In this document: piece after piece, positions 1 to 64,000 of the stretch
Numbering within the stretch: position 1 is the first letter of the stretch
Layout of the letters: the number at the start of each line of letters is the position of its first letter
NCBI GenBank assembly: GCA_002282445.1
Contig: NCJK01000003.1
Span: 162,889-226,888 of the forward strand
DNA: 64,000 bases
DNA from: Burkholderiales bacterium 39-55-53
Lineage (GTDB): Bacteria > Pseudomonadota > Gammaproteobacteria > Burkholderiales > Burkholderiaceae_C
Direction of reading: 5' to 3'
The notes under the pieces: generated by a model
What the model was told of the DNA's origin: nothing
Databases searched by the model: none
The model's input: only the letters and a program-made list of their open reading frames with translations
Made by a program: the position numbers and the translations under genes

Positions 1-12
1 TGCTTTTTTCAT
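1..12 (-). CDS. Start of a leftward gene cut by the window edge
   Basis: An ATG read leftward from position 12 continues as M-K-K-A off the window edge. It is preceded by a good Shine-Dalgarno sequence (TAAGGAGTGGAG, positions 13-24) close behind the CsoR-family gene, so it is probably the next gene of the same operon. Nothing can be said about its function. Confidence 0.45.
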
Positions 13-32
13 CTCCACTCCTTAAAAATTGA

Positions 33-278
33 TCATGCGTATTTGGTGAGCATTTGGGTGACATTTTCAATGGGCTGATCGCCCTCTTCGATCATGCAAG
101 CCACCATGCTGTAGAAAGACCCATCCAGCGCTTTGCGTGCGGCTGAGAGCTGCTGAGCAATTTTTTCGCAGTCAGCATCTTCTTCAATCAACTTTCGCAC
201 ACCGCGTAACTGACCTTCGACCCGTGAGAGCCTCGCCAGCAGCGCTTGTTTTTTATCGGTATCACGAACAACAGACAT
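33..278 (-). CDS. CsoR/FrmR-family (DUF156) transcriptional repressor with atypical cysteines
   Basis: An 81-residue all-helical DUF156 protein. The conserved core (RLSRVEGQLRGVRKLIEE, then the QQLSAARKAL helix) is clear. The ATG at 278 is chosen over an upstream in-frame start because AGAGGTGG lies just before it. Known family members sense Cu(I) (CsoR, Cys-His-Cys), formaldehyde (FrmR) or persulfides (CstR, two Cys). Here Cys37 is the conserved first Cys, but the usual His and last Cys positions are not occupied. The only other Cys is Cys61, five residues earlier than in CstR. The gene is divergent from a DUF4395 gene and close to sulfide-oxidation genes, so a thiol/persulfide or other sulfur signal is more likely than copper. 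The ligand is inferred, not shown. Confidence 0.85.
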   Translation of the reverse strand: MSVVRDTDKKQALLARLSRVEGQLRGVRKLIEEDADCEKIAQQLSAARKALDGSFYSMVACMIEEGDQPIENVTQMLTKYA

Positions 279-400
279 AAAACCCCACCTCTTTGAATTG
301 GGGGGCATCCTAAGTGACAAGCCCTACCTTGTAAACACAAAAGACCCCGTGCGAACCCTGCCTAAGGACAATCAATAGTAGATTTTGATTCAAAAGAACA

Positions 401-414
401 TTAGCATATGCTTA
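401..414. promoter_or_regulatory. Imperfect palindrome in the csoR-like/DUF4395 divergent promoter
   Basis: TTAGCATATGCTTA is an imperfect inverted repeat with a perfect ten-base core (AGCATATGCT, 403-412). On the minus strand it contains TAAGCATA, which recurs twice upstream of the YeeE/YedE gene (2447-2471). It lies in the roughly 190-bp space between the divergent csoR-like and DUF4395 genes, so it is a candidate operator for a regulator of this sulfur region. Which regulator binds is unknown. Confidence 0.4.
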
Positions 415-467
415 TGCATCGTCAATGACATTGACTGCCACGCACTGAGAAATTGAAGGAGCCGAAA

Positions 468-1181
468 TTGAGCAATGATTTAGGACTGAATGTCCCCAAC
501 CGCAGTTTTCTCTGGTTCAGAGACACGAGCGAAATGTCGCCTTATCTCAACGATACGGCTGTGCGAATTCGCGCAGGTTTGATGCTGGCTATTCCTATCT
601 TCATGGCTTTCACCCTTTGGGATATTGTGTTTGGCGCACGCTGGGAAGTCACAGGCAACGTGATACGCGACACTTTCGACACCGACTTTGACGGCCGCAC
701 CATCTACATGGTGGAGGCCTTGCGACGCACCTATGACTACACCGTGCAAACTTGGTTGTTGTTTTACGCGTTGTTCGAAATGCTGGCTGGCATGACCGTC
801 AAGACATCCGCCTTGTCACCCACCATTTGGCTGGCCAATTTGCTTGCAAGTCGCTCGCCTAAGGTCTGGAAACCGCTGACACCCAAACGATTTGCATGGA
901 GCATTGGCGCTTCCATGATTTGCATTTGCTTGGTGTTCTTCCACCCAGAAAAATTTGCAGGCGCCGTCAACTTTGTGACGCAGCACCCACTCTTGCCCAC
1001 CACCGAACAGTACATGCCACGCTGGCTACCACTGCTGATGGTTTGGCTATGCCTTGGCTTTATGTGGATGGAAACAGTGTTGGGCTTTTGCTTAGGCTGC
1101 CAAGTTCACGCTTTGTTGGTGAAAGCTGGCGTACTCAAAGAAGAGTGCGAAGAGTGCAATAACCTCGACTTCAGCCGTTAA
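468..1181 (+). CDS. DUF4395 family integral membrane protein
   Basis: A protein of about 237 residues with four to five hydrophobic segments (near residues 40-60, 95-115, 145-165 and 190-215). Its C-terminal signature ETVLGFCLGCQ contains two Cys three residues apart. This matches DUF4395, a membrane family often found beside thioredoxin-like and rhodanese genes but without an established reaction. TTG at 468 is preferred because AAGGAG lies six bases upstream; a TTG five codons earlier is open but lacks that spacing. The tail also carries Cys-rich residues (KEECEECNN). Its 3' end overlaps the convergent Fnr-like gene by 11 bases. A role in handling membrane sulfur or thiols is inferred from context. 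Confidence 0.8.
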   Translation: MSNDLGLNVPNRSFLWFRDTSEMSPYLNDTAVRIRAGLMLAIPIFMAFTLWDIVFGARWEVTGNVIRDTFDTDFDGRTIYMVEALRRTYDYTVQTWLLFYALFEMLAGMTVKTSALSPTIWLANLLASRSPKVWKPLTPKRFAWSIGASMICICLVFFHPEKFAGAVNFVTQHPLLPTTEQYMPRWLPLLMVWLCLGFMWMETVLGFCLGCQVHALLVKAGVLKEECEECNNLDFSR

Positions 1182-1872
1182 GCAAGTCTGGGCTGATCAC
1201 ACGGTAGTGCCTACCGTGTTTGTCGATCGGCTCAATCACACCCGCTCGCACAAGGGCTGTCACCTCACGGCTGACAGTCTCGAGCTTCAGGTCCATCATG
1301 GCGCCCATGTCATCACGGGCAAACAGCGTGGCTGTGCCGTCATCAGATATTTCGTACATCTTGCGAATGAAGTGCTGCACACGTTGACGTGCTGTGCCAA
1401 AGTTCAAATCAGCCAACCAATCGTCAGCCAGCTTTAACGCACTTTGCCATTTCTCCATGAGCTTGCGGTGAAGCCTTGGGCTGTTCGAACCCAGTTGCTG
1501 AATCACCTCAAGCGGAATTCTGCACAACAAGACTTCACTCAAGGCGATGGCTTGACTGTCATAACGCCCTGTTGCCAACGCCTCTAAGCCCACCACATCG
1601 CCCGGAACAAGAACGCGAACCACGCGCTCACGTCCGTCTTCGGTGACCCGCACCAGTTTCAGCATGCCCTTGCGCAAGGTAAAAATACCGACGGCAGTAT
1701 CTGAAGCTTGATAAAGCGTTTGACCCGGTTGGTAAATCAAGTCATCGATAGGCGCATGGATCGAGTTGAAATCTTGTTCATTGAGATCTGCAAACAACAC
1801 CATGTCACGAATGCCACAGTTGCGGCAATCTGATGTACCACGCCAAGCTGATTCGTTTTTGATCGGGATCAT
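1171..1872 (-). CDS. Crp/Fnr family transcriptional regulator
   Basis: A 233-residue protein with an N-terminal cyclic-nucleotide-binding-type beta-roll (about 25-140), a dimerisation helix and a C-terminal winged helix. The recognition helix carries E-T-V-S-R, the E..SR pattern that Fnr uses to read TTGAT. Of the four Fnr iron-sulfur cysteines, Cys16, Cys19 and Cys117 (in LLCRIP, matching Fnr Cys122) have counterparts. The position of Fnr Cys29 is Val25, so oxygen sensing through a standard [4Fe-4S] cluster is doubtful. Its ATG overlaps the stop of the upstream thioredoxin-like gene (ATGA), implying translational coupling. A perfect Fnr box precedes that operon (2415-2428), suggesting autoregulation and control of the divergent YeeE/YedE gene. 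Confidence 0.88.
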   Translation of the reverse strand: MIPIKNESAWRGTSDCRNCGIRDMVLFADLNEQDFNSIHAPIDDLIYQPGQTLYQASDTAVGIFTLRKGMLKLVRVTEDGRERVVRVLVPGDVVGLEALATGRYDSQAIALSEVLLCRIPLEVIQQLGSNSPRLHRKLMEKWQSALKLADDWLADLNFGTARQRVQHFIRKMYEISDDGTATLFARDDMGAMMDLKLETVSREVTALVRAGVIEPIDKHGRHYRVISPDLLNG

Positions 1873-2375
1873 TTGTTAGTCAGCACAGCGCGCCGTGCCA
1901 GAGTGAGTTGTTCATCAAGGTATGCGCCATAGAAGTCAGGCAAGTAAGCACCACTCAAACGTGCCGCAACTTCCCGCCCATTCGGGCCAAAAAACAGCAC
2001 CGTCGGTGCAATTTTGATTTTCATTTTACGAGTCCAAGCGTCTTGCGTGAGTGGCGTGCCATCAAAGTCCAACAAAGCCCTTGCGTCACGCATGTCAATC
2101 TGCACCACTTGCAAACCACTCTCACGCAAGGGGTGCAAGTAGCTCTCTCGGACAACTTTGCAAAATGAGCAACGTTGCAAGCTCACCATCACCACCAAAG
2201 GTTGCCTCGCATGCAAAGCCCCCTCCAAAGACGTGGCCAAAGACTCGGTACTGGGCAGAACAACTGGCGCTGCCGCCAGACTAGAAGCACCTATGCCCGA
2301 CACACCAAGCGCCAGACACTGCAAGGCTTGACGCCTTTTCAGAAAAGAGCCACTGTCCATCGTCATTGAGTTCAC
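1869..2375 (-). CDS. Exported thioredoxin-like protein (CxxC)
   Basis: A 168-residue protein with an N-terminal export signal (K-R-R-Q followed by a hydrophobic stretch to about residue 35) and a thioredoxin-like fold with the redox motif CSFC near residue 71 and the cis-proline region KIAPTVLFF. It resembles SoxW- or thioredoxin_2-type periplasmic reductases associated with sulfur oxidation. The start is uncertain: GTG at 2375 or ATG at 2366 or 2360, with no strong ribosome site separating them. It is first in a two-gene operon with the Fnr-like regulator and may reduce or carry sulfur intermediates for the neighbouring sulfide-oxidising proteins (inferred from position). Confidence 0.8.
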   Translation of the reverse strand: MNSMTMDSGSFLKRRQALQCLALGVSGIGASSLAAAPVVLPSTESLATSLEGALHARQPLVVMVSLQRCSFCKVVRESYLHPLRESGLQVVQIDMRDARALLDFDGTPLTQDAWTRKMKIKIAPTVLFFGPNGREVAARLSGAYLPDFYGAYLDEQLTLARRAVLTNK

Positions 2376-2414
2376 CGAGTTGAAGGATTCCTAAACCAAC
2401 CAGCCAAATTTAAG

Positions 2415-2428
2415 TTGATGTAAATCAA
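2415..2428. promoter_or_regulatory. Fnr-type operator TTGAT-N4-ATCAA
   Basis: TTGATGTAAATCAA matches the Fnr consensus perfectly. It lies between the divergent thioredoxin-like/Fnr-like operon and the YeeE/YedE gene. A CATAAT hexamer at 2451-2456 would place a rightward start near 2463, putting this box at about -41.5, the classical class II activator position. The nearby Fnr-like protein has the matching E..SR recognition helix. Confidence 0.65.
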
Positions 2429-2446
2429 CAGTCTTTGGTAAGGCCC

Positions 2447-2471
2447 TAAGCATAATTGAAATATAAGCATA
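2447..2471 (+). promoter_or_regulatory. Direct repeat TAAGCATA-N9-TAAGCATA before the YeeE/YedE gene
   Basis: Two exact copies of TAAGCATA (2447-2454 and 2464-2471) start 17 bases apart and cover the putative -10 and start region of the YeeE/YedE promoter. The same octamer occurs in inverted orientation at 407-414. This looks like a repressor-binding pattern; the CsoR-like or ArsR-like regulator of this region are the candidates. Confidence 0.4.
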
Positions 2472-2482
2472 GACTTACACAT

Positions 2483-3559
2483 ATGAATTTATCCCTACTG
2501 AATGAAACCTACGGCGAAGCCACCGTTTTAGCGGTTGGAGGCCTGATCGTCGGCCTGCTTTTTGGCTTTTTTGCACAGCGTTCTAAGTTTTGCCTGCGCG
2601 CAGCCGTGATCGAGTTTTGGCATGGCAAATTTGGCGAAAAGCTATCTGTCTGGCTTCTCACGTTTTCAGCGGCTGTCATTGCCATTCAAGCCTTGATCGT
2701 ATTGGGCGACTTGGATGTCTCCACGTCTAGACAGTTGGCTTCTCGCGGCAGCTTGTCTGGCGCTCTGATAGGTGGCTTGCTGTTTGGCGCAGGCATGATC
2801 ATGACGCGCGGTTGTGCCAGTCGCTTGTTGGTTCTATCGGCTAACGGTAATTTGCGCGCACTGCTATCAGGCCTTATCTTTGCAGTCACTGCGCAATCTG
2901 CGCTGTCGGGCGCTCTGTCTCCCCTGCGCGAATCCATCACGGGCTTGTGGACGGTGGAAGGTGGGCCCAGCCGCGATTTACTGGCGATCTTGGGATGGAG
3001 CCACACCACTGGATTGATTGTGGGCGGCATTTGGTTAATGGCAGCGCTTTACTTCACCACACGCACCAGCCAACGTGCATGGATGTGGATTGGCGGCTTA
3101 GGCACAGGTCTGAGTGTGGCATTGGCTTGGTGGTTCTCATACAGCGTGTCTAAAGCATCTTTTGAAGTGGTGCACATCCAAGGCATCACCTTCAGCGGTC
3201 CATCTGCCGAGTGGCTCATGCGTGTCCTCGCCCCTAACCCACCTGAAATTGGTTTTGACTTTGGTTTGTTGCCCGGTGTGTTCTTGGGTTCATTCATTGC
3301 AGCTTGGATTGGCAAAGAACTCAAGCTCGAAGGTTTCAAAGATGGCTATGCCATGCGCCGCTACATCGTGGGCGCAGTGTTCATGGGCTTTGGTGCAATG
3401 CTGGCTGGTGGCTGCGCTGTCGGCGCGGGTGTCACTGGTGGTGCAATCTTTGCTCTCACGGCATGGACTGCACTTGTAGGCATGTGGTTAGGCGCAGGGC
3501 TTGTTGATCGGTGGATGGATGCACCACCCGTCAGTGCCCCCACGCTGATGCAACCTTAA
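2483..3559 (+). CDS. YeeE/YedE family membrane transporter for sulfur compounds
   Basis: A 358-residue polytopic protein (about nine to ten hydrophobic segments) of the YeeE/YedE family, whose characterised member TsuA imports thiosulfate. Conserved cysteine motifs of the family are present: RSKFCLR near residue 40, RGCASR near 115 and GGCAVGAGVTGG near 310. These Cys line the pathway in TsuA-type proteins. The ATG at 2483 (MNLSLL) is preferred because an upstream in-frame TTG would run through the promoter elements. It has no strong ribosome site. A terminator hairpin follows at 3597. The substrate (thiosulfate, or transport of sulfur equivalents) is inferred from family and neighbours. Confidence 0.88.
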   Translation: MNLSLLNETYGEATVLAVGGLIVGLLFGFFAQRSKFCLRAAVIEFWHGKFGEKLSVWLLTFSAAVIAIQALIVLGDLDVSTSRQLASRGSLSGALIGGLLFGAGMIMTRGCASRLLVLSANGNLRALLSGLIFAVTAQSALSGALSPLRESITGLWTVEGGPSRDLLAILGWSHTTGLIVGGIWLMAALYFTTRTSQRAWMWIGGLGTGLSVALAWWFSYSVSKASFEVVHIQGITFSGPSAEWLMRVLAPNPPEIGFDFGLLPGVFLGSFIAAWIGKELKLEGFKDGYAMRRYIVGAVFMGFGAMLAGGCAVGAGVTGGAIFALTAWTALVGMWLGAGLVDRWMDAPPVSAPTLMQP

Positions 3560-3596
3560 ATTACTCAATCAGATTTAGTCTTACTCTCCTCTTACG

Positions 3597-3634
3597 CGCC
3601 ATCACTGGGTTTACCCCGTGATGGCGTTTTTTCT
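3597..3634 (+). terminator. Rho-independent terminator after the YeeE/YedE gene
   Basis: CGCCATCAC (3597-3605) pairs perfectly with GTGATGGCG (3618-3626) around an inner GGG/CCC stem. It is followed by TTTTTTCTTT. It ends the YeeE/YedE transcript before the fcc operon. Confidence 0.9.
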
Positions 3635-3687
3635 TTGTGGTTATATTCATACCCACTGATTGAATCGTTCCACTCCAAGAGGTATCA

Positions 3688-4023
3688 ATGAAAACAAAAT
3701 CAATATTGTCAGTGCGCGCCTTGGCCACTGCCGCCGTTGTCGTGTGCGCCAGCACATCGGCATTTGCTCAAAAAAACGCGGCTGAGTTACACACGCGCGC
3801 AACTGCTGCGATGTGTGCCAACTGCCACGGCACAGACGGTCGCACAACCGAAGGCTCCGCCATCCCCTCGTTGGTTGGCATGCCCAAGGAATATCACATC
3901 CTTCAAATGCAAGCGTTCAAAAGTGGCTCACGCCCTGCTACGGTGATGCATCAAATCACCAAGGGTCTGACCGATGCCCAAATCGAAACCATCGCTGGTT
4001 ACTACGCGACCACTAAACGCTAA
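3688..4023 (+). CDS. fccA: Flavocytochrome c sulfide dehydrogenase, cytochrome c subunit
   Basis: A 111-residue periplasmic class I cytochrome c. The signal peptide ends near AFAQ (about residue 27). A single haem site CANCH lies near residue 43, with a distal Met in the LVGMPKEYH or ILQMQAF region. In flavocytochrome c the haem subunit takes electrons from the flavoprotein and passes them to the respiratory chain. The start has an AAGAGGT ribosome site, and the flavoprotein gene follows 15 bases downstream, which decides the assignment. It is a single-haem form (SoxE/FccA type) rather than the di-haem form of some phototrophs. Confidence 0.88.
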   Translation: MKTKSILSVRALATAAVVVCASTSAFAQKNAAELHTRATAAMCANCHGTDGRTTEGSAIPSLVGMPKEYHILQMQAFKSGSRPATVMHQITKGLTDAQIETIAGYYATTKR

Positions 4024-4038
4024 TAAAAAGGATTCATC

Positions 4039-5325
4039 ATGAAACGTCGTAGTTTTGTTCAAGCCTCTATGGCTCTTGGTTCAATGGGTGCCTTTGGCAG
4101 CATGTTGGGTTGCGCATCTGTTGGGCGCGTACCTGAAAAAGCACGTGTCATCGTGGTTGGTGGTGGTTATGGCGGCGCAACCGCAGCCAAATATGTTCGC
4201 ATGTTGTCGAACTACAAGATCGATGTCACTATGATCGAACCCAACGGTGATTTTGTGTCTTGCCCTATTTCCAACTTGGTGTTGGGCGGCAGCAAAACCA
4301 TGGCTGACATCACCACACCTTATGACAAACTGTCAGGCAAACACGGTGTCAACATCGTGCGTGACTATGTGGCTAGCGTTGACGCAGCCAAGAAAACAGT
4401 CACTTTGGCCAGCGGCCCAAGCATTCGCTATGACAAGCTCATCATGTCGCCTGGCATTGACCTGATGTTCAACAACATTGAAGGTTTGCAAGCTGCCCAC
4501 GACTCAGGCCAAATCCTGCAAGCATGGAAAGCCGGCCCAGAAACCATGGCCTTGCGTAAGCAACTCGAAGCCATGGACGACGGCGGTGTCTACGCCATCG
4601 CCATTCCACAAGCCCCCTACCGCTGCCCTCCTGGCCCTTACGAGCGCGCCAGCCAAGTGGCACATTACTTCAAGCAACACAAGCCAAAGTCGAAGGTTTT
4701 GATTTTGGACGCCAACCAAGACGTCACGTCCAAAGGACCCTTGTTCAAGAAGTTCTGGGCTGACAACTACAAAGGCATCTTGGAATACATGCCTCAACAC
4801 AAGGTGACAGCTGTTGACGCCAAGACCAACACCATGAAGTTTGACGTTCAAGGCGATGTCAAAGCCAATGTGTTGAACATCTTGCCTGACATGCGTGCTG
4901 GCAATATTGCGGTGAAAGCTAATTTGGCCAACGTCAACTCTCGCTGGTGCGGTGTGAACTACCTCACCTTCGAATCGACACAAGCCAAGGACGTGCACGT
5001 GATTGGCGACGCCATGATGCTGGCTCCACTCATGCCCAAGTCTGGCCACATGGCCAACTCGCATGGCAAAGTGGTAGCCGCAGCTGTAGTGGCGCAACTG
5101 TCAGACATGCCTGTCAACCCAGCACCATTCCTGAGCAACACTTGCTACAGCTTCTTGAACGACAAGTTGGTGGTGCACGTTGCATCGGTCCACCAATACG
5201 ATGCTGCAGAGAAGACCTACAAAACGGTCAAAGGTTCAGGCGGTGTTTCGAGCGCGCCTAACGAGCTTGAAGGCATCTATGCATGGAACTGGGCACAAAA
5301 CATTTGGGCTGACACCTTGCTGTAA
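4039..5325 (+). CDS. fccB: Flavocytochrome c sulfide dehydrogenase, FAD subunit
   Basis: A 428-residue periplasmic FAD protein that oxidises sulfide to sulfur or polysulfide. It has an N-terminal twin-arginine-like signal (MKRRSFVQASMALG), then the dinucleotide-binding motif VIVVGGGYGGATAAKY near residue 37. The conserved active-site cysteine regions are FVSCPISNLVLGG and, later, the CGVNYLTFE segment; these supply the redox disulfide in known FccB/SoxF. The C-terminal FCSD-type flavin-binding region (LSNTCYSFLNDKL) is present. Length is normal for the family. AAAGGAT precedes the ATG. It is cotranscribed with fccA and the DsrE-like gene. Confidence 0.93.
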   Translation: MKRRSFVQASMALGSMGAFGSMLGCASVGRVPEKARVIVVGGGYGGATAAKYVRMLSNYKIDVTMIEPNGDFVSCPISNLVLGGSKTMADITTPYDKLSGKHGVNIVRDYVASVDAAKKTVTLASGPSIRYDKLIMSPGIDLMFNNIEGLQAAHDSGQILQAWKAGPETMALRKQLEAMDDGGVYAIAIPQAPYRCPPGPYERASQVAHYFKQHKPKSKVLILDANQDVTSKGPLFKKFWADNYKGILEYMPQHKVTAVDAKTNTMKFDVQGDVKANVLNILPDMRAGNIAVKANLANVNSRWCGVNYLTFESTQAKDVHVIGDAMMLAPLMPKSGHMANSHGKVVAAAVVAQLSDMPVNPAPFLSNTCYSFLNDKLVVHVASVHQYDAAEKTYKTVKGSGGVSSAPNELEGIYAWNWAQNIWADTLL

Positions 5326-5331
5326 GGCGAC

Positions 5332-5763
5332 ATGAAAATCATGACAACACTTAAATCAATTCTTTCTGCCAGCGTATTGACTCTCGCATGCACTTGGGCT
5401 CACGCCCAAGACATGAAAGTGGCCTATCACGTTAACTCGGGCATTGATACAGCAGCGACTGTTTTGGGCAATGTGCGCAACCACCTGAATGCTGATCCCT
5501 CAGCCAAGATCGTGGTGGTCACACATGGCGCGGGCATTGAGTTTTTGCTGGACGGTGCGAAAGACTCAAAAGGTCGCGAGTTTACGGGGTCAGTCTCTGA
5601 GCTCGTGGCCAAGGGCGTGCAATTCCGTGTGTGTAACAACACACTGTCTTCACGCAAGATTGACCCTAGCAAGGTCTTGATGGATGCCAAAATTGTGCCG
5701 TCAGGCGTGTCTGAAGTTGCACGTTTGCAGTCCAAAGAAGGCTTTGTGTACCTGAAGCCTTAA
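5332..5763 (+). CDS. Periplasmic DsrE-family protein
   Basis: A 143-residue protein with a signal peptide (cleavage after AHA, about residue 25) and a DsrE/DsrF-like Rossmann-type fold. The conserved segment KIVVVTHGAGIEFLLDG is followed by VQFRVCNNTL, which holds the only mature Cys (near residue 101), equivalent to the persulfide-carrying Cys of DsrE/TusD-type sulfur carriers. It begins seven bases after fccB, so it is probably the third gene of the fcc operon and may accept sulfane sulfur released by FccAB in the periplasm. That role is inferred. A strong hairpin follows. Confidence 0.85.
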   Translation: MKIMTTLKSILSASVLTLACTWAHAQDMKVAYHVNSGIDTAATVLGNVRNHLNADPSAKIVVVTHGAGIEFLLDGAKDSKGREFTGSVSELVAKGVQFRVCNNTLSSRKIDPSKVLMDAKIVPSGVSEVARLQSKEGFVYLKP

Positions 5764-5780
5764 CGGGTCACCATGCACCT

Positions 5781-5812
5781 ACAACAAGGGCCGCTACAGC
5801 GGCCCTTGTTGT
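5781..5812. terminator. Bidirectional terminator hairpin between the fcc operon and the ArsR gene
   Basis: A perfect 14-bp stem, ACAACAAGGGCCGC (5781-5794) with its complement at 5799-5812, closes a TACA tetraloop. It sits between convergent genes. The outer part of the stem supplies short T-rich tails on both strands (TTGTTGT), so it can stop transcripts from both sides. Confidence 0.85.
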
Positions 5813-5829
5813 TTCAGCTTCTGCCAAGA

Positions 5830-6273
5830 TCACTCATGGGCGATATCGCTGTCAATGGCGATTTGCGTGCACACCGCACGGCACAAAGTCACCACACGCT
5901 CGTTGATGATGCGGTAGTAAATTTGCACACCCTCACGACGGCGGCCCAAGATCTTGGACTTGAACAAGGTGTTCAAGTGTTGCGACATATTGGGTTGTGT
6001 GGTGTCAATCTCTTCAAGCAACTGCCCCACATTTTTCTCTTCGGTGCACAAGCAGTTGATGATTTTCAAGCGCATGGGCGCTGACATGACGCGAAATGTT
6101 TCTGCAGCCAAATCAAACATCTCATCCAGATCACTACCTTTTTGAGCGTCATTTGGTGAAGCCTTCACAGACTTGGCAGGTGTTTTTTTGGCGGCCGGCT
6201 TTTTAACTGCAGCAGACTTCTTTGCTACAGGCTTTGCCTTCGCGGCTGATGGGGTTGGTTTTTTGGTTGCCAT
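5830..6273 (-). CDS. ArsR-family regulator with a Lys/Ala/Pro-rich N-terminal tail
   Basis: A 147-residue protein. Residues 1-45 are a basic tail rich in Lys, Ala and Pro (AAVKKPAAKKTPAK), like histone H1-type tails of some betaproteobacterial proteins. Residues 50-140 form an ArsR winged helix (TTQPNMSQHLNTLFKSKILGRRREG). Cys74 and Cys76 lie in the second helix and Cys131 and Cys135 in the last helix. Persulfide sensors SqrR/BigR use one Cys in each of these helices, so a sulfide-responsive role fits the adjacent fcc genes. It lies directly behind plsC on the same strand. The target is unknown; the TAAGCATA motifs are candidates. Confidence 0.85.
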   Translation of the reverse strand: MATKKPTPSAAKAKPVAKKSAAVKKPAAKKTPAKSVKASPNDAQKGSDLDEMFDLAAETFRVMSAPMRLKIINCLCTEEKNVGQLLEEIDTTQPNMSQHLNTLFKSKILGRRREGVQIYYRIINERVVTLCRAVCTQIAIDSDIAHE

Positions 6274-6288
6274 AAGCTTTAAAGCATA

Positions 6289-7020
6289 TCACTTGCACAA
6301 CTGCACGACTGTCGCTTGCAGGTCTAGCGCCCATTCGCGACGGTTGCGCCCATCGGCGCGTTGTGTGTCGCCATAGCGCACTTGCGCCAGCAAAGGCGGC
6401 GCACACAGGGTGCGCCAAAGCGAGCTGACCAAGGTGTCGTCATCTCGATAACAGGGGGCAAGGCTGACCGCTTGGGTCTGTGCATCGAAGAACTGCAAAG
6501 CAATGGGCTGAATAGGTGACTCGGCCGAAATGGCAGCTTGCAATAAATTGGCATGGAACGGCAGCACCGTGATGCCGTCGCCCGTGACGCCTTCGGGGAA
6601 CACAGCCAACACTTGGCCTTGGCACAAGGCATCCGCCATTTGGTGCACCACACGCATCGCGTCGTTGCGCGAACCACGCTCGATGTACAGCGAGCCACCC
6701 CCCGTGGTGAGCACGCCCACCAAAGGCCAACTGCGAATTTCAGACTTAGCGACAAAGCGGCAGTGACACGCCGCATGCATCACCAAAATGTCGAGCCACG
6801 AAATGTGATTGGCCGCCATCAACACAGGCCCTGGCGCAGGATGGCCTTTGACACGCACCTCAATGCCAATGATGGCCAACATGCCGCGTGCCCACACTTC
6901 CACCGCGCGAGCTTGTTGCTCGTCATTGAATTTGGGGAAGGTGGTGCGCACCATCCAATAGCCACGCAGCACCCACGCGATGACGCGCAGGAACTTGGCA
7001 ATGGCGCGCAAGCTGCGCAT
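6289..7020 (-). CDS. plsC: Lysophospholipid acyltransferase (1-acyl-sn-glycerol-3-phosphate acyltransferase family)
   Basis: A 243-residue membrane-associated acyltransferase. The catalytic HX4D motif NHISWLD is near residue 72 and the substrate motif VFPEGVTGDG near residue 140. One hydrophobic segment is near the N-terminus. It is expected to make phosphatidate or remodel phospholipids; a PlsC paralogue with another acyl acceptor cannot be excluded. The ATG at 7020 overlaps the pyrC' stop (TGATG), implying translational coupling at the end of the pyrimidine operon. Confidence 0.85.
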   Translation of the reverse strand: MRSLRAIAKFLRVIAWVLRGYWMVRTTFPKFNDEQQARAVEVWARGMLAIIGIEVRVKGHPAPGPVLMAANHISWLDILVMHAACHCRFVAKSEIRSWPLVGVLTTGGGSLYIERGSRNDAMRVVHQMADALCQGQVLAVFPEGVTGDGITVLPFHANLLQAAISAESPIQPIALQFFDAQTQAVSLAPCYRDDDTLVSSLWRTLCAPPLLAQVRYGDTQRADGRNRREWALDLQATVVQLCK

Positions 7021-8336
7021 CAATCGGCTTGGTAGGCCACGTGGCCCGCCACCAAGGTGGCTTTGACGCGGGCGGGCAAAGACATGCCCGTCATGTCAAA
7101 CGCAAACGGCGTGTGCTTGCCTTGGCTGTGCAGGGCATCGGGTGTGACGTGCCATTCAACCGCTGGGTCAAACACCACGATATCGGCCACGCCGCCCACA
7201 TGCAATTGGCCCATGCTCTCGCTTTGGCCTTCGATCTTGCCCAACACTTTGGCAGGTTGAGACGTCAGCACTTCTAGAGCGCGCAACAAGCCCACCTTGC
7301 TGTCGTTGGCCCACTTGATGGAGAGGCTAAGCAACAACTCTAGGCCCGTAGCGCCAGACTCAGCCTCTGCAAAAGGCAAAGCCTTGCCATCGATGTCGAC
7401 GGGCATGTGGTCAGACACCAGGGCGTCCAGCGTGCCATCGGCCAATGCGGCACGCAAGGCATCGCGGTCGCGCTGTTGGCGGAGCACGGGGGTGACGCGA
7501 GCACGGCTGTCAAAGTAGCCAATGTCATGGTCGCTCAGGTGCAGTGAGTTGATGCTCACGTCAGCCGTTAAGCCTAAGCCTTCTTTCTTGGCAGCACGCA
7601 CCAGCTCAACGCCTTCGGCGCTGGAGATCCGGCACAGGTGCACGCGGGCTTTGGTACTGCGCATCAGCGCGAAGATGGTGTGCAAGGCAATGGTCTCTGC
7701 GGCCACGGGCACGCCACCCAAACCCAAACGGGTGGCGAGTGGGCCGCTGGCTGCCACGCCTTTGCCCAAATGCACTTCTTGGGGACGCAACCACACGGTG
7801 TAGCCAAAGGTGGCGGCGTATTGCAAAGCGCGTTGCAACACTTGGGTGTTTTCCAACGGCACTTCCGCTTGGCTAAAGCCCACGCAGCCTGCGTCGGTGA
7901 GGTCTGACATTTCGGTCAGCACTTCGCCTTTCAAGCCACGGGTGAGTGCGCCCAGTGGGAACACGCGAGCGCAGTGCAGTTTTTCGGCGCGGAACTTGAG
8001 CATTTCAATGAGGCCTGGCTCGTCCAACACGGGGTCGGTGTCGGGTGGGCACACAAGGCTGGTCACACCACCGGCCACAGCAGCGGTGAGCTCGGAGGCC
8101 AGCATGCCTTCGTGTTCGTGGCCGGGCTCGCGCAAGCGCACTTGCAAGTCGACCAAGCCAGGGGCGACGATGCAACCCTTGGCGTCGATGGTTTGTTCGG
8201 CTTTGAAGTTGCCAGGTAGTTTTTCGCCACTCTTCGCAATCGCGACGATATGCCCATCTGCCACCGCGACATCGGCGGTGTGGTCAAAGCCAGAGGCTGG
8301 GTCGATCACGCGACCGTTTTGAATCAGGATGTTCAT
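7020..8336 (-). CDS. pyrC': Non-catalytic dihydroorotase homologue (PyrC', ATCase partner)
   Basis: A 438-residue amidohydrolase-fold protein of dihydroorotase class I. The metal ligands are lost: the usual HxH strand of DxHxHLREPG reads [10 protein letters not shown]. The later His pair is reduced (HLCRISS, where active enzymes have HxxHIS), and the TDHAPH loop reads SDHMPVD. In Pseudomonas, such a PyrC' is inactive but required to assemble the aspartate transcarbamoylase holoenzyme with PyrB. Here it overlaps pyrB by four bases, which fits that complex. The active dihydroorotase must be encoded elsewhere. Confidence 0.88.
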
Positions 8337-9295
8337 GCTTCATTCCCCGCCACGATGGACATCACGGCCATACGCACAGCAATACCAAACGTCACCTGCG
8401 ACAAGATGACACTTTGCGGCCCATCGACCACGGCAGAGTCAATCTCCACACCTCGGTTGATAGGGCCCGGGTGCATCACGATGGCGTCGGGCTTTGCCAG
8501 TTGCAACTTCTCTGGCGTGAGGCCAAACGATTTGAAATATTCTTGGCTCGAGGGCAACAAGGCGCCACTCATGCGTTCGTTTTGCAAGCGCAGCATGATG
8601 ACCACGTCGCAGCCCTTGATGCCTTCTTCGAGGTTGTTGAACACCTTCACGCCCATGGCGGACAAGTCGCTGGGCACCAAGGTCTTGGGGCCGACCACGC
8701 GCACTTCGGCGCAGCCGAGTGTGGTGAGCGCGTGAATGTCAGAGCGAGCCACACGTGAGTGCAACACGTCGCCCACGATGGCCACGGTGAGGTTGGTGAA
8801 ATCTTTTTTGTAGTGACGGATGGTGTACATGTCCAGCAAACCCTGCGTGGGGTGTGCGTGACGACCGTCACCGGCGTTGACCACATGCACATGTGGCGCG
8901 ACGTGTTCGGCAATGAGGTAAGGCGCGCCCGACTCGCTGTGGCGCACAACAAAAATATCAGCAGCCATCGCGCTCAGGTTGGCGATGGTGTCGAGCAGCG
9001 ATTCGCCCTTGGCAGCGGATGAACGCGCGATGTCGAGGTTGAACACATCTGCCGACAAACGTGTGGCGGCGATCTCGAACGTGGTGCGTGTGCGTGTGCT
9101 GTTTTCGAAGAACAGGTTGAACACGCTCTTGCCACGCAGCAAAGGCACTTTCTTCACTTCGCGGTCGTTGACCGACACGAAGTTGGCTGCGGTGTCCAAG
9201 ATGTGGGTGAGGATGTCGCGCGACAAACCTTCGGTGGAGAGCAGGTGAATCAGCTCGCCGTTTTTGTTGAGTTGGGGGTTGCGTTTGTAGAGCAT
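8333..9295 (-). CDS. pyrB: Aspartate carbamoyltransferase catalytic subunit
   Basis: A 320-residue enzyme that condenses carbamoyl phosphate with aspartate in pyrimidine synthesis. Signature motifs are [13 protein letters not shown] (carbamoyl phosphate loop), HPTQGLLD and [10 protein letters not shown] (aspartate binding). Length is slightly above the roughly 310 usual for the catalytic chain. No pyrI is visible; instead the inactive dihydroorotase homologue overlaps its 3' end (ATGA), as in the dodecameric ATCase of Pseudomonas. It sits between pyrR and pyrC'. Confidence 0.97.
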
Positions 9296-9309
9296 AGGAG
9301 TTCTTGTGA

Positions 9310-9813
9310 TCAGCCCTTCACTGAGAAATTAAATTGGCCGTGGTCGTCTTTGGTCAGCGCCAGCGATTGGGTAGCAGGCAGTGCCACACGCGCTGCGGCG
9401 TAGTCAGCCTGAATGGGCAGCTCGCGGCCACCGCGGTCCACCAACACGGCCAGCTGCACATTGGCAGGACGGCCGTAGTCAAACAACTCATTGAGCACGG
9501 CGCGAATGGTGCGGCCGGTGTAGAGCACGTCGTCGAGCACGATGAGGTGTGCGCCGTTCACTTCAAAAGGCAGTTTGGTTTGACCACCGTCGGCCAGGCC
9601 GCGTTGTGCAAAGTCGTCACGGTGCATGGCGGATGAAATGCTGCCGGCCTCGCCTTCGAGATTCAAATCTTTTTGCAAACGAGCGGCGAGCCAAGCACCA
9701 CCCGAGGTGATGCCCACCAGACGTGTGGTGGGCGTGAGCATGCTGCGAACGCCTTTGAGCAGCTCTTTGTACAAGCTCTCCGCGTCCAGCATGAGGTTTC
9801 CGTGGGTACTCAT
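9310..9813 (-). CDS. pyrR: PyrR-family uracil phosphoribosyltransferase / pyrimidine regulator
   Basis: A 167-residue type I phosphoribosyltransferase with the PRPP-binding loop [16 protein letters not shown] near residue 95. In Gram-positive bacteria PyrR also binds pyr mRNA for attenuation; in proteobacteria the regulatory role is less certain and uracil salvage is the safe reading. The ATG at 9813 overlaps the ruvX stop by four bases. No attenuator hairpin with an anti-terminator is obvious between it and pyrB. Confidence 0.93.
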
Positions 9814-10301
9814 AAGTTTTCTCGAAAAAATTGATTGAGGATGATGCAAGCCGATGCAGCGTCTGCATCTTTGGCACCTTGGCTGTGGGCTTCGGTGGTG
9901 CTGTAACGCTCGTCCACTTCAAACACAGGCAGGTTGAAACGTCCGTTGAGTTGACGTGCAAATTTTTTGGCCTTGGCCGTGTTCTCGTGCGCCGCACCAT
10001 CTGGGTGATACGGCACGCCCACCACCAGTGCGTCAGGCTGCCACTCGGCAATGCGTTTGGTGATGAGGGCCCAACGGGCGTCGCCTTCGGCATTGACCGT
10101 GGCTTGCGGTTGGGCTTCGCGCAGCATGCGGCTGCCATAGGCTACGCCCGTGCGTTTGACACCGAAGTCAAACGCTAAGAAAGATTGAAAGTGGGCTGGT
10201 ACGGCGGGCTTTACCGCAGTGGCCAGCGGCGCGCCAGCCGAAGGTGCGGCGTCCGCCGCAGGCACTGCAACGTGTGGGGTCACACCCATCGCTTCGCTCA
10301 T
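9810..10301 (-). CDS. ruvX: Putative pre-16S rRNA nuclease / Holliday junction resolvase YqgF
   Basis: A 163-residue RNase H-like nuclease. Core motifs are FLAFDFGVKRTGVA (first catalytic Asp), VDERYSTTEA and KDADAASACIILNQF (last catalytic Asp). The family processes the 5' end of 16S rRNA in E. coli. About 38 residues rich in Ala and Pro precede the core, longer than E. coli YqgF (138). The ATG at 10301 is chosen because it overlaps the algH stop (ATGA). Confidence 0.93.
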   Translation of the reverse strand: MSEAMGVTPHVAVPAADAAPSAGAPLATAVKPAVPAHFQSFLAFDFGVKRTGVAYGSRMLREAQPQATVNAEGDARWALITKRIAEWQPDALVVGVPYHPDGAAHENTAKAKKFARQLNGRFNLPVFEVDERYSTTEAHSQGAKDADAASACIILNQFFRENL

Positions 10302-10951
10302 GAATGCCCCACGTCGTTGGACAGCATCCAAGGCTCCAAGCCCAACAGCTTCATGGCCCGCTCATAGCGCTGCTCCACCGGTGTGTCAAAAATCACAGCG
10401 GTGTCTGCGCCCACGGTAAGCCAGCTGTTCTCGGCCAGCTCAGACTCCAACTGCCCCTCTCCCCAAGCTGAGTAGCCCAAAGAGATCAACACACGCTTAG
10501 GGCCAGCGCCCATAGACAAGGCTTCGAGCACGTCTTTGGAGGTGGTCATCTCCAGACCACCGGGGATGGTCATGGTGGATGCGTAAACAGATTCTTTGGC
10601 TGATTCTTTGTCACTCACTGCGCTGAGAGCTGCAGCCTCTTGGGCTTCTTCACCCACTGGCACATCCACCAACATGGCGTCGTGCAACACAAAACCGCGT
10701 TCAGTATGCACCGGCCCACCTTTGAGCACGGGGGCATTCATCAAGTCTTGGTGGCGCAGAGACAAATCGACTTTGTCGAACAAACTCTCCATCGACAAGT
10801 CGCTAGGTTTGTTGATCACGAGGCCAAGTGCGCCGCGTTCGCTGTGCTCGCACACATAGACCACGCTTTTGGCAAAAGTCTCGTCCTCCAAACTGGGCAT
10901 TGCGATCAAAAAATGATGCGTCAGGTTGATGGAGGCAGAATCAGCGGTCAT
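10298..10951 (-). CDS. algH: YqgE/AlgH family protein
   Basis: A 217-residue DUF179 protein with the family opening NLTHHFLIAMPSL, then VVYVCEHSERGALGLVINKP and the GGPV motif near residue 78. The C-terminal ALGYSAWGEGQLE-type region is also recognisable (LISLGYSAWGEGQLE). Its biochemical function is unresolved despite its link to alginate regulation in Pseudomonas. It heads the leftward algH-ruvX-pyrR-pyrB-pyrC'-plsC cluster. About 30 residues around 115-145 are Ser/Ala/Glu-rich, an insertion relative to short homologues. Confidence 0.92.
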   Translation of the reverse strand: MTADSASINLTHHFLIAMPSLEDETFAKSVVYVCEHSERGALGLVINKPSDLSMESLFDKVDLSLRHQDLMNAPVLKGGPVHTERGFVLHDAMLVDVPVGEEAQEAAALSAVSDKESAKESVYASTMTIPGGLEMTTSKDVLEALSMGAGPKRVLISLGYSAWGEGQLESELAENSWLTVGADTAVIFDTPVEQRYERAMKLLGLEPWMLSNDVGHS

Positions 10952-10973
10952 GCAGCAATTTTAAAGGGTGAAC

Positions 10974-12461
10974 ATGCCTAAGCTCTCGCCTCATTCACCT
11001 CACGTCGACAAAGGTCTGATGTGGTTTCGCCGCGACCTGCGCGCGTTCGACAACGCAGCCCTGTTTCACGCGCTCAAAAGCTGCAAGCAAGTCCATTGCG
11101 TGTTCGTGTTTGACAAGGCTATTTTGGACAGCCTGCCCCGCGCCGACCGCCGCGTGGAATTCATCCGCGAGTCCCTCGTGGCGCTGGACGCCGAGCTGCA
11201 TGCCGTGGCAGGCCAAGCTGGTGCGGGCCTGATCGTGCGCCACGCGGTGGCTGCCAATGAAGTGCCGCGCCTCGCCCACGAGCTGGGCGTGCAAGAGGTA
11301 TTTGCCAACCACGATGACGAGCCCGATGCCCTGGCACGCGATGCCCAAGTGCGCGGCGGCTTAGCCAACTTTGGTATTGGTTTTCAAACCTTCAAAGACC
11401 ATGTGATTTTTGAGCGCAGCGAAGTGCTGACCCAAATGGGCAAGCCCTACGGCGTGTTCACGCCCTACAAAAACGCGTGGCTGCAAAAGGTGAACGACTA
11501 CTATTTGAAGTCCTACCCCGTGGGCAAATACATCAAGGCCTTGGCGGCCCGACCCAAGGCCTATCAAGTACCAGTACCCACATTGGCCGACATTGGCTTT
11601 GAGCCCACCAACCTCAGCAGCTTGCATGTGCCCACCGGCAGCCCCGGCGGCTTGGCCTTGTTTGAAGACTTCTTCGACCGCATGGACAAGTACGACGAAA
11701 CCCGCAACTTCCCCGCCATCAAAGGCCCCAGCTACTTGGGCGTGCATTTGCGCTTTGGCACGGTGTCGATTCGCCAGCTCGCATCAACCGCGTACAAGCG
11801 CATGTTGGTGGGCTCAGCCGGTGCTGAGGTGTGGCTGTCTGAACTGGTGTGGCGCGATTTTTATCACCAAATCTTGCACCACCACCCGCGTGTGGTGACG
11901 GGTGCTTTCAAGCCCGAATACAACGACATCAAGTGGGACCACCACAAGCATGCCAAAGAGTTGTTTGCCGCCTGGTGCGAAGGCCGCACGGGCTACCCGC
12001 TGGTGGATGCAGCCATGGCGCAAATCAACCAAACCGGCTACATGCACAACCGCCTGCGTATGGTGGTAGCGAGCTTTTTGACCAAAGACCTTGGCATTGA
12101 TTGGCGCTGGGGTGAGCGCTACTTTGCCGAGCACCTGAACGACTTTGATCTTGCCGCCAACAACGGTGGCTGGCAGTGGGCCAGCTCTAGCGGCTGCGAT
12201 GCGCAGCCCTACTTTCGCATCTTCAACCCCACCAACCAAAGCGAAAAGTTTGACCCAGAGGGCAAGTTCATTCGCCGCTATGTTCCTGCGTTGGCAAAGC
12301 TCAGCAACAAAGCCATCCACGCACCGTGGCTGGCCAAACCATTGGAATTAGAAGAAGCGGGTTTGGTGCTAGGGCGCGATTACCCAAGGCCCATCGTCGA
12401 TCACGCCGAGGCGCGTGCTCACACGCTGGAGCGGTATACGGTGGTGAAAAAGGTGAAATAA
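10974..12461 (+). CDS. phrB: Deoxyribodipyrimidine photolyase (class I CPD photolyase)
   Basis: A 495-residue flavoprotein that repairs cyclobutane pyrimidine dimers using light. It opens with LMWFRRDLRAFDNAAL of the antenna-binding Rossmann domain. The C-terminal FAD domain contains ELVWRDFYHQIL, GRTGYPLVDAAM, MHNRLRMVVASFL and the ANNGGWQWASSSGCDAQPYF signature. ATG at 10974 is preferred over GTG at 10968 because AAAGG sits at the right distance. It is transcribed divergently from algH. A cryptochrome-DASH identity is unlikely because the FAD-domain motifs are those of class I photolyase. Confidence 0.95.
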   Translation: MPKLSPHSPHVDKGLMWFRRDLRAFDNAALFHALKSCKQVHCVFVFDKAILDSLPRADRRVEFIRESLVALDAELHAVAGQAGAGLIVRHAVAANEVPRLAHELGVQEVFANHDDEPDALARDAQVRGGLANFGIGFQTFKDHVIFERSEVLTQMGKPYGVFTPYKNAWLQKVNDYYLKSYPVGKYIKALAARPKAYQVPVPTLADIGFEPTNLSSLHVPTGSPGGLALFEDFFDRMDKYDETRNFPAIKGPSYLGVHLRFGTVSIRQLASTAYKRMLVGSAGAEVWLSELVWRDFYHQILHHHPRVVTGAFKPEYNDIKWDHHKHAKELFAAWCEGRTGYPLVDAAMAQINQTGYMHNRLRMVVASFLTKDLGIDWRWGERYFAEHLNDFDLAANNGGWQWASSSGCDAQPYFRIFNPTNQSEKFDPEGKFIRRYVPALAKLSNKAIHAPWLAKPLELEEAGLVLGRDYPRPIVDHAEARAHTLERYTVVKKVK

Positions 12462-12513
12462 GAAAAGCGAAAGGAAACCAAAGGCCAATCGCCCCGACAG
12501 CGCGTAAGCGCCG

Positions 12514-13161
12514 TCACTCCCCCTTGAGGGCCGCCATCACTTGCGGCTGCGGCTCGCGCAAGCTGCCCACAGCGAAGTGTTGCAACAAGCGGCTCACTTC
12601 TTGGGCGCCGCTCAAGCTGGTTTTGATGTCCTCAGCCGCACGTTTGGCACGCAATCGGGCCAGTTGCACGGCCAAGGAATCAGCCACTTGTTGGACTGCG
12701 GTGAGCTGCACGTCTTGGGCCAACTGAGCCATGCTTTGCACATCCAACTGCGCTTCGGTGGGCAAGTCTGACTCGGGTGACTCAGACCAATCGTTGAGGA
12801 TGTTCACCAAGCGCTGCGAAATCACATCGGCCTGCTCTAAGAACAGCAAATGGTTGATGACTTGCAGGCTGTCATCCACAGGCTTGGCACTGTCATTGAA
12901 CTGCTCGCGCAGTTGCAAGCCACTGAGCACTTGCGAGGTTGCACTGGCCTCTGGCTCTTCTAGGCTGCGATTGGGCGCTAAACGCAAACCTTCAAAAAAA
13001 TGGGTGGCTAGCGACCAAAAGGTCCGCCAAGCTGGAATGGTTTCCGCGTCCAGCTGACGCTGGCACAGCAGTTCTAGCTGCCTAGCGGCATGCAACTCCA
13101 CCGCGGGGCGGTGGCGCAACAAGGCCAACACATGGCTTTCGAACTGTGCGCGTACATCCAT
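12514..13161 (-). CDS. Conserved hypothetical protein
   Basis: A 215-residue, mostly helical, acidic soluble protein without a signal peptide or membrane segment. It is rich in Leu, Gln, Ala and Glu, and the second half (about 130-200) could form coiled coil. No catalytic motif is recognised. It lies convergent to phrB (an imperfect GACAGCGC/GCGCCGTC hairpin at 12496-12515 touches its end) and just upstream of the convergently placed housekeeping block, with rubredoxin five bases beyond its start on the same strand. Function unknown. Confidence 0.75.
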   Translation of the reverse strand: MDVRAQFESHVLALLRHRPAVELHAARQLELLCQRQLDAETIPAWRTFWSLATHFFEGLRLAPNRSLEEPEASATSQVLSGLQLREQFNDSAKPVDDSLQVINHLLFLEQADVISQRLVNILNDWSESPESDLPTEAQLDVQSMAQLAQDVQLTAVQQVADSLAVQLARLRAKRAAEDIKTSLSGAQEVSRLLQHFAVGSLREPQPQVMAALKGE

Positions 13162-13166
13162 GGTGA

Positions 13167-13334
13167 TTAGATTTGCACCATTTCAAAGTCTTCTTTGCGG
13201 GCGCCGCATTCTGGGCAAGTCCAGTTCATGGGCACATCCGCCCACGCTGTGCCAGCAGCAATGCCGTGTTCAGGCGCGCCGGCCTCTTCGTCGTAAATCC
13301 ATCCACAAATCAGACACATCCAGGTATTGGCCAC
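13167..13334 (-). CDS. Rubredoxin
   Basis: A 55-residue iron protein with the two zinc-knuckle-like motifs CLICGW and CPECGA that bind one Fe through four Cys, and the conserved WIYDEEAG and DFEMV ends. It carries single electrons, for example to alkane hydroxylases or peroxide-reducing enzymes. GTG at 13334 gives the canonical length. An upstream ATG at 13370 would add twelve unlikely residues and run into the divergent thiD start. Rubredoxin beside thiD and hemL is a common order in Burkholderiales. Confidence 0.92.
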   Translation of the reverse strand: MANTWMCLICGWIYDEEAGAPEHGIAAGTAWADVPMNWTCPECGARKEDFEMVQI

Positions 13335-13385
13335 AGTATTTCTTTCATCAACGCATAGAATGAAATGCATTGTATCGACCCACTT

Positions 13386-14327
13386 ATGGCGCTAGAAAAC
13401 ACCCCCCTCCCCAACGAAATTGCCCTGTCTGACGAAACAGGCGGCGCTCCGCCGTGCGTGTTGGTCTTCAACGCCAACGACCCCAGCGGTGCGGGCGGCT
13501 TGTCAGCCGATGTGCTGGCTACAGCGTCAGTGGGTGCTCACGCGTTGCCCGTGGTCACGGGCGCGTACATGCGCGACAGTGCCGAAATTTTTGACCACAT
13601 CTCCTTTGATGACGATGCAGTGGCCGAGCAAGCCCGCAGCGTGCTCGAAGACATGAGCGTGCAAATCATCAAGGTGGGCTTTTGCGGCACACCCGACAAC
13701 TTGAGCGCCATCGCCGAAATCAGCACCGACTACGCCGAAGTGCCCGTTATCGCCTACATGCCCAACCTCTCATGGTGGGAAGACGAAAAAATTGACGCTT
13801 ACTTGGATGCGTTCCGCGAACTCATCTTGCCGCAAACCACCGTGCTGGTAGGCAACCACAACACCTTGTGGCGCTGGCTGCTGCCCGACTGGAGCAGTGA
13901 GAAAAGCCCCAGCCCGCGCGACATTGCGCGTGCCGCCGCCGAAGTGGGCGTGCCCTACGTGCTGGTGACTGGCATCAACCACCCCGACCAACACATTGAA
14001 AACGCCTTGGCCACGGCACACACCGTGATGGTGAGCGAACGCTTTGAACGCTTTGACGCCGTGTTTGCCGGAGCCGGCGACACACTCAGCATCACACTGG
14101 CTGCCGTGTTGGCTGCTGGCACTGATCTAGAGCTGGCTACACGCGAAGCGCTGAACTACCTTGACCAAAGCCTCAACAACGGCTTTAGACCAGGCATGGG
14201 CCACATCGTGCCTGACCGCATGTTTTGGGCCGAGACCGACGAAGAAGGTGAAGAAGGCGAAGACACCGATGGCCTGCCTGCCACCGCTGAGGACTTCTCG
14301 CTACCCCGACACGAAACCAAACACTGA
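13386..14327 (+). CDS. thiD: Hydroxymethylpyrimidine/phosphomethylpyrimidine kinase
   Basis: A ribokinase-family kinase of about 313 residues for thiamine pyrimidine activation. VFNANDPSGAGGLSAD is the substrate loop near residue 24, and AGAGDTLSITLAA near residue 230 holds the anion hole and catalytic Asp. E. coli ThiD has 266 residues; here an acidic C-terminal tail (EEGEEGEDTDG) and a longer N-terminus account for the excess. The loop sequence differs slightly from the usual DPSGGAG order, so a related pyrimidine or vitamin kinase is possible. ATG at 13365 is an alternative start. hemL follows 13 bases downstream. Confidence 0.88.
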   Translation: MALENTPLPNEIALSDETGGAPPCVLVFNANDPSGAGGLSADVLATASVGAHALPVVTGAYMRDSAEIFDHISFDDDAVAEQARSVLEDMSVQIIKVGFCGTPDNLSAIAEISTDYAEVPVIAYMPNLSWWEDEKIDAYLDAFRELILPQTTVLVGNHNTLWRWLLPDWSSEKSPSPRDIARAAAEVGVPYVLVTGINHPDQHIENALATAHTVMVSERFERFDAVFAGAGDTLSITLAAVLAAGTDLELATREALNYLDQSLNNGFRPGMGHIVPDRMFWAETDEEGEEGEDTDGLPATAEDFSLPRHETKH

Positions 14328-14340
14328 AACTTAGAACACC

Positions 14341-15636
14341 ATGACCGATTTGAACCAAACCCTGTTTGACCGCGCTGCCCAAGTCATCCCCGGTGGCGTG
14401 AACTCACCTGTGCGTGCGTTTCGTGCCGTGGGCGGCACACCCCGCTTTGTGCAACGCGCCCAAGGCGCGTACTTTTGGGATGCCAACGGCCAAAAATACA
14501 TCGACTACATCGGCTCTTGGGGCCCGATGATCTTGGGCCATGGCAACCCCGTGGTGCTAGAGGCTGTGCAAAAGGCTGCCCTCGATGGCTTCTCATTCGG
14601 TGCACCTACCGAACGCGAGATTGAACTGGCCGAAGAAATTTTGAAGCACGTGCCCTCGATGGAAATGGTCCGCTTGGTCAGCTCGGGCACCGAAGCCGGC
14701 ATGAGCGCTTTGCGTTTGGCACGCGGCGCGACGGGCCGCAACAAGTTCATCAAGTTTGAAGGTTGCTACCACGGCCATTGCGATGCTTTGCTGGTCAAAG
14801 CTGGTTCAGGCCTTGCCACGTTTGGCAACCCCACCAGCGCAGGCGTGCCGCCTGAAGTGGTGCGCGACACCTTGGTGCTCGAGTACAACAACATTGAGCA
14901 ACTCGAAGAAGCCTTCAAGCTGCACGGCAAAGAACTGGCCTGCGTGATGATTGAACCCATCGCCGGCAATATGAACTTTGTGCGTGCCAGCGTGCCGTTC
15001 ATGAAACGCTGCCGCGAACTATGCACCGAGCACGGCGCTCTGTTTGTGTTTGACGAAGTCATGACAGGTTTCCGCGTGGCTCTGGGCAGCGCACAAAGCG
15101 TTTACGCCAAACTCATTCCGGGCTTCAAGCCTGATGTGACCGTGTTGGGCAAAGTCATCGGCGGCGGCATGCCGTTGGCGGCCTTTGGTGGCCCACGCGC
15201 CATCATGCAGCAGCTCGCGCCCACTGGCCCTGTTTACCAAGCTGGTACTTTGAGTGGCAACCCAGTGGCCACCGCTTGCGGCTTGGCCACCTTGCGCGAA
15301 ATTGCCAAGCCCGGTTTCTATGAAGCACTGGGTGCTCGCACACAAAGCTTGGTCGACGGCCTCACCGCCGCCGCCGCCAAAGCAGGCGTGCCATTCAGCG
15401 GTGACTGCCAAGGCGGCATGTTTGGCTTCTTCTTGTTGCCAGAGCTGCCACAGAACTACGCCAAGGTCATGACCAGCGACAGCCCCAAGTTCAACAAACT
15501 TTTCCATGGTCTTTTGGACCGTGGTGTTTACATCGCACCTGCGTTGTACGAAGCAGGCTTTGTGAGTGCGGCGCATACTGATGCAGATATTGCTGAAACT
15601 GTGGCCGTGGCTGCAGAGGTGTTTGCGCAGCTATGA
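14341..15636 (+). CDS. hemL: Glutamate-1-semialdehyde 2,1-aminomutase
   Basis: A 431-residue PLP enzyme of class III aminotransferases that makes 5-aminolevulinate in the C5 haem pathway. Features include the [15 protein letters not shown] opening, [31 protein letters not shown], the Asp-containing [11 protein letters not shown], and [15 protein letters not shown] with the PLP-binding Lys. Length is standard. The stop overlaps the start of the next gene by four bases. Confidence 0.97.
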
Positions 15637-16079
15637 AGAAATTTTTACTCGCCTTAGCTGTCGTGGCCGCTGCGCCTGCGGCATTGGCTGATATTTGGAT
15701 CAATCCTGGTTTTTATTCGCATCATTTCGACAAAGAGAAAAACCTCAATAACAACAACCACGGCTTTGGCGTAGAGGCGACCGTCAGCAAAACCTATTCG
15801 CTCACGGCGGGTGTTTTTGAAAACAGTGACCGACAAACATCTCACTACCTTGGCGCGTATGTCATGCCGTTTCAGGTGGGTGCGTTCAAAGCAGGTGCCG
15901 CCGTTGGTGCGTTTGATGGCTACCCAAAAATGCGCGATGGCGGTTGGTTTCCTGCCATCGTGCCAGCCATGTCCATCGAAGGCCGACGCTTGGGCCTCAA
16001 CATCAGCTACACCCCAAGAATTGGTGACAAGGTCAACAGCGCCTTGAGCTTCCAAGTCAAATTCAACGTTGCGCCGTAA
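15633..16079 (+). CDS. Small exported beta-barrel-like protein
   Basis: A 148-residue protein with a clear signal peptide (cleaved after ALA, residue 19). The mature chain has alternating aromatic and small residues ([40 protein letters not shown]) typical of an eight-stranded outer-membrane barrel, distantly like PagP, the lipid A palmitoyltransferase. I cannot confirm the PagP catalytic His/Ser set, so enzyme activity is not assigned. It overlaps hemL (ATGA) and is therefore probably cotranscribed. Confidence 0.7.
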
Positions 16080-16152
16080 CAACTGACTGCCAAGCGCGTT
16101 CTCTCTTTAATCTTCTCGTCCTTCTCGGGCGCATTTACCCCTAAGGACTCTT

Positions 16153-16506
16153 ATGAAAAAAACATTCCAACTCCAAGTTGAAGGCAAACACCCAGAGCGT
16201 TTGCTTGAAGCCATCAAGCACGACATTCGCAAATACCTCAAGCGCGAACGCCGCCGCGATGTACCCGAAGGCGCAGATTTTTGGGACTTCGATTGCAAAT
16301 TTGGCTTGACCGAAGAAGCCGCCGAAGTGGTGCACTTGGCCAACGTCATCACCTGTATTGACAACGCTGTAGCGAACCAAGCCACGCAGTTTTATGTGGA
16401 GCTACTGGCCAAGCCAGGCGTGCGCACCAAGCGCCCAGCAGGTGAAGCGCTAGAGCACCAAGAGCGTCATGCGTTTGACGGCTTGGATGACGACCACAAC
16501 GATTGA
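16153..16506 (+). CDS. DUF6172 family protein
   Basis: A 117-residue basic/acidic soluble protein with the family features MKKTFQLQVEGKHPERL, HDIRKYLKRERRR and GADFWDFDCKFG. The function of the family is not known; it is widespread in Proteobacteria. The ATG is preceded by a run ending in AAGGACTCTT. It ends one base from the convergent antitoxin gene. Confidence 0.8.
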   Translation: MKKTFQLQVEGKHPERLLEAIKHDIRKYLKRERRRDVPEGADFWDFDCKFGLTEEAAEVVHLANVITCIDNAVANQATQFYVELLAKPGVRTKRPAGEALEHQERHAFDGLDDDHND

Positions 16507-16797
16507 TCAGGCGTGCAAAGAGCGCATCGCCAAATCTGGCGATGTGGACACGATCTTGAGCAAAGCCGCCGCTGGCCCCGTGGGTGTGCGGCGATGTTGC
16601 TCCCAGTTTTGAAGCGTCCTCACACTCACACGCATCATCTGCGCAAACTCTGTTTGCGATAAACCGACTTGCTCTCGCACGAGTTTGACATCGGGGTTTG
16701 AAATATCAAATCGACGTGAAGCAGGACGCTTACCTTTAGAGATTGCCTTAGCCTCTTGCAAGCTTTTGACCAGATCGTCAAACAGTTCTTTGTCCAT
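16507..16797 (-). CDS. higA: HigA-type antitoxin with XRE helix-turn-helix
   Basis: A 96-residue protein with an N-terminal arm (1-40) and a Cro/C1-type helix-turn-helix (VGLSQTEFAQMMRVSVRTL, then WEQHRRTPTGPA). It should neutralise the upstream toxin and repress the operon. ATG at 16797 is preferred over 16803 because the AAGGAG embedded in the last toxin codons is eight bases before it; the earlier ATG is only two bases from it. Toxin-first order is typical of higBA. Confidence 0.88.
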   Translation of the reverse strand: MDKELFDDLVKSLQEAKAISKGKRPASRRFDISNPDVKLVREQVGLSQTEFAQMMRVSVRTLQNWEQHRRTPTGPAAALLKIVSTSPDLAMRSLHA

Positions 16798-16799
16798 TG

Positions 16800-17111
16800 T
16801 CATAACTCCTTCACCAATTCGCTCAGCACCGCTAACTCTTGCGCAGAGAGCGTGTCTTTCACAGACTTGGCATATGCCAAGAGCATGTAGATTTGATGCT
16901 CATCTTTGAGCCAGTAATAAATCACACGAATTCCGCCTCGCTTGCCACGCCCACTCACGGCGTAGCGCAACTTGCGAATGCCACCGCCTCCACGAATCAC
17001 ATCGCCCAAGGCCGGGTTTTGTACCAATGCGATTTGCATGTGGGCGTAATCGTCATCTGCCAAAAGCGCAGTGATCGCACGAGTGAAAGTCGGCGTTTCG
17101 ATGAATTCCAC
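16800..17111 (-). CDS. higB: HigB/RelE-type toxin
   Basis: A 103-residue RelE-superfamily protein, probably a ribosome-dependent mRNA interferase. The HigB2-like features are GGIRKLRYAVSGRGKRGGIRV, YYWLKDEHQIYMLLAYAKS and the C-terminal helix LSAQELAVLSELVKEL. The start is GTG at 17111. The stop lies next to the antitoxin start, so the two are translated together. A palindromic operator lies just upstream. Confidence 0.88.
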   Translation of the reverse strand: MEFIETPTFTRAITALLADDDYAHMQIALVQNPALGDVIRGGGGIRKLRYAVSGRGKRGGIRVIYYWLKDEHQIYMLLAYAKSVKDTLSAQELAVLSELVKEL

Positions 17112-17124
17112 ACAATTCCATTCT

Positions 17125-17141
17125 ATACGCCAATGGCGTAT
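17125..17141. promoter_or_regulatory. Palindromic operator of the higBA promoter
   Basis: ATACGCCAATGGCGTAT is a perfect inverted repeat (eight-base arms around one A) 14 bases before the toxin start. On the minus strand it sits directly after a TAGATAAT sequence that could be the -10. This is the expected position for autorepression by the HigA helix-turn-helix dimer. Confidence 0.75.
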
Positions 17142-17202
17142 TATCTAATTAAGTTGCATTCATCCTCTTCTCTTGGCTTTGCTCCACGCGTAAGCGCGGC
17201 CC

Positions 17203-17250
17203 ACAAAAAACAAAACCCCAATGTGAATTTGCATTCAACAATTGGGGTTT
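17203..17250 (-). terminator. Rho-independent terminator of rhlE
   Basis: AAACCCCAAT (17213-17222) pairs with ATTGGGGTTT (17241-17250). Read leftward, the stem is followed by TTTTGTTTTTTG, giving a good U-tract for the rhlE transcript. Confidence 0.85.
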
Positions 17251-17276
17251 CCTTGGGAAAGAAGCGTCTTACTTGG

Positions 17277-18602
17277 CTAGTCTTCTGATGCTTTCTGTCC
17301 GGTTTGCAAAGCAGCAGCACGCAATTTGTCTTTCTTGCTCGGGCGTTTACCTTTGATGCCACCCGTTCCATCGTTCAATGGTGATGCAGGCGGTGGCACT
17401 TCGGTCGGCTCAAAACCTTCGAGGACTTCCACAGGTAACTGCACCTTGACGCGTTTTTGAATCAGCTGCCAATGCGCCAGCGTGGCGGCGGTGACAAAGC
17501 TCACGGCTTCGCCACTGGCACCCGCACGGCCTGTGCGGCCGATGCGGTGGGTGTAGTCGGTGGCTGAGCGCGGCAGGTCGTAGTTGACCACCACAGGCAA
17601 CTGCGCGATGTCGATGCCGCGTGCCGCGAGATCGGTGGTGACCACCACTTCCCAGCGCTCTTCTTTGAACTCGGCCAACACGTCTTGGCGTGCGCCTTGG
17701 CTCATCTCGCCATGGAACGCAGTGGCAAACACGCCCGCTTTGTAGAGTTTGTTGGCCACATGCTCACACGCATAACGCGTGGCCACAAACACCAACACGC
17801 GTTTCCACTCGTGGGTTTTGATGAGGTGGCGCAACAAAGCCGTGCGGCTTTTTTCGTCCACTGAAATAGCACGCTGCGCAATGTCGGGCGCATGCGCTTC
17901 GGTGTGCGCGATGGTGATGCGTGCAGGGTTGCCCAGCAGCGTCTCGGCCAAAGTTTGCACCGCTGGTTCAAAAGTAGCGCTAAACAACAGGTTTTGTCGC
18001 TTAGCTGGCAGCAGCGCCAAGATGCGTTGCAGCTCTTCATTAAAGCCGAGGTCAAGCAAGCGGTCGGCTTCGTCCAACACGAGATGCTGCACATGGCCGA
18101 GGTTCAACGCGTTGTGGTCCACGATGTCGAGCAAGCGGCCGGGCGTGGCCACCACCACATCAGCACCGCTGCGCAGGCTCATCATTTGTGGGTTGATCGA
18201 CACACCACCAAACAGCGTGCCCACTTTGATGGACTGCGCGAGTGGCCGCGCCAAATCGCGCAGCACATCGCTCACCTGTGTGGCGAGTTCACGCGTGGGG
18301 ACGAGTACCAGCACTTGGGTGGTGCGTTTCTTTGGTGCTTCATCGCGTGATGATGCGGTGGCCATGAGTAGCTGCAACACGGGCAGCACATAGGCTGCCG
18401 TTTTGCCAGAGCCAGTTTGTGCGGTGGCCAAGACATCGCGGCCATTGAGCACAGGGCCGATAGCTTCGACTTGCACAGGTGTGGGCGTTGTAAAGCCTGC
18501 TTGGGCGGCAGAGCTTTGCAGCTCGGTGTTGAGGCCGAGCTGGGCAAAGCTCAGGACAGATTGCGCCGCATCAAGCGGCGCGTTGGTGTGGTCAATGTTC
18601 AA
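17277..18602 (-). CDS. rhlE: DEAD-box ATP-dependent RNA helicase, RhlE type
   Basis: A 441-residue RNA helicase. The Q motif region is FTTPTPVQ; motif I is AQTGSGKTAAYVLP; motif II is VLDEADRLLDLGF; motif III is SATF; motif VI is HRIGRTGRAG. A short Lys-rich C-terminal tail (KGKRPSKKDKLRAA) follows the core, as in RhlE proteins that act in ribosome assembly and RNA turnover. It lies ten bases after purH on the same strand and ends in a terminator. Confidence 0.93.
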   Translation of the reverse strand: MNIDHTNAPLDAAQSVLSFAQLGLNTELQSSAAQAGFTTPTPVQVEAIGPVLNGRDVLATAQTGSGKTAAYVLPVLQLLMATASSRDEAPKKRTTQVLVLVPTRELATQVSDVLRDLARPLAQSIKVGTLFGGVSINPQMMSLRSGADVVVATPGRLLDIVDHNALNLGHVQHLVLDEADRLLDLGFNEELQRILALLPAKRQNLLFSATFEPAVQTLAETLLGNPARITIAHTEAHAPDIAQRAISVDEKSRTALLRHLIKTHEWKRVLVFVATRYACEHVANKLYKAGVFATAFHGEMSQGARQDVLAEFKEERWEVVVTTDLAARGIDIAQLPVVVNYDLPRSATDYTHRIGRTGRAGASGEAVSFVTAATLAHWQLIQKRVKVQLPVEVLEGFEPTEVPPPASPLNDGTGGIKGKRPSKKDKLRAAALQTGQKASED

Positions 18603-18611
18603 TGTGGGCGA

Positions 18612-20198
18612 TCAATGACGGAAGTGACGCACACCGGTGAACACCATCGCCACGCCACGCTCGTTGGCGGCGTCGATGACTTCTTGGTCGCGCATCGAGC
18701 CACCGGGCTGGGCCACGCAAGTTGCGCCCGCATCCACCACCACATCGAGTCCGTCGCGGAAGGGGAAAAAGGCGTCGCTCGCCACCACGGTGTTTTGTAG
18801 GCTGAGCTTCGCGGCTTCGGCCTTGATGCTGGCGATGCGAGCTGAGTCGAGGCGGCTCATTTGGCCTGCACCCACGCCCATGGTCATGCCGTTTTTGCAG
18901 AACACGATGGCGTTTGACTTGACGAACTTGGCCACTTTCCAAGCGAACAACAAGTCGTTCAACTCTTCTGGCGTGGGTTGTTTGACGGTGACGATCTTCA
19001 GGTCAGCCAAAGCCAACTCGTGGTTGTCAGCACTTTGCAGCAGAAGGCCTGAGCCAACGCGCTTGGTTTCGAGAGCGTTGCGCACGTCGCCGTAGTTGGC
19101 GGGCAAGGCAATTTTCATCAAGCGCACATTCACTTTGCTCTTGAACACTTCCAGCGCTTCAGCGCTGAAGTCAGGGGCCATCAGCACTTCGACAAACTGC
19201 TTGCTCACCGCTTCGGCAGCTGCTTTGTCAACAGGGCGGTTGAAGGCGATGATGCCGCCAAACGCGCTGGTGGGATCGGTTTGGAAAGCCTTGCTGTAGG
19301 CCTCGAGCGGGTTTGCACCCACTGCTACGCCGCAGGGGTTGGCGTGTTTGATGATCACACAGGCTGTGGTGTCAAAGCTCTTCACACATTCCCATGCGGC
19401 GTCTGCATCGGCGATGTTGTTGTAGCTGAGTTCTTTGCCTTGCAGCTGCACGCCGGTGGCGAGCGAGCCAGCGGCTGGGGCCAAGTCGCGATACCAAGCG
19501 GCTTGCTGGTGGCTGTTTTCGCCGTAGCGCAGGTCTTGTACCTTCACGTATTGCTCGTTGAACTGGCCGCTGAACTGGGCACGCTCGGGCACGTATTCTT
19601 CGCTGAGTTTTTCAGCTTCAAAGTTGACGCTCGACAAGTAGTTACTGATCGCGCCGTCGTATTGGCTGATGCGGTTGAACGCAGCCACAGATAAGGCGAA
19701 GCGCAGTTTGTCGCTCAGTTTGCCGTTGGCTTTGAGTTCAGCCATCACGTCAGCGTATTGGCTGGCGTCGGTGACGATGCCCACGTCTTTCCAGTTCTTG
19801 GCAGCAGAGCGCACCATTGCGGGGCCACCGATGTCGATGTTCTCGATGGCGTCGGCCAGTGTGCAACCGGGCTTGGCCACGGTGGCTTCAAACGGATACA
19901 AATTCACGATCAACAAATCAATCGTGTCGATGTTGTGCGCCTTCAAAGCAGCCATGTGCTCGGGCGTGTCGCGACGCGCCAGCAAACCGCCGTGCACTTT
20001 GGGGTGCAAGGTTTTCACACGGCCATCGAGCATTTCGGGGAAGCCTGTGACTTCGGCCACTTCGGTCACGGGCAAGCCTTGTTCGGCCAAGAGTTTGGCA
20101 GTACCGCCGGTGGAGATCAGGCCCACGCCCAAGGCGTGCAAATCACGCGCGAGTTCGACGATGCCGGTTTTGTCAGAGACGGAGATGAGTGCTTTCAT
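18612..20198 (-). CDS. purH: Bifunctional AICAR formyltransferase / IMP cyclohydrolase
   Basis: A 528-residue enzyme for the last two steps of IMP synthesis. The N-terminal cyclohydrolase domain has [24 protein letters not shown] and [15 protein letters not shown]. The C-terminal transformylase domain has [20 protein letters not shown] and the end motif [25 protein letters not shown]. Length is normal. It follows fis by 13 bases, forming a dusB-fis-purH order typical of betaproteobacteria. Confidence 0.97.
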
Positions 20199-20211
20199 TG
20201 GGGATGCAGTC

Positions 20212-20448
20212 TTATTTGATGAGTTTGTGATCGAGAAGTTTTTTACGCAGCGTATTGCGGTTGAGGCCCAGCCATTCGGCGGCGCGTGACTGGTTGTGGT
20301 CGGCGTGCTGCATCACCACTTCGAGCAGCGGTTTTTCAACGACGCGCACCATCATGTCGTGCATGTTGTCGGGCTCTGTGCCTTTGAGGTCGCGAAAATA
20401 GGTTTCGAGGCTGGCACGTACCACCTCTTCAATGTGTTTTTTACTCAT
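20212..20448 (-). CDS. fis: Fis-family DNA-binding protein
   Basis: A 78-residue nucleoid protein. The C-terminal helix-turn-helix [21 protein letters not shown] is the canonical Fis motif, and the N-terminal region forms the dimer helices. It is shorter than E. coli Fis (98), as usual in this group. Its start overlaps the dusB stop by eight bases (ATGAGTAA), conserving the dusB-fis pairing. Confidence 0.94.
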
Positions 20449-21475
20449 GCAAAGCTAAGGGTTCTACTAATAAAACAGGTTCGGGCAAGCGCTCGTGCGC
20501 CTGCGCGAGGTCATCGAAGTAGGCAGCCACGGCGCGGTGTTGCGACGCACTGTCTTCTAGGGTGTTCATGTGTTGGCGAAACGCCTCGCCACCAGGCAAG
20601 CTGCGGATGTACCAAGCAATGTGTTTGCGGGCGCTGCGCACGCCAGTGCGTTCGCCATAAAGGGCGTAGTGCTCGTCGAGATGCGCCAACAACAAGCGGC
20701 TCACCTCTTCCACCAAAGGCTGAGCCAAATGCTCGCCCGTGGTCAAGTAGTGCGCGATTTCGCGGAATATCCAAGGACGGCCTTGGGCGGCGCGGCCAAT
20801 CATCAGCGCATCAGCGCCGGTGAGCTTTAAAACTTCTTTGGCTTTCTCGGGCGAATCAATGTCGCCATTGGCCACCACGGGCACGCGCACGGCTTGCTTG
20901 ACCGCCGTGATGGTGTCGTATTCGGCAAAGCCTTTGTAGCCTTGCTCGCGGGTGCGGCCGTGCACGGTGATCATTTGCACGCCTGCGGCCTCGGCGGCGC
21001 GGGCCAAGGCCACGGCGTTTTTGTGTTCGTCGCACCAACCGGTGCGCATCTTCAAGGTCACGGGTACGTTGTGGGGCTGCGCGGCATCGACCACCGCTTG
21101 CACGATGGACATGGCCAAAGGCTCGTCTTGCATCAGGGCCGAGCCCGCCCATTTGTTGCACACCTTCTTGGCGGGGCAACCCATGTTGATATCGATGATT
21201 TGCGCTCCGCGCTCAATGTTGTACACCGCCGCCTCGGCCATCATGGCCGCATCGGTGCCTGCAATTTGCACGGCAATGGGGCCGCTCTCGCCCGTGTGGT
21301 CGGCGCGGCGCGAGGTTTTGAGGCTGGTCCACAAGTCTTTGCGCGAGGTGACCATCTCGCTCACCGCATAGCCCGCGCCTAACTGTTTGCACAACATGCG
21401 AAACGGGCGGTCGGTCACGCCAGCCATCGGCGCGACAAACAGGTTGTTTGCCAGTGTGTATTGACCGATGTGCAT
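20441..21475 (-). CDS. dusB: tRNA-dihydrouridine synthase B
   Basis: A 344-residue FMN enzyme that reduces uridine in tRNA. Motifs are NNLFVAPMAGVTDRPFR, IDINMGCPAKKVCNKWAGSAL with the active-site Cys, ITVHGRTREQGYKG and ANGDIDS. The open frame extends about 100 residues upstream, but the DusB family begins at MHIGQYTLANN, so ATG at 21475 is chosen. It heads the dusB-fis operon. Confidence 0.94.
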   Translation of the reverse strand: MHIGQYTLANNLFVAPMAGVTDRPFRMLCKQLGAGYAVSEMVTSRKDLWTSLKTSRRADHTGESGPIAVQIAGTDAAMMAEAAVYNIERGAQIIDINMGCPAKKVCNKWAGSALMQDEPLAMSIVQAVVDAAQPHNVPVTLKMRTGWCDEHKNAVALARAAEAAGVQMITVHGRTREQGYKGFAEYDTITAVKQAVRVPVVANGDIDSPEKAKEVLKLTGADALMIGRAAQGRPWIFREIAHYLTTGEHLAQPLVEEVSRLLLAHLDEHYALYGERTGVRSARKHIAWYIRSLPGGEAFRQHMNTLEDSASQHRAVAAYFDDLAQAHERLPEPVLLVEPLALHE

Positions 21476-21593
21476 GGGGTGGAGAGACGTGGAGGTGCTT
21501 AAAAAGGAGGCGTTATTGTACCTGCCCAAAATTTCAGCATGCGGTCTGAAAATGACCATTTCGTAAGGCTTCGGCATCACTACACTGGCGGGC

Positions 21594-22085
21594 ATGGAAA
21601 TTTGGATGCAATCTGTGTTGGCCGCCTTGGCCCTGCCCGAATACGGCCTGAGCACCGTGTTTGTGGTGTCGCTGATCTCGGCCACCTTGCTGCCCATGGG
21701 CTCGGAGCCTGTGGTGTTTGGCTTGGTCAAGCTCAACCCCGAATTGTTTTGGCCAGCTGTTCTCGTGGCCACCGCTGGCAACACCATTGGCGGAGCCATC
21801 AGCTGGTGGATGGGCTACGAAGCCCATGTGCTGAGCGACAAAGTGCGACACAAAGAAACCACAGGCAACGAAGCCCGCGCCCTGCGCTGGCTGCACGCCC
21901 TAGGCCCCAAAGCTTGCCTGCTGAGCTGGCTGCCCGGCGTGGGCGACCCGCTGTGCGCCGTGGCCGGCTGGCTGCGCCTGCCCTTTTGGCCCTGCGTGGC
22001 CTACATGGCGGTGGGTAAGTTTGCGCGGTATTTGTTGATGACGGGTGGGTTGCTTTGGGTGTTTCCGCAGCATTGGGGCGGCTAA
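21594..22085 (+). CDS. YqaA family inner-membrane protein
   Basis: A 163-residue membrane protein with three to four hydrophobic segments and the family signatures TLLPMGSEPVVFG, GNTIGGAISWWMG and LSWLPGVGDPLCAVAGWLRLP. It is related to the DedA/SNARE-associated group, and its function is unknown. It is divergent from dusB and overlaps the end of the convergent aminotransferase gene by four bases. Confidence 0.85.
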   Translation: MEIWMQSVLAALALPEYGLSTVFVVSLISATLLPMGSEPVVFGLVKLNPELFWPAVLVATAGNTIGGAISWWMGYEAHVLSDKVRHKETTGNEARALRWLHALGPKACLLSWLPGVGDPLCAVAGWLRLPFWPCVAYMAVGKFARYLLMTGGLLWVFPQHWGG

Positions 22086-23236
22086 GCCGCTACCGCAGCA
22101 TCGACTCCAACACCCATGTGATCCAAGGCCTCAGCCAAGTGGCCCACGGTGCGGTCCACGTTGTGGAGTTTTTCTAGGCCAAACAGTCCAATGCGGAAGG
22201 TCATGAAGTCGGCAGGTTCGTCGCACTGCAAGGGCACACCAGCAGCGGTTTGTAGGCCGAGGGCCAAGAACTTTTTGCTGTTGTGCATGCCAGTATCTGT
22301 GGTGTAGCTCACCACCACGCCAGGCGCTTTGAAGCCTTCGGCTGCCACGCTGCGGATGCCACGATCTTCTAGCAGGGCACGCACTTGGCGGCCCAATTCG
22401 ATTTGTTCGGCACGCACTTTTTCAAACCCATAGGCGCGGGTTTCTTGCATCACTTCACGCAGGCGCGTGAGTGCGTCAGTGGGCATGGTGGTGTGGTACG
22501 AGTGGCTACCGTTTTCGTAGCTTTCCATGATTTGCAGCCACTTCTTCAAGTCGCAGGCAAAGCTGGTACTGGTGGTGCTTTCGATGGCAGTGCGCGCACG
22601 CTCGCTCAGCATGACCATGGCGCAGCAAGGCGATCCGCTCCAGCCTTTTTGTGGTGCACTGATCAGCACGTCCACACCTGTCTTTTCCATGTTAACCCAC
22701 ATCGCGCCAGAGGCGATGCAGTCCAGCACAAACAGGCCGCCCACTTGGTGCACAGCGTCAGACACTTGGCGCAAGTAATCATCGGGCAAGATCAGGCCAG
22801 CAGCGGTTTCAACATGCGGTGCAAACACCACGGCAGGCTTTTCGCTCAAGATAGCAGCCACCACTTCCTCCAAAGGGCAGGGTGCCCATGCGGCTTGTGG
22901 ACCTGATTCAATTTGGCGCGCCTTCATCACCACCGAAGTCGATGGGATATGACCCATATCAAAAATTTGCGTCCATCGGTAACTGAACCAGCCATTGCGA
23001 ATGACCATCACCTTTTTGCCTGTAGCAAATTGACGCGCCACCGACTCCATGCCAAACGTGCCACTGCCAGGCACGAGCACTGCCGACTTGGCTGCATACA
23101 CCTCTTTGAGAATGCCAGAGATGTCTTTCATCACGCCTTGAAAGCGCTCAGACATGTGGTTGAGCGCACGATCGGTGTAAACCACCGAAAACTCCAACAA
23201 GCCGTCAGGGTCGATGTTGTTCAAAAGTCCAGCCAT
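22082..23236 (-). CDS. Class V aminotransferase (alanine/serine-glyoxylate type)
   Basis: A 384-residue PLP enzyme. The segments VLVPGSGTFGMESVARQF, FVLDCIASGAMWVNME and ISAPQKGWSGSPCCAMVMLS are typical; the Lys of QKGW is the expected PLP anchor. It probably transfers the amino group of serine or alanine to glyoxylate or another oxo acid; exact substrates cannot be read from the sequence. ATG at 23236 has a good GCGGAG ribosome site, while the open frame further upstream has none. Confidence 0.87.
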   Translation of the reverse strand: MAGLLNNIDPDGLLEFSVVYTDRALNHMSERFQGVMKDISGILKEVYAAKSAVLVPGSGTFGMESVARQFATGKKVMVIRNGWFSYRWTQIFDMGHIPSTSVVMKARQIESGPQAAWAPCPLEEVVAAILSEKPAVVFAPHVETAAGLILPDDYLRQVSDAVHQVGGLFVLDCIASGAMWVNMEKTGVDVLISAPQKGWSGSPCCAMVMLSERARTAIESTTSTSFACDLKKWLQIMESYENGSHSYHTTMPTDALTRLREVMQETRAYGFEKVRAEQIELGRQVRALLEDRGIRSVAAEGFKAPGVVVSYTTDTGMHNSKKFLALGLQTAAGVPLQCDEPADFMTFRIGLFGLEKLHNVDRTVGHLAEALDHMGVGVDAAVAA

Positions 23237-23346
23237 GTCTGTCTCCGCAATTTTTAAGTAGGTTGCGATGTTAGCTGTTGGGCGTTGAGTTTGCAGAGTT
23301 AGGGGAATTCGCAAGATCAGCGCTAGAACCCCTATGCTCGCTTAGC

Positions 23347-24438
23347 TTAGGAGCTGAACAAGAAGTTCATCACGTCGCCGTCTTTCACCACGTATTCCTT
23401 GCCTTCAGCGCGCATCTTGCCTGCGTCTTTGGCGCCTTGTTCACCTTTGAACGTGATGAAGTCATCAAACGCGATGGTTTGGGCACGGATGTAGCCCTTT
23501 TCAAAGTCGGTGTGAATCACGCCAGCGGCTTGTGGGCCGGTGTCGCCCACATGGATGGTCCATGCGCGCACTTCTTTCACGCCAGCGGTGAAGTAGGTTT
23601 GCAGGCCCAGCAATGTGTAGGCAGAGCGAATGAGGCGGTTCAGGCCTGGCTCGTCTTGGCCGAGTTCTTTGAGGAACTCCAAGCGGTCAGCGTCTTCCAT
23701 CTCCGACAACTCAGCTTCGATCTTGGCGCAGATGGCCACCACGGGTGCGTTTTGCGCTTGGGCAAAGGCCTTGAGGCGGTCCAAAAACGGGTTGTTCTCA
23801 AAACCGTCTTCCGACACGTTGGCCACAAACATAGCGGGCTTGGCGGTTATGAAGAAGAACTGCTTGAGTTCGGCGCGCTCTTCTTTGCTGAAGTCGATGG
23901 TGCGCACGGGCTTGGTGTCGTTCAGCGCAGCTTGGCATTTCTCAAGAATCGCCATTTGCTTGACCGCTTCTTTGTCGCCAGAGCGGGCAATCTTGCTCAC
24001 GCGATGAATCGCTTTTTCCACGGCAGCCAAGTCGGCCAAGCACAGCTCAGTCTGAATGACTTCGATGTCTGCAATGGGGTCAACCTTGTTGGCCACGTGA
24101 ATGACGTTGTCGTCTTCAAAGCAGCGCACCACGTTGACGATGGCGTCGGTTTCGCGGATGTGGGCCAAGAACTTGTTGCCCAAGCCTTCGCCAGTGCTCG
24201 CGCCAGCCACGAGGCCAGCGATGTCCACAAATTCCACAATGGCAGGCACCACGCGTTCTGGGGTGATGATGTCTGACAGCTGCTGCAAGCGTGGGTCAGG
24301 CACTTCTACGACGCCGGTGTTGGGCTCGATGGTGCAGAAGGGGTAATTCTCAGCCGCGATGCCCGCTTTGGTCAGGGCGTTGAACAGGGTGGATTTGCCA
24401 ACGTTGGGCAAACCCACGATGCCGCATTTCAAACTCAT
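23347..24438 (-). CDS. ychF: Ribosome-associated ATPase YchF/EngD
   Basis: A 363-residue Obg-family P-loop protein that prefers ATP. Walker A is [15 protein letters not shown] (residues 8-22), the next motifs are YPFCTIEPN and [20 protein letters not shown], and the NKVD-type base motif is altered as in YchF. A C-terminal TGS domain ends in [19 protein letters not shown] at 24438 follows AAGGAT. Length is exactly that of E. coli YchF. Confidence 0.96.
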
Positions 24439-24500
24439 AAAAATATCCTTGTAACTGGTGTAGATTGTAATGAGGCGGGTTGCTCGCCTAGGAACCACAG

Positions 24501-24971
24501 ATGAACCGCATGAACATCACAGCTTTTTCAACCGTTTTTCGCCCCGCTTTGCTCGCCGCCCAAGCATTGCTCTGCGCCAGCTTTTGCCTACACGCACAGG
24601 CGCAAACGCCTGAACAACCTCAAAACGAACTCATGGTGCGCTACCAGCAAGACTTGGCTGAATGCGAGGCCCAGCAAGCCACGCAAGACTTAGCAGCTTG
24701 CCGCCTAGAAGCACGCAATGCCTTGGCAGATGCCAAACGCAACCTACTGAGTGAGACCACAGCTAACTTGTTTGAAAAGAACCAGCTCAAACGCTGCCGC
24801 GTGTTCAAGGGCGAAGACCGCGAGGCCTGCGAAGCACGCGTACGCAATGAGGGCAGCAGTACGGGCAGCGTGCAAAGCGGCGGCATCTTGCGCGAGGTGA
24901 CGCGACCTGTGCCAGCCGAGCCAGCCACAGCACCCGCACTGATTGTTCCGCGAGTGCCGCCAGCTAAATAA
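24501..24971 (+). CDS. Hypothetical exported protein
   Basis: A 156-residue protein with a signal peptide ending near AQAQ (about residue 35). The mature part is charged, probably helical, and holds four Cys in spaced pairs (ECEAQQ, CRLEA, RCRVF, CEARV), which could form disulfides in the periplasm. The tail is rich in Pro, Ala and Val. No family is recognised. It is divergent from ychF and 30 bases upstream of the UbiH-like gene. Confidence 0.7.
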
Positions 24972-25001
24972 GGCCTTTGCCGCCCTCCTACAATCAGCCG
25001 C

Positions 25002-26123
25002 ATGGCTCAAAAACTGGACGTTTGTATTCGCGGCGATGGCATGGTGGGACGCACCTTGGCCTTGCTGCTCGCACGTCAAAAACTGCGTGTGGGATTGGTC
25101 ACTTCGCCACCCAAAACTACGCAGGACGTTAGGGCTTACTCACTCAACAGCGCTTCTCGTGACTTGCTTTCAGAACTTCGCTGCTGGCCAGATGCCCTTC
25201 ACGCCACACCCGTGCAACACATGCGCGTATGGGGCGACGATGGCGGCTTTACCCACTTTGAAAGCCCCACGCCCGAGGGCCTGACTTGGATTGTGGACGT
25301 GCCCGTGCTCGAAGCCCAGCTGGCTGAAGCCGTGCGTTACCAAGCTGAAATTACCCCCCTCACCGCCCCCGAACCCGCTGCTTTGACCTTGGTGTGCGAA
25401 GGCCGCGCCAGCGCCACCCGCGATGAGCTGGGCGTGAACTTTGAAGTGCTGCCGTATCAACAACACGCCGTGGCTGCCCGCGTGCGTTGCAGCACGCCGC
25501 ACCGCCAGCAAGCGCTGCAGTGGTTTCACCACGGTGCGCAGGGCTTAGAAATTTTGGCACTGCTGCCCTTGGGTGGCGCGCAGGGCGACACCGCCAGCTT
25601 GGTGTGGTCGCTGCCCCCCGAGCGTGCCAAAGACATGCTGGCCTTGAGCGCCGATGCGTTTGGCATTGCGCTGGAGAATGCCAGCAATGGCGTACTCGGC
25701 CAAATCGAACTCACCAGCGAACGCGCCATGTGGCCACTGCAACTGGCCCACGCAGACCGCTGGACCGGCAACTTTGCCGACGGCAGCGCTTGGGCGTTGG
25801 CGGGCGATGCGGCACACAACATTCACCCTCTCGCTGGCCTCGGGCTCAACCTCGGCTTGGCCGATGTGGCCGAGCTGGCAAACGTGCTGAAAGCCCGCGA
25901 AGCCAAAGACTATTGGCGCGGTGTGGGCGACCGTTACTTCATGCGTCGCTACGAACGCGCCCGCAAAGCCGACATGGTGCCCACTTGGCTGGCCTGCGAT
26001 GGCTTGCAACGCCTGTTCGCCCACCCCAACACCGGCGTACAAGCGCTGCGCAATTGGGGCATAAATGGGTTCAACAGCCTCGCGCCTGTCAAGGCTTGGG
26101 CCATGCAGCAGGCCATGGGTTAA
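25002..26123 (+). CDS. UbiH/UbiF/COQ6-family FAD monooxygenase
   Basis: A 373-residue flavin monooxygenase. The N-terminal FAD motif is modified (VCIRGDGMVGRTLALLLA), and the second FAD motif is ALAGDAAHNIHPLAGLGLNLGLAD, diagnostic of the ubiquinone hydroxylases. It is expected to hydroxylate a ring position in ubiquinone synthesis; which position cannot be told. It is slightly shorter than E. coli UbiH (392). dsbC follows 23 bases downstream. Confidence 0.87.
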   Translation: MAQKLDVCIRGDGMVGRTLALLLARQKLRVGLVTSPPKTTQDVRAYSLNSASRDLLSELRCWPDALHATPVQHMRVWGDDGGFTHFESPTPEGLTWIVDVPVLEAQLAEAVRYQAEITPLTAPEPAALTLVCEGRASATRDELGVNFEVLPYQQHAVAARVRCSTPHRQQALQWFHHGAQGLEILALLPLGGAQGDTASLVWSLPPERAKDMLALSADAFGIALENASNGVLGQIELTSERAMWPLQLAHADRWTGNFADGSAWALAGDAAHNIHPLAGLGLNLGLADVAELANVLKAREAKDYWRGVGDRYFMRRYERARKADMVPTWLACDGLQRLFAHPNTGVQALRNWGINGFNSLAPVKAWAMQQAMG

Positions 26124-26146
26124 ACATTTAACAAACGAATCTTCAT

Positions 26147-26872
26147 ATGCAACACACCTTTCGCTCAATCATCGCCGCTGCCCTGATGGCTCTCAGCTTT
26201 TCCAGTGCCATGGCACAAGGCCACGAAGCCACCATTCGCAAAAACCTGAGCGAGCGCATTCCGCAAATTCCAAAGATTGAAGAAATCACGCCCACACCTT
26301 TGGCAGGCATTTACGAACTGCGTCTGAGCACCAACGAGATTTACTACAGCGACGCTGCAGGCAACTTCCTCATTCAAGGCAACTTGATTGACACCAAAGC
26401 CAAGCGCAACCTGACCGAAGAACGCGAAGCCAAACTGAGCGCGATTGATTTCAACGCCCTGCCGCTGAAAGACGCCATCACCATCGTGCATGGCAATGGC
26501 AAGCGCAAGCTCGCCGTGTTTGAAGACCCCAACTGCGGCTACTGCAAACGCTTTGAGCGCGACTTGGCCAAGGTAGACAACGTGACGGTGTATTTGTTCT
26601 TGTTGCCCGTGTTGGGCCCTGGCTCGGTGGAGAAATCGCGCAATGTGTGGTGCGCCAAAGACCAAGCCGCTGCATGGGTGAACCTGATGCAAAAAGACAC
26701 GCCAGCGCCTGCCGCACAGTGCAACACTGCCGCGATTGACCGCAACCTCGAATTCGCCCGTAAATACAAAATCACCGGCACACCAACCTTGGTGGCGCAA
26801 GACGGCACACGCGTGCCCGGTGCGATTGACAGCGCAAAGATTGAACGCCTGCTGGCCGAAGCCAGCAAGTAA
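26147..26872 (+). CDS. dsbC: Thiol:disulfide interchange protein DsbC
   Basis: A 241-residue periplasmic disulfide isomerase. The signal peptide ends after AMAQ (about 24). A dimerisation domain precedes the thioredoxin domain with active site DPNCGYCKRFE near residue 128, a second Cys pair (WCAKD and AAQCNT) and the cis-Pro segment ITGTPTLVAQDGTRVPG. Length matches E. coli DsbC (236). It sits between the UbiH-like gene and a DUF3429 gene. Confidence 0.94.
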   Translation: MQHTFRSIIAAALMALSFSSAMAQGHEATIRKNLSERIPQIPKIEEITPTPLAGIYELRLSTNEIYYSDAAGNFLIQGNLIDTKAKRNLTEEREAKLSAIDFNALPLKDAITIVHGNGKRKLAVFEDPNCGYCKRFERDLAKVDNVTVYLFLLPVLGPGSVEKSRNVWCAKDQAAAWVNLMQKDTPAPAAQCNTAAIDRNLEFARKYKITGTPTLVAQDGTRVPGAIDSAKIERLLAEASK

Positions 26873-26904
26873 TCAAGCCTCATAAAAGAAGAAACGAGTT
26901 CGAC

Positions 26905-27357
26905 ATGGTTCACTCCCCCATCACCCCCGACAGCGATGCGGGCAAACTGATTGAACGCTTGGGCTACGCAGGCCTCATTCCCTTCGTCGTGCTTGCTCTG
27001 TTCATGTGGATCGTCACGCCCGAAGCGCATCCGTTTGTGGCCATTGCACTGAGCGCTTATGGCGCGACCATCGCTGCGTTTTTGGGCGGCATCCATTGGG
27101 GCATTGGCCTGCGCCACAACGCACCACAACGCAAGCTGCACATGGTGTGGGGTGTTGTTCCCTCGTTGGTGGCATGGATTGCCGTCATCATGCCGGCCTA
27201 CGCGGGCTTGCCTTTGTTGGGCTTCTTGCTCGTGGCCTGCTACTTGGTGGACCGCAAAACATGGCCCGAAGCAGGCCTGCGCGATTGGATGACCATGCGC
27301 TTTCGCTTGACCGTGGTGTCCACCCTGTCTTGCTTGCTAGGCGCTGCTGCAACTTAA
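26905..27357 (+). CDS. DUF3429 family membrane protein
   Basis: A 150-residue protein with four hydrophobic segments and the family signature SAYGATIAAFLGGIHWGIGLR. The C-terminal part (LRDWMTMRFRLTVVS) is also typical. The function of the family is unknown. It is preceded by AAGAAACGAG and ends five bases before the M61 peptidase gene, suggesting cotranscription. Confidence 0.85.
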   Translation: MVHSPITPDSDAGKLIERLGYAGLIPFVVLALFMWIVTPEAHPFVAIALSAYGATIAAFLGGIHWGIGLRHNAPQRKLHMVWGVVPSLVAWIAVIMPAYAGLPLLGFLLVACYLVDRKTWPEAGLRDWMTMRFRLTVVSTLSCLLGAAAT

Positions 27358-27361
27358 AACC

Positions 27362-29176
27362 ATGCACTACCGAATCGAAGCCGCCGACCTGCACGCCCAT
27401 CTGTATGGCGTGACGCTCACCATTGAGCACCCCGCTGCAAATCAACTCGTATCGCTGCCCGTGTGGATTGCCGGCAGCTACATGGTGCGCGAGTTTGCCA
27501 AGCAAATCACAGGCATCAGTGCACGCCAAGCCAAACGCAATGTGGCTGTGCATCAGCTCGACAAAGCCACTTGGGCGGTGGACTGCGAAGCAGGCAAACC
27601 ACTTACCCTGCACTACCAAGTGCATGCGCATGACGATTCGGTGCGTACAGCTTGGTTAACGACGCAGCGCGGATTTTTCAATGGCACAAGTTTGTGTTTG
27701 CAAGTTGAAGCACAGGCCGATGTGCCGCATCAGCTAGAACTGGTGGCGAATTCATTCAATGCGAGTGGCGCGGCGTCAAAGTGGCAAGTGGCCACCGGCC
27801 TGTCGCCCGTCAAAACCGACCGCCAAGGCTTTGGCACTTATGTGGCCGCCAACTACGACGAGCTGGTGGATTGCCCCGTAGAAATGGGCGCATTCTGGAG
27901 CGGCAGCTTCAAAGCCTGCGGCATCGAACACCGCTTTGTGGTGGCTGGTGCGACACCCGCGTTTGACGGCGAACGCCTGCTGCGCGACAGCCAAAAGATT
28001 TGCGAAACCGCCATTCGTTTTTGGCATGGCAAAAAGCACTCGGCCACGCCGCACAAGAACTATGTGTTCATGCTCAACGCCGTGGCCGATGGCTATGGCG
28101 GCTTAGAGCACCGCAACTCCACCGCTCTCATTTGCAACCGCGCTTACTTGCCGCGCTATAGCAACGATGGCTCTGCCAAAGACGTCAAACAAAGCGATGG
28201 CTACACCACGCTGCTGGGCCTCATCAGCCATGAGTATTTCCACACCTGGAACGTCAAGCGCTTGCGCCCTGCCGAGTTTGCGCGTTACGACTACCGCCAA
28301 GAGAACTACACCGAGCTGCTGTGGTTCTTTGAAGGCTTCACCAGCTACTACGACGATTTGCTGCTACGCCGCGCAGGGCTGATTGACGATGCGCAGTACC
28401 TCAAGCTGCTCAACAAAACCATCAACCAAGTGCTGCAAACGCCAGGTCGAGAGGTGCACAGCGTGGCGCAGTCTAGCTTTGAGGCGTGGACCAAGTACTA
28501 CCGCCAAGACGCGAATAGCCCCAACCTGACCGTGAGCTACTACACCAAGGGCGCACTGGTGGCCTTGTGCCTAGACTTGGCGCTGCGCCAGCACGGCGTG
28601 AAAAACCACAGCGTGTCGCTGGACGATGTGATGCGTGCTTTGTGGGCACGTTGCTGCACAGGAAAGCACAACGGCCCCATGACTGAGGCAGATGTGCTGG
28701 CAGTTCTCAAAGAACTCACAGGCCGTTCATGGACAGCCGAATTCAAAGCTTGGGTGCATGGCACGCGCGACTTGCCACTAGAAAAACTCTTGGCCCACCA
28801 CGGCGTGAATGTGCAACATGACCCCGCGCAACTGGCTCAGCGTTTAGGCCTGCGCGTGGCAGAAGACCACAGCGTGCAAATTAAAACCGTGCTTCACAGC
28901 AGCGCAGCACACAAAGCAGGCTTTGCGCCGGGCGATGAGTGGCTGGGCTTGGAGGTGGCGGGTAAAACGACATCACAGGCACCTTCTGCGTGGCGACTCA
29001 AAAAGCTCGACGACTTGACGCTCTACGCGGGTACGGCCAAAAAAGTAACCGCCCTCATCAGCCGTGACCGTCAGCTGCTGCGCTTGAACTTCGCTTTGCC
29101 CGACGCAAAAGCCAACAGCACTTGGCGTCTCGTGCTGGACAACCCAAAGCTGGTGGCGCGCTGGTTGAGCCTATAG
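27362..29176 (+). CDS. M61-family metallopeptidase with PDZ domain
   Basis: A 604-residue zinc aminopeptidase-like enzyme related to glycyl aminopeptidase. The zinc motif HEYFHTWNVKRLRP is near residue 290, with the third ligand region WFFEGFTSYYDDLLL about 20 residues later. A beta-rich N-terminal domain precedes it and a PDZ-like domain occupies about residues 500-590 (HSSAAHKAGFAPGDEWLGL). No signal peptide is visible, so it is probably cytoplasmic. Length is usual for the family. Confidence 0.92.
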   Translation: MHYRIEAADLHAHLYGVTLTIEHPAANQLVSLPVWIAGSYMVREFAKQITGISARQAKRNVAVHQLDKATWAVDCEAGKPLTLHYQVHAHDDSVRTAWLTTQRGFFNGTSLCLQVEAQADVPHQLELVANSFNASGAASKWQVATGLSPVKTDRQGFGTYVAANYDELVDCPVEMGAFWSGSFKACGIEHRFVVAGATPAFDGERLLRDSQKICETAIRFWHGKKHSATPHKNYVFMLNAVADGYGGLEHRNSTALICNRAYLPRYSNDGSAKDVKQSDGYTTLLGLISHEYFHTWNVKRLRPAEFARYDYRQENYTELLWFFEGFTSYYDDLLLRRAGLIDDAQYLKLLNKTINQVLQTPGREVHSVAQSSFEAWTKYYRQDANSPNLTVSYYTKGALVALCLDLALRQHGVKNHSVSLDDVMRALWARCCTGKHNGPMTEADVLAVLKELTGRSWTAEFKAWVHGTRDLPLEKLLAHHGVNVQHDPAQLAQRLGLRVAEDHSVQIKTVLHSSAAHKAGFAPGDEWLGLEVAGKTTSQAPSAWRLKKLDDLTLYAGTAKKVTALISRDRQLLRLNFALPDAKANSTWRLVLDNPKLVARWLSL

Positions 29177-29227
29177 TCAATGGCTTGATTCAAATGGTTT
29201 GATTGCTAAATTTCCGGGAGTAAACAC

Positions 29228-30007
29228 ATGAGCTACGAATTCATCACCGTCCACACCGAAGCCGACAAAGTTGGCGTCATCACCCTCAACCGTCCTAAGC
29301 AGCTCAACGCGCTCAACGCGGGTTTGATGGTGGAACTGGGCCAAGCCCTCAAAGACTTTGATGCCAACGAAGCCATTGGCTGCATGGTCATCACCGGCAG
29401 CGAAAAAGCATTTGCCGCAGGCGCTGACATTGGCGCGATGGCCACCTACAGCTTTGCCGATGTGTACAAGAACGACTACATCACCCGCGATTGGGAAACC
29501 ATCCGCAGCATCCGCAAACCTGTCATCGCTGCCGTGAGCGGCTTTGCCTTAGGCGGCGGCTGCGAGCTGGCCATGATGTGCGACTTCATCATCGCTGCCG
29601 ACAACGCCAAGTTTGGCCAACCCGAAATCAAACTCGGCGTCATCCCAGGCGCAGGCGGCACACAACGTTTGCCACGCGCTGTGGGCAAATCCAAAGCCAT
29701 GGACTTGGCTTTGACCGGCCGCATGATGGACGCCGCAGAAGCCGAACGCTCGGGTTTGGTCAGCCGCGTTGTGCCGCTGGACAAACTGATGGAAGAAACC
29801 TTGGGTGCAGCCCTCATGATTTGTGGCTATTCACAAATCGCCGCCATGGCCGCCAAAGAGTCGGTCAACCGCGCCTTTGAGGGCACGCTGTCGGATGGCG
29901 TGATGTTTGAGCGCCGCATGTTCCACGCCTTGTTTGCCACTGCAGACCAAAAAGAAGGCATGGACGCATTTGTCAACAAACGCCCTGCTGCGTTCAAGAA
30001 CCAATAA
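29228..30007 (+). CDS. Enoyl-CoA hydratase
   Basis: A 259-residue crotonase-fold enzyme that hydrates trans-2-enoyl-CoA in fatty-acid or amino-acid breakdown. The oxyanion-hole motifs are [13 protein letters not shown] and [16 protein letters not shown], and both catalytic Glu are expected in [19 protein letters not shown]. The ATG follows GGGAG. It is a single gene followed by a hairpin. The specific acyl-CoA cannot be assigned. Confidence 0.94.
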
Positions 30008-30012
30008 GCAAC

Positions 30013-30043
30013 CTTAAAAGCCCACGACTTGTGGACCTTTAAG
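30013..30043 (+). terminator. Hairpin after the enoyl-CoA hydratase gene
   Basis: CTTAAAAGCCCAC (30013-30025) pairs with GTGGACCTTTAAG (30031-30043) with 11 of 13 pairs. It lacks a T-tract, so it may be a processing or Rho-linked hairpin rather than an intrinsic terminator. Confidence 0.35.
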
Positions 30044-30083
30044 CCGTCGCTACCATGCGGCTAACTGAATCAGAAAGTACCGC

Positions 30084-30821
30084 ATGGAACTCTTGACCGA
30101 CCCACAAGCGTGGATTGCCTTTGCCACCCTCACAGCCCTAGAGCTGGTGCTGGGCATCGACAACATCATCTTCATCTCCATCTTGGTGGACAAACTGCCA
30201 CCAGAAAAACGTGAGTTTGCACGCCGCATCGGCCTTTTCATGGCCATGTTCATGCGGATTGGCTTGTTGCTGTTGCTCTCGGTCATCGTGGGTTTGGTAG
30301 CACCGTTGTTCACGGTTTTTGGCCAAGAGATTTCTGGCCGTGACTTGATTTTGATTTTGGGTGGCTTGTTTCTGATTTGGAAAAGCACGGGTGAAATTCA
30401 TCAGTCGCTTGAAGGTGAAGAAGAACACAACGGCACAGCGGTGGGCAACACCATGATGGGCATCATCTTGCAAATCATGGTGATCGACTTGGTGTTCTCA
30501 CTTGACTCCATCATCACAGCTGTGGGCATGGTGGATGAAGTGGCCATCATGATTGCCGCTGTGGTCTGCTCTGTGGGCTTGATGATGGCGTTTGCCTCTG
30601 GCATTGGCCGCTTTGTGTCTGACCACCCCTCCATCAAGATGCTGGCACTGACCTTCTTGGTGGTGGTGGGCGTGGTGCTGATGGCCGAAGGTTTGGGCCA
30701 CCACATCCCCAAGGGTTATATCTACTTTGCCATGGCTTTCTCGGTGATTGTGGAAATGCTCAACATCCGCTTTCGCAAACGTGCCAAGAAGGTGGTGCAC
30801 TTGCATCAACAAACGCCCTGA
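30084..30821 (+). CDS. TerC-family integral membrane protein
   Basis: A 245-residue polytopic protein with seven hydrophobic segments and the TerC signatures LELVLGIDNIIFISILVDKLP and IVMVIDLVFSLDSIITAVG-like QIMVIDLVFSLDSIITAVG, whose Asp residues are the likely metal site. TerC proteins export Mn2+ or support metal loading of exported enzymes. No yybP-ykoY manganese riboswitch is apparent in the short leader. The C-terminal region is basic (RFRKRAKKVVH). Confidence 0.93.
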   Translation: MELLTDPQAWIAFATLTALELVLGIDNIIFISILVDKLPPEKREFARRIGLFMAMFMRIGLLLLLSVIVGLVAPLFTVFGQEISGRDLILILGGLFLIWKSTGEIHQSLEGEEEHNGTAVGNTMMGIILQIMVIDLVFSLDSIITAVGMVDEVAIMIAAVVCSVGLMMAFASGIGRFVSDHPSIKMLALTFLVVVGVVLMAEGLGHHIPKGYIYFAMAFSVIVEMLNIRFRKRAKKVVHLHQQTP

Positions 30822-30912
30822 ACCAATTACCCCTGAGCGACCTGGGTTGAAATGGACTGTCACAACTCGTTATTAGAATGTTTGCAAATTAAACATATCT
30901 CAAACGAGCAAG

Positions 30913-31491
30913 ATGACAGCCTCTGAGGCCTCCGACAAACTCACACCGCAAACGCAAGCGCTGTTGATACTGATGAGTGCGGTGTCGTACTTTTATGCAT
31001 TCAAACTCAATTTGCATTGGTTTGACTGGATGGAGTTTTCACATGGGACGAACTGGGTATTTATTCCAAGCGGATTAAGGCTCTTGTTTGTCTTGATCTT
31101 GGCCCGCTTAGGGGGCATAGGCATTGCATTAGGTTCGATTGGCGTGAACTACACCTATGGTGACGTAGACGCGCATCTGTTCAACATCGTCACTGGACTG
31201 ATCTCTGGCCTGTCGCCTTTTCTGGCACGCTACTTAGCCATGAGATGGTTCAACTTCGACACCTTGCTTTTTAACTTCACCGCCAAAGACCTGTTCAGGG
31301 TTTCCATACTGTTTGCTGTGGTGAATGCCTTGCTTCATCAGCTTTGGTATTTCTGGATGGATAAAACACCTGACTTTTTAAGCAGCGCTTTGGCCATGGG
31401 TGTGGGTGATTGGTTTGGTACTGTGTTGGTGCTCACCGCCGCCAGCTTGGGCATTCAGCTTTTCAAGCTCATACAACACCGCCAACCTTGA
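30913..31491 (+). CDS. Hypothetical integral membrane protein
   Basis: A 192-residue protein with about five membrane segments and a conserved-looking stretch THGTNWVFIPSGLRLLFVL-like (SHGTNWVFIPSGLRLL). This resembles the first half of MASE1-type sensory membrane domains, but no output domain follows. It starts a patch whose base composition is more AT-rich than its neighbours. Function unknown. Confidence 0.7.
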   Translation: MTASEASDKLTPQTQALLILMSAVSYFYAFKLNLHWFDWMEFSHGTNWVFIPSGLRLLFVLILARLGGIGIALGSIGVNYTYGDVDAHLFNIVTGLISGLSPFLARYLAMRWFNFDTLLFNFTAKDLFRVSILFAVVNALLHQLWYFWMDKTPDFLSSALAMGVGDWFGTVLVLTAASLGIQLFKLIQHRQP

Positions 31492-31508
31492 GCCTGAAGC
31501 TTGGGGGA

Positions 31509-31679
31509 TTAATCTCTGCCTAAGGCCAAGGTCACAGCCAAAGGCAGCAGACCTAAAGCAAACAAAATGGCGCCAATGTCCATCAAGGTGCCCGTCATCA
31601 TGAGGCAAAAGCCCAAGACAGAGATGCCCAAGGCCACTGAGATGACCGTCTTGAGTTCAATCTTTGGAAGCTTCTTCAT
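31509..31679 (-). CDS. Small two-segment membrane protein (56 residues)
   Basis: Reading leftward from ATG at 31679 gives a 56-residue protein that begins MKKLPKIELKTVISVALG and ends LALGRD before TAA. It contains two hydrophobic helices (about 11-30 and 34-53) with a basic N-terminus, which makes a chance frame unlikely. It is convergent with the preceding membrane-protein gene. No family is recognised. Confidence 0.6.
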   Translation of the reverse strand: MKKLPKIELKTVISVALGISVLGFCLMMTGTLMDIGAILFALGLLPLAVTLALGRD

Positions 31680-31729
31680 ACGCTGAATCTTAATCTAGGC
31701 ATGGCAAAGGCGAAACAAATGCCAGCGCT

Positions 31730-32065
31730 TCAACTCACCAGCGTTCTAAAAAACCTCCAAAACGCCTTGGCGTCCTCGCTTTGCTCGTCACTGGGGGTCA
31801 ATCTGCCTTCAATTTCGCCTTGTACAAACTGATACATCACCGTGGCCAAACCACAGCGTCGAAAGTCTGCATAAACCTCCACATGGTGGGCGTACCACTC
31901 ACCCGAATGGCCTTGCTTGAATACAGCTGTCGAAATTTGCTCAGCACGAACCTTGTCTTTCACAATGTGCACGGCCAAGCTGATGCTGGCACTGGTTTGC
32001 GTGTAGTCGAAAATAATGGGTAAGTGACGACTCGTCAGACTCAGCACTTTGAATTCTTTGATCAT
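31730..32065 (-). CDS. Short GNAT-family acetyltransferase-like protein
   Basis: A 111-residue protein. The segment VEVYADFRRCGLATVMYQFV corresponds to the acetyl-CoA binding motif A (R-x-x-G-x-A), and the end RLTPSDEQSEDAKAFWR fits the common L-x-PS-x-x-Q-x-x-x-A-x-x-F-W end of GNAT proteins. It is shorter than a full GNAT domain (about 140), so it is either a compact or a reduced form. The ribosome site is weak. Substrate unknown. Confidence 0.65.
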   Translation of the reverse strand: MIKEFKVLSLTSRHLPIIFDYTQTSASISLAVHIVKDKVRAEQISTAVFKQGHSGEWYAHHVEVYADFRRCGLATVMYQFVQGEIEGRLTPSDEQSEDAKAFWRFFRTLVS

Positions 32066-32129
32066 TTCACAAAAATCGAATTAGCCAACTTGGCGCTGGA
32101 AGATGTTGCGCCAAGAAAACCCACAGTCG

Positions 32130-32153
32130 GCAACATCAGAATTATGAATGTTG
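32130..32153 (+). repeat. 24-nt near-copy of the tRNA-Met anticodon arm (possible att remnant)
   Basis: GCAACATCAGAATTATGAATGTTG-like sequence at 32130-32153 matches 33292-33315, inside the tRNA-Met gene, at 21 of 24 positions in the same orientation. The two copies bracket a segment of about 1.16 kb that contains only the amidohydrolase gene. Differences are at copy positions 3, 11 and 22. Direct tRNA-derived repeats of this kind mark integration of mobile elements, but no integrase remains. Confidence 0.45.
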
Positions 32154-32218
32154 GTCTACTGCCTTCTAATGGATAAACTGAAATAGCAACATTCTTGGTC
32201 GACGACAAAGGAATCTCC

Positions 32219-33181
32219 ATGTGCCTTCACAAATTAGTCCTCATCGCATTTGTAGTTTTGTCCTCCGCTGCACAGGCGCAAGAAAAGCCCAACAAAATTC
32301 AAGAATCCATTGAGCTCGCAAAGACTGTCCCCATCGCTGATGTGCATATGCACACAGTGGATCGTTTGACATCTTTTCACAAAGAACAGATGGACAGGAA
32401 TAACGTCAAATGGGGTGGTGGCGTTGGCCCAACGGGGAAAAACCCACCAAGCACGCAAGACATGCAAGCGGCGCTGGGCAACAGGTACTTTTTTGGTTTG
32501 GGGCAGGCTGAATTCACGCAGGTATTTTTTGCTGCCGGAGCTGATGGTCTTACCAACGCAAACAGCAAGTCCTTTGTGGACTTGTTCAAAGTTGCAGACA
32601 ACTTGCTAGAGACAAGACAAGCTTATGGGTTTGGCGAGATACACGTCGATAACAATAACTCGTCCCCATCCAATAACTTCCGAAGAAAAGTCACCCTAGA
32701 CAATCCTGTGGTTCGCACCATGTATGAAATTGCCAATAAGCATTCAAGTTTCATACAAATTCACATGGAAGCTGATGATGCAAATATCGCTGCTTTGAAA
32801 AAGTATTTATCAGAGTTTCCCAAAGTCAGCACCATCATTTCTCATGGCTTGCCATACGGCAAACAAACCCTTCTGCGTGATTTACTTGATCAACATCCCA
32901 ACATCTACTTTGAGTTGTCTAGAAAAGGCGCGGTTCTCAATGAGAAGGAGGCCGGTCAGGCTTTTTCAATTCGCCATGGCGTGAAAGACATCTGGCTCAA
33001 ATCTTTGGAAATGTATCCAGATAGATTCATGATCGGCAGTGACACGCACTACCCTGACGAATCAAAATACGATGACGTGATGACAGGGTTCCGAAATGGG
33101 CTGTTTCCATACCTTCAGCCAGAAACGCTCAAAAAAGTCGCTTACCAAAATGCTGTCAAGGTTTTTCGTTTAACTGAGTGA
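32219..33181 (+). CDS. Exported amidohydrolase-family (TIM-barrel) protein
   Basis: A 320-residue protein with a signal peptide (MCLHKLVLIAFVVLSS, cleaved after AQAQ). The mature chain has metal-binding features of amidohydrolase_2 proteins: DVHMHT (HxH) near residue 40, IQIHME, IISHG and a terminal IGSDTHYPDE. Substrate unknown. ATG at 32219 is chosen because AAAGGA precedes it at the right spacing. The gene is visibly more AT-rich than the surrounding housekeeping genes and lies between tRNA-Met and a partial copy of it, so acquisition by transfer is likely. Confidence 0.75.
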   Translation: MCLHKLVLIAFVVLSSAAQAQEKPNKIQESIELAKTVPIADVHMHTVDRLTSFHKEQMDRNNVKWGGGVGPTGKNPPSTQDMQAALGNRYFFGLGQAEFTQVFFAAGADGLTNANSKSFVDLFKVADNLLETRQAYGFGEIHVDNNNSSPSNNFRRKVTLDNPVVRTMYEIANKHSSFIQIHMEADDANIAALKKYLSEFPKVSTIISHGLPYGKQTLLRDLLDQHPNIYFELSRKGAVLNEKEAGQAFSIRHGVKDIWLKSLEMYPDRFMIGSDTHYPDESKYDDVMTGFRNGLFPYLQPETLKKVAYQNAVKVFRLTE

Positions 33182-33230
33182 CGAACGACTTGAACGGTCA
33201 ACGTCACACTCAAAGTCATGTCACAAAGAA

Positions 33231-33260
33231 AAAACCCACAGTAGCAATACTGTGGGTTTT
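33231..33260. terminator. Bidirectional terminator between the amidohydrolase gene and tRNA-Met
   Basis: AAAACCCACAGTA (33231-33243) and TACTGTGGGTTTT (33248-33260) form a perfect 13-bp stem with a GCAA loop. T-runs follow on both strands (TTTTTATTTT rightward, TTTTTTCTTT leftward). It can end both the amidohydrolase transcript and the leftward tRNA transcript. Confidence 0.92.
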
Positions 33261-33265
33261 TATTT

Positions 33266-33342
33266 TGGTGGTGGTAGCGGGATTTGAACCTGCGACATCA
33301 GCATTATGAATGCTGCGCTCTAACCAACTGAGCTATACCACC
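33266..33342 (-). tRNA. tRNA-Met (anticodon CAU), elongator type
   Basis: A 77-nt cloverleaf read leftward: acceptor stem GGTGGTA/TACCACC, D-arm AGCTCAGTTGGTTAGAGC, anticodon stem CAGCA/TGCTG with loop TTCATAA (anticodon CAT), T-arm with GGTTCAAATCC, discriminator A and an encoded CCA. The acceptor stem is fully paired at position 1, so it is not the initiator tRNA. The Ile2 (lysidine) reading of CAU is less likely given the arm sequences but is not excluded. Confidence 0.95.
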
Positions 33343-33414
33343 GAACAGGGCAAGATTGTAAACCATTTTGACGGCGCATTTGCCCTCACTCGCAAGCAAT
33401 TAGGTCTGTGCTTG

Positions 33415-33885
33415 TCAGTCTTCGAGGGGCGCCAGCACACCAAAGCTGCGCTGCGCATAAGCCAAGCCGTGGCCAGCGTGCACGCCAAAGTCGAGCACTT
33501 CGCCAATCAAGATGTCGTGGTCTCCTGCTGACACCACTTGCGCGATCCGACAATCAAACCAAGCAATCACGCCCTCTAGGCGTGGGTGTTGGTTGAGTCC
33601 TCGCACCAAGGGTTGGTCTGCGAACCGCTCGACTTGCGTACCTTGCGCAAACTTAAGCGCCACATCTTTTTGCTGCGCACCCAACACGTTGACCATATAC
33701 CCGCCCGCACTCACAAAGGCTTCGTGGCTGAGCGAGGTTTTGCGCACGCTCCACAACACCATGGCAGGTTCCAGCGACACAGTATTGAAGGAATTGCAAG
33801 TCATACCCCAGTCTTGGCCTTGGGTGTGAGCAGTCACCACGGTCACGCCGGTGGTGAAACAGCTCATCGCGTCTTTGATGTTCAC
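33415..33885 (-). CDS. Flavin reductase-like domain protein
   Basis: A 156-residue FMN/FAD-binding split-barrel protein of the flavin reductase family (small component of two-component monooxygenases). It has AMSCFTTGVTVVTAH at the start, GMTCNSFNTVSLEPAMVLWSV in the flavin-binding part and GDHDILIGEVLDF near the end. It would reduce flavin with NAD(P)H. No partner oxygenase is adjacent. It lies 21 bases downstream of ackA on the same strand. Confidence 0.88.
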   Translation of the reverse strand: MNIKDAMSCFTTGVTVVTAHTQGQDWGMTCNSFNTVSLEPAMVLWSVRKTSLSHEAFVSAGGYMVNVLGAQQKDVALKFAQGTQVERFADQPLVRGLNQHPRLEGVIAWFDCRIAQVVSAGDHDILIGEVLDFGVHAGHGLAYAQRSFGVLAPLED

Positions 33886-33906
33886 GCCGTGCTTTCAGAA
33901 TTATTT

Positions 33907-35091
33907 TTATAAAAACGCCAAGGCGTCTTGTGCGGCCACACGGCCTTCGTCGGTGGGAACGACCCACACCTCGATGGCGCTATTGTCGGCGTGAATCGAA
34001 ATCATTCCATCGCCAGAGGCTTTTGCGTTGCGCGTGGCGTCGACTTGCACGCCAAGGTAAGCCAAGGCGTCGCCCACCTGTTGACGCAGCACCGCATCAT
34101 GCTCGCCAATGCCGCCGGTGAACGCCAACACATCTAAGCCGCCAATGCAGGCGCTGAGCGCCCCCACTTCGCGCACCACACGGTGGGCAAACAAATCGGT
34201 GGCAAAGCGGGCGGTTTCAGACTTAGAGGCACGCAAGGTGCGCATGTCGGCGCTTTCGCCTGACACGCCCAACAAACCGCTTTGTTTGTAAAGCAGCTTT
34301 TGAATTTGGTCGTGGTCCCAGCCCTGCTCCATCAAATACAGCAGCACACCAGGGTCGAGCGCGCCGCTGCGCGTGCCCATCATCAAACCATCAAGGGCCG
34401 AAAAGCCCATGGTGGTGGCGCGGCTTTGGTGGCCTGTCGTTGCACACACGCTTGCTCCATTGCCCAAGTGAGCCATGACCACGCGGCCTGATGCGCGAGG
34501 CACTTCGTGCTTGAGAACTTGGCTGACGTACTGATACGACAGGCCATGAAAACCATAACGGCGCACGCCTTGCTCAGTCAGCTTTTTGTCAATCGCAAAT
34601 GTGGTTTCGAGTGGTGAGAGCGTGCGATGAAACGCGGTGTCAAAACACGCCACTTGCGGCACATCAGGGAACGACTCTGCAAAGGCAGTGATACCCGCCA
34701 AGTTGTGCGGCTGGTGCAGTGGGGCCAGTGCATTGAGTGTGGCGAGCTGCGACATCACCTCTGGCGTGACACGCACGCTGTTGCTGTAATACGCGCCGCC
34801 ATGCACCACGCGATGCGCAATGGCTTGCACCTGCAAGTGCGCAAAGCGTGTGGCCAACAAAGCTTTGAGGGTGTTGAGCGCGGCATCAAACACATCTTGC
34901 GCAGGCTGCACGGCCACGTCGGCAGATTCCTTCGCTTGGCCTGTCGCACAAAAGCTGATGCGCGGCTGGCCAGATGGCTCTAGGCCTTCGATATTCCCCG
35001 TGACTTCTGCGTCGCCAATCTCGCCCCCATGTATGGGATACAACGCAAATTTGAGGCTTGACGAGCCCGCATTAACTGACAGGATGCTCAT
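33907..35091 (-). CDS. ackA: Acetate kinase
   Basis: A 394-residue ASKHA-fold kinase interconverting acetyl phosphate and acetate. It opens with SILSVNAGSSSLKFALY and contains AIAHRVVHGG, FDTAFHRTLSP, MAHLGNGASVC, TMGFSALDGLMMGTRSGALDPG and FTGGIGEHDAVLR. Its ATG overlaps the stop of the MaoC-phosphotransacetylase gene (ATGA), so the Pta/AckA pair is translationally coupled. Confidence 0.95.
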   Translation of the reverse strand: MSILSVNAGSSSLKFALYPIHGGEIGDAEVTGNIEGLEPSGQPRISFCATGQAKESADVAVQPAQDVFDAALNTLKALLATRFAHLQVQAIAHRVVHGGAYYSNSVRVTPEVMSQLATLNALAPLHQPHNLAGITAFAESFPDVPQVACFDTAFHRTLSPLETTFAIDKKLTEQGVRRYGFHGLSYQYVSQVLKHEVPRASGRVVMAHLGNGASVCATTGHQSRATTMGFSALDGLMMGTRSGALDPGVLLYLMEQGWDHDQIQKLLYKQSGLLGVSGESADMRTLRASKSETARFATDLFAHRVVREVGALSACIGGLDVLAFTGGIGEHDAVLRQQVGDALAYLGVQVDATRNAKASGDGMISIHADNSAIEVWVVPTDEGRVAAQDALAFL

Positions 35092-36515
35092 GCGGGATGC
35101 GTGCGGTAGTGGTGTGCAATGAGCTTGGCCAACAAGGCCGAAGCGCTGCGCGTGGTAGCGGTGTCAGCACGACTGGTCAGCGCAATCGGCACACGCGCAC
35201 CGAGCACAACACCTGAGCCTGAAGCGCCAGCCAAATATTCAAGCTGTTTGGCCATCATGTTGCCCGATTCCAAATCAGGGGCCACCAAGATATCGGCTTG
35301 GCCTGCCACGGCAGAGGCAATATGTTTGATCTCCGCAGCATGGCTAGACACCGCGTTGTCAAACGCGAGTGGACCATCGAGCAAGCCACCTTTGATTTGC
35401 CCACGGTCGGCCATCTTGCACAAGGCTGCGGCATCGAGCGTTGAAGGAATGTTGGGGTTCACGGTTTCGACCGCCGACAAAATGGCCACCTTCGGTGTGG
35501 CCACGCCCATGATTTGCGCAAACAAAATTGCGTTTTGCACGATGTCGGCTTTCTCGGCCAAGGTGGGTGCAATGTTCAGCGCGGCATCGGTGATGTACAG
35601 CGGCTTGGGATACATCGGCGCTTCAAAGCGGAACACATGCGACATGCGGCGGCCTGTGCGCAGCCCTTTTTGTGACACCACGGCATGAATCAATTCATCG
35701 GTATGCAAGCTGCCTTTCATCAAGGCTTCCAGTTTTTTGTCAGCGGCCATTTGCGCAGCCAAGTCAGCAGCGGCGTGGCTGTGTTCGACATGGATCACTT
35801 CGATGCCTGTCAAATCAATGCCTGCCTCGGCGGCAACCGCACGCAGCTTTTTCTCGGGGGCAATCAGCACAGCATGAATCAGGCCTGCATGATGTGCGTC
35901 CATCGCACCTTGCAAGGAGTCGGCATCGCACGGATGCACCACACCGCAGCGCACGGGTTCTAGCTCTGCGCCGAGTGCCAGCAAGTTGGCATGACGTTGT
36001 TCCGGATTGAACAAGCTGATGTGCGGCGCATGGATGCGCGGCATGCGCAGCTTCTCGGTGGGGGCCATCACTTTGGCCACGCCGTAAAGCACACGGTCGC
36101 CTTTTTGGTTGACCAGCAAACAATCCAGCTCGACTGTTTTCTTCTCGTCATTTTTTGCTGTGCAGGTGACGGTCACATTGAGCGTGTCACCAATTCGCAC
36201 AGGGCGGCTGAAGTGGAGGTTTTGCTCAAGGTAAATCGTGCCGGGGCCAGGAAAGACAGTGCCCAACACTGTGCTGATGAGCGAGCCGCCCCACATGCCG
36301 TGGCCAATGACGCCATGAAACAAGGTGGCACTGGCGTACTCGGGATCCAGATGCGCGGGGTTGGTGTCGCCCGACACAGCAGCGAAGGCCTGAATGTCGG
36401 CCAAGGTGAGTGTGCGCACCAAGCGTGCAACCTGTCCCACCACGATGCTGTCGTAGGGATAGTTCTCAAACCATTCGTTATTTGGATCGTTGGTGGTATC
36501 TGTGATGTCGTTCAT
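35088..36515 (-). CDS. Fused MaoC-like hydratase / phosphate acetyltransferase
   Basis: A 475-residue two-domain protein. Residues 1-165 are a MaoC-like hot-dog domain (DIQAFAAVSGDTNPAHLDPEYA, FHGVIGHGMWGGSLIS) typical of (R)-specific enoyl-CoA hydratases. Residues 175-470 are a phosphate acetyl/butyryltransferase domain (THPCDADSLQGAMDAHHAGLI-like opening, VLGARVPIALTSRAD end). It would convert acyl-CoA to acyl phosphate for AckA. ATG at 36515 is used because the family begins there. It sits between fabI-like and ackA genes. Confidence 0.9.
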   Translation of the reverse strand: MNDITDTTNDPNNEWFENYPYDSIVVGQVARLVRTLTLADIQAFAAVSGDTNPAHLDPEYASATLFHGVIGHGMWGGSLISTVLGTVFPGPGTIYLEQNLHFSRPVRIGDTLNVTVTCTAKNDEKKTVELDCLLVNQKGDRVLYGVAKVMAPTEKLRMPRIHAPHISLFNPEQRHANLLALGAELEPVRCGVVHPCDADSLQGAMDAHHAGLIHAVLIAPEKKLRAVAAEAGIDLTGIEVIHVEHSHAAADLAAQMAADKKLEALMKGSLHTDELIHAVVSQKGLRTGRRMSHVFRFEAPMYPKPLYITDAALNIAPTLAEKADIVQNAILFAQIMGVATPKVAILSAVETVNPNIPSTLDAAALCKMADRGQIKGGLLDGPLAFDNAVSSHAAEIKHIASAVAGQADILVAPDLESGNMMAKQLEYLAGASGSGVVLGARVPIALTSRADTATTRSASALLAKLIAHHYRTHPA

Positions 36516-36523
36516 GGTGCTCT

Positions 36524-37300
36524 TCAATTCACGGCGTGGCTGCCGGCGTCTACAAAAATGGTTTGGCCCGTCATGCCGCTGGCGGCATCGGTGCACAAGA
36601 AGGTGCTGAGGTTGGCAATTTCTTCCAGCGTCACCAATCGGCCCAACGGCGCTTTGGCGATGTTGCTTTGCATGAGTGCATCAAAGGCTTCGATGCCCGA
36701 GGCGGCACGTGTGGGGATGGGTCCAGGCGACACGGCATGCACGCGCACGCCTTGCGGGCCCAGCTCTAGCGCCATGTAGCGCACCAGTGATTCAAGCGCG
36801 GCTTTGACAGGGCCCATCAGCCCATAGTGCGGCACGGCTTCGTCTGCGCCAAGGTAAGTCATGGTGACCATGCTGCCACCGTGCGTCATGTACGGTGCAC
36901 AAAATTTGGCGAGCGTGGCGAACGAGTGGCACGACACTTCCATGGCGCGCGCAAAGCCTTCGCTAGAGCTGTCAATCACGCGGCCATGCAAATCGGCCAA
37001 AGGGGCCCACGCGATGGAGTGAATCACAAAGTCCAACCGGCCCATCTTGGCGGCGGCATAAGCCACCAACTTTTCTAATTCTTCGGGTGTCTCGATGTTG
37101 CAGGTTTGCAAGTCCATGCCCAGCGGCTGGGTGAGTGGCTCTACGTAGGTGCGGGCCTTGTCGTTCAAACATGAGGCCACCACTTCTGCGCCCATAGCCT
37201 GCGCTTGACGTGCGCAACCCCACGCAATGCTGTGTTCGTTGGCCAGGCCCAAGACCAAACCTTTCTTGCCCTTGAGATCAAAGGCGGACATCGTGTTCAT
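36524..37300 (-). CDS. fabI: FabI-type enoyl-ACP reductase
   Basis: A 258-residue short-chain dehydrogenase of the FabI group: LKGKKGLVLGLANEHSIAWG at the NAD site, then MTYLGADEAVPHYGLMGPVKAALE with the two Tyr and Lys in FabI spacing, and TAASGMTGQTIFVDAG at the end. It is probably a second FabI tied to the acyl-phosphate operon rather than the main fatty-acid enzyme. The ATG is preceded by GAGGAA and overlaps the nudix gene stop by four bases. Confidence 0.88.
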   Translation of the reverse strand: MNTMSAFDLKGKKGLVLGLANEHSIAWGCARQAQAMGAEVVASCLNDKARTYVEPLTQPLGMDLQTCNIETPEELEKLVAYAAAKMGRLDFVIHSIAWAPLADLHGRVIDSSSEGFARAMEVSCHSFATLAKFCAPYMTHGGSMVTMTYLGADEAVPHYGLMGPVKAALESLVRYMALELGPQGVRVHAVSPGPIPTRAASGIEAFDALMQSNIAKAPLGRLVTLEEIANLSTFLCTDAASGMTGQTIFVDAGSHAVN

Positions 37301-38193
37301 AAAAATTCCTCAAAACCATGGGTAGGCTCAAAACGGCCCGCCACAAAACGCAATCGGGTCGGCCCTGGCATGGCGCGTTGCGCCACCGAGTGACGCGGAT
37401 CGCCGGGGTAACACAAGGTGCGCACCCCTGCATCGTCAAAAGCCTCTGGAAAAATCAGGGGCGGCTTTTGCTGCTGCGCTAAGTTCATCACACTTTGAGT
37501 ACAGCCGTGTGACAACAAAGACGCCAAAGTCATGATTTGCGGAGGCGCCAGCGGCAATTCACCCGCCCAGTAACGGGTCAAGCCCTCAAGAGGGGTCAAC
37601 CAAATGCTGTCAATCGCCTCAATGTTGTCGTGGATGGGATGTTGCCCATGCGGCAAAACCGCCACAAAGAAGCGGGTGTCAAACCGCCGACTGCTTACCG
37701 ACGGCTGCACCGGCGTGATCCAACGCGACCAAGTCGCCAAGTGCTGCGTATCGATCCGAAGTTCTGCACATCGCAGCACTTCGGCAAAGGATTGGCCACC
37801 ATGCAAAGCACGTTGCCAATGTTCCCGCTGGTTTGCATCGTGCGCCAAGGCTTGGCTTTGGCTTGAGCGGGCATACAAGACGCCGCACTCTTCTAGCACC
37901 TCGCGCACAGCTGCCACATACAGACCAGCGGCGGTTTGCTCTGATAAATCAACCTCACCCAAAGCTTGATGCAGCGATGGTGGTGAAGCATCTAAGTAGG
38001 TGTGCACTTCAGGCGAGCAATCGGCTTCGTCTAATTTGCCACCAGGAAAAACAAAAGCGCCACCCGATACAGCCGAAGCTGTGTGGCGGCGCAGCAAAAA
38101 GACCTGCAGGCCTTTTTGGAGGTCATCACGTAACAACACCACCGTCGCCGAAGCACGCGGTGGTGTTGTGATGATGTCGCTGTTGAGTTGCAT
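37297..38193 (-). CDS. Nudix hydrolase with an interrupted Nudix box
   Basis: A 298-residue Nudix protein. The Nudix box is split: FVFPGGKLDEAD near residue 48 is followed by an insertion of about 38 residues before AAVREVLEECGVLY. This layout is seen in NUDT19/RP2p-like acyl-CoA diphosphatases. A coenzyme A derivative is therefore a plausible substrate, which would fit the acyl-CoA genes downstream, but this is inferred. It is the first gene of the nudix-fabI-maoC/pta-ackA operon. Confidence 0.85.
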   Translation of the reverse strand: MQLNSDIITTPPRASATVVLLRDDLQKGLQVFLLRRHTASAVSGGAFVFPGGKLDEADCSPEVHTYLDASPPSLHQALGEVDLSEQTAAGLYVAAVREVLEECGVLYARSSQSQALAHDANQREHWQRALHGGQSFAEVLRCAELRIDTQHLATWSRWITPVQPSVSSRRFDTRFFVAVLPHGQHPIHDNIEAIDSIWLTPLEGLTRYWAGELPLAPPQIMTLASLLSHGCTQSVMNLAQQQKPPLIFPEAFDDAGVRTLCYPGDPRHSVAQRAMPGPTRLRFVAGRFEPTHGFEEFL

Positions 38194-38217
38194 TAACCGC
38201 AGCGATGAAGCAGAGGA

Positions 38218-38706
38218 TTACTTACCTATGTAAGCCACATCCGCACGGCGGTTTTGTGCCCAAGCGGCTTCGTCATGACCTTCAGCTTTTGGCTTTTCGC
38301 TACCAAAGCTCACTGGCTCGGCTTGGCCGTCTTTGACGCCATAGGCCTTCATGCCACGCGCCACAGCTTCTGCACGCTTTTGGCCCAAAGCCAAGTTGTA
38401 TTCGCGGCCACCGCGCTCGTCGGCATGGCCTTCAACGCGTACTTTCAACGCACCGTTGGCAGCCAAGTACTTGCCTTGACGCTCAACCACGCCAGCTTGG
38501 TCAGCTTTGATGTCGAACTGGTCGAAGCCAAAGTAAACGCTGCGCTCTTTAGAGATAGGGCTATTTGGGTTGAGGTGGTCCGCGACCACCGCAGCGACAG
38601 CTGAAGTTGCCTTGGCATCGGAAACATTGTCAAGTTTTGTGGAGCTGCAAGCAGACAGTAAGGCTACAGAAACGATAGACAGGAGAGCAAAGAGACGTTT
38701 GGACAT
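38218..38706 (-). CDS. pal: OmpA-like peptidoglycan-associated lipoprotein (Pal)
   Basis: A 162-residue outer-membrane lipoprotein. The signal ends in the lipobox LLSAC (Cys20). The OmpA-like domain carries VYFGFDQFDIKAD, VEGHADERGGREYNLALGQKRA and NRRADVAYIG, which bind peptidoglycan. It belongs to the Tol-Pal type but no tol genes are adjacent, so it may be a second Pal-like protein. Downstream is the nudix operon. Confidence 0.9.
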   Translation of the reverse strand: MSKRLFALLSIVSVALLSACSSTKLDNVSDAKATSAVAAVVADHLNPNSPISKERSVYFGFDQFDIKADQAGVVERQGKYLAANGALKVRVEGHADERGGREYNLALGQKRAEAVARGMKAYGVKDGQAEPVSFGSEKPKAEGHDEAAWAQNRRADVAYIGK

Positions 38707-39037
38707 GAGGTTTTTCAGTTTGTAAAAAATAACCCTAGTATTTTAACGGATGGATCTGCCGAAGACTCCCAATGGCAAAAGTGTTGTTTTTTTTGACACT
38801 TTATTAAATTCTTTTATAAATCAACAACATAGGCAATTTTCTTAATTTTGTTTCTTTTTTGAATTAAGTTTAATTTAAAAGTATTCAAATAGTGTCGAAA
38901 ATCCGTCTTTTCACAGTTAACACTCGCTAAATGGCTGATTGCAGAACGCTTCATACACAGGTAAATTCAATTCCCCGTTAGCAATTTCGGTCGTTTACAA
39001 CCATGCAGCACTGCCCTTGAGTGCGAGGAATAAAAAG
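38707..39037. other. AT-rich divergent spacer between pal and the ParA-like gene
   Basis: About 330 bases without a gene. The part from roughly 38,775 to 38,900 is extremely AT-rich, with long T and A runs. It contains two perfect short inverted repeats: AAAGTGT/ACACTTT (38778-38784, 38796-38802) and CTTAATT/AATTAAG (38841-38847, 38862-38868). It should hold the pal and ParA promoters. Curved DNA or binding by an H-NS-like silencer is plausible. No RNA gene is seen. Confidence 0.6.
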
Positions 39038-39997
39038 ATGTCAACATTCAAAATTTTGGTCACCAGTCAAAAAGGTGGCGTTGGTAAAAGCACTGTTTCT
39101 GCCAATTTGGCCGCCTATCTGCGCCGCCAAGGCCAAACCGTCACATTGATCGACTTTGACACTCATGGTTCCTCCAGCACATGGCTGACACGCGCCCCCA
39201 ACATTGGCGTTGTGGTTCAGCACCACATCCTTCCTTTAGACCAAGGCGGCAACCGTCCGATCTTGGATGCACGCTTGCATTTGCGCCGCGCCGCCAGCAG
39301 CTCGGAAGTGGTCATTTGCGATTTGACATGGACAGACTCCATTGCAGGCGAGTTGATGTTTGAATACGATTTGGTCATCGTGCCCACCTCGGTGTCAGAA
39401 ATCGAACTGGCCGCCACCGCTGGCTTCTTGAGCCGCCACCGCTGGGTATTTGACTCAGCCATCCACACACCGCCTACCCTTCTGGTTTGCCCAACACGCG
39501 TACAACCCGAGCAGCTGCAAAGCGATGTGTTCTCCAAGCAGCGCTTCCCAGTCAGCTTCATGCTGGCACCACCGGTATTGGAAGCTCAATCAGCACGCGA
39601 AATGTTTGAACGCGGCTACTTGATGGATTTGCAAGATGCTTGCGGTACATCCTTCAATGAATTTGGGAAATCAGTGTGCGCAGCACGCGAAATGCGTGAC
39701 TCTGCGCAAGGCATGCGTCAAACCACTAACACTCGGGTGAACATCCCCACCAACCGAACCACAGGCTCACTAAATGTGGCAGCATCCGGTGTCAAACGTC
39801 ATAATTTGCTGTCAAATTCAACCACGCTTTCTAGTCAGTATTCGATTTTGGGTCGTCATCGCTTGCAAAAGGTTCGTCCTGAAGACTTGGCAGGCAAGAC
39901 AGTCCCACAAGCGGCAACCCCTCAGTCCCCTCAAATTGCTTCGATGGGTATCCCCCAATTCCTTAAACGCATGTCCATGGGTGTCATGAATAAATGA
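39038..39997 (+). CDS. ParA/MinD-like ATPase
   Basis: A 319-residue P-loop ATPase. The deviant Walker A is KGGVGKST (residues 12-19), followed by LIDFDTHGSSSTWL and the Walker B-like VVICDLTW. Residues 205-300 are Ser/Thr/Asn-rich and probably disordered. The last residues (IPQFLKRMSMGVMNK) resemble the amphipathic membrane-targeting helix of MinD (FLKRLFGG in E. coli). ATG at 39038 follows GAGGA. It overlaps the next gene by four bases. No ParB, parS-like repeat or MinC/MinE is adjacent, so a role in positioning envelope or flagellar components is inferred. Confidence 0.85.
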   Translation: MSTFKILVTSQKGGVGKSTVSANLAAYLRRQGQTVTLIDFDTHGSSSTWLTRAPNIGVVVQHHILPLDQGGNRPILDARLHLRRAASSSEVVICDLTWTDSIAGELMFEYDLVIVPTSVSEIELAATAGFLSRHRWVFDSAIHTPPTLLVCPTRVQPEQLQSDVFSKQRFPVSFMLAPPVLEAQSAREMFERGYLMDLQDACGTSFNEFGKSVCAAREMRDSAQGMRQTTNTRVNIPTNRTTGSLNVAASGVKRHNLLSNSTTLSSQYSILGRHRLQKVRPEDLAGKTVPQAATPQSPQIASMGIPQFLKRMSMGVMNK

Positions 39998-40548
39998 GTT
40001 CCGAGCCACAATTTTTGTCCTTCAAAGGACTCAAACAGTACACGCCTGAGGACGGCTGGGGGCAAGTCAATGCCATTTTGCAATCACACGCACATCCAAC
40101 GGTTGTGACGCAACCTGCCCACCAGCAAGCCCCACAACAAGCTGCACCTCAGCACCACCAGCCACAGCATCAGGCTGTGCCAGATAACGTACCCACGTTG
40201 ACCGAAACACCTGATGCAACCCCAGAAGGCGCAGCAGTGTTTGATCCACTCATCAATGAGTTGTTTGAGCAGTTGCGTGTGCCGCCTAGTGATGACCTGA
40301 CACAAACATGGCGCACGATTGCCGCTGAAGTGAATTTATTGACAGCGCGTATGGCCCTTCAACGCGAGTTGCAAGAGCGTTTGCAAAAGCTCGACCAAGA
40401 GCTGCTTAGCCTGCGCGGCACGATCCTGGCCCACTTGGCAGATGTGCAACAAGCCGCAGATCAGCAACTGACCTCAGCGCGTTTACGCGCAGAGGTATCT
40501 GCTTTGGCCCAAACCAAACTCTCTGCCAAGCTAAGCAATAAACGATAA
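39994..40548 (+). CDS. Hypothetical His/Gln-rich coiled-coil protein, partner of the ParA-like ATPase
   Basis: A 184-residue cytoplasmic protein. Residues 1-25 form a short conserved-looking head (FLSFKGLKQYTPEDGWGQV). Residues 30-62 are a low-complexity His/Gln/Ala/Pro stretch, and residues 110-180 are a strong coiled coil. The start overlaps the ATPase stop (ATGA), so the two are made together. It may be the adaptor that couples the ATPase to its cargo. No known family recognised. Confidence 0.7.
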   Translation: MSSEPQFLSFKGLKQYTPEDGWGQVNAILQSHAHPTVVTQPAHQQAPQQAAPQHHQPQHQAVPDNVPTLTETPDATPEGAAVFDPLINELFEQLRVPPSDDLTQTWRTIAAEVNLLTARMALQRELQERLQKLDQELLSLRGTILAHLADVQQAADQQLTSARLRAEVSALAQTKLSAKLSNKR

Positions 40549-40572
40549 CCACCACGCTAAGGAGCGCTGAGC

Positions 40573-42198
40573 ATGCTGGACAAACTCAATCAGATTTATC
40601 CGGTGCGCTACACAGCGTTCATTGCATCGGTTGTCTTACTCGTCCTGTCTCTATTAGGAGCCGGCGTTCTTGGCCTTAGCGGCTGGTGGCCCATGGTGTT
40701 CTTGGCTTTGTGCGCCGTGGGCATCTATGACTTGCAGCAATCGCACCATGCGATTTTGCGCAACTACCCCATCATTGGGCATTTGCGTTTCATGCTGGAA
40801 ACCATTCGTCCAGAAATTCGTCAGTACTTCTTAGAGTCAGAAACCGAAGCCGCGCCATTCTCGCGCGCACAGCGCACTCTGGTCTACACACGTGCCAAGG
40901 GCCAATCCGACAAACGCCCGTTTGGCACGCAACTCGACACACGCGCCATGGGCTACGAATGGATCAACCATTCCATAGCACCTACACACTTGGCGGGCCA
41001 TGACTTTCGCGTCAAAGTGGGTGGCAAAGACTGTACGCAGCCCTACAACATCAGCCTATTTAACGTGTCAGCCATGAGCTTTGGCGCGCTCAGCGCCAAT
41101 GCGATTCAAGCCTTGAACTTGGGCGCCAAGATGGGTGGCTTTGCACATGACACAGGCGAAGGTTCGATTTCACGTCATCACCGCGCACACGGCGGTGATT
41201 TGATTTGGGAAATTGGCTCTGGCTATTTTGGTTGCCGCGACGAGCAAGGCCATTTCTGTCCTGATCGATTTCTAGAAAACGTGCGCTCACCGCAAGTCAA
41301 GATGGTCGAGATCAAACTCAGCCAAGGTGCAAAACCAGGTCACGGCGGCGTATTGCCAGGCCCCAAAGTGACCGAAGAAATTGCCGAAGCACGTGGTGTG
41401 ATGGTGGGTGAGGACTGTGTATCGCCTGCCAGCCACAGCAGTTTTTCAACGCCATTGGAATTGATGGCCTTCATCCAACAACTGCGCACCTTGAGCGAAG
41501 GCAAGCCCGTGGGTTTCAAGCTGTGTATCGGCCACCCTTGGGAATGGTTTGCGATTGTCAAAGCCATGCTCGAGAGCGGCATTCAACCCGACTTCATCGT
41601 GGTGGACGGTGCCGAAGGCGGCACTGGAGCTGCACCCCTTGAATTTTCAGACCACATGGGCATGCCATTGCAAGAAGCTCTGCGCTTGGTGCACAACACC
41701 TTGGTAGGTGCAGGCTTGCGCGACAGCATTCGCATAGGCGCCAGCGGCAAAATTGTGAGCGCGTTTGACATGGCTCGCGCTTTGGCCCTAGGCGCCGACT
41801 GGTGCAACAGCGCACGCGGTTTCATGTTTGCGCTGGGTTGCATCCAAGCACAAACCTGCCACAGCGGCAATTGCCCAACGGGCGTCACTACCCAAGACCC
41901 TACACGCCAACTCGCGCTGGTTGTGCCTAGCAAGGCCGAGCGGGTCAAGAACTTCCACGAACACACCTTGGAAGCCTTGCAAGAACTGATGGAAGCCTCA
42001 GGGCTCAAAACGCCACACGACTTCACACCACGTCACATCATGCGTCGCGTGAGCGAAACCCAAACCCTGCACTTGTCCGACATGGTGGACACCATCGAAG
42101 CAGGCGCCTTGCTCAAAGACGATGTCAGTGCCTTGCCCTCTGTATTTAACGATTGGCCACTGACCAATGCCAAAAGCTTTGGCATTCAGGCAGCTTAA
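40573..42198 (+). CDS. FMN-binding glutamate synthase family protein
   Basis: A 541-residue protein. Two N-terminal membrane helices (about 12-55) are followed by a glutamate-synthase-type FMN barrel: FNVSAMSFGALSANAI, HDTGEGSISRHH, KPGHGGVLPG and VDGAEGGTGAAP. The 3Fe-4S ligands follow the pattern CIQAQTCHSGNCPTG. It lacks the amidotransferase domain of true glutamate synthase, and its substrate is unknown. AAGGAG precedes the ATG. It follows the ParA-like pair and may be cotranscribed. Confidence 0.88.
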   Translation: MLDKLNQIYPVRYTAFIASVVLLVLSLLGAGVLGLSGWWPMVFLALCAVGIYDLQQSHHAILRNYPIIGHLRFMLETIRPEIRQYFLESETEAAPFSRAQRTLVYTRAKGQSDKRPFGTQLDTRAMGYEWINHSIAPTHLAGHDFRVKVGGKDCTQPYNISLFNVSAMSFGALSANAIQALNLGAKMGGFAHDTGEGSISRHHRAHGGDLIWEIGSGYFGCRDEQGHFCPDRFLENVRSPQVKMVEIKLSQGAKPGHGGVLPGPKVTEEIAEARGVMVGEDCVSPASHSSFSTPLELMAFIQQLRTLSEGKPVGFKLCIGHPWEWFAIVKAMLESGIQPDFIVVDGAEGGTGAAPLEFSDHMGMPLQEALRLVHNTLVGAGLRDSIRIGASGKIVSAFDMARALALGADWCNSARGFMFALGCIQAQTCHSGNCPTGVTTQDPTRQLALVVPSKAERVKNFHEHTLEALQELMEASGLKTPHDFTPRHIMRRVSETQTLHLSDMVDTIEAGALLKDDVSALPSVFNDWPLTNAKSFGIQAA

Positions 42199-42261
42199 GT
42201 TGCGCCTAGCGTTTTTACTGTCAAATTAAGCAGCACGGCACGTAGGCTCCGGTAGCCAACA

Positions 42262-42287
42262 AAAAAGCGACCCTCGGGTCGCTTTTT
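42262..42287. terminator. Bidirectional terminator between convergent operons
   Basis: AAAAAGCGACC and GGTCGCTTTTT form a perfect 11-bp stem with a CTCG loop. The A and T runs give U-tails in both directions. It separates the glutamate-synthase-like gene from the leftward flhB-linked operon. Confidence 0.92.
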
Positions 42288-42302
42288 ATTTCTCGATGTT
42301 GA

Positions 42303-43574
42303 TCAGTCTGGCACGCGTGGGTACTGAATAGGCTTTTCACGCACCATCGGTGGAGGTGCCGCAGCTGCAGCCGCACGCGCTTTCTCTGCGGCTGCTCGTT
42401 CTGCAGCAGCGGCCTTTTCAGCAGCAGCTTTCTCAGCTGCAGCCTTGGCAGCACGCGCTGCGGCAGCTCGCTCAGCAGCAGCCTTTTCTTCGGCAATCTG
42501 CTCAGCAGATTTCACAGGTTTTTCAGGCTGCATGCGCATCATCACAGCACGTTCTGCAGCAGCTTTTTGTTGCGCCAAACGTTCGGCAGCAGATGCCTTT
42601 TCAGAAGCTGCTGCAGCTTTTTGTGCCTCTGCTGCTGCGCGTTGTGCATCCGTGGCTGCTTTGGCAGATTGCGCTGCTTTGTCTGCCGCCTTTTGAGCGT
42701 CACCTGCAGCTACAGCGGCCTTATCGATGGTCTTTTCAATGGTCTTGATTGCAGCTGCTTCAGCTGCGGTTTGTGCACGCTCACGCACTTGGACCGCAGC
42801 ATTCAAATCAGACTTGAGCTTTTGAATTTCAACCAACAACACTTGCGTGCTGGGGCCCTGAGGTGCAGCAGGAGCTGGTGGTTGGAGTCGGGCCAATGCT
42901 TTGTCTGTCACCGAGTTCAATTTGGTGTCGAATGACTGCAACTTGTTCTCCATGCCTGCCAACTGCTTTTGCATGTCTTTGAACTTCAAGTCGCTGGACT
43001 TGTTCGCTTCCGTGGCCACCACGTTAGGCATAGCCGTCATGGTCTTGCCCAACTCTTCCAAGCGTTTGGCCACTTGTGTTTGCGTGGTGATCACTTCGTC
43101 TTGTTTTTCAGTGATTTCAGAGAAATCTGAATGCGTCTTACCGATGGCCGTTAGGCTGGCATCCACCTCAATCACGCGCTTGGCCATGGCGTACACCATG
43201 GTGTCGAGCTCTTTGATCGACTTGGTCATTTTCATGGTGATGGCAAAGAAAATGCCCATGGCAATGAGTAAACACGCGCAAAAAGCACCCAACATGATGC
43301 GCGAGTGCATCACATTGCGGCGGTTGTTTTCTTGAATTTTGGACACCACGGCACGCATGGTGGCACTGACATCAGCAGCAATAGAGGCTGAACGAGTAGA
43401 CACCTCAGCCGAATCGAGCACCACCGATGTGAGCTCTTCAATTTGACGCGCCACTTCGTTGGTGTCGAGCGATTGCGAAGCAATCTCCGTCAAGCGGTCA
43501 GCCGTGGCCTCGACGTCCACGATGGCTTCTGCGGCTTCAGCCGCATCGGAAATCGTTTGTTGTTCATCAGCCAT
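42303..43574 (-). CDS. TolA-like membrane-anchored coiled-coil protein
   Basis: A 423-residue protein. Residues 1-90 are acidic and helical with a stretch like chemoreceptor linkers (STRSASIAADVSATMRAV). One membrane helix spans about 93-114 (MLGAFCACLLIAMGIFF). Long coiled coil follows to about 250, then an Ala/Lys/Glu-rich helix of about 150 residues (repeats such as AAAEKAAAEKAAAAERAA) like TolA domain II, ending in a short Pro-rich tail. The topology suggests a periplasm-spanning rod or a cytoplasmic scaffold. It is the last gene of the operon that begins at fliO. Confidence 0.75.
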   Translation of the reverse strand: MADEQQTISDAAEAAEAIVDVEATADRLTEIASQSLDTNEVARQIEELTSVVLDSAEVSTRSASIAADVSATMRAVVSKIQENNRRNVMHSRIMLGAFCACLLIAMGIFFAITMKMTKSIKELDTMVYAMAKRVIEVDASLTAIGKTHSDFSEITEKQDEVITTQTQVAKRLEELGKTMTAMPNVVATEANKSSDLKFKDMQKQLAGMENKLQSFDTKLNSVTDKALARLQPPAPAAPQGPSTQVLLVEIQKLKSDLNAAVQVRERAQTAAEAAAIKTIEKTIDKAAVAAGDAQKAADKAAQSAKAATDAQRAAAEAQKAAAASEKASAAERLAQQKAAAERAVMMRMQPEKPVKSAEQIAEEKAAAERAAAARAAKAAAEKAAAEKAAAAERAAAEKARAAAAAAPPPMVREKPIQYPRVPD

Positions 43575-43576
43575 AG

Positions 43577-44050
43577 TTAAACCTTTGTTTTATTTCGTTC
43601 TTCGAGTCGGTCAAGCCGAACGTTGAGTGTGTGTATGTCATCGTTGAGCTTGCCCATGCGAATCTGAAGCTGTTCACCCCATGTATCGGCTTGAGCTGGC
43701 TCGTCTTGAGCCGGCTCGTCTTGCACTGATGCGTCTGGCTCAGCCGAGCACGGTGAGGCTGCAGTTGGCTCTGGAACTGTTGGAGCCTCTGCCGAGTCGC
43801 TGGGTTCGACGATCTCAGCAGGCGCTGCTGGAACTTCTTCAAGCACAGGGTCTGGCTCAACCAACTCCGTCAGGGTGGGCACATTTGCTAACGCCTCCGC
43901 ACTGAGACCTTCGGCATCTTCAGCCAAATCAGGCACATTGATTTGCGGCAACGTGCCAGGCTGATACCCAGGCTCAAACGGTGCGGCCTCGGGATGAATG
44001 CCGTCCGACACGGGTGTATCAGAGTTAGGGTTTTCGTGTTCTTGGCTCAT
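43577..44050 (-). CDS. Hypothetical acidic Pro/Glu/Ala-rich protein
   Basis: A 157-residue protein. Residues 1-115 are low-complexity and acidic (Glu, Pro, Ala, Val) with no membrane segment. Residues 118-157 form a short helix predicted to be coiled coil (GEQLQIRMGKLNDDIHTLNVRL). AGGAACG precedes the ATG, and it ends two bases before the TolA-like gene. It may bridge the SPOR and TolA-like proteins. No family recognised. Confidence 0.65.
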   Translation of the reverse strand: MSQEHENPNSDTPVSDGIHPEAAPFEPGYQPGTLPQINVPDLAEDAEGLSAEALANVPTLTELVEPDPVLEEVPAAPAEIVEPSDSAEAPTVPEPTAASPCSAEPDASVQDEPAQDEPAQADTWGEQLQIRMGKLNDDIHTLNVRLDRLEERNKTKV

Positions 44051-44071
44051 GAGTCGTTCCTAGCCATGGCT

Positions 44072-45655
44072 TTAGGACTTCGTAAATTGATTTTTCATCG
44101 ACTTGCTGCTGCGTAACCAACCTTTGTTCAGCAAAGGGTTGGACTGCATGAAAGCATCGGCTTGAGATTTGGATTCAAAAGGGCCAGCCACCAAAATGTA
44201 ATAACGTTTGTTTGAATCTTTTTGGCGCGCACGCAGTATGCGAGTTTTGGCATAAACGGCGTTGCTGCGCTGAAAACTGCGCATGTCCTCCTGGGTATCC
44301 ATGGCCGCCAGCTGTACCACATAGGCGTTGGCTGGTAGTTGCTCAACCCATAACTCGTCTGAGCTTGGTTCAGCTTTGGCTTCAGTTTTAGCTTCTTTCA
44401 TCGCTTGCGCTTTGTCGGCTTTGAGTTCTTTTTCTGTCTTTTTCTTGACAGGCTCTGCGGCAGATGCCGTCAGCACGGGCTCGGAAGCTACAGGCACAGC
44501 CACTGAGGCTGCGGCACTGGCAGCAGAGGCCACCTCTTGCGCTTCGCTGGCGACGCGCGCAGCTTCAGCCGCCATTGAAGCCGCTAGCTCAGCTGCCGCC
44601 AAAGCTTCGGCACTGGCTGCAGAGGCAGCCGCTGCCGCACTGGCTGCTTCTTCGGGGGCAGGAACAGCAGGCGTACCGCGCAGCAAATACTTTTTAAATG
44701 TCTCAACCTCTTGCAGCACCGCTTCTTTGTACATCAAGCCAAACGCACTCATGGAAACCAGCAAAACCAACAGCACCCATCCTGCACGCGACTTGCGCGG
44801 TTGACGTTTGAACAGCTCCGTATCGTCAGCGGCGCCCGCTTGCAAACTTGGCTCCCGCGATGTATCGACTGCTGGTGCTGCCAATGGCGATGCAGGCACG
44901 GATGGCGCGACCGCAGCCGCAGACATAGCCGCTGCGGATTGCGTTGAATCGGGCAATGGCGGCACAAAAGCCGGCAAAACTTCTGGCTCTAGCTTGGGCT
45001 CATCCTTTTTGCCAAAGCCTGGCACACGCCAAGCCGTTTTAGCGGGGATATTGAGCAGCTTAGACACGGGCACCACCTCGTCACTCAAGGTGGGAGGATC
45101 TGCATTGAACGTAGGTTCGATTTGGACCGGCTCAGGGTCTGGCGTTGTGGCCACCCAATCGGTCAATTTTTGTTTGGCCTCGCCATGCTCAGTTTCAACT
45201 TCCCACTTCACGAGGTTTTTGCCAAAAGCGTCAACCTTGCTTTGGTAGTTACCTGCACTGTTGATGAGCAAAATCACACTGATATTGCCCGCAGGAAAGC
45301 CGTTGACCAAACGCGCCAACAGCTGCAACTCAAAGTCTTGCATCAAGATCGAGTCACGGAACAACAAGAAACGACGAGGCGCGTGTTTTTTGTCTTTTTC
45401 CAGCGCTTGGTCTAGCGTGATTTCAGACAGGATTTCGTTGAATTTCTGAACCAAGCGCTCAGAGTTGGTAGAGCTGCACCATTCGATGTGGCTCTCACCT
45501 TTGGAACGTAAGCGTTCTTCAAACAAAATGCCGTAGTAATCGAGCACCATGTCATGGTCGCTCATCACGGCGAGATTGATACTGCCTTCCGTCAATGACT
45601 TCAGGAGTATTTCAAATCGCAACCGGTCACCGGGGCTTTGGTAGATGTCTGTCAT
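44072..45655 (-). CDS. DamX-like protein with SPOR domain and degenerate ATPase-like head
   Basis: A 527-residue protein. Residues 1-180 look like a Rossmann/AAA-like domain without a Walker A (GDRLRFEILLKSLTEGSINLAV; RRFLLFRDSILMQDFELQLL). After a Pro-rich linker comes one membrane helix (about 293-312), an Ala-rich periplasmic rod, then a C-terminal SPOR domain (NAYVVQLAAMDTQEDMRSFQ to RYYILVAGPFESKSQADAF) that binds denuded septal or polar peptidoglycan. The gene starts 21 bases after flhB, so it is part of the flagellar export operon. This is unusual for a SPOR protein. Confidence 0.8.
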   Translation of the reverse strand: MTDIYQSPGDRLRFEILLKSLTEGSINLAVMSDHDMVLDYYGILFEERLRSKGESHIEWCSSTNSERLVQKFNEILSEITLDQALEKDKKHAPRRFLLFRDSILMQDFELQLLARLVNGFPAGNISVILLINSAGNYQSKVDAFGKNLVKWEVETEHGEAKQKLTDWVATTPDPEPVQIEPTFNADPPTLSDEVVPVSKLLNIPAKTAWRVPGFGKKDEPKLEPEVLPAFVPPLPDSTQSAAAMSAAAVAPSVPASPLAAPAVDTSREPSLQAGAADDTELFKRQPRKSRAGWVLLVLLVSMSAFGLMYKEAVLQEVETFKKYLLRGTPAVPAPEEAASAAAAASAASAEALAAAELAASMAAEAARVASEAQEVASAASAAASVAVPVASEPVLTASAAEPVKKKTEKELKADKAQAMKEAKTEAKAEPSSDELWVEQLPANAYVVQLAAMDTQEDMRSFQRSNAVYAKTRILRARQKDSNKRYYILVAGPFESKSQADAFMQSNPLLNKGWLRSSKSMKNQFTKS

Positions 45656-45676
45656 GCTGGCTCAAACTTCGAGGTC

Positions 45677-46828
45677 TTAAGAGTTCATCAAAGCACCATT
45701 CGAGTCGAACTTCATGTCGTCTGGAACGGTGGGCGATGGTTTGACCACTTCCTGGCCACGACCATAAGACTGGTTCAGGCTGAACACATAGGCAATGACC
45801 TGCGCAACAGCGTGGTACAGCGCCTCTGGAATCGGGTGATCCAGCTTGGTCGTGAAGTATAAGGCGCGAGCCAGCAAAGGCGCCTCAAAAATGTAGACGT
45901 TGTGCTCTTTGGCTTCCTCACGAATACGAGCTGCCAAACCATCTTCACCCTTGGCTACCAAGAGTGGCGCACCGTCGCCCATGGGGTCGTATGAGAGTGC
46001 CACCGCAAAGTGGGTTGGGTTGGTGATGACCACGTCAGCATCTTTGACTTTGCTCATCATCTTGTTGTTCAAGATTTCATGTTGACGACGACGGATCTGA
46101 CCTTTGACCTCAGGGTTACCTTCCGAGTTCTTCATCTCGTCTTTGACTTCTTGCTTGGTCATCTTCAGCTTTTCATTGAGCTGATGACGCTGCAGTGGCA
46201 CATCGACCAAAGCCACCAACACGAGTCCAAGGCTGAGCCACAAACAAGAATCCACAATGATGGTTCCAGCGACTTTGATGGCCTGGTTCAAATCCATTTG
46301 GGAGATGTGTGTCAAGTCGTTCAAGTTGTTCATGACCGACACCAACAAAATGGCCCCCACCAACAAAAACTTGGCTACAGCTTTGCCGAGGTTGATCAAT
46401 GCGTCTTTGCCAAACATGCGCTTCAAACCCGTCAGCGGATTGAGCTTGCTGAACTTGGGCATGATCATCTTGGGGGAAAAAATCAAGCCACCAGCGAGGG
46501 TGGTGGACAAAATAGCGATGACATAAAGCACAGCCATCAATGGCAACACAATCAAAAAGCCATCGACCATCGAGCTGCCAAAAATAGCGGGCAGCAATTC
46601 AGCTTTGTCGGTGATGCGACGGTCAAACTGCAACTGCTGCTTGAACAAGGCACTCATGCTGTTGAAGATATGCTGCCCCATCATGCTGAAGAACAAGGTG
46701 GCAATCACCATCATGGCAGCAGGGGCCAACTCTTGCGAACGCGCGATTTGCCCGTCTTCACGGGCTTTCTTTAACCGCTGTGCCGTCGGTTCTTCGGTTT
46801 TGTCTTGGCCGCTGCTTTCTTCTGCCAT
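45677..46828 (-). CDS. flhB: Flagellar type III secretion protein FlhB
   Basis: A 383-residue export-apparatus switch protein. An acidic/basic N-terminus (GQDKTEEPTAQRLKKAREDGQI) leads into four membrane helices. The autocleavage site NPTHFAVAL in the cytoplasmic domain sets substrate specificity. AGGAGG, formed by the last codons of fliR, lies five bases before its ATG, so translation is coupled to fliR. FlhA, usually the next gene, is absent here. Confidence 0.96.
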   Translation of the reverse strand: MAEESSGQDKTEEPTAQRLKKAREDGQIARSQELAPAAMMVIATLFFSMMGQHIFNSMSALFKQQLQFDRRITDKAELLPAIFGSSMVDGFLIVLPLMAVLYVIAILSTTLAGGLIFSPKMIMPKFSKLNPLTGLKRMFGKDALINLGKAVAKFLLVGAILLVSVMNNLNDLTHISQMDLNQAIKVAGTIIVDSCLWLSLGLVLVALVDVPLQRHQLNEKLKMTKQEVKDEMKNSEGNPEVKGQIRRRQHEILNNKMMSKVKDADVVITNPTHFAVALSYDPMGDGAPLLVAKGEDGLAARIREEAKEHNVYIFEAPLLARALYFTTKLDHPIPEALYHAVAQVIAYVFSLNQSYGRGQEVVKPSPTVPDDMKFDSNGALMNS

Positions 46829-46829
46829 G

Positions 46830-47597
46830 TCAGCCTCCTAAATAAGAACGCAGCATCATGAAAGCTTGCGTCCAGACCCAGTCAATGCGTGCAACATTGC
46901 TGGTCATGGAAAAAATCATGACGATAAAGCCCGTCAAGATCAGCGCCGGAAAACCGACTGTGAAAATATTCAAACTTGGTGCAGCACGCGCTACAAAACC
47001 CAAACCCACGTTGATGAACAACAAGGTCATCAACACAGGCAACGCAATCAGCAAGGCCCCCAAAAACATCATGGAGCTCCAGTTGATCATCTTGCCCAAC
47101 ATGTCTTGGCTGAAAAATGGTTGACCAATCGGCAAAAGCTTGAATGACTCAATCACCAAACCAAACACAATCAAGTGACCGCCCATGCCCAAAAAGATCA
47201 GGGTGCCCATGATGTTGAAAAACTGTGACAGCACAGGCACGCTTCCCATGTTGGGGTCGACCATGTTGGCCATGGACAAGCCCATGGAGCCTGAAATCGC
47301 TTGACCTGCTACCACCAGTGCTGCCGAGGCCACTTGAAACACGAGCCCCATGGTGAAGCCAATCAAGATTTGGCGAAAGATTTCCATCAAACCATCGGCG
47401 GTAACCGGATCAATCTTTGGAATCTCGATGTACTGCGTCACAAAAAACGACATCGCGAAGGCCAATGAAATGCGAATGCGCATGTTCACCGCACGGGCAG
47501 AAAAAATGGACGTGAACGCCAAAAACGCAGACAAGCGCAGCATCGGCCAAATGACGACCAAAAACTTGTCTAAGATTTCAATGAGCGAGGCGTTCAT
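46830..47597 (-). CDS. fliR: Flagellar biosynthetic protein FliR
   Basis: A 255-residue polytopic export-gate protein with about six membrane helices. Typical segments are LRLSAFLAFTSIFSARAV near the N-terminus, GFTMGLVFQVASAALVVAGQAIS, and the MGLSMANMVDPNMG loop. It forms the FliPQR pore. It follows fliQ by 12 bases and precedes flhB by one base. Confidence 0.95.
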   Translation of the reverse strand: MNASLIEILDKFLVVIWPMLRLSAFLAFTSIFSARAVNMRIRISLAFAMSFFVTQYIEIPKIDPVTADGLMEIFRQILIGFTMGLVFQVASAALVVAGQAISGSMGLSMANMVDPNMGSVPVLSQFFNIMGTLIFLGMGGHLIVFGLVIESFKLLPIGQPFFSQDMLGKMINWSSMMFLGALLIALPVLMTLLFINVGLGFVARAAPSLNIFTVGFPALILTGFIVMIFSMTSNVARIDWVWTQAFMMLRSYLGG

Positions 47598-47609
47598 GAC
47601 TAAGAAGCG

Positions 47610-47879
47610 TTACATGAACAAGCTAGGAATGCGGATGAAGATGCTCTTGGTGTAGTCCACCATGGTGTTGATCATCCAGCCACCTGCCAGCGACATGGTC
47701 AAACCAATGGCCAAAATCTTTGGAATAAAACTCAAGGTTTGCTCGTTGATGGAGGTAGCCGCTTGAAAAATACCCACAACCAAACCCACCAACAAACCCA
47801 CCGCCAACAAGGGACCCGAGATGATCATGGTCATCCATAGGGCTTGGCGGGCTAAATCTACAACTGCTGCGCTATCCAT
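47610..47879 (-). CDS. fliQ: Flagellar biosynthetic protein FliQ
   Basis: An 89-residue protein with two membrane helices, the smallest FliPQR gate subunit. MDSAAVVDLARQALWMTMI opens it and AATSINEQTLSFIPKI is the conserved loop. ATG at 47879 is chosen because TAAGGAG lies before it and the length matches E. coli FliQ exactly. Confidence 0.95.
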   Translation of the reverse strand: MDSAAVVDLARQALWMTMIISGPLLAVGLLVGLVVGIFQAATSINEQTLSFIPKILAIGLTMSLAGGWMINTMVDYTKSIFIRIPSLFM

Positions 47880-47890
47880 GATGCGACTCC

Positions 47891-48661
47891 TTAAAACACA
47901 AAGCTGTTGGCCAGTGAAGCCATCAACAGCGTCCAACCGTCAATTAGCACGAACAGCATGAGCTTGATCGGCATCGAAATAATCATGGGCGACAACATCA
48001 TCATGCCCATGGACATCAACACGCTGGCAACAATCAAGTCGATCACCACAAACGGGATGTAAATCAAGAAACCAATCGTGAAAGCGCTCTTGATTTCAGA
48101 GGTAATGAATGCAGGCATCAAAGTGGTGAACGGCACTTGGGTGGCGTCATCCAACTCGCGGCGATTAGCAATTTGCATGAACATGGCAATGTCATCTTCA
48201 CGGGTTTGCTTGGTCATGAAGTCGCGCACTGGCACTTCGGCTTTGATCAAAGCTTTGTCAAAGTCAAGGTTGCCGTTCATGTAAGGACCGATGGCTTCTT
48301 TGTAAACCGTCTCAAACACGGGCGACATGATGAAGAAGGTGAGGAACAAAGCCAAACCCACCAATACGGTGTTGGGTGGCGTCTGCGCTGTACCAATGGC
48401 CTGACGCAAAATCGACAGCACGATGATGATGCGCACGAACGAGGTCATCATCAGCAACATCGAAGGCAGCAGCGTGAGCGTGGTCATCAAGCCCAGCAAT
48501 TGCAGGCTCATGCTGTATTGCTGACCGCTCTTGCCTGAACCTGTCACATTGACCAACGGAATACCTTGGGCATGCGACACCATAGGCAAAGCCGCCAAGG
48601 CGATCAACAGTAACGCCAAGATGACGTAGAGAATTTTTTTGGTGATGGGCTTACGCAGCAT
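47891..48661 (-). CDS. fliP: Flagellar biosynthetic protein FliP
   Basis: A 256-residue export-gate protein with a cleavable signal (to about residue 32) and four further helices. Conserved segments include LTLLPSMLLMMTSFVRIIIVLS, FLTFFIMSPVF and PFTTLMPAFITSEIKSAF. Its start overlaps the fliO stop by 11 bases. Confidence 0.96.
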   Translation of the reverse strand: MLRKPITKKILYVILALLLIALAALPMVSHAQGIPLVNVTGSGKSGQQYSMSLQLLGLMTTLTLLPSMLLMMTSFVRIIIVLSILRQAIGTAQTPPNTVLVGLALFLTFFIMSPVFETVYKEAIGPYMNGNLDFDKALIKAEVPVRDFMTKQTREDDIAMFMQIANRRELDDATQVPFTTLMPAFITSEIKSAFTIGFLIYIPFVVIDLIVASVLMSMGMMMLSPMIISMPIKLMLFVLIDGWTLLMASLANSFVF

Positions 48662-48923
48662 GACCAGCCTCCTGCGTCCACGCGTGCAGTGTTTTCACCT
48701 CAGCGGGGCTGACACTGGCCAACACCATTTGGTTGTCGACTTGAATCAACACCATCTTGTGTTTGAGGCTCAAAGGCAAAGCCTCGAGCACTTGAATACG
48801 TTTTTCTTCATGACCGTTCGCTGTGAAGCCACGGTTACGCTTGACCCACCACAAAGCGCCCACGAGCAACAGCATCACACTGAATGTGCTGGCGATGAAT
48901 TGACCCCAATCGAAACTTTGCAT
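48651..48923 (-). CDS. fliO: Flagellar biosynthetic protein FliO
   Basis: A 90-residue protein with one membrane helix (about 12-28) and a small cytoplasmic domain (IQVLEALPLSLKHKMVLIQVDNQM). FliO helps assemble the FliP ring. AGGAAAAA precedes the ATG. A near-perfect sigma-54 promoter lies about 60 bases upstream, so fliO begins the fliO-P-Q-R-flhB-SPOR operon. Confidence 0.9.
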   Translation of the reverse strand: MQSFDWGQFIASTFSVMLLLVGALWWVKRNRGFTANGHEEKRIQVLEALPLSLKHKMVLIQVDNQMVLASVSPAEVKTLHAWTQEAGHAA

Positions 48924-48985
48924 GATGTTTTTCCTGTGCGCGATGACGGTTTATTGACACTAGACGTGGCAGTATCTAGGTGTCT

Positions 48986-49002
48986 TGCAAGGCACGTGCC
49001 AA
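48986..49002 (-). promoter_or_regulatory. Sigma-54 promoter of fliO operon
   Basis: Read leftward: TTGGCACGTGCCTTGCA, with GG and GC exactly ten bases apart, matching the -24/-12 consensus TGGCACG-N4-TTGCW. The transcript would start near 48,975, about 50 bases before the fliO ATG. The inner GGCACGTGCC is itself a ten-base palindrome. Confidence 0.85.
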
Positions 49003-49047
49003 CTTCTGATCACGCTATAGTTATTTCATGCATTCACCAAAAACACC

Positions 49048-49788
49048 ATGAGCTTGATACGCGATCTGATCCATGCGGGTGGCACGGGCGGCCTGAATTG
49101 GCATGTGCATGCACACTATTCACGTGAACGCTGGCAACCAACGGTGCAACTGATCGAACAGTTCTTTGCACAAGTCGATCCCAAATCCGACCACCTGCTG
49201 CTGATTGGCGGCAGCGCGGGTTGGATGATGCCGCCCAGCTGGCTGGCCCGCTTCAAACGCATCGATGCGTATGACATTGATCCTTTGGCGCATTGGTTGT
49301 TTAACTGGCGTCATGGCCGTCGCCTCAAAGCGCAAGGTATACAGGTTGAGCACCACCGACTTGATGCCTTAGAAGTTTTGCCTGAAATCCTCAGCACACA
49401 TGCAGCCGCTTGCATTTGGTTTGACAACGTGCTGGGACAGCACCGTTACCGTGTGCGGGATGAAGCGCGTGTGGAGCGAGAACTGGCCCAACTCAAAACC
49501 ACACTCAAGGGCCGCCACTGGGGCAGCTTGCACGATGTGTGGTCGGGGCCCACCGATGGTCGCTTGCTACCTGCGGGTTTGAATGTTTGGAGTCATCACG
49601 TCACAGCCAAGCAAGGGCTCGATGCCGTGTTTTCACAAAAATTGTTAGCCAGCGTGGGCGCCAAAGATGTGTGGCAAGACCACCTGACAGGACATGTATT
49701 TGCACCTACCACCCCCACGACCTGGATGCCCTGGGCTTTCAAGGCCAATTACTGGCATTGGCTGCAAGCAGGTTGGGTCAGTGCTTGA
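49048..49788 (+). CDS. Conserved hypothetical protein with Rossmann-like features
   Basis: A 246-residue soluble protein. The segment SDHLLLIGGSAGWMMPPSWL followed by RIDAYDIDPLAHWLF resembles the first two strands of an S-adenosylmethionine-dependent methyltransferase fold (glycine loop and acidic strand 2). A later FDNVLGQ fits a motif of that fold. It is the only rightward gene in the flagellar block and occupies the place where fliK-fliL-fliM-fliN normally stand. It overlaps the fliJ 3' end by 11 bases. Substrate unknown. Confidence 0.65.
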   Translation: MSLIRDLIHAGGTGGLNWHVHAHYSRERWQPTVQLIEQFFAQVDPKSDHLLLIGGSAGWMMPPSWLARFKRIDAYDIDPLAHWLFNWRHGRRLKAQGIQVEHHRLDALEVLPEILSTHAAACIWFDNVLGQHRYRVRDEARVERELAQLKTTLKGRHWGSLHDVWSGPTDGRLLPAGLNVWSHHVTAKQGLDAVFSQKLLASVGAKDVWQDHLTGHVFAPTTPTTWMPWAFKANYWHWLQAGWVSA

Positions 49789-50218
49789 GGTTGTAGAGCG
49801 TGACGCCCGCAGCATCCATCTCTTTTTGCTCGCGCTTGCGATGGAAATCGCGCACAGCTTTGAGGTCTTGCTCGACCAAGGTTTCCATTTGAATGCGTTT
49901 TTGCTCAGCGGCTTTGAGCGCTAAACGCTTGACTTCGACCGCGTGCTGCGCCTCCATCAAGTCAATGCCCACGCGGCTGATGAGCGACTGCAACTGCTGC
50001 ATGAAACCACGAAAGTTCAAAGTTTCAGACATGCTGTGTGGGCGGCTTTCAGCTTCTTTGCTGCGCGCCACATAGTCGGTATAAAGCAAGTTCATGCGCT
50101 CTCGGCTTTGCTCCAAGTGGGTCACACGGTCACGTGCTTTTTTGAGCTCTGCGAAGGCTTCATCGCATTTCTCTTTAGCTTTTTTGGCCAGCACAGGCCA
50201 TGCGGCACGGGGCTTCAT
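49778..50218 (-). CDS. fliJ: Flagellar export chaperone/ATPase stalk FliJ
   Basis: A 146-residue, almost entirely helical coiled-coil protein in the usual FliJ position after fliI. Length matches E. coli FliJ (147). The Lys/Arg-rich heptads (LKKARDRVTHLEQSRERM, HAVEVKRLALKAAEQKR) fit the antiparallel coiled coil that inserts into the FliI ring. Its ATG overlaps the fliI stop (ATGA). Confidence 0.88.
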   Translation of the reverse strand: MKPRAAWPVLAKKAKEKCDEAFAELKKARDRVTHLEQSRERMNLLYTDYVARSKEAESRPHSMSETLNFRGFMQQLQSLISRVGIDLMEAQHAVEVKRLALKAAEQKRIQMETLVEQDLKAVRDFHRKREQKEMDAAGVTLYNLKH

Positions 50219-51534
50219 GACAGCATGTGGCTCAGTTTGCTACGCGTCATGGCGTAGTCTTCGCCCTTGTCCATGTCTTGGCGCAAGAAGTCAATCATCT
50301 GTTCGCGGATGCGAATGGCTTCGTCAAGCTCAGGGTTAGAGCCCGACTCATACGCACCCACTTGCACCAAGTCAGCATTTTGTTGGTACACCGACCACAA
50401 ACGACGTAACTTGTTGGACTGCTTCAACTCGTCTGAGTTGACCAAGGTTTGCATCACTCGCGAAATCGAACCGTTCAAATCAATCGCGGGGTAATGCGCT
50501 TGGTCAGCCAAGCGGCGTGACAACATGACTTGGCCATCGAGCGACGCACGCGCGATGTCCACAATGGGGTCGTTACCGTCATCACCCTCGGCGAGCACGG
50601 TGTAAATGGAAGTGATGGAGCCATGGCCATGACGGCCCACACCGCCACGCTCAATGAGGTTAGGCAGCAAGGCAAACACCGAAGGTGGATAGCCTTTGGC
50701 TGTGGGCGGCTCGCCAATGGCCAAGCCAATTTCGCGCTGCGCATGGGCCACACGGGTCAAGCTGTCGCACAACATCAAGACGTTTTTGCCTTGGTCGCGG
50801 AAGTATTCTGCAATCACATGCGTCATGTGCGTGGCCTTGAGGCGCAGCACAGGCGACACGTTAGCGGGCGCAGCAATGACCACGGATTTGGCCAAGCCTT
50901 CTTCGCCTAAGGATTCATGGATGAAGGCCTGCACTTCGCGGCCACGTTCGCCAATCAGGCCAATCACCACGATGTCGGCTTTGGTAAAGCGTGTGAGCAT
51001 GCCCAACAGCACACTCTTACCCACGCCCGAACCAGCGACCAAACCAATGCGTTGGCCACGGCCGATGGTGAGTGCGCCATTGATGGCTTTGACACCCACA
51101 TCCAAAATTTGGTCAATCGGGCCGCGCTCCATGGGGTTGAGCGGGCAGCCCAAAAGGCTGAGCTGGTCGGGCAAATGGGGCATGGGCTTGCCATCAATCG
51201 GCACACCACGGCCATCGATCACGCGACCCAGCAACTCATTGCCCAAACGCACTTGCCCTGAATTGCTCATCACACGCACCGTGTCGCCGGGGCCAACGCC
51301 CACAGGGTCGGTGAACGGCATGAGGTACAAGGTTTTGTCATTGAAGCCCACCACCTCGGCTTCGACGCGGTGGCCTTCTTTGCCAATCACTTCGCAGCAG
51401 GCGCCCAAGGGGGCCATGATGCCGCGCGTCTCCAAAGTCAATCCGACCAAGCGCACCAAAGTGCCACTGCGTTGTGGCTCTGGCGTGCGCAGCTTGGGTA
51501 AGCTGGCCTGAACTTCTTTGGAAAAATCGAGCAT
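50215..51534 (-). CDS. fliI: Flagellum-specific ATP synthase FliI
   Basis: A 439-residue export ATPase homologous to the F1 beta subunit. Walker A is GLVAGSGVGKSVLLGML, Walker B is NVLMLCDSLTRVA, and GYPPSVFALLPNLIERGG is characteristic of the type III group. Length is normal. It follows the truncated FliF-like gene by three bases. Confidence 0.97.
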   Translation of the reverse strand: MLDFSKEVQASLPKLRTPEPQRSGTLVRLVGLTLETRGIMAPLGACCEVIGKEGHRVEAEVVGFNDKTLYLMPFTDPVGVGPGDTVRVMSNSGQVRLGNELLGRVIDGRGVPIDGKPMPHLPDQLSLLGCPLNPMERGPIDQILDVGVKAINGALTIGRGQRIGLVAGSGVGKSVLLGMLTRFTKADIVVIGLIGERGREVQAFIHESLGEEGLAKSVVIAAPANVSPVLRLKATHMTHVIAEYFRDQGKNVLMLCDSLTRVAHAQREIGLAIGEPPTAKGYPPSVFALLPNLIERGGVGRHGHGSITSIYTVLAEGDDGNDPIVDIARASLDGQVMLSRRLADQAHYPAIDLNGSISRVMQTLVNSDELKQSNKLRRLWSVYQQNADLVQVGAYESGSNPELDEAIRIREQMIDFLRQDMDKGEDYAMTRSKLSHMLS

Positions 51535-51537
51535 CCC

Positions 51538-52224
51538 TTATTTACCCACTTGAATCATGCTGCGGATGACAGAAGCCACGCGTGTTTGGTCTGCTTGCAC
51601 CACCATACGCACCACACCCACTTTGTCTTCGTAGCTGTTGGCTGTGTTGAGCAGCTCTGGCGGAATGGTTGGCTTCTTGGCTTTTTGTTGCTCTTTGCGA
51701 ATGCGCTCTTTGATTTCAGCCAAAGACTCACCCTCGCGAATTTCAATTTCACCTTCTGCCAAAGCCTCGCCCTCTTCCTCTGCTGGTGCATCTTCAGTTG
51801 TGGCCTGTGCGCTGGTGTCTTCTGCCGTTTCTTCTGCCACGACCTCTTCCACTGGTGCTTCCACCGTTTCTTCCATGGCAACTTCTTCCACTGGCGTTTC
51901 TTCAGCTTCTGGTTCTGGCACCACTTCGGCTACAGGTTCTGGTACTTCTTCTGGCTCTGGCTCGACCACAGGTTTTGGTTTTGGCTTCTCTGGCTTTTCC
52001 AGCAGCATCATTTGGTATTTGATTTTTTCGGCGCGCTGGGCTTCGAACAATTCGGCTTTGCGCATCATCTCGCGCTCCACCGCATCAATGGCAGCCTTTT
52101 GCATGTCGCTGTTCGATGCGGCTTGCCCCACCAAATTCAACACAAACGGGCGCACGATGGTGACGATCACCACCATGAAAATCAAACCCATCAACAGGGT
52201 GTTGATGACGTCAGGAATGAACAT
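51538..52224 (-). CDS. Truncated FliF-like protein: one membrane helix plus FliG-binding tail
   Basis: A 228-residue protein with two regions matching the C-terminal part of FliF from this same window. The membrane segment (GLIFMVVIVTIVRPFVLNL) parallels FliF GGIFLLILLTVVRPMVRRL. The C-terminus (PELLNTANSYEDKVGVVRMV and RVASVIRSMIQ) parallels FliF ADLLNTANSYDDKVALIRMI and RVAGVLKSLIE, the known FliG-binding motif. A Pro/Glu/Val-rich acidic linker of about 90 residues joins them. All periplasmic ring-building domains are missing. It overlaps fliH by 14 bases and has GGAGGACGGCG before its ATG. I know of no described gene of this kind; it may add extra FliG anchors or act as a competitor. Confidence 0.8.
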   Translation of the reverse strand: MFIPDVINTLLMGLIFMVVIVTIVRPFVLNLVGQAASNSDMQKAAIDAVEREMMRKAELFEAQRAEKIKYQMMLLEKPEKPKPKPVVEPEPEEVPEPVAEVVPEPEAEETPVEEVAMEETVEAPVEEVVAEETAEDTSAQATTEDAPAEEEGEALAEGEIEIREGESLAEIKERIRKEQQKAKKPTIPPELLNTANSYEDKVGVVRMVVQADQTRVASVIRSMIQVGK

Positions 52225-53656
52225 CGCCGTCCTCCGCTTCTTCTTGTTGAACTTCTAAGATTCGTTGCGCCAATGGCGATTTTTCGCGCCATGCATCCAC
52301 ATCAATCAGCAAGGCCTTGGCCAAGCCTTCGAGGCGGTGATCGACCAAGTCTTCCACCACCGTGTCGTTGGCAAACACGCGCACGCTGCCGCGTTGCATC
52401 TCGTGCACGGCTTCCAAGCGCATGCCCTTGATGAAATCACCCCCTTGCGCTTGCAAGAGCTCTTTGTCTTCTGGGTTGAGTTCTAGCACCACTGCGCCAT
52501 GTACAGGATGGTCTAGCTCATCCAAACACCGTTGGACCAAACGCTCAATGCCTTTGCTCGATGTTTGCAACTCGCCCAACACCACTTGCTCTGCCATGTG
52601 CATCGCCAAGCGCTTGAGGGGCTCAAAAAATTTCTTAGGGTCGGCAATCAGCTCACCCAGTTCTTTGGCGACATTTTCAAACACCACGCGTTGCGCGGCC
52701 ATTTCGTCGGCCACTTCGGCGCGTGCTTTGGCTTCGCCTTCGGCCAAGCCTTGTTCTTTTCCGGCTTCGAGGCCTTCGGTTTTACCTTGCTCGATACCTT
52801 GCGCTTTGCCCTGTTCCAAACCTTGTACCAAGCCTTGTTCTAAGCCCTCGGCTAGACCTTCGGCTTTGCCTTGCTCCAAGCCTTCTTCTCTGCCTTTGGC
52901 CAGAGCGGCATCGGTGGCTTCGCGCACAGCGGCCTCTAGTGCAGCAGCTGCCTCTTCACGCGCTTGTGCCAAGCCTTTGGCAAACTGCTCAGCTTCGCGT
53001 TGCGCCACCTCGTCTGGCGAAATGCCGCCGACGACTGCAGGCAACTCAGGCTCTGCGGGTTCAACAACAACCGGTGCTGGCTCTGGCTCCGCCAAAGCTT
53101 GCGCAACAGGCGTTTCAGCCTCTTCTTTTGGTATCTCGCGTGCTTGCACCTCAACCACATCAGTGGCATCAGGCACATCGGGATGGATCACGATGAGGTC
53201 GGCCACTTTGTCGTCAGAGGTGATGGGGCTGACCACCAAGCGCTCCGCCATTTCGGCTTGCGCCAAGGCGCGTTTTAAAACTGATGGATCGACATTCACA
53301 CGCAACTTTGATTTACGTGTGGCCGCATAGGCATCGGTCACAAATGGCAAATGCTCGTTGGTTTCGGTACCCGCCACAACGGCAGGCTTTTCTTCACCAA
53401 ACGATTCATTGCGGTACTCGCCCTCCAACAGCGCCAGCGAAGCTTTGGCTTGTTGACTCAGTGGCTGCTTGGTGGGTTGGTAATGCGCAGCAGAGAATCC
53501 GCTGGCTTTGGCTGGATAGCCTAAGTCAGCAAAGCTCTCTGGCTCATCACTCGTCCAGCTGGTCGTGGCGTACCCACGGCTACTCAGCTTATTCGCGATG
53601 CCAGCATTGGGCTGCCACGGTGTGGCTGCCCGAGCGGAGTGGGGTTGATTAAACAA
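52211..53656 (-). CDS. fliH: Flagellar assembly protein FliH, enlarged
   Basis: A 481-residue protein, about twice the E. coli length (235). The C-terminal half is FliH/VATPase E-like (ELGELIADPKKFFEPLKRLA, LQTSSKGIERLVQRCLDEL). Before it lies an exceptional run of about 50 residues in which Gly recurs every fourth residue (EGLEQGKAEGLAEGLEQGLV), the GxxxG helix repeat of FliH in an extended form. The N-terminal 200 residues are not recognisable. The TTG start at 53656 overlaps fliG by eight bases and has no strong ribosome site, so the true start could lie downstream. Confidence 0.85.
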   Translation of the reverse strand: MFNQPHSARAATPWQPNAGIANKLSSRGYATTSWTSDEPESFADLGYPAKASGFSAAHYQPTKQPLSQQAKASLALLEGEYRNESFGEEKPAVVAGTETNEHLPFVTDAYAATRKSKLRVNVDPSVLKRALAQAEMAERLVVSPITSDDKVADLIVIHPDVPDATDVVEVQAREIPKEEAETPVAQALAEPEPAPVVVEPAEPELPAVVGGISPDEVAQREAEQFAKGLAQAREEAAAALEAAVREATDAALAKGREEGLEQGKAEGLAEGLEQGLVQGLEQGKAQGIEQGKTEGLEAGKEQGLAEGEAKARAEVADEMAAQRVVFENVAKELGELIADPKKFFEPLKRLAMHMAEQVVLGELQTSSKGIERLVQRCLDELDHPVHGAVVLELNPEDKELLQAQGGDFIKGMRLEAVHEMQRGSVRVFANDTVVEDLVDHRLEGLAKALLIDVDAWREKSPLAQRILEVQQEEAEDGDVHS

Positions 53657-54683
53657 AGTCTGCGCCGCCCAAGATCAATTCGCCCGAATCGGACAACTTA
53701 CGCGCTTTACGCATGATTTGCTTTTGCGCGTCTTCCACGTCGGCCATGCGTTGTGGGCCTTTGGCTTCCATGTCGTCGCGAAACATACCGCGCGCACGTT
53801 CGGACATGTTGTCGAAGAAACGCGCTTGGCACTCTTCGCTGGCGTTTTTCAAAGCCATCATCAACAAGTCTGGCTCCACCGCACGCATGAGCACCTGAAT
53901 ACCCTTGTTGTCCACGCTGACCAAGTTCTCGAAGGTGAACATGTTGTCTTGGATCTTGAGCATCAAGTCGGGGTCGATCTCGTTCAAACCGCTCATGATG
54001 CTGTTTTCCAGCGCAGTCTTGGTCAAGTTCATGATCTTGGCTGCGGCTTGAATGCCACCAAAGCTAGAGGACTGAGCAGACGCGTTCTTGGAGAACTGTT
54101 GCTTCATGATGGCTTCGAGTTCTGCCATGGCAGAAGGCTGAACGGTGTCCAAACTAGCCACGCGCTGAATCACTTCGGGGCGCACATCAGCTGGCAGATA
54201 GTTGAGCACGTCAGCAGCCACTTCGCTCTCAAGCAGTGACAAGATGATGGCCACCACTTGTGGGTGTTCGCCACGAATCATGTCGGCAATGCCACGTGCA
54301 TCCATCCAAGTGAGGATGTCCAAACCTTTGGTGCCTTGTCCCGGCATGATTCGGCCCAAGACAGAAGCCGCTTTGTCGTCGCCCAATGCCAAGCGCATGA
54401 CGCGCTCCACATAGTCGGCGCCACCGATGCTCACGTTGTTTTGTTTCTTCAAGTGGTCCACAAACTCATCGAGAACGTAGTTCACCGCGTCTTGCGAAAA
54501 GTTAGCCACTTGCACCATGGCCGCACCCAAGGCTTGAACCTCCTTGGGGCTTAGGTATTTGATGATTTCTGCTGCTTGCTCTTCGCCCAGCAACAGCATC
54601 AACACGGCAGCACGTTGGGTGCTGGTAATGCCTGCGAGCTCGGCTCGCAGCTTGTCGGTCATCACAATGGTGTCGTCAGCCAT
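53649..54683 (-). CDS. fliG: Flagellar motor switch protein FliG
   Basis: A 344-residue rotor protein linking the MS-ring to FliM and to the stator. The N-terminal domain (TSTQRAAVLMLLLGEEQAAEI) binds the FliF tail. The middle and C-terminal domains carry the EHPQ motif (RGEHPQVVAIILS) and charged residues for torque generation (RFFDNMSERARGMFRDDMEAKGP). GAGGAA precedes the ATG. Confidence 0.96.
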   Translation of the reverse strand: MADDTIVMTDKLRAELAGITSTQRAAVLMLLLGEEQAAEIIKYLSPKEVQALGAAMVQVANFSQDAVNYVLDEFVDHLKKQNNVSIGGADYVERVMRLALGDDKAASVLGRIMPGQGTKGLDILTWMDARGIADMIRGEHPQVVAIILSLLESEVAADVLNYLPADVRPEVIQRVASLDTVQPSAMAELEAIMKQQFSKNASAQSSSFGGIQAAAKIMNLTKTALENSIMSGLNEIDPDLMLKIQDNMFTFENLVSVDNKGIQVLMRAVEPDLLMMALKNASEECQARFFDNMSERARGMFRDDMEAKGPQRMADVEDAQKQIMRKARKLSDSGELILGGADFV

Positions 54684-54704
54684 GATTCAATTCCTCACTC
54701 AGTA

Positions 54705-56885
54705 TTATTTTTCGATCAAGCTCTTCAAGACACCGGCCACGCGGGTGGAGTCTTCAGCCATGATCATGCGAATCAACGCCACTTTATCGTCATACGAATT
54801 CGCTGTGTTGAGCAAATCAGCAGAAATTGACTGCTTCTTAGGCTTCATGCTCGCCATGCGGGCCTTGACCTCTTCCAGCGTTTCGCCTTCTTCAATTTCA
54901 ATGTCAGCGGCTTCAGCTTCTGCCGTCGCGGCTTGCACAGCAGCGGCTCGGGCAGCTTCGGCATCAGCGGCAGCTTTTTCGGCCATTTCAGCAGCCAATC
55001 GGGCTTGCTCAGCGGCCAAGGCTTCTTCACGCAGACGGGCTTCTTCACGCAAACGGGCTTCTTCGGCAGCCTTGGCTTCGGCAGCCAAACGGGCTTGCTC
55101 AGCAGCGTAGGTGGCTTCTTGGGCCAAGCGGGCAGACTCTTGGGCTGCGAGCTGGGCTTCTTCAGAAATACGCAGCATCTCGCCGTCGTGTGTCTTCTTG
55201 GCATAGGCCGCGGCGGCTTGTGCGGCGGCATTCTCTGCTGTGGCCACATCAATCGCCATCTGGGCCTGTGTGGTGGCTGCATCAGCAGCTGCCGCAGCCA
55301 AGGCTTTGGGATCGATCTCGGGGGCCAGCAAGCGGCGGACCATCGGACGAACCACAGTCAAGAGGATGAGCAAGAAGATGCCACCCACCACACCGGCGTT
55401 CACCATCACTTGGTAGTTCTCATCGCGCCACCATGGGATCACGGTTGGATCGTACTGAGGTTCAAACTTGGTACCCACCACAGTGACCACGTCACCACGG
55501 TCGTTGTTGAAGCCCACTGCGCCCTTGACCAATTGGTTCAAGCGTTCGATTTCTTCAGGTGTGTAGGGAATCGACGTTGGAGTTGAACCGTCGGCGTTCT
55601 TTTCGACTTTGGCACCAGCGGGAATCGGGCGTTCATTGATCAACACACCCACACCAATCTTGGTGATCGTGCCCATCGCACCTTTGGTGTGACGCACAGC
55701 GCGGTCGAGTTCGTAGTTTTTGGTGCTACGAGCTGTCACTTGCACGCCTTTTTCGCTCACGCCCTTCAAGGGGTCGGCGTTGGTTTGCGTGGTGGCTTGT
55801 GGGTTGGTCGGTGCTGGGGGCGTGTTGGACAACGCGCCAGGAATACCAATCGCATCACGGAAGGTGTTGCGGTCTTCTACAAACAATTCAGAACGTGTCT
55901 TAGGACCTTTGTCTTGACCATCAAATTCTTCGTTGGTGACTTCGGTTTGTGTGAAGTCCAAGCTCATGCTCACCTGAGCCGTCACGTTGGTCTCGCCCAC
56001 GATGGGTGCGAGCAACTGGATCAAGCGGGTGCGATAGAGGTCTTCCATCTGTTGCTTGTGGGTGAGTTGTTGTGCGGTCAAGCCCAAAGGCGCTTCCGTC
56101 AACATGTCGTTCATCAAGCTACCAAAGTTGTCCACCACCGACACGTTTTCAGGTGCGAGGTAAGGCACGCTAGATGCCACCAGTTGAATGATGGCTTGCA
56201 CGTTGGCAGACGAGATGGTGCGGCCAGGCAAACGGGTGATCACCACAGAAGCCTTGGTCGGTGCGCGGTCGCGCACAAACACGCTTTGCTTAGGTGCGGC
56301 CAAATGGACGCGGGCTGATTTGATACCGCCGATTTGCACAATACTGCGTGCCAGCTCTTGCTCCATGGCGTTGTTGTAGCGCACTTGCTCCATGAACTGG
56401 CTGGTCGTCATGGCGGGCATGTCTTTGAGGTTGTCCATGCCAGAGGCTTCTGTGCGTGGCAAACCTTTAGAAGCCAACAACATGCGGGCTTCTTGGAAAC
56501 GAGATGTAGGCACAGAAATTTGGCCGGTGTTGACATCCACCTCAGGCTTGAACTCAGCAGCCTTCAAAGCTTCAATGGCTTGTTGTTTGTCAGCGTCGCT
56601 GAGCATCAACACCAAAGGTCGGTAAGGGGTCGGCTTCATCGAGGTGAAGAACACCGCCACTGACATCAGCAGCATGAAAATCACGACAAAAGGTAAAGCC
56701 TTGCGAACGCTGGGCTGACGCAAAACGTCCATCACCACCGCGCCTGGGCCTTCTTTGGTGTTGATCCAAGCAGGCATATTGCCCGAGCTGGATGCAGAAC
56801 CATTCGCATTGGATGCGCCGGTGGTCTCTACACCGTTGGCTACGGGCATGCCCACAGCGTTCATGTTTAAGGTATCGGTTGCCAT
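54705..56885 (-). CDS. fliF: Flagellar MS-ring protein FliF with extended cytoplasmic tail
   Basis: A 726-residue protein against about 550 in E. coli. Membrane helix 1 is near residues 60-80, then the ring-building domains (PLVLMLSDADKQQAIEAL, ARSIVQIGGIKSARVHLAAP, DFTQTEVTNEEFD), membrane helix 2 near residues 480-500, and the FliG-binding tail at the end. The excess is about 180 residues of Ala/Glu/Arg coiled coil between helix 2 and the tail (repeats such as EEARLREEARLREEALAAE). It is the second gene after the sigma-54 activator and fliE. Confidence 0.95.
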   Translation of the reverse strand: MATDTLNMNAVGMPVANGVETTGASNANGSASSSGNMPAWINTKEGPGAVVMDVLRQPSVRKALPFVVIFMLLMSVAVFFTSMKPTPYRPLVLMLSDADKQQAIEALKAAEFKPEVDVNTGQISVPTSRFQEARMLLASKGLPRTEASGMDNLKDMPAMTTSQFMEQVRYNNAMEQELARSIVQIGGIKSARVHLAAPKQSVFVRDRAPTKASVVITRLPGRTISSANVQAIIQLVASSVPYLAPENVSVVDNFGSLMNDMLTEAPLGLTAQQLTHKQQMEDLYRTRLIQLLAPIVGETNVTAQVSMSLDFTQTEVTNEEFDGQDKGPKTRSELFVEDRNTFRDAIGIPGALSNTPPAPTNPQATTQTNADPLKGVSEKGVQVTARSTKNYELDRAVRHTKGAMGTITKIGVGVLINERPIPAGAKVEKNADGSTPTSIPYTPEEIERLNQLVKGAVGFNNDRGDVVTVVGTKFEPQYDPTVIPWWRDENYQVMVNAGVVGGIFLLILLTVVRPMVRRLLAPEIDPKALAAAAADAATTQAQMAIDVATAENAAAQAAAAYAKKTHDGEMLRISEEAQLAAQESARLAQEATYAAEQARLAAEAKAAEEARLREEARLREEALAAEQARLAAEMAEKAAADAEAARAAAVQAATAEAEAADIEIEEGETLEEVKARMASMKPKKQSISADLLNTANSYDDKVALIRMIMAEDSTRVAGVLKSLIEK

Positions 56886-56905
56886 ATCAGTCTCTTACTC
56901 CAGCA

Positions 56906-57250
56906 TCAAACTGGCATGTTCATGATTTCTTCGTACGCTTTCATCACTTTGTTGCGTACTTGCAAGGTGGCTTCAAAAGCCAGCGACGATTTCTGCATGC
57001 TCAGCACAACTTCGGTGAGCGGAACTTCTTCGCCACGGTCGTAGGCTTCTTGCATGCCGCGTGATTTGAGCTGCGTGTCGTTCACGCTGTCGAGTGCGTT
57101 TTGCACCGACTTGAAGAAATCTGGTTGACCTTGAACTTTGGCCGTGGCCGCATCGCCCGCTGGCGAATTGACGCCAGTGGCCTGCGTTTGGTGGGCACGC
57201 AGGGTTTCAATCATGGATTGAATGTTCGTGTGTGAAATGCGATCAATCAT
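56906..57250 (-). CDS. fliE: Flagellar hook-basal body protein FliE
   Basis: A 114-residue rod-junction protein. The C-terminal helices (EVVLSMQKSSLAFEATLQVR, then NKVMKAYEEIMNMPV) are the FliE signature. Length is close to the E. coli protein (104). Its ATG overlaps the stop of the sigma-54 activator gene (ATGA), so the regulator and the basal-body genes share one transcript. Confidence 0.95.
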   Translation of the reverse strand: MIDRISHTNIQSMIETLRAHQTQATGVNSPAGDAATAKVQGQPDFFKSVQNALDSVNDTQLKSRGMQEAYDRGEEVPLTEVVLSMQKSSLAFEATLQVRNKVMKAYEEIMNMPV

Positions 57251-58731
57251 GCTGAGGCTCCTTCATTCATGCCACGGGTACGCATTTGTGCCAGCTTGTA
57301 GCGCAAGGTGCGTGGGCTGATGCCCAACTTGGCAGCCGCTTCCATGCGACTGTCGGTACTTTGAATTGCAGCCATGATCACTTGCAGTTCGCTGGCCTTG
57401 ACCGCGCTGTCTAAGTTCACTGGCTCTTCGCGCATTTCCACTGGGGCAATGGGCGCTGCTGTGTAAGCCATGGGGTTGTAAGCCACAGGAGCGGCTGGCA
57501 TGGCGGGTGTCAATGGGGCTGCGACCACGGGGGCGGCAGCTGTAGGCTCTTGCGCCACAGGCAATGCAGCTTGAATTGCGGGCATGGCTTGCTCGTCCAT
57601 TTGGGCGTCGTCAAACATCAAATGTGCTGGGCTGATGGTGCGGCCACCGCTTAACACCACGGCGCGTTGCACCACGTTTTCGAGTTCGCGCACATTGCCT
57701 GGCCATGGGTAGCTTTGCAACAACACTTGGGCTTCTGGTGTGACCGTGAAAGGCACACCACCTTTGACATGACGAGCCAAGGACTGAGCCACCAAAGGAA
57801 CGATGTCGCCTGGACGGTCTTTCAAAGGCTGGATGCGCAAGCGGAAAGTGCTGATGCGGAAATACAAGTCTTCGCGGAATTCGCGTTGCTCGATGGCGAG
57901 CTTCAAATCTTTGTTGGTCGCCGCGATCACGCGGATGTCGAGGTCGATTGTGGCTTCGCCGCCCAAACGGTTGAGTTTTTTCTCTTGCAAGACGCGCAAC
58001 AACTTGGCTTGCAAGTTCATGGGCATCTCACCAATTTCGTCCAAGAAGATGGTGCCGCCGTGGGCTTGTTCAAACAAACCTTTGTGCTCTTTCAAAGCGC
58101 CGGTGAAAGCACCCTTCTCGTGACCGAACAACATGTCTTCGATCAAGTGCTCTGGCATGGCCGCGCAGTTGAGAGCCACAAATGGTGCCTTGGCGCGAGG
58201 TGAAGATTCGTGCAACACACGGGCCAACACTTCTTTACCAGCACCTGTGGGGCCGACCAACAAAGCGGTCACATCGGTTTGTGCCACGCGTTGGGCCAAG
58301 GCCAACAAATGCTGGCTGATGGGGTCCACAAACACGTAGCTCTTGGTTTTGAGTTCGGGGGCGTTCAAGCCTTTGACAGCGCCATGCCAAGCATCAGCAG
58401 ACCATTCGTCAGCCGACAACACATGCAAAGCACCCAAGCGCATCGCGTCCACTGCCACCTCCATGCGGCGGCGGTCGACGCGGCACAGCACGGGCACGGT
58501 GTGGCCGAGTTGGGCAATGAGGGTTTGAACTTCTTGAAGCAGCTCGGCGCTATCGCCCAAGCGAATGACCAGCACATGTGCACGGCGCAAAGCCAGCGTG
58601 AGGTCGCCCAAGGTAGAAACAGTTTCCAGACTGATACCTGCGGCATCCAGCTGGGCGCGATCTGCGGGGTCGATTGGACTGAAAGGGTCCAACCACACGG
58701 CATGAATTACGTTGACAGAAGAAGCATTCAC
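57247..58731 (-). CDS. Sigma-54-dependent flagellar transcriptional activator (FleQ/FlrC type)
   Basis: A 494-residue enhancer-binding protein. The N-terminal 120 residues resemble a receiver domain without an obvious phospho-acceptor Asp, like FleQ/FlrA. The AAA+ domain has Walker A VGPTGAGKEVLA, the sigma-54 contact loop GAFTGA, and Walker B GGTIFLDEIGEMP. A Pro/Ala linker leads to a Fis-type helix-turn-helix (EAAAKLGISPRTLRYKLAQM). GTG at 58731 is the best visible start. It should activate the sigma-54 promoters seen in this block, including one just upstream of itself. Confidence 0.93.
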   Translation of the reverse strand: MNASSVNVIHAVWLDPFSPIDPADRAQLDAAGISLETVSTLGDLTLALRRAHVLVIRLGDSAELLQEVQTLIAQLGHTVPVLCRVDRRRMEVAVDAMRLGALHVLSADEWSADAWHGAVKGLNAPELKTKSYVFVDPISQHLLALAQRVAQTDVTALLVGPTGAGKEVLARVLHESSPRAKAPFVALNCAAMPEHLIEDMLFGHEKGAFTGALKEHKGLFEQAHGGTIFLDEIGEMPMNLQAKLLRVLQEKKLNRLGGEATIDLDIRVIAATNKDLKLAIEQREFREDLYFRISTFRLRIQPLKDRPGDIVPLVAQSLARHVKGGVPFTVTPEAQVLLQSYPWPGNVRELENVVQRAVVLSGGRTISPAHLMFDDAQMDEQAMPAIQAALPVAQEPTAAAPVVAAPLTPAMPAAPVAYNPMAYTAAPIAPVEMREEPVNLDSAVKASELQVIMAAIQSTDSRMEAAAKLGISPRTLRYKLAQMRTRGMNEGASA

Positions 58732-58766
58732 TTTGAGTACAGTCCGAAATAAAGGTAAGACTGTTA

Positions 58767-58783
58767 TGCAAATGCCGTGCCAG
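58767..58783 (-). promoter_or_regulatory. Sigma-54 promoter of the activator-fliEFGHIJ operon
   Basis: Read leftward: TGGCACGGCATTTGCAT, a full match to TGGCACG-N4-TTGCA with GG and GC ten bases apart. It lies about 36 bases before the activator start codon, so the activator gene is itself sigma-54 dependent and probably self-regulated. Confidence 0.88.
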
Positions 58784-58796
58784 GTCGTTTTGTAAC

Positions 58797-59117
58797 CTAT
58801 GTAATTAAATTAATGTGCGTAATTGGCCTGCGAGGGTCAGTTTCTCGACGTTGCGACGAGTTACCGACAGGCTTTTTAGAGGCTTTTGGGGCCTTATTTG
58901 CTGATTCTTGTTTGGCAGGCTTAGGCGAGAAACCGCCACAAAACCGGCCGTCCGTGCGCAGCACCTCCAAAGAGGGAACCACTTTCGAACGAAATCCCAT
59001 GAGCTTGCAGCCATAGGGCATGCGCACATCCCAAGTGATCGCCATGTAGCGACACTCCCAGCAATTGGGCCCCTTAGGTAAGGATGGAGATGGAGGCTTA
59101 TCGCCTTGGCTATTCAT
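58797..59117 (-). CDS. Small Cys-containing protein downstream of flagellin
   Basis: A protein of about 106 residues. The N-terminal core has four Cys: CWEC, then GCKLMGFRS and DGRFCGGF, a pattern that could bind Zn or an iron-sulfur centre. The C-terminal 40 residues are a basic Lys/Ala/Ser tail. It begins just after the flagellin stop, with ATG at 59117 or GTG at 59138, and may be translated from the flagellin transcript. I recognise it as a conserved betaproteobacterial hypothetical protein, function unknown. Confidence 0.7.
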   Translation of the reverse strand: MNSQGDKPPSPSLPKGPNCWECRYMAITWDVRMPYGCKLMGFRSKVVPSLEVLRTDGRFCGGFSPKPAKQESANKAPKASKKPVGNSSQRRETDPRRPITHINLIT

Positions 59118-59152
59118 GCCTGAACTCTGATGCGTCACTCAAGGGTGGTTGA

Positions 59153-62100
59153 TTAACCGCCCAAGAGTTTCATCACCGACTGCTGGCTGGTGTTGGCTTG
59201 CGCCAGCACAGCTGTGGCAGCTTGTTGCATGATTTGCGTCTTGGCCAACTCAGTAGAAGCCTGCGCGTAATCAGCATCTTCAATCGAGCTGCGTGAAGCA
59301 GACATGTTCATCGAAACGTTAGTCAAGTTGTTGATGACGTGGTCGAGTCGGTTCATTACCGCACCCATCGTGGCGCGTGTGGCGTTGACTTTGTCCATCG
59401 ACGTATCAAGCAAGTTCAGAACTTCTGTTGCTCCCTGACGGGTGTTGATGCGTACTCTGCGATCTTCTTCTTTCAGATCAACGTCACCGGTAATTTCACC
59501 AGTAATAGATCCGTTCTTACCAAAGTCAGCCAAGTCGATAGTAATTACTTGATTCGCGCTCGATCCAACCTGGAATGCCATGCGCCCCACGCGTGGAGGA
59601 TCCATATCCTCGCTAGCGCGACCACCAAAACTTCCCTCCGCAAATCCCAGTGTAGAGAAATTACTCAATGCACCGAAGCCATCTGTACCCGCACGAATTT
59701 GAATAGGCTTGCCATCAATATTCATCAGATTTGGCTTTAAACCATCAGGGCCTGGCATGGCCGGCAAGATAGGAGCTGATGAAGTAAGCTTTACATTGCT
59801 ATAAAGAGTTTTGATGTCCATCACACTCAAGGCTGCGTTTGAGTTACCCAATACGACTCGCTTGTATTCTGCGTTCAAATTGACAGCAGATACATCATTA
59901 GAACCAGACGAGTTGCTTGACACCGTACTTAAGTCTAATGTCACACCACTTGGAGCAGCGCCATCAAGAACGGAGGCACCACGCAAATCAAATCCTGAAC
60001 CAGCCACAGTTGACTCAATCAGCACATATTCATCGCCATCCGTATACGAAACTTGGAGGTTCTTGAGAGCGTTATTTGAGTCACCGATTTGTAACCCGAT
60101 AGCTTCATAAAGAGCTGCTGCAGATGCTGCTGCATCAGCGCCAGTGACAGCTTCGATCTCAACGCCATTTATTACAACTTTTGCAACATCACCTGCATTG
60201 GCTGTACCGCCAACTTTGATCTTAGAAATTTGCGCTACGCTTCCGCCTTTGTCGAGACCAAAACTAGCTGCAGATAGGTTTTCAACGCTGGAGTCGAACC
60301 ATGTTGAAAGATTACGACCGTCTGTTGTCAAAGTCACGCCTCTGCCGTTGTTAATGGCCGTGACGCCGTGTGTTCCGGTTCGCTGATTGATTGCGGTGAC
60401 TACTTTGTCACGTCGGGCGTCTTCGGGCTCGCCTTTCGTGAAATCCACCTCAATATCAACACCGTTGACATATAAATGCTGTTTGCCACTCTCAGGCAAA
60501 GTTGTGTAAGTGCTTCCACCCTCCGACACTACAGGATTTGCCTCGGCCTTGACGCCTGTCAAGTTTGTGCTTGCATTGATTGCAGCTGCTAGGGCAATTC
60601 CACTTGAAGCGGCATTGCTGGACGAAACCCCTGTGTAAGATAGCTTGTCATCTTTGACAGTAGTAGGGCGGATTTTGATACCGTTAATTTCCAGATCGTC
60701 GGCACCCAAAGCCTTAAATTGAGCTGCCTGGTTCGCGACATTTTCTTCAGCAACTGCAGCAACCGAGGCGTCAGAACTCGGAACCGCACTCATGGTGAAA
60801 GGTGTCCCTGGATTTTTTGCGGTAACCAACAATTCACCAGCATTACGACCTGCGCTTACAGTCACACCTAAGGTTGCGTAATTCGCAACATCACCCGTAA
60901 TTTCTGCAATCAGCAAATCACGTAAGTTTTGATTTCCGTCCTCAGTAGCGGTAGCAGTAAATGGCACACCATTGATCGTGACGGTGATTTCGTCGTCCGT
61001 CACTGCCCCACTCAAATTAAGGCTGTACACCTGCGCAACTGCGGCTCCTACCGCCTCACGGGCTTTCGTATTCAGCACAGCCTCATTTTTAGAGAAATTA
61101 CCCTCAACAAGTCCGACACGCGAAATATCCATATTGGAATCTGAAGACAAAACCACAGGGGCTTGAATTTTTGACTCCAACGAAATGGTAGAGCTCTGCA
61201 CACCCTCTCGCATACCGACTCGTTGCCCGAACATGATCGCACTTGTAGAAGAATCTGGTTCGAAGCGAACTTCAACGTTGCGACCGTCTGCGGCAACAAG
61301 CGTGATACCTTTGTGGTCAGATCCAGTGTCAATTGCACGAACACCAGTTTTATCACTGATCATGTTGATCGCACGTGCCACATTTTCTCGTGTTGCCTGG
61401 GCGTTGTTATAGATGGTTGTAATTTGAGCCGAGGCGTATCCGTTGATGAACACAACACCACCAACCACAGGGCCACCAGTCATTGCCTGACCGTTCACAA
61501 TATTTTCATTAACCTTTGCAAACACACCCGTGCCTGGCAACTTGGTTAAATACTCTGAAGTGGTATTGACAACACTGCCAACACCAGTTTGGCCAGGTAC
61601 CACCTCAATCTTTGATACGTTACCCTCTTTAACAGGGAACTCGACGGAAATACTTGCAGAGCCAGTAGCGTAAACAATTTTTCGTCCGCTACTCTCATCA
61701 AACAACGGGCTGCTCTTCATGGCAGCTGCAATTTTTGCGGCGGCTAAAGTTGGCGTGCTGTCATCACTGGTCAGTACAACACTGACCCCACCAACAGTGA
61801 TAGTGCCGGGACCAGGCGTGCCACTGAAAGTAATAGATTGCGATTCGCCTTGTGTAATACCTTGGTCAACCGCCTTGCGGTTAATCGCCGCTGCTTTCGC
61901 AATAGCACTACCAGAGGCATTGTTTCGGGGCGAAAGCACATCGTCTTCGGAATTGGACGGACCAATATTGATTCCGTTGATGTACAGGTCACCATCACGC
62001 ATGCGAGGAACACTTCCCTCGACGCCAATACTCAAAGACAAATCGCGTCCTGCAGTTGAAACGTCAAGGCCCGTACCCTCTGAGTTTTTCATGACATACG

Positions 62101-63172
62101 TCAAGTCTGCAGAGATAACGGAGCTATTCTTTCCGCTGTCTTTCAAGATTTCAATAGTTGCCGGATTGTCATCAGACAGTGTCACTGCAAGTTCGACTTC
62201 ACTGCCATCTTCATTGACAAACAAGGCTGTAAGGTCATCACCTACAACAGCCGTGCTTGGAACTGTGATGCGCAACTCACCACTCTGAAGAAACTTTCCA
62301 TTAGAGGCGAATGACTCCACGGCTTGTGTTGCAGCATACTGTGCAACCACCGGATCATCGGCAAGTATGTTTGCCCCACTTACGCTTACTGAAACATCTG
62401 TGACATCCCCCTCAGACGGGCTGAAGTTAAGTTGGACAGCGTAATCGCCCACACCTGAACCATCCACCTTCTCCGCGGTAATGCCGCGCAGAGCAAAATA
62501 GTCAGAATTGTTCAGCGTCGTCACCATTTCATCGACAGCCTCTGAAAGAGTCATCGTTGAATTTATTTCTGACTTGATGCCGGCAATCGTCACAAAACCA
62601 TCTTCTGGAGTTCCAGAAAAATTAATTGTCTGGATCTCACCCGCATCGTCACCCGTAATTGTTCGTGTGGTTGTTGGATCAATAAAGACCGATCCAAATT
62701 GGTTCTCTGAAGTAACCTTGTAGACAGGCATCTCACCAACTTGCTCACCAGCTTTACCATTCAACACCGGAAAACCGTTCCACTCAGTGTTGTCTGCAAT
62801 TTGAACAATTTGTTGTTTCAGCTGTTGAAACTCTAAGTCCAAATAGCTTCGGTCGGCATTGTTGTTGGTATCGTTCACTGCCTGCACAGCCAACTCACGC
62901 ATGCGTTGCATCATGTCCGTGATTTCGTTGGTCGCACCTTCAGCGGTCTGGATCAGGTTAATAGCGTCGCCCGCATTGCGCACCGCCTGATTCAAGCTTC
63001 GAATCTGATGCGTCATGCGCGTTGCAATCGACAAGCCAGCCGCATCATCTCGTGCCGAGTTGATTCTTTTGCCTGTCGACAATTGCTGCATTGCTTTGCT
63101 TTGCTCGAGACCTGATGACTTCAGAGCCATCTGCGAAAACAATGCTTTAACGTTGGTATTGATAACTGCCAT
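59153..63172 (-). CDS. fliC: Giant flagellin
   Basis: A 1339-residue flagellin, against about 500 in E. coli and 270-400 in many polar flagellates. Residues 1-140 are standard D0/D1 (MAVINTNVKALFSQMAL, LSTGKRINSARDDAAGLSIA). The last 90 residues are the matching C-terminal D1/D0 (NRLDHVINNLTNVSMNMSAS to QQSVMKLLGG). About 1,100 residues between them form a beta-rich outer region with several Flagellin_IN-like repeats (for example VFINGYASAQI, LEINGIKIRPTT, LYVNGVDIEVD, VVINGVEIEAV, each followed by an A-A-I-N type helix). No HExxH protease motif is present. AGGAG precedes ATG 63172. Expression is probably sigma-54 dependent. Confidence 0.95.
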   Translation of the reverse strand: MAVINTNVKALFSQMALKSSGLEQSKAMQQLSTGKRINSARDDAAGLSIATRMTHQIRSLNQAVRNAGDAINLIQTAEGATNEITDMMQRMRELAVQAVNDTNNNADRSYLDLEFQQLKQQIVQIADNTEWNGFPVLNGKAGEQVGEMPVYKVTSENQFGSVFIDPTTTRTITGDDAGEIQTINFSGTPEDGFVTIAGIKSEINSTMTLSEAVDEMVTTLNNSDYFALRGITAEKVDGSGVGDYAVQLNFSPSEGDVTDVSVSVSGANILADDPVVAQYAATQAVESFASNGKFLQSGELRITVPSTAVVGDDLTALFVNEDGSEVELAVTLSDDNPATIEILKDSGKNSSVISADLTYVMKNSEGTGLDVSTAGRDLSLSIGVEGSVPRMRDGDLYINGINIGPSNSEDDVLSPRNNASGSAIAKAAAINRKAVDQGITQGESQSITFSGTPGPGTITVGGVSVVLTSDDSTPTLAAAKIAAAMKSSPLFDESSGRKIVYATGSASISVEFPVKEGNVSKIEVVPGQTGVGSVVNTTSEYLTKLPGTGVFAKVNENIVNGQAMTGGPVVGGVVFINGYASAQITTIYNNAQATRENVARAINMISDKTGVRAIDTGSDHKGITLVAADGRNVEVRFEPDSSTSAIMFGQRVGMREGVQSSTISLESKIQAPVVLSSDSNMDISRVGLVEGNFSKNEAVLNTKAREAVGAAVAQVYSLNLSGAVTDDEITVTINGVPFTATATEDGNQNLRDLLIAEITGDVANYATLGVTVSAGRNAGELLVTAKNPGTPFTMSAVPSSDASVAAVAEENVANQAAQFKALGADDLEINGIKIRPTTVKDDKLSYTGVSSSNAASSGIALAAAINASTNLTGVKAEANPVVSEGGSTYTTLPESGKQHLYVNGVDIEVDFTKGEPEDARRDKVVTAINQRTGTHGVTAINNGRGVTLTTDGRNLSTWFDSSVENLSAASFGLDKGGSVAQISKIKVGGTANAGDVAKVVINGVEIEAVTGADAAASAAALYEAIGLQIGDSNNALKNLQVSYTDGDEYVLIESTVAGSGFDLRGASVLDGAAPSGVTLDLSTVSSNSSGSNDVSAVNLNAEYKRVVLGNSNAALSVMDIKTLYSNVKLTSSAPILPAMPGPDGLKPNLMNIDGKPIQIRAGTDGFGALSNFSTLGFAEGSFGGRASEDMDPPRVGRMAFQVGSSANQVITIDLADFGKNGSITGEITGDVDLKEEDRRVRINTRQGATEVLNLLDTSMDKVNATRATMGAVMNRLDHVINNLTNVSMNMSASRSSIEDADYAQASTELAKTQIMQQAATAVLAQANTSQQSVMKLLGG

Positions 63173-63217
63173 TTTTTTTCTCCTGACCTTCTTGGTCAAT
63201 CAAACTTGCCACTGATT

Positions 63218-63235
63218 AAGCACTTTACGTGCCAA
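63218..63235 (-). promoter_or_regulatory. Sigma-54 promoter of the giant flagellin gene
   Basis: Read leftward: TTGGCACGTAAAGTGCTT. GG and GC are ten bases apart; the -24 element is perfect and the -12 is GTGCT. It is about 45 bases before the start codon. No sigma-28 consensus is seen here, so this flagellin appears to be a class-III-type sigma-54 gene as in Vibrio flaA. Confidence 0.8.
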
Positions 63236-63327
63236 CTTTTTTTGACGCTACTAAATAAGGGTTTTCCCTTTTTAGACCAAAATTTTTTGTTCATTTAAGT
63301 ACTCAGTGGCAGTTTTTGTCGCTTAAA

Positions 63328-63350
63328 CGGCAAGCGTTTGCCGCTTGCCG
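63328..63350 (-). terminator. Hairpin between the tetratricopeptide-like gene and flagellin
   Basis: CGGCAAGCG (63328-63336) pairs perfectly with CGCTTGCCG (63342-63350) around a five-base loop. Read leftward it is followed by TTTAAGCGACAAAAA, a weak T-tract. The element TTGCCGCTT recurs nearby (63338-63346, 63366-63374), so it may also be a repeated regulatory element. Confidence 0.55.
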
Positions 63351-63372
63351 CTCTGTTGCGATTGTTTGCCGC

Positions 63373-63840
63373 TTAGTGCTGCAAGCCCGATGTAGGCATC
63401 ATTGAGTCACTGAAATCATCCAGCGACAATTTTTCCGCCAACAACTCAACTTGACCTGGGTAGATTGACAAACCTTGACGGGCCATAATCAACGCCCTTT
63501 CAGGGTCAAGGTTGCAGCGTAGTGCACGCACTAACATTACATAAGTAAAGGGTTGAGCCTGGCCGCCCTGAACATCAAGCAATTCATCTAGCAGCTCAAC
63601 AGCCAAAGACCAATCTTGGTTCATCATCGCCAACAAGCTGGTAATTGCCAAAATATCTTCGCTGTGTGGGTACAGGCTCATGCCAGCATCACCCAAAGCG
63701 TTGGCTAAATCCAATTGCTCAGTGGCAACTAGCGACTGGATCGTTTCACGAATTTCAGTCGGACTGAAACGCTTAATTGCCTGAGCGCTGAGCAGCCCAC
63801 CTGCTGCGGCATTGTTCATCAGTTCTTGAATAAGACTCAT
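63373..63840 (-). CDS. Tetratricopeptide-like protein upstream of flagellin
   Basis: A 155-residue all-helical protein with repeated helix pairs of tetratricopeptide character (LANALGDAGMSLYPHSEDIL, WSLAVELLDELLDVQGG, PERALIMARQGLSIYPGQVE). It has no signal peptide. Carrying its own sigma-54 promoter directly before the flagellin gene, it could be a flagellin chaperone, secretion factor or scaffold for filament modification. This is inferred from position only. Confidence 0.75.
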   Translation of the reverse strand: MSLIQELMNNAAAGGLLSAQAIKRFSPTEIRETIQSLVATEQLDLANALGDAGMSLYPHSEDILAITSLLAMMNQDWSLAVELLDELLDVQGGQAQPFTYVMLVRALRCNLDPERALIMARQGLSIYPGQVELLAEKLSLDDFSDSMMPTSGLQH

Positions 63841-63906
63841 ATCTTCTCCTGTTGGATGTCAAAAAAGCATTGCTAGCTAGCTGCCACATGCCCATACGAG
63901 CTACTC

Positions 63907-63925
63907 AAGCACTTTCCATGCCACA
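63907..63925 (-). promoter_or_regulatory. Sigma-54 promoter of the tetratricopeptide-like gene
   Basis: Read leftward: TGTGGCATGGAAAGTGCTT, with GG and GC ten bases apart and the same GTGCTT -12 as the flagellin promoter. It lies about 70 bases before the start codon. The DNA to its right is very AT-rich, and no further gene is seen to the end of the window. Confidence 0.7.
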
Positions 63926-64000
63926 GGAATTCCCTGCAATCTATAGCTTAAAAACGAATTAAAATAACTCAAAATTATATTATTTAGTTTTATTAAATTA

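Follow-up and report, generated by a model that had tools for sequence, protein, structure and literature searches.

In the flagellar motor, torque from FliG reaches the rod through the joint that connects MS ring and C-ring, and how subunit numbers are matched across it is unsettled. In the Salmonella C-ring, residues 514-560 of FliF are reported to wrap FliG D1, thereby linking both rings (PMC11087270). According to a review, the co-folding of FliG_N with the FliF tail ensures matching subunit numbers (PMC7355467); a cryo-EM study of later date puts forward 33 FliF to 34 FliG and a ratio that need not be 1:1 (PMC11087270). A FliF-FliG deletion fusion without the joint of FliF tail and FliG is described as forming a smaller C-ring (PMC6445934, PMC7355467). 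Here we describe a short gene, mini-FliF, that encodes a membrane helix and a C-terminal tail of FliF without its ring domains. The parts of the open-access literature on flagellar FliF and FliG that were available to us contain no description of such a gene.

FlgV of Helicobacter is probably the closest functional analogue of mini-FliF. It is reported to interact with FliF, to build a ring level with FliG_N where the MS ring meets the C-ring, and to be required for full motility (PMC10655999). The ring, which lies in the plane of FliG_N and FliF_C, is 21-fold in H. pylori, where the C-ring is 39-fold, and its authors propose that FlgV stabilises the junction or helps in MS-ring building, among other roles (PMC10655999). 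Like mini-FliF, FlgV is a small membrane protein of the flagellar cluster with a cytoplasmic part. It has 104-118 aa in Helicobacter and Campylobacter, two transmembrane segments, a GFFxG motif and a gene between flhG and fliA (PMC10655999). However, the available text describes no FliF-derived tail in FlgV (PMC10655999), whereas mini-FliF has one transmembrane segment and a FliF tail. By eye, mini-FliF shows one hydrophobic stretch and no GFF, its model has a single long N-terminal helix, and its gene occupies the fliH-fliI site in 39 of 41 loci rather than the flhG-fliA site.

Two other systems share parts of this architecture. The Chlamydia FliF paralogue has fewer ring domains and is tied to FliG, as we infer for mini-FliF, but the accessible description has it keeping two ring-building motifs and being fused to a FliG domain (PMC4768692). 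Mini-FliF has no ring motif and is encoded by a gene of its own, in addition to one for a full FliF. SwrB of Bacillus subtilis is described as a single-pass membrane accessory with a genetic link to FliG and, by its authors' inference, to FliF; it furthers the maturation of basal bodies, and an allele of FliG bypasses it (PMC4526659). SwrB activates the export apparatus, and only its described architecture places it beside mini-FliF (PMC4526659). Our own searches also returned, in g576, a genus of the same phylum, two frames of 238 and 229 aa (L139, 4591-5304, and L140, 4874-5560, minus strand); they lie directly before fliG and end in a FliF-like tail. By eye, these have two membrane helices (TM1 is kept) and a short periplasmic part, unlike mini-FliF. 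In the ~10 kb retrieved there was no second FliF-like frame, and by eye the g576 frame would be a strongly reduced or split FliF.

Homology of mini-FliF to FliF

The window, the whole stretch of 64,000 nucleotides analysed here from Burkholderiales bacterium 39-55-53, contains a flagellar cluster in the order fliE-fliF-fliG-fliH-[mini-FliF]-fliI-fliJ, with the following features.

51538-52224, minus strand: mini-FliF gene, 228 aa, ATG start; FliF TM2, linker and FliF C-tail, no ring domains
52129-52209, minus strand: mini-FliF membrane helix, residues 6-32; aligned to FliF TM2, in AlphaFold2 helix 3-75
51754-51966, minus strand: acidic proline-rich linker of mini-FliF, residues 87-157; predicted disordered (pLDDT < 50), poorly conserved
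51541-51765, minus strand: FliF-like C-tail of mini-FliF, residues 154-228; from segment alignments and tail profile against solved FliF tails
52231-52235, minus strand: Shine-Dalgarno-like GGAGG inside fliH, upstream of the mini-FliF ATG
54705-56885, minus strand: fliF, 726 aa; complete MS-ring protein that carries both PF01514 and PF08345
54711-54929, minus strand: FliF C-tail, counterpart of the mini-FliF tail by segment alignment
55326-55406, minus strand: FliF TM2, counterpart of the mini-FliF membrane helix by segment alignment
53649-54683, minus strand: fliG, 344 aa, putative partner of mini-FliF; sole FliG_N-bearing frame of the genome
52211-53656, minus strand: fliH, 481 aa, PF02108; 14 bp overlap with mini-FliF
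50215-51534, minus strand: fliI, starting 3 bp past the mini-FliF stop

Mini-FliF is homologous to FliF. Searched against its whole genome, it gave two matches, itself and FliF (E 8.3e-17, 36% identity over residues 6-225). Its last 75 residues aligned to FliF with a score of 177 against a shuffle mean of 35.9 (z 27.6, reached by 0 of 1000 shuffles). The first 40 residues scored 60 against 28.1 (z 7.5, 0 of 1000), aligned on TM2 ending in VRP, which is residues 24-26 of mini-FliF. Residues 41-153 showed no similarity to FliF beyond composition (z -1.6; 980 of 1000 shuffles reached the score). The same holds across the 31 genomes with a trimmed mini-FliF and a complete FliF: the best match of the tail was the FliF C-terminal end in all 31 (z >= 12.6), and that of the N-terminal block was FliF TM2 in 30 by script (z >= 4.5). 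In the thirty-first, L057, the block aligns at the same place (499-539), where the script's TM2 finder failed.

Two hallmarks of FliF are thus found in mini-FliF, TM2 followed by VRP and a C-terminal tail of the FliG-binding type. The ring domains are not: PF01514 (YscJ_FliF ring domain) was absent from mini-FliF in Pfam and from the families of 39 members at E 0.01, and neither PF08345 (YscJ_FliF_C) nor TIGR00206 was present, while the FliF of the window has both Pfam domains. The two segment z-scores and these absences uphold the architecture of the original prediction, a FliF TM2 and FliF tail without ring domains. The shared tail, which had been put at 40 residues, is indeed homologous to the FliF C-terminus but extends over ~72. 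TIGR04526 was considered as the family of mini-FliF and rejected: its match (E 9e-4) reaches 18.3 bits against a cut-off of 150 and covers residues 69-199, mostly acidic linker.

A profile of 13 tails, made from four mini-FliF, four FliF of the same subtype and five conventional FliF, matched the C-termini of solved FliF chains (8z5s_AA 548-579, E 4.1e-5; 8z4d 564-594, E 3.4e-4; 6scn_A 534-556, E 0.0078), matches that, with nine of the 13 tails coming from FliF, do not rest on mini-FliF tails alone. We take 6scn to carry Salmonella numbering. The FliF chains were followed by four unrelated PDB chains (E 0.11-0.46). With mini-FliF alone as query, no FliF chain was found in the PDB and two chance matches were returned.

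Mini-FliF thus shares TM2, the C-terminal tail and an operon with FliF but has an acidic disordered linker of its own and neither TM1 nor ring domains, so it cannot build an MS ring by itself. The AlphaFold2 model of the single chain, made with 39 orthologues, is loose (mean pLDDT 67.9, pTM 0.26); it contains one helix (3-75), disorder at 87-157 and helices at 168-183, 189-194 and 198-227. Positions invariant across the 39 members, among them N8, P26, P188, E190, L191, D200, R215, V216, M223 and I224, lie in the membrane helix and the tail, with none in the linker. The positive charges after VRP and the very short N-terminus suggest that the protein is oriented N-out, C-in, as is FliF TM2. FliF is the sole PF01514 match in the 2.56 Mb genome, which also encodes two FliM/FliN-type frames (337 and 148 aa). 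As there is one FliF and one FliG, mini-FliF represents a second tail for a single FliG.

Conservation and distribution of mini-FliF

With a single-protein query, mini-FliF was found in 41 of the 49 genomes of its genus (its own genome included), Limnohabitans sp. Jir61 (L036) being among these relatives, and was not found in 32 genomes from other families of the order (41 of 81 matched overall). No FliG was detected in any of the eight genus genomes that gave no mini-FliF match, nor in a ninth, G423 (0 of 9). Six of these nine are less than 90% complete, and in G040, which is not one of the six, a frame of 299 aa carries a flagellin N-domain, so the cluster may be either lost or unassembled in these genomes. 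Within the sample, mini-FliF goes with the flagellum.

The gene is also coupled to the operon throughout the genus. Its placement between fliH and fliI, as claimed originally, is confirmed by the window coordinates and by 39 of the 41 genus loci, in which the three genes follow each other directly; contig ends cut the other two. In the same 39 loci the frame is open from the membrane helix to the end of the tail. Of these 39 loci, 22 have an 8-bp overlap with fliH, 11 one of 14 bp and six a longer one of 20-32 bp; in four of the six (L061, L066, L076 and L085) the start trimmed for the alignment gives 8 bp.

Mini-FliF is under purifying selection, weaker than that on FliF. Against nine near relatives, dN/dS was 0.14 for the membrane helix, 0.14 for the tail and 0.17 overall, with a linker value of 0.13 at nearly saturated synonymous sites (pS 0.73). 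In pairs with pS < 0.6, pN/pS in mini-FliF and FliF was 0.42 (159 pairs) vs 0.28 (95) for the tail, 0.58 (7) vs 0.22 (30) for the linker, and 0.55 (245) vs 0.50 (200) for the transmembrane segment. Identity among genus members falls to 26%.

A FastTree analysis of 40 minis, 30 genus FliF and 10 sister FliF, which left out six conventional FliF, the L057 and L117 FliF and rows identical to another, placed the minis in one group (support 0.994), beside groups of genus FliF (0.576) and sister FliF (0.94), and gave no order of splits. Rooting on conventional FliF placed the root among the minis themselves, at a support of 32 and on a very long branch. The single group of minis points to one duplication, no later than the base of the genus.

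Outside the genus, no mini-FliF was recovered from the genome samples searched at the level of family and class or among the matches listed for the phylum, and the restriction to the genus holds for those samples. A profile search of 397 family genomes (20 with a match) gave full-length short-frame matches only in the window's genus. The survey of Comamonadaceae genomes suggested with the original prediction, run here on genomes of the family, returned a genus-wide gene, and we reject a family-wide trait for the samples searched. Among 370 class genomes (profile; four with a match), mini-FliF was not found outside the genus, nor was it among the matches listed for a tail profile in 396 phylum genomes (151 with a match).

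Several short frames were rejected as mini-FliF. The 84-aa frame of G115 begins at the first bases of its contig and reads as the end of FliF, G510 is a FliF with unread bases, G1111 is a FliF cut by the contig start, and G1051 and G1064 are reduced FliF with two transmembrane segments. The FliF-FliG fusions suspected in G185, G129 and G175 (frames of 930-1048 aa) proved to be overlapping frames.

Window FliG shares 67-74% identity with its counterparts in g68, g110, g115 and g143, as against ~35-43% with the main FliG of other genera of the family, so the window's genus and these four form one flagellar subtype. Genome G424 of g107 joins the subtype by its FliF and FliG scores, and genome G155 of g107 does not. 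In the PDB, the window FliG scores higher with 8z4d (292 bits), presumably Vibrio, than with 8umd (230 bits), presumably Salmonella. It is possible, judging from these sequences, that the flagellar cluster of the subtype was replaced horizontally. In the eleven sister loci that have both genes (L114, L115 and L117-L125), fliH overlaps the fliI frame with nothing between; a further sister locus, L116, ends inside the cluster. Since the sister genera keep the cluster without mini-FliF, the subtype does not in general need it. FliF itself is longer in the genus, with open frames of 684-731 aa (n=31) vs 613-641 aa in the sister loci (n=11).

Possible role at the rotor and alternative explanations

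We favour an accessory rotor subunit over an assembly factor or decoy, and the latter over an export tether. Mini-FliF would be anchored in the membrane where the MS ring meets the C-ring and would present FliG with additional docking tails, a reading to which we give a probability of about 0.55. A partial fliF duplicate, made of TM2, an unrelated disordered linker and the FliG-docking tail, would have arisen no later than the base of the genus and would since have become a fixed part of its flagellum. The protein would sit in the inner membrane, N-terminus out and C-terminus in, beside or around the MS ring. Its tail would fold with the FliG N-domain in the manner of the FliF tail, so that FliG would gain further docking sites anchored in the membrane, on top of those that the FliF ring provides. 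More FliG might thereby be held, or FliG held more firmly, than by the FliF ring alone. Recruitment of further FliG, a stiffer or larger C-ring and competition in assembly, as put forward in the original prediction, are candidate roles. The presence of mini-FliF in the flagellar cluster of Limnohabitans, a group of bacteria from fresh water, suggests a differently built rotor. It would also add to the motor accessories a rotor part of a different kind from FlgV, and natural, genus-wide FliF tails without ring domains would make subunit matching testable in a living motor.

We infer binding to FliG from the homology of the tail to solved FliF tails and from distance correlations that are confounded by shared history. 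Given the FliI distances, the partial correlation of mini-FliF tail with FliG_N across the 31 genomes whose genes are complete was 0.32 in subclade A (n=12; permutation p 0.014) and 0.62 in subclade B (n=19; p 0.001), against -0.01 and 0.10 with the middle/C part of FliG. The known pair of FliF tail and FliG_N gave 0.30 in A and 0.80 in B. Thus, mini-FliF tail distances track FliG_N over the rest of FliG within both subclades, which is suggestive, although confounded by shared history. In the pooled 31 genomes, the tail correlated with FliJ at 0.53, FliG_N at 0.46, the ring part of FliF at 0.34 and the middle/C part of FliG at 0.29. FliJ correlated with FliG_N at 0.42 and with the mini-FliF tail at 0.44 in subclade B; the respective values in A were 0.03 and -0.13. 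The transmembrane block of mini-FliF also follows FliG_N (0.51 given FliI, 32 genomes), so the FliG_N signal is not special to the tail.

A stronger form of the accessory-subunit reading, which we offer tentatively, is that the rotor breaks the rule of one FliF to one FliG. The tails of ring-less anchors would then lie outside the FliF ring, and the C-ring would be wider, with more leverage and clearly more FliG than the MS ring has FliF, an arrangement that would suit giant-flagellin filaments.

Alternatively, mini-FliF may act outside the finished rotor, as an assembly factor or decoy: with its tail held at the membrane, it would capture FliG while the MS ring forms or even earlier. By feeding FliG to nascent FliF rings or withholding it from them, it would set when, where or how many flagella are made. 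We consider this rather unlikely, even though the same facts of membrane helix and tail fit it too, and the overlap with fliH and the closeness of fliI agree with early co-expression. The sigma-54 activator gene just upstream of the cluster (57247-58731) also speaks for it; such a gene stands beside the flagellar cluster in polar flagellates. SwrB, described as a single-pass membrane promoter of basal-body maturation, provides a precedent (PMC4526659). However, a decoy would presumably be lost easily, yet none of the sampled genus genomes was found to have FliG without mini-FliF.

It is improbable that mini-FliF instead tethers the export apparatus, attaching FliH/FliI to either the membrane or FliG so that the ATPase complex docks more readily under an enlarged C-ring. 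In favour of such a tether are the place of the gene between fliH and fliI, overlapping the first and near the second, and the long FliH of the genus (39 open frames of 328-675 with a median of 471, some of which contig ends may have shortened). However, the FliH frames of g143 are equally long (526, 537 and 540) and occur without mini-FliF, and the conserved end of mini-FliF matches the FliG-binding tail of FliF, for which we know of no FliH or FliI contact.

That mini-FliF is a decayed or functionless fliF duplicate, as its partial nature, highly variable linker and looser constraint than FliF might suggest and as the original prediction had named as its refutation, is contradicted by a genus-wide gene that is open in 39 of 41 loci (contig ends cut the other two), has a dN/dS of 0.13-0.17 in near relatives (~0.17 overall) and is kept down to 26% identity, and we regard it as highly improbable.

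Giant flagellin and other features of the window

Upstream of the fliE-J cluster, the window encodes a flagellin of 1348 aa (59153-63199, minus strand) with PF00669 and PF00700. Counted by eye, at least 25 of the 36 genus genomes with mini-FliF, at least two of 12 sister genomes and at least one of six conventional genomes contain flagellin N-domain frames of at least 1000 aa. Giant flagellins are reported to produce thick filaments in two marine species (PMC6248924), and because of such filaments a need for high torque is possible in this giant-flagellin genus. Neither giant flagellin nor FliH length was retained as a cause of mini-FliF: g143 has no mini-FliF, yet its FliH is long and two of its flagellin frames measure 1376 and 1612 aa.

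The FliH of the window (52211-53656, minus strand) contains many EG/QG repeats ahead of its PF02108 domain, and the sigma-54 activator gene at 57247-58731 lies directly upstream of the flagellar cluster. Just downstream of flhB, a 527-aa protein (44072-45655, minus strand) combines a C-terminal SPOR domain with an alanine/serine-rich middle. Between fliJ and fliO, on the opposite strand, lies a 246-aa open reading frame (49048-49788, plus strand) with no Pfam match at E 0.001, which by eye has the look of a methyltransferase or spermidine-synthase type protein.
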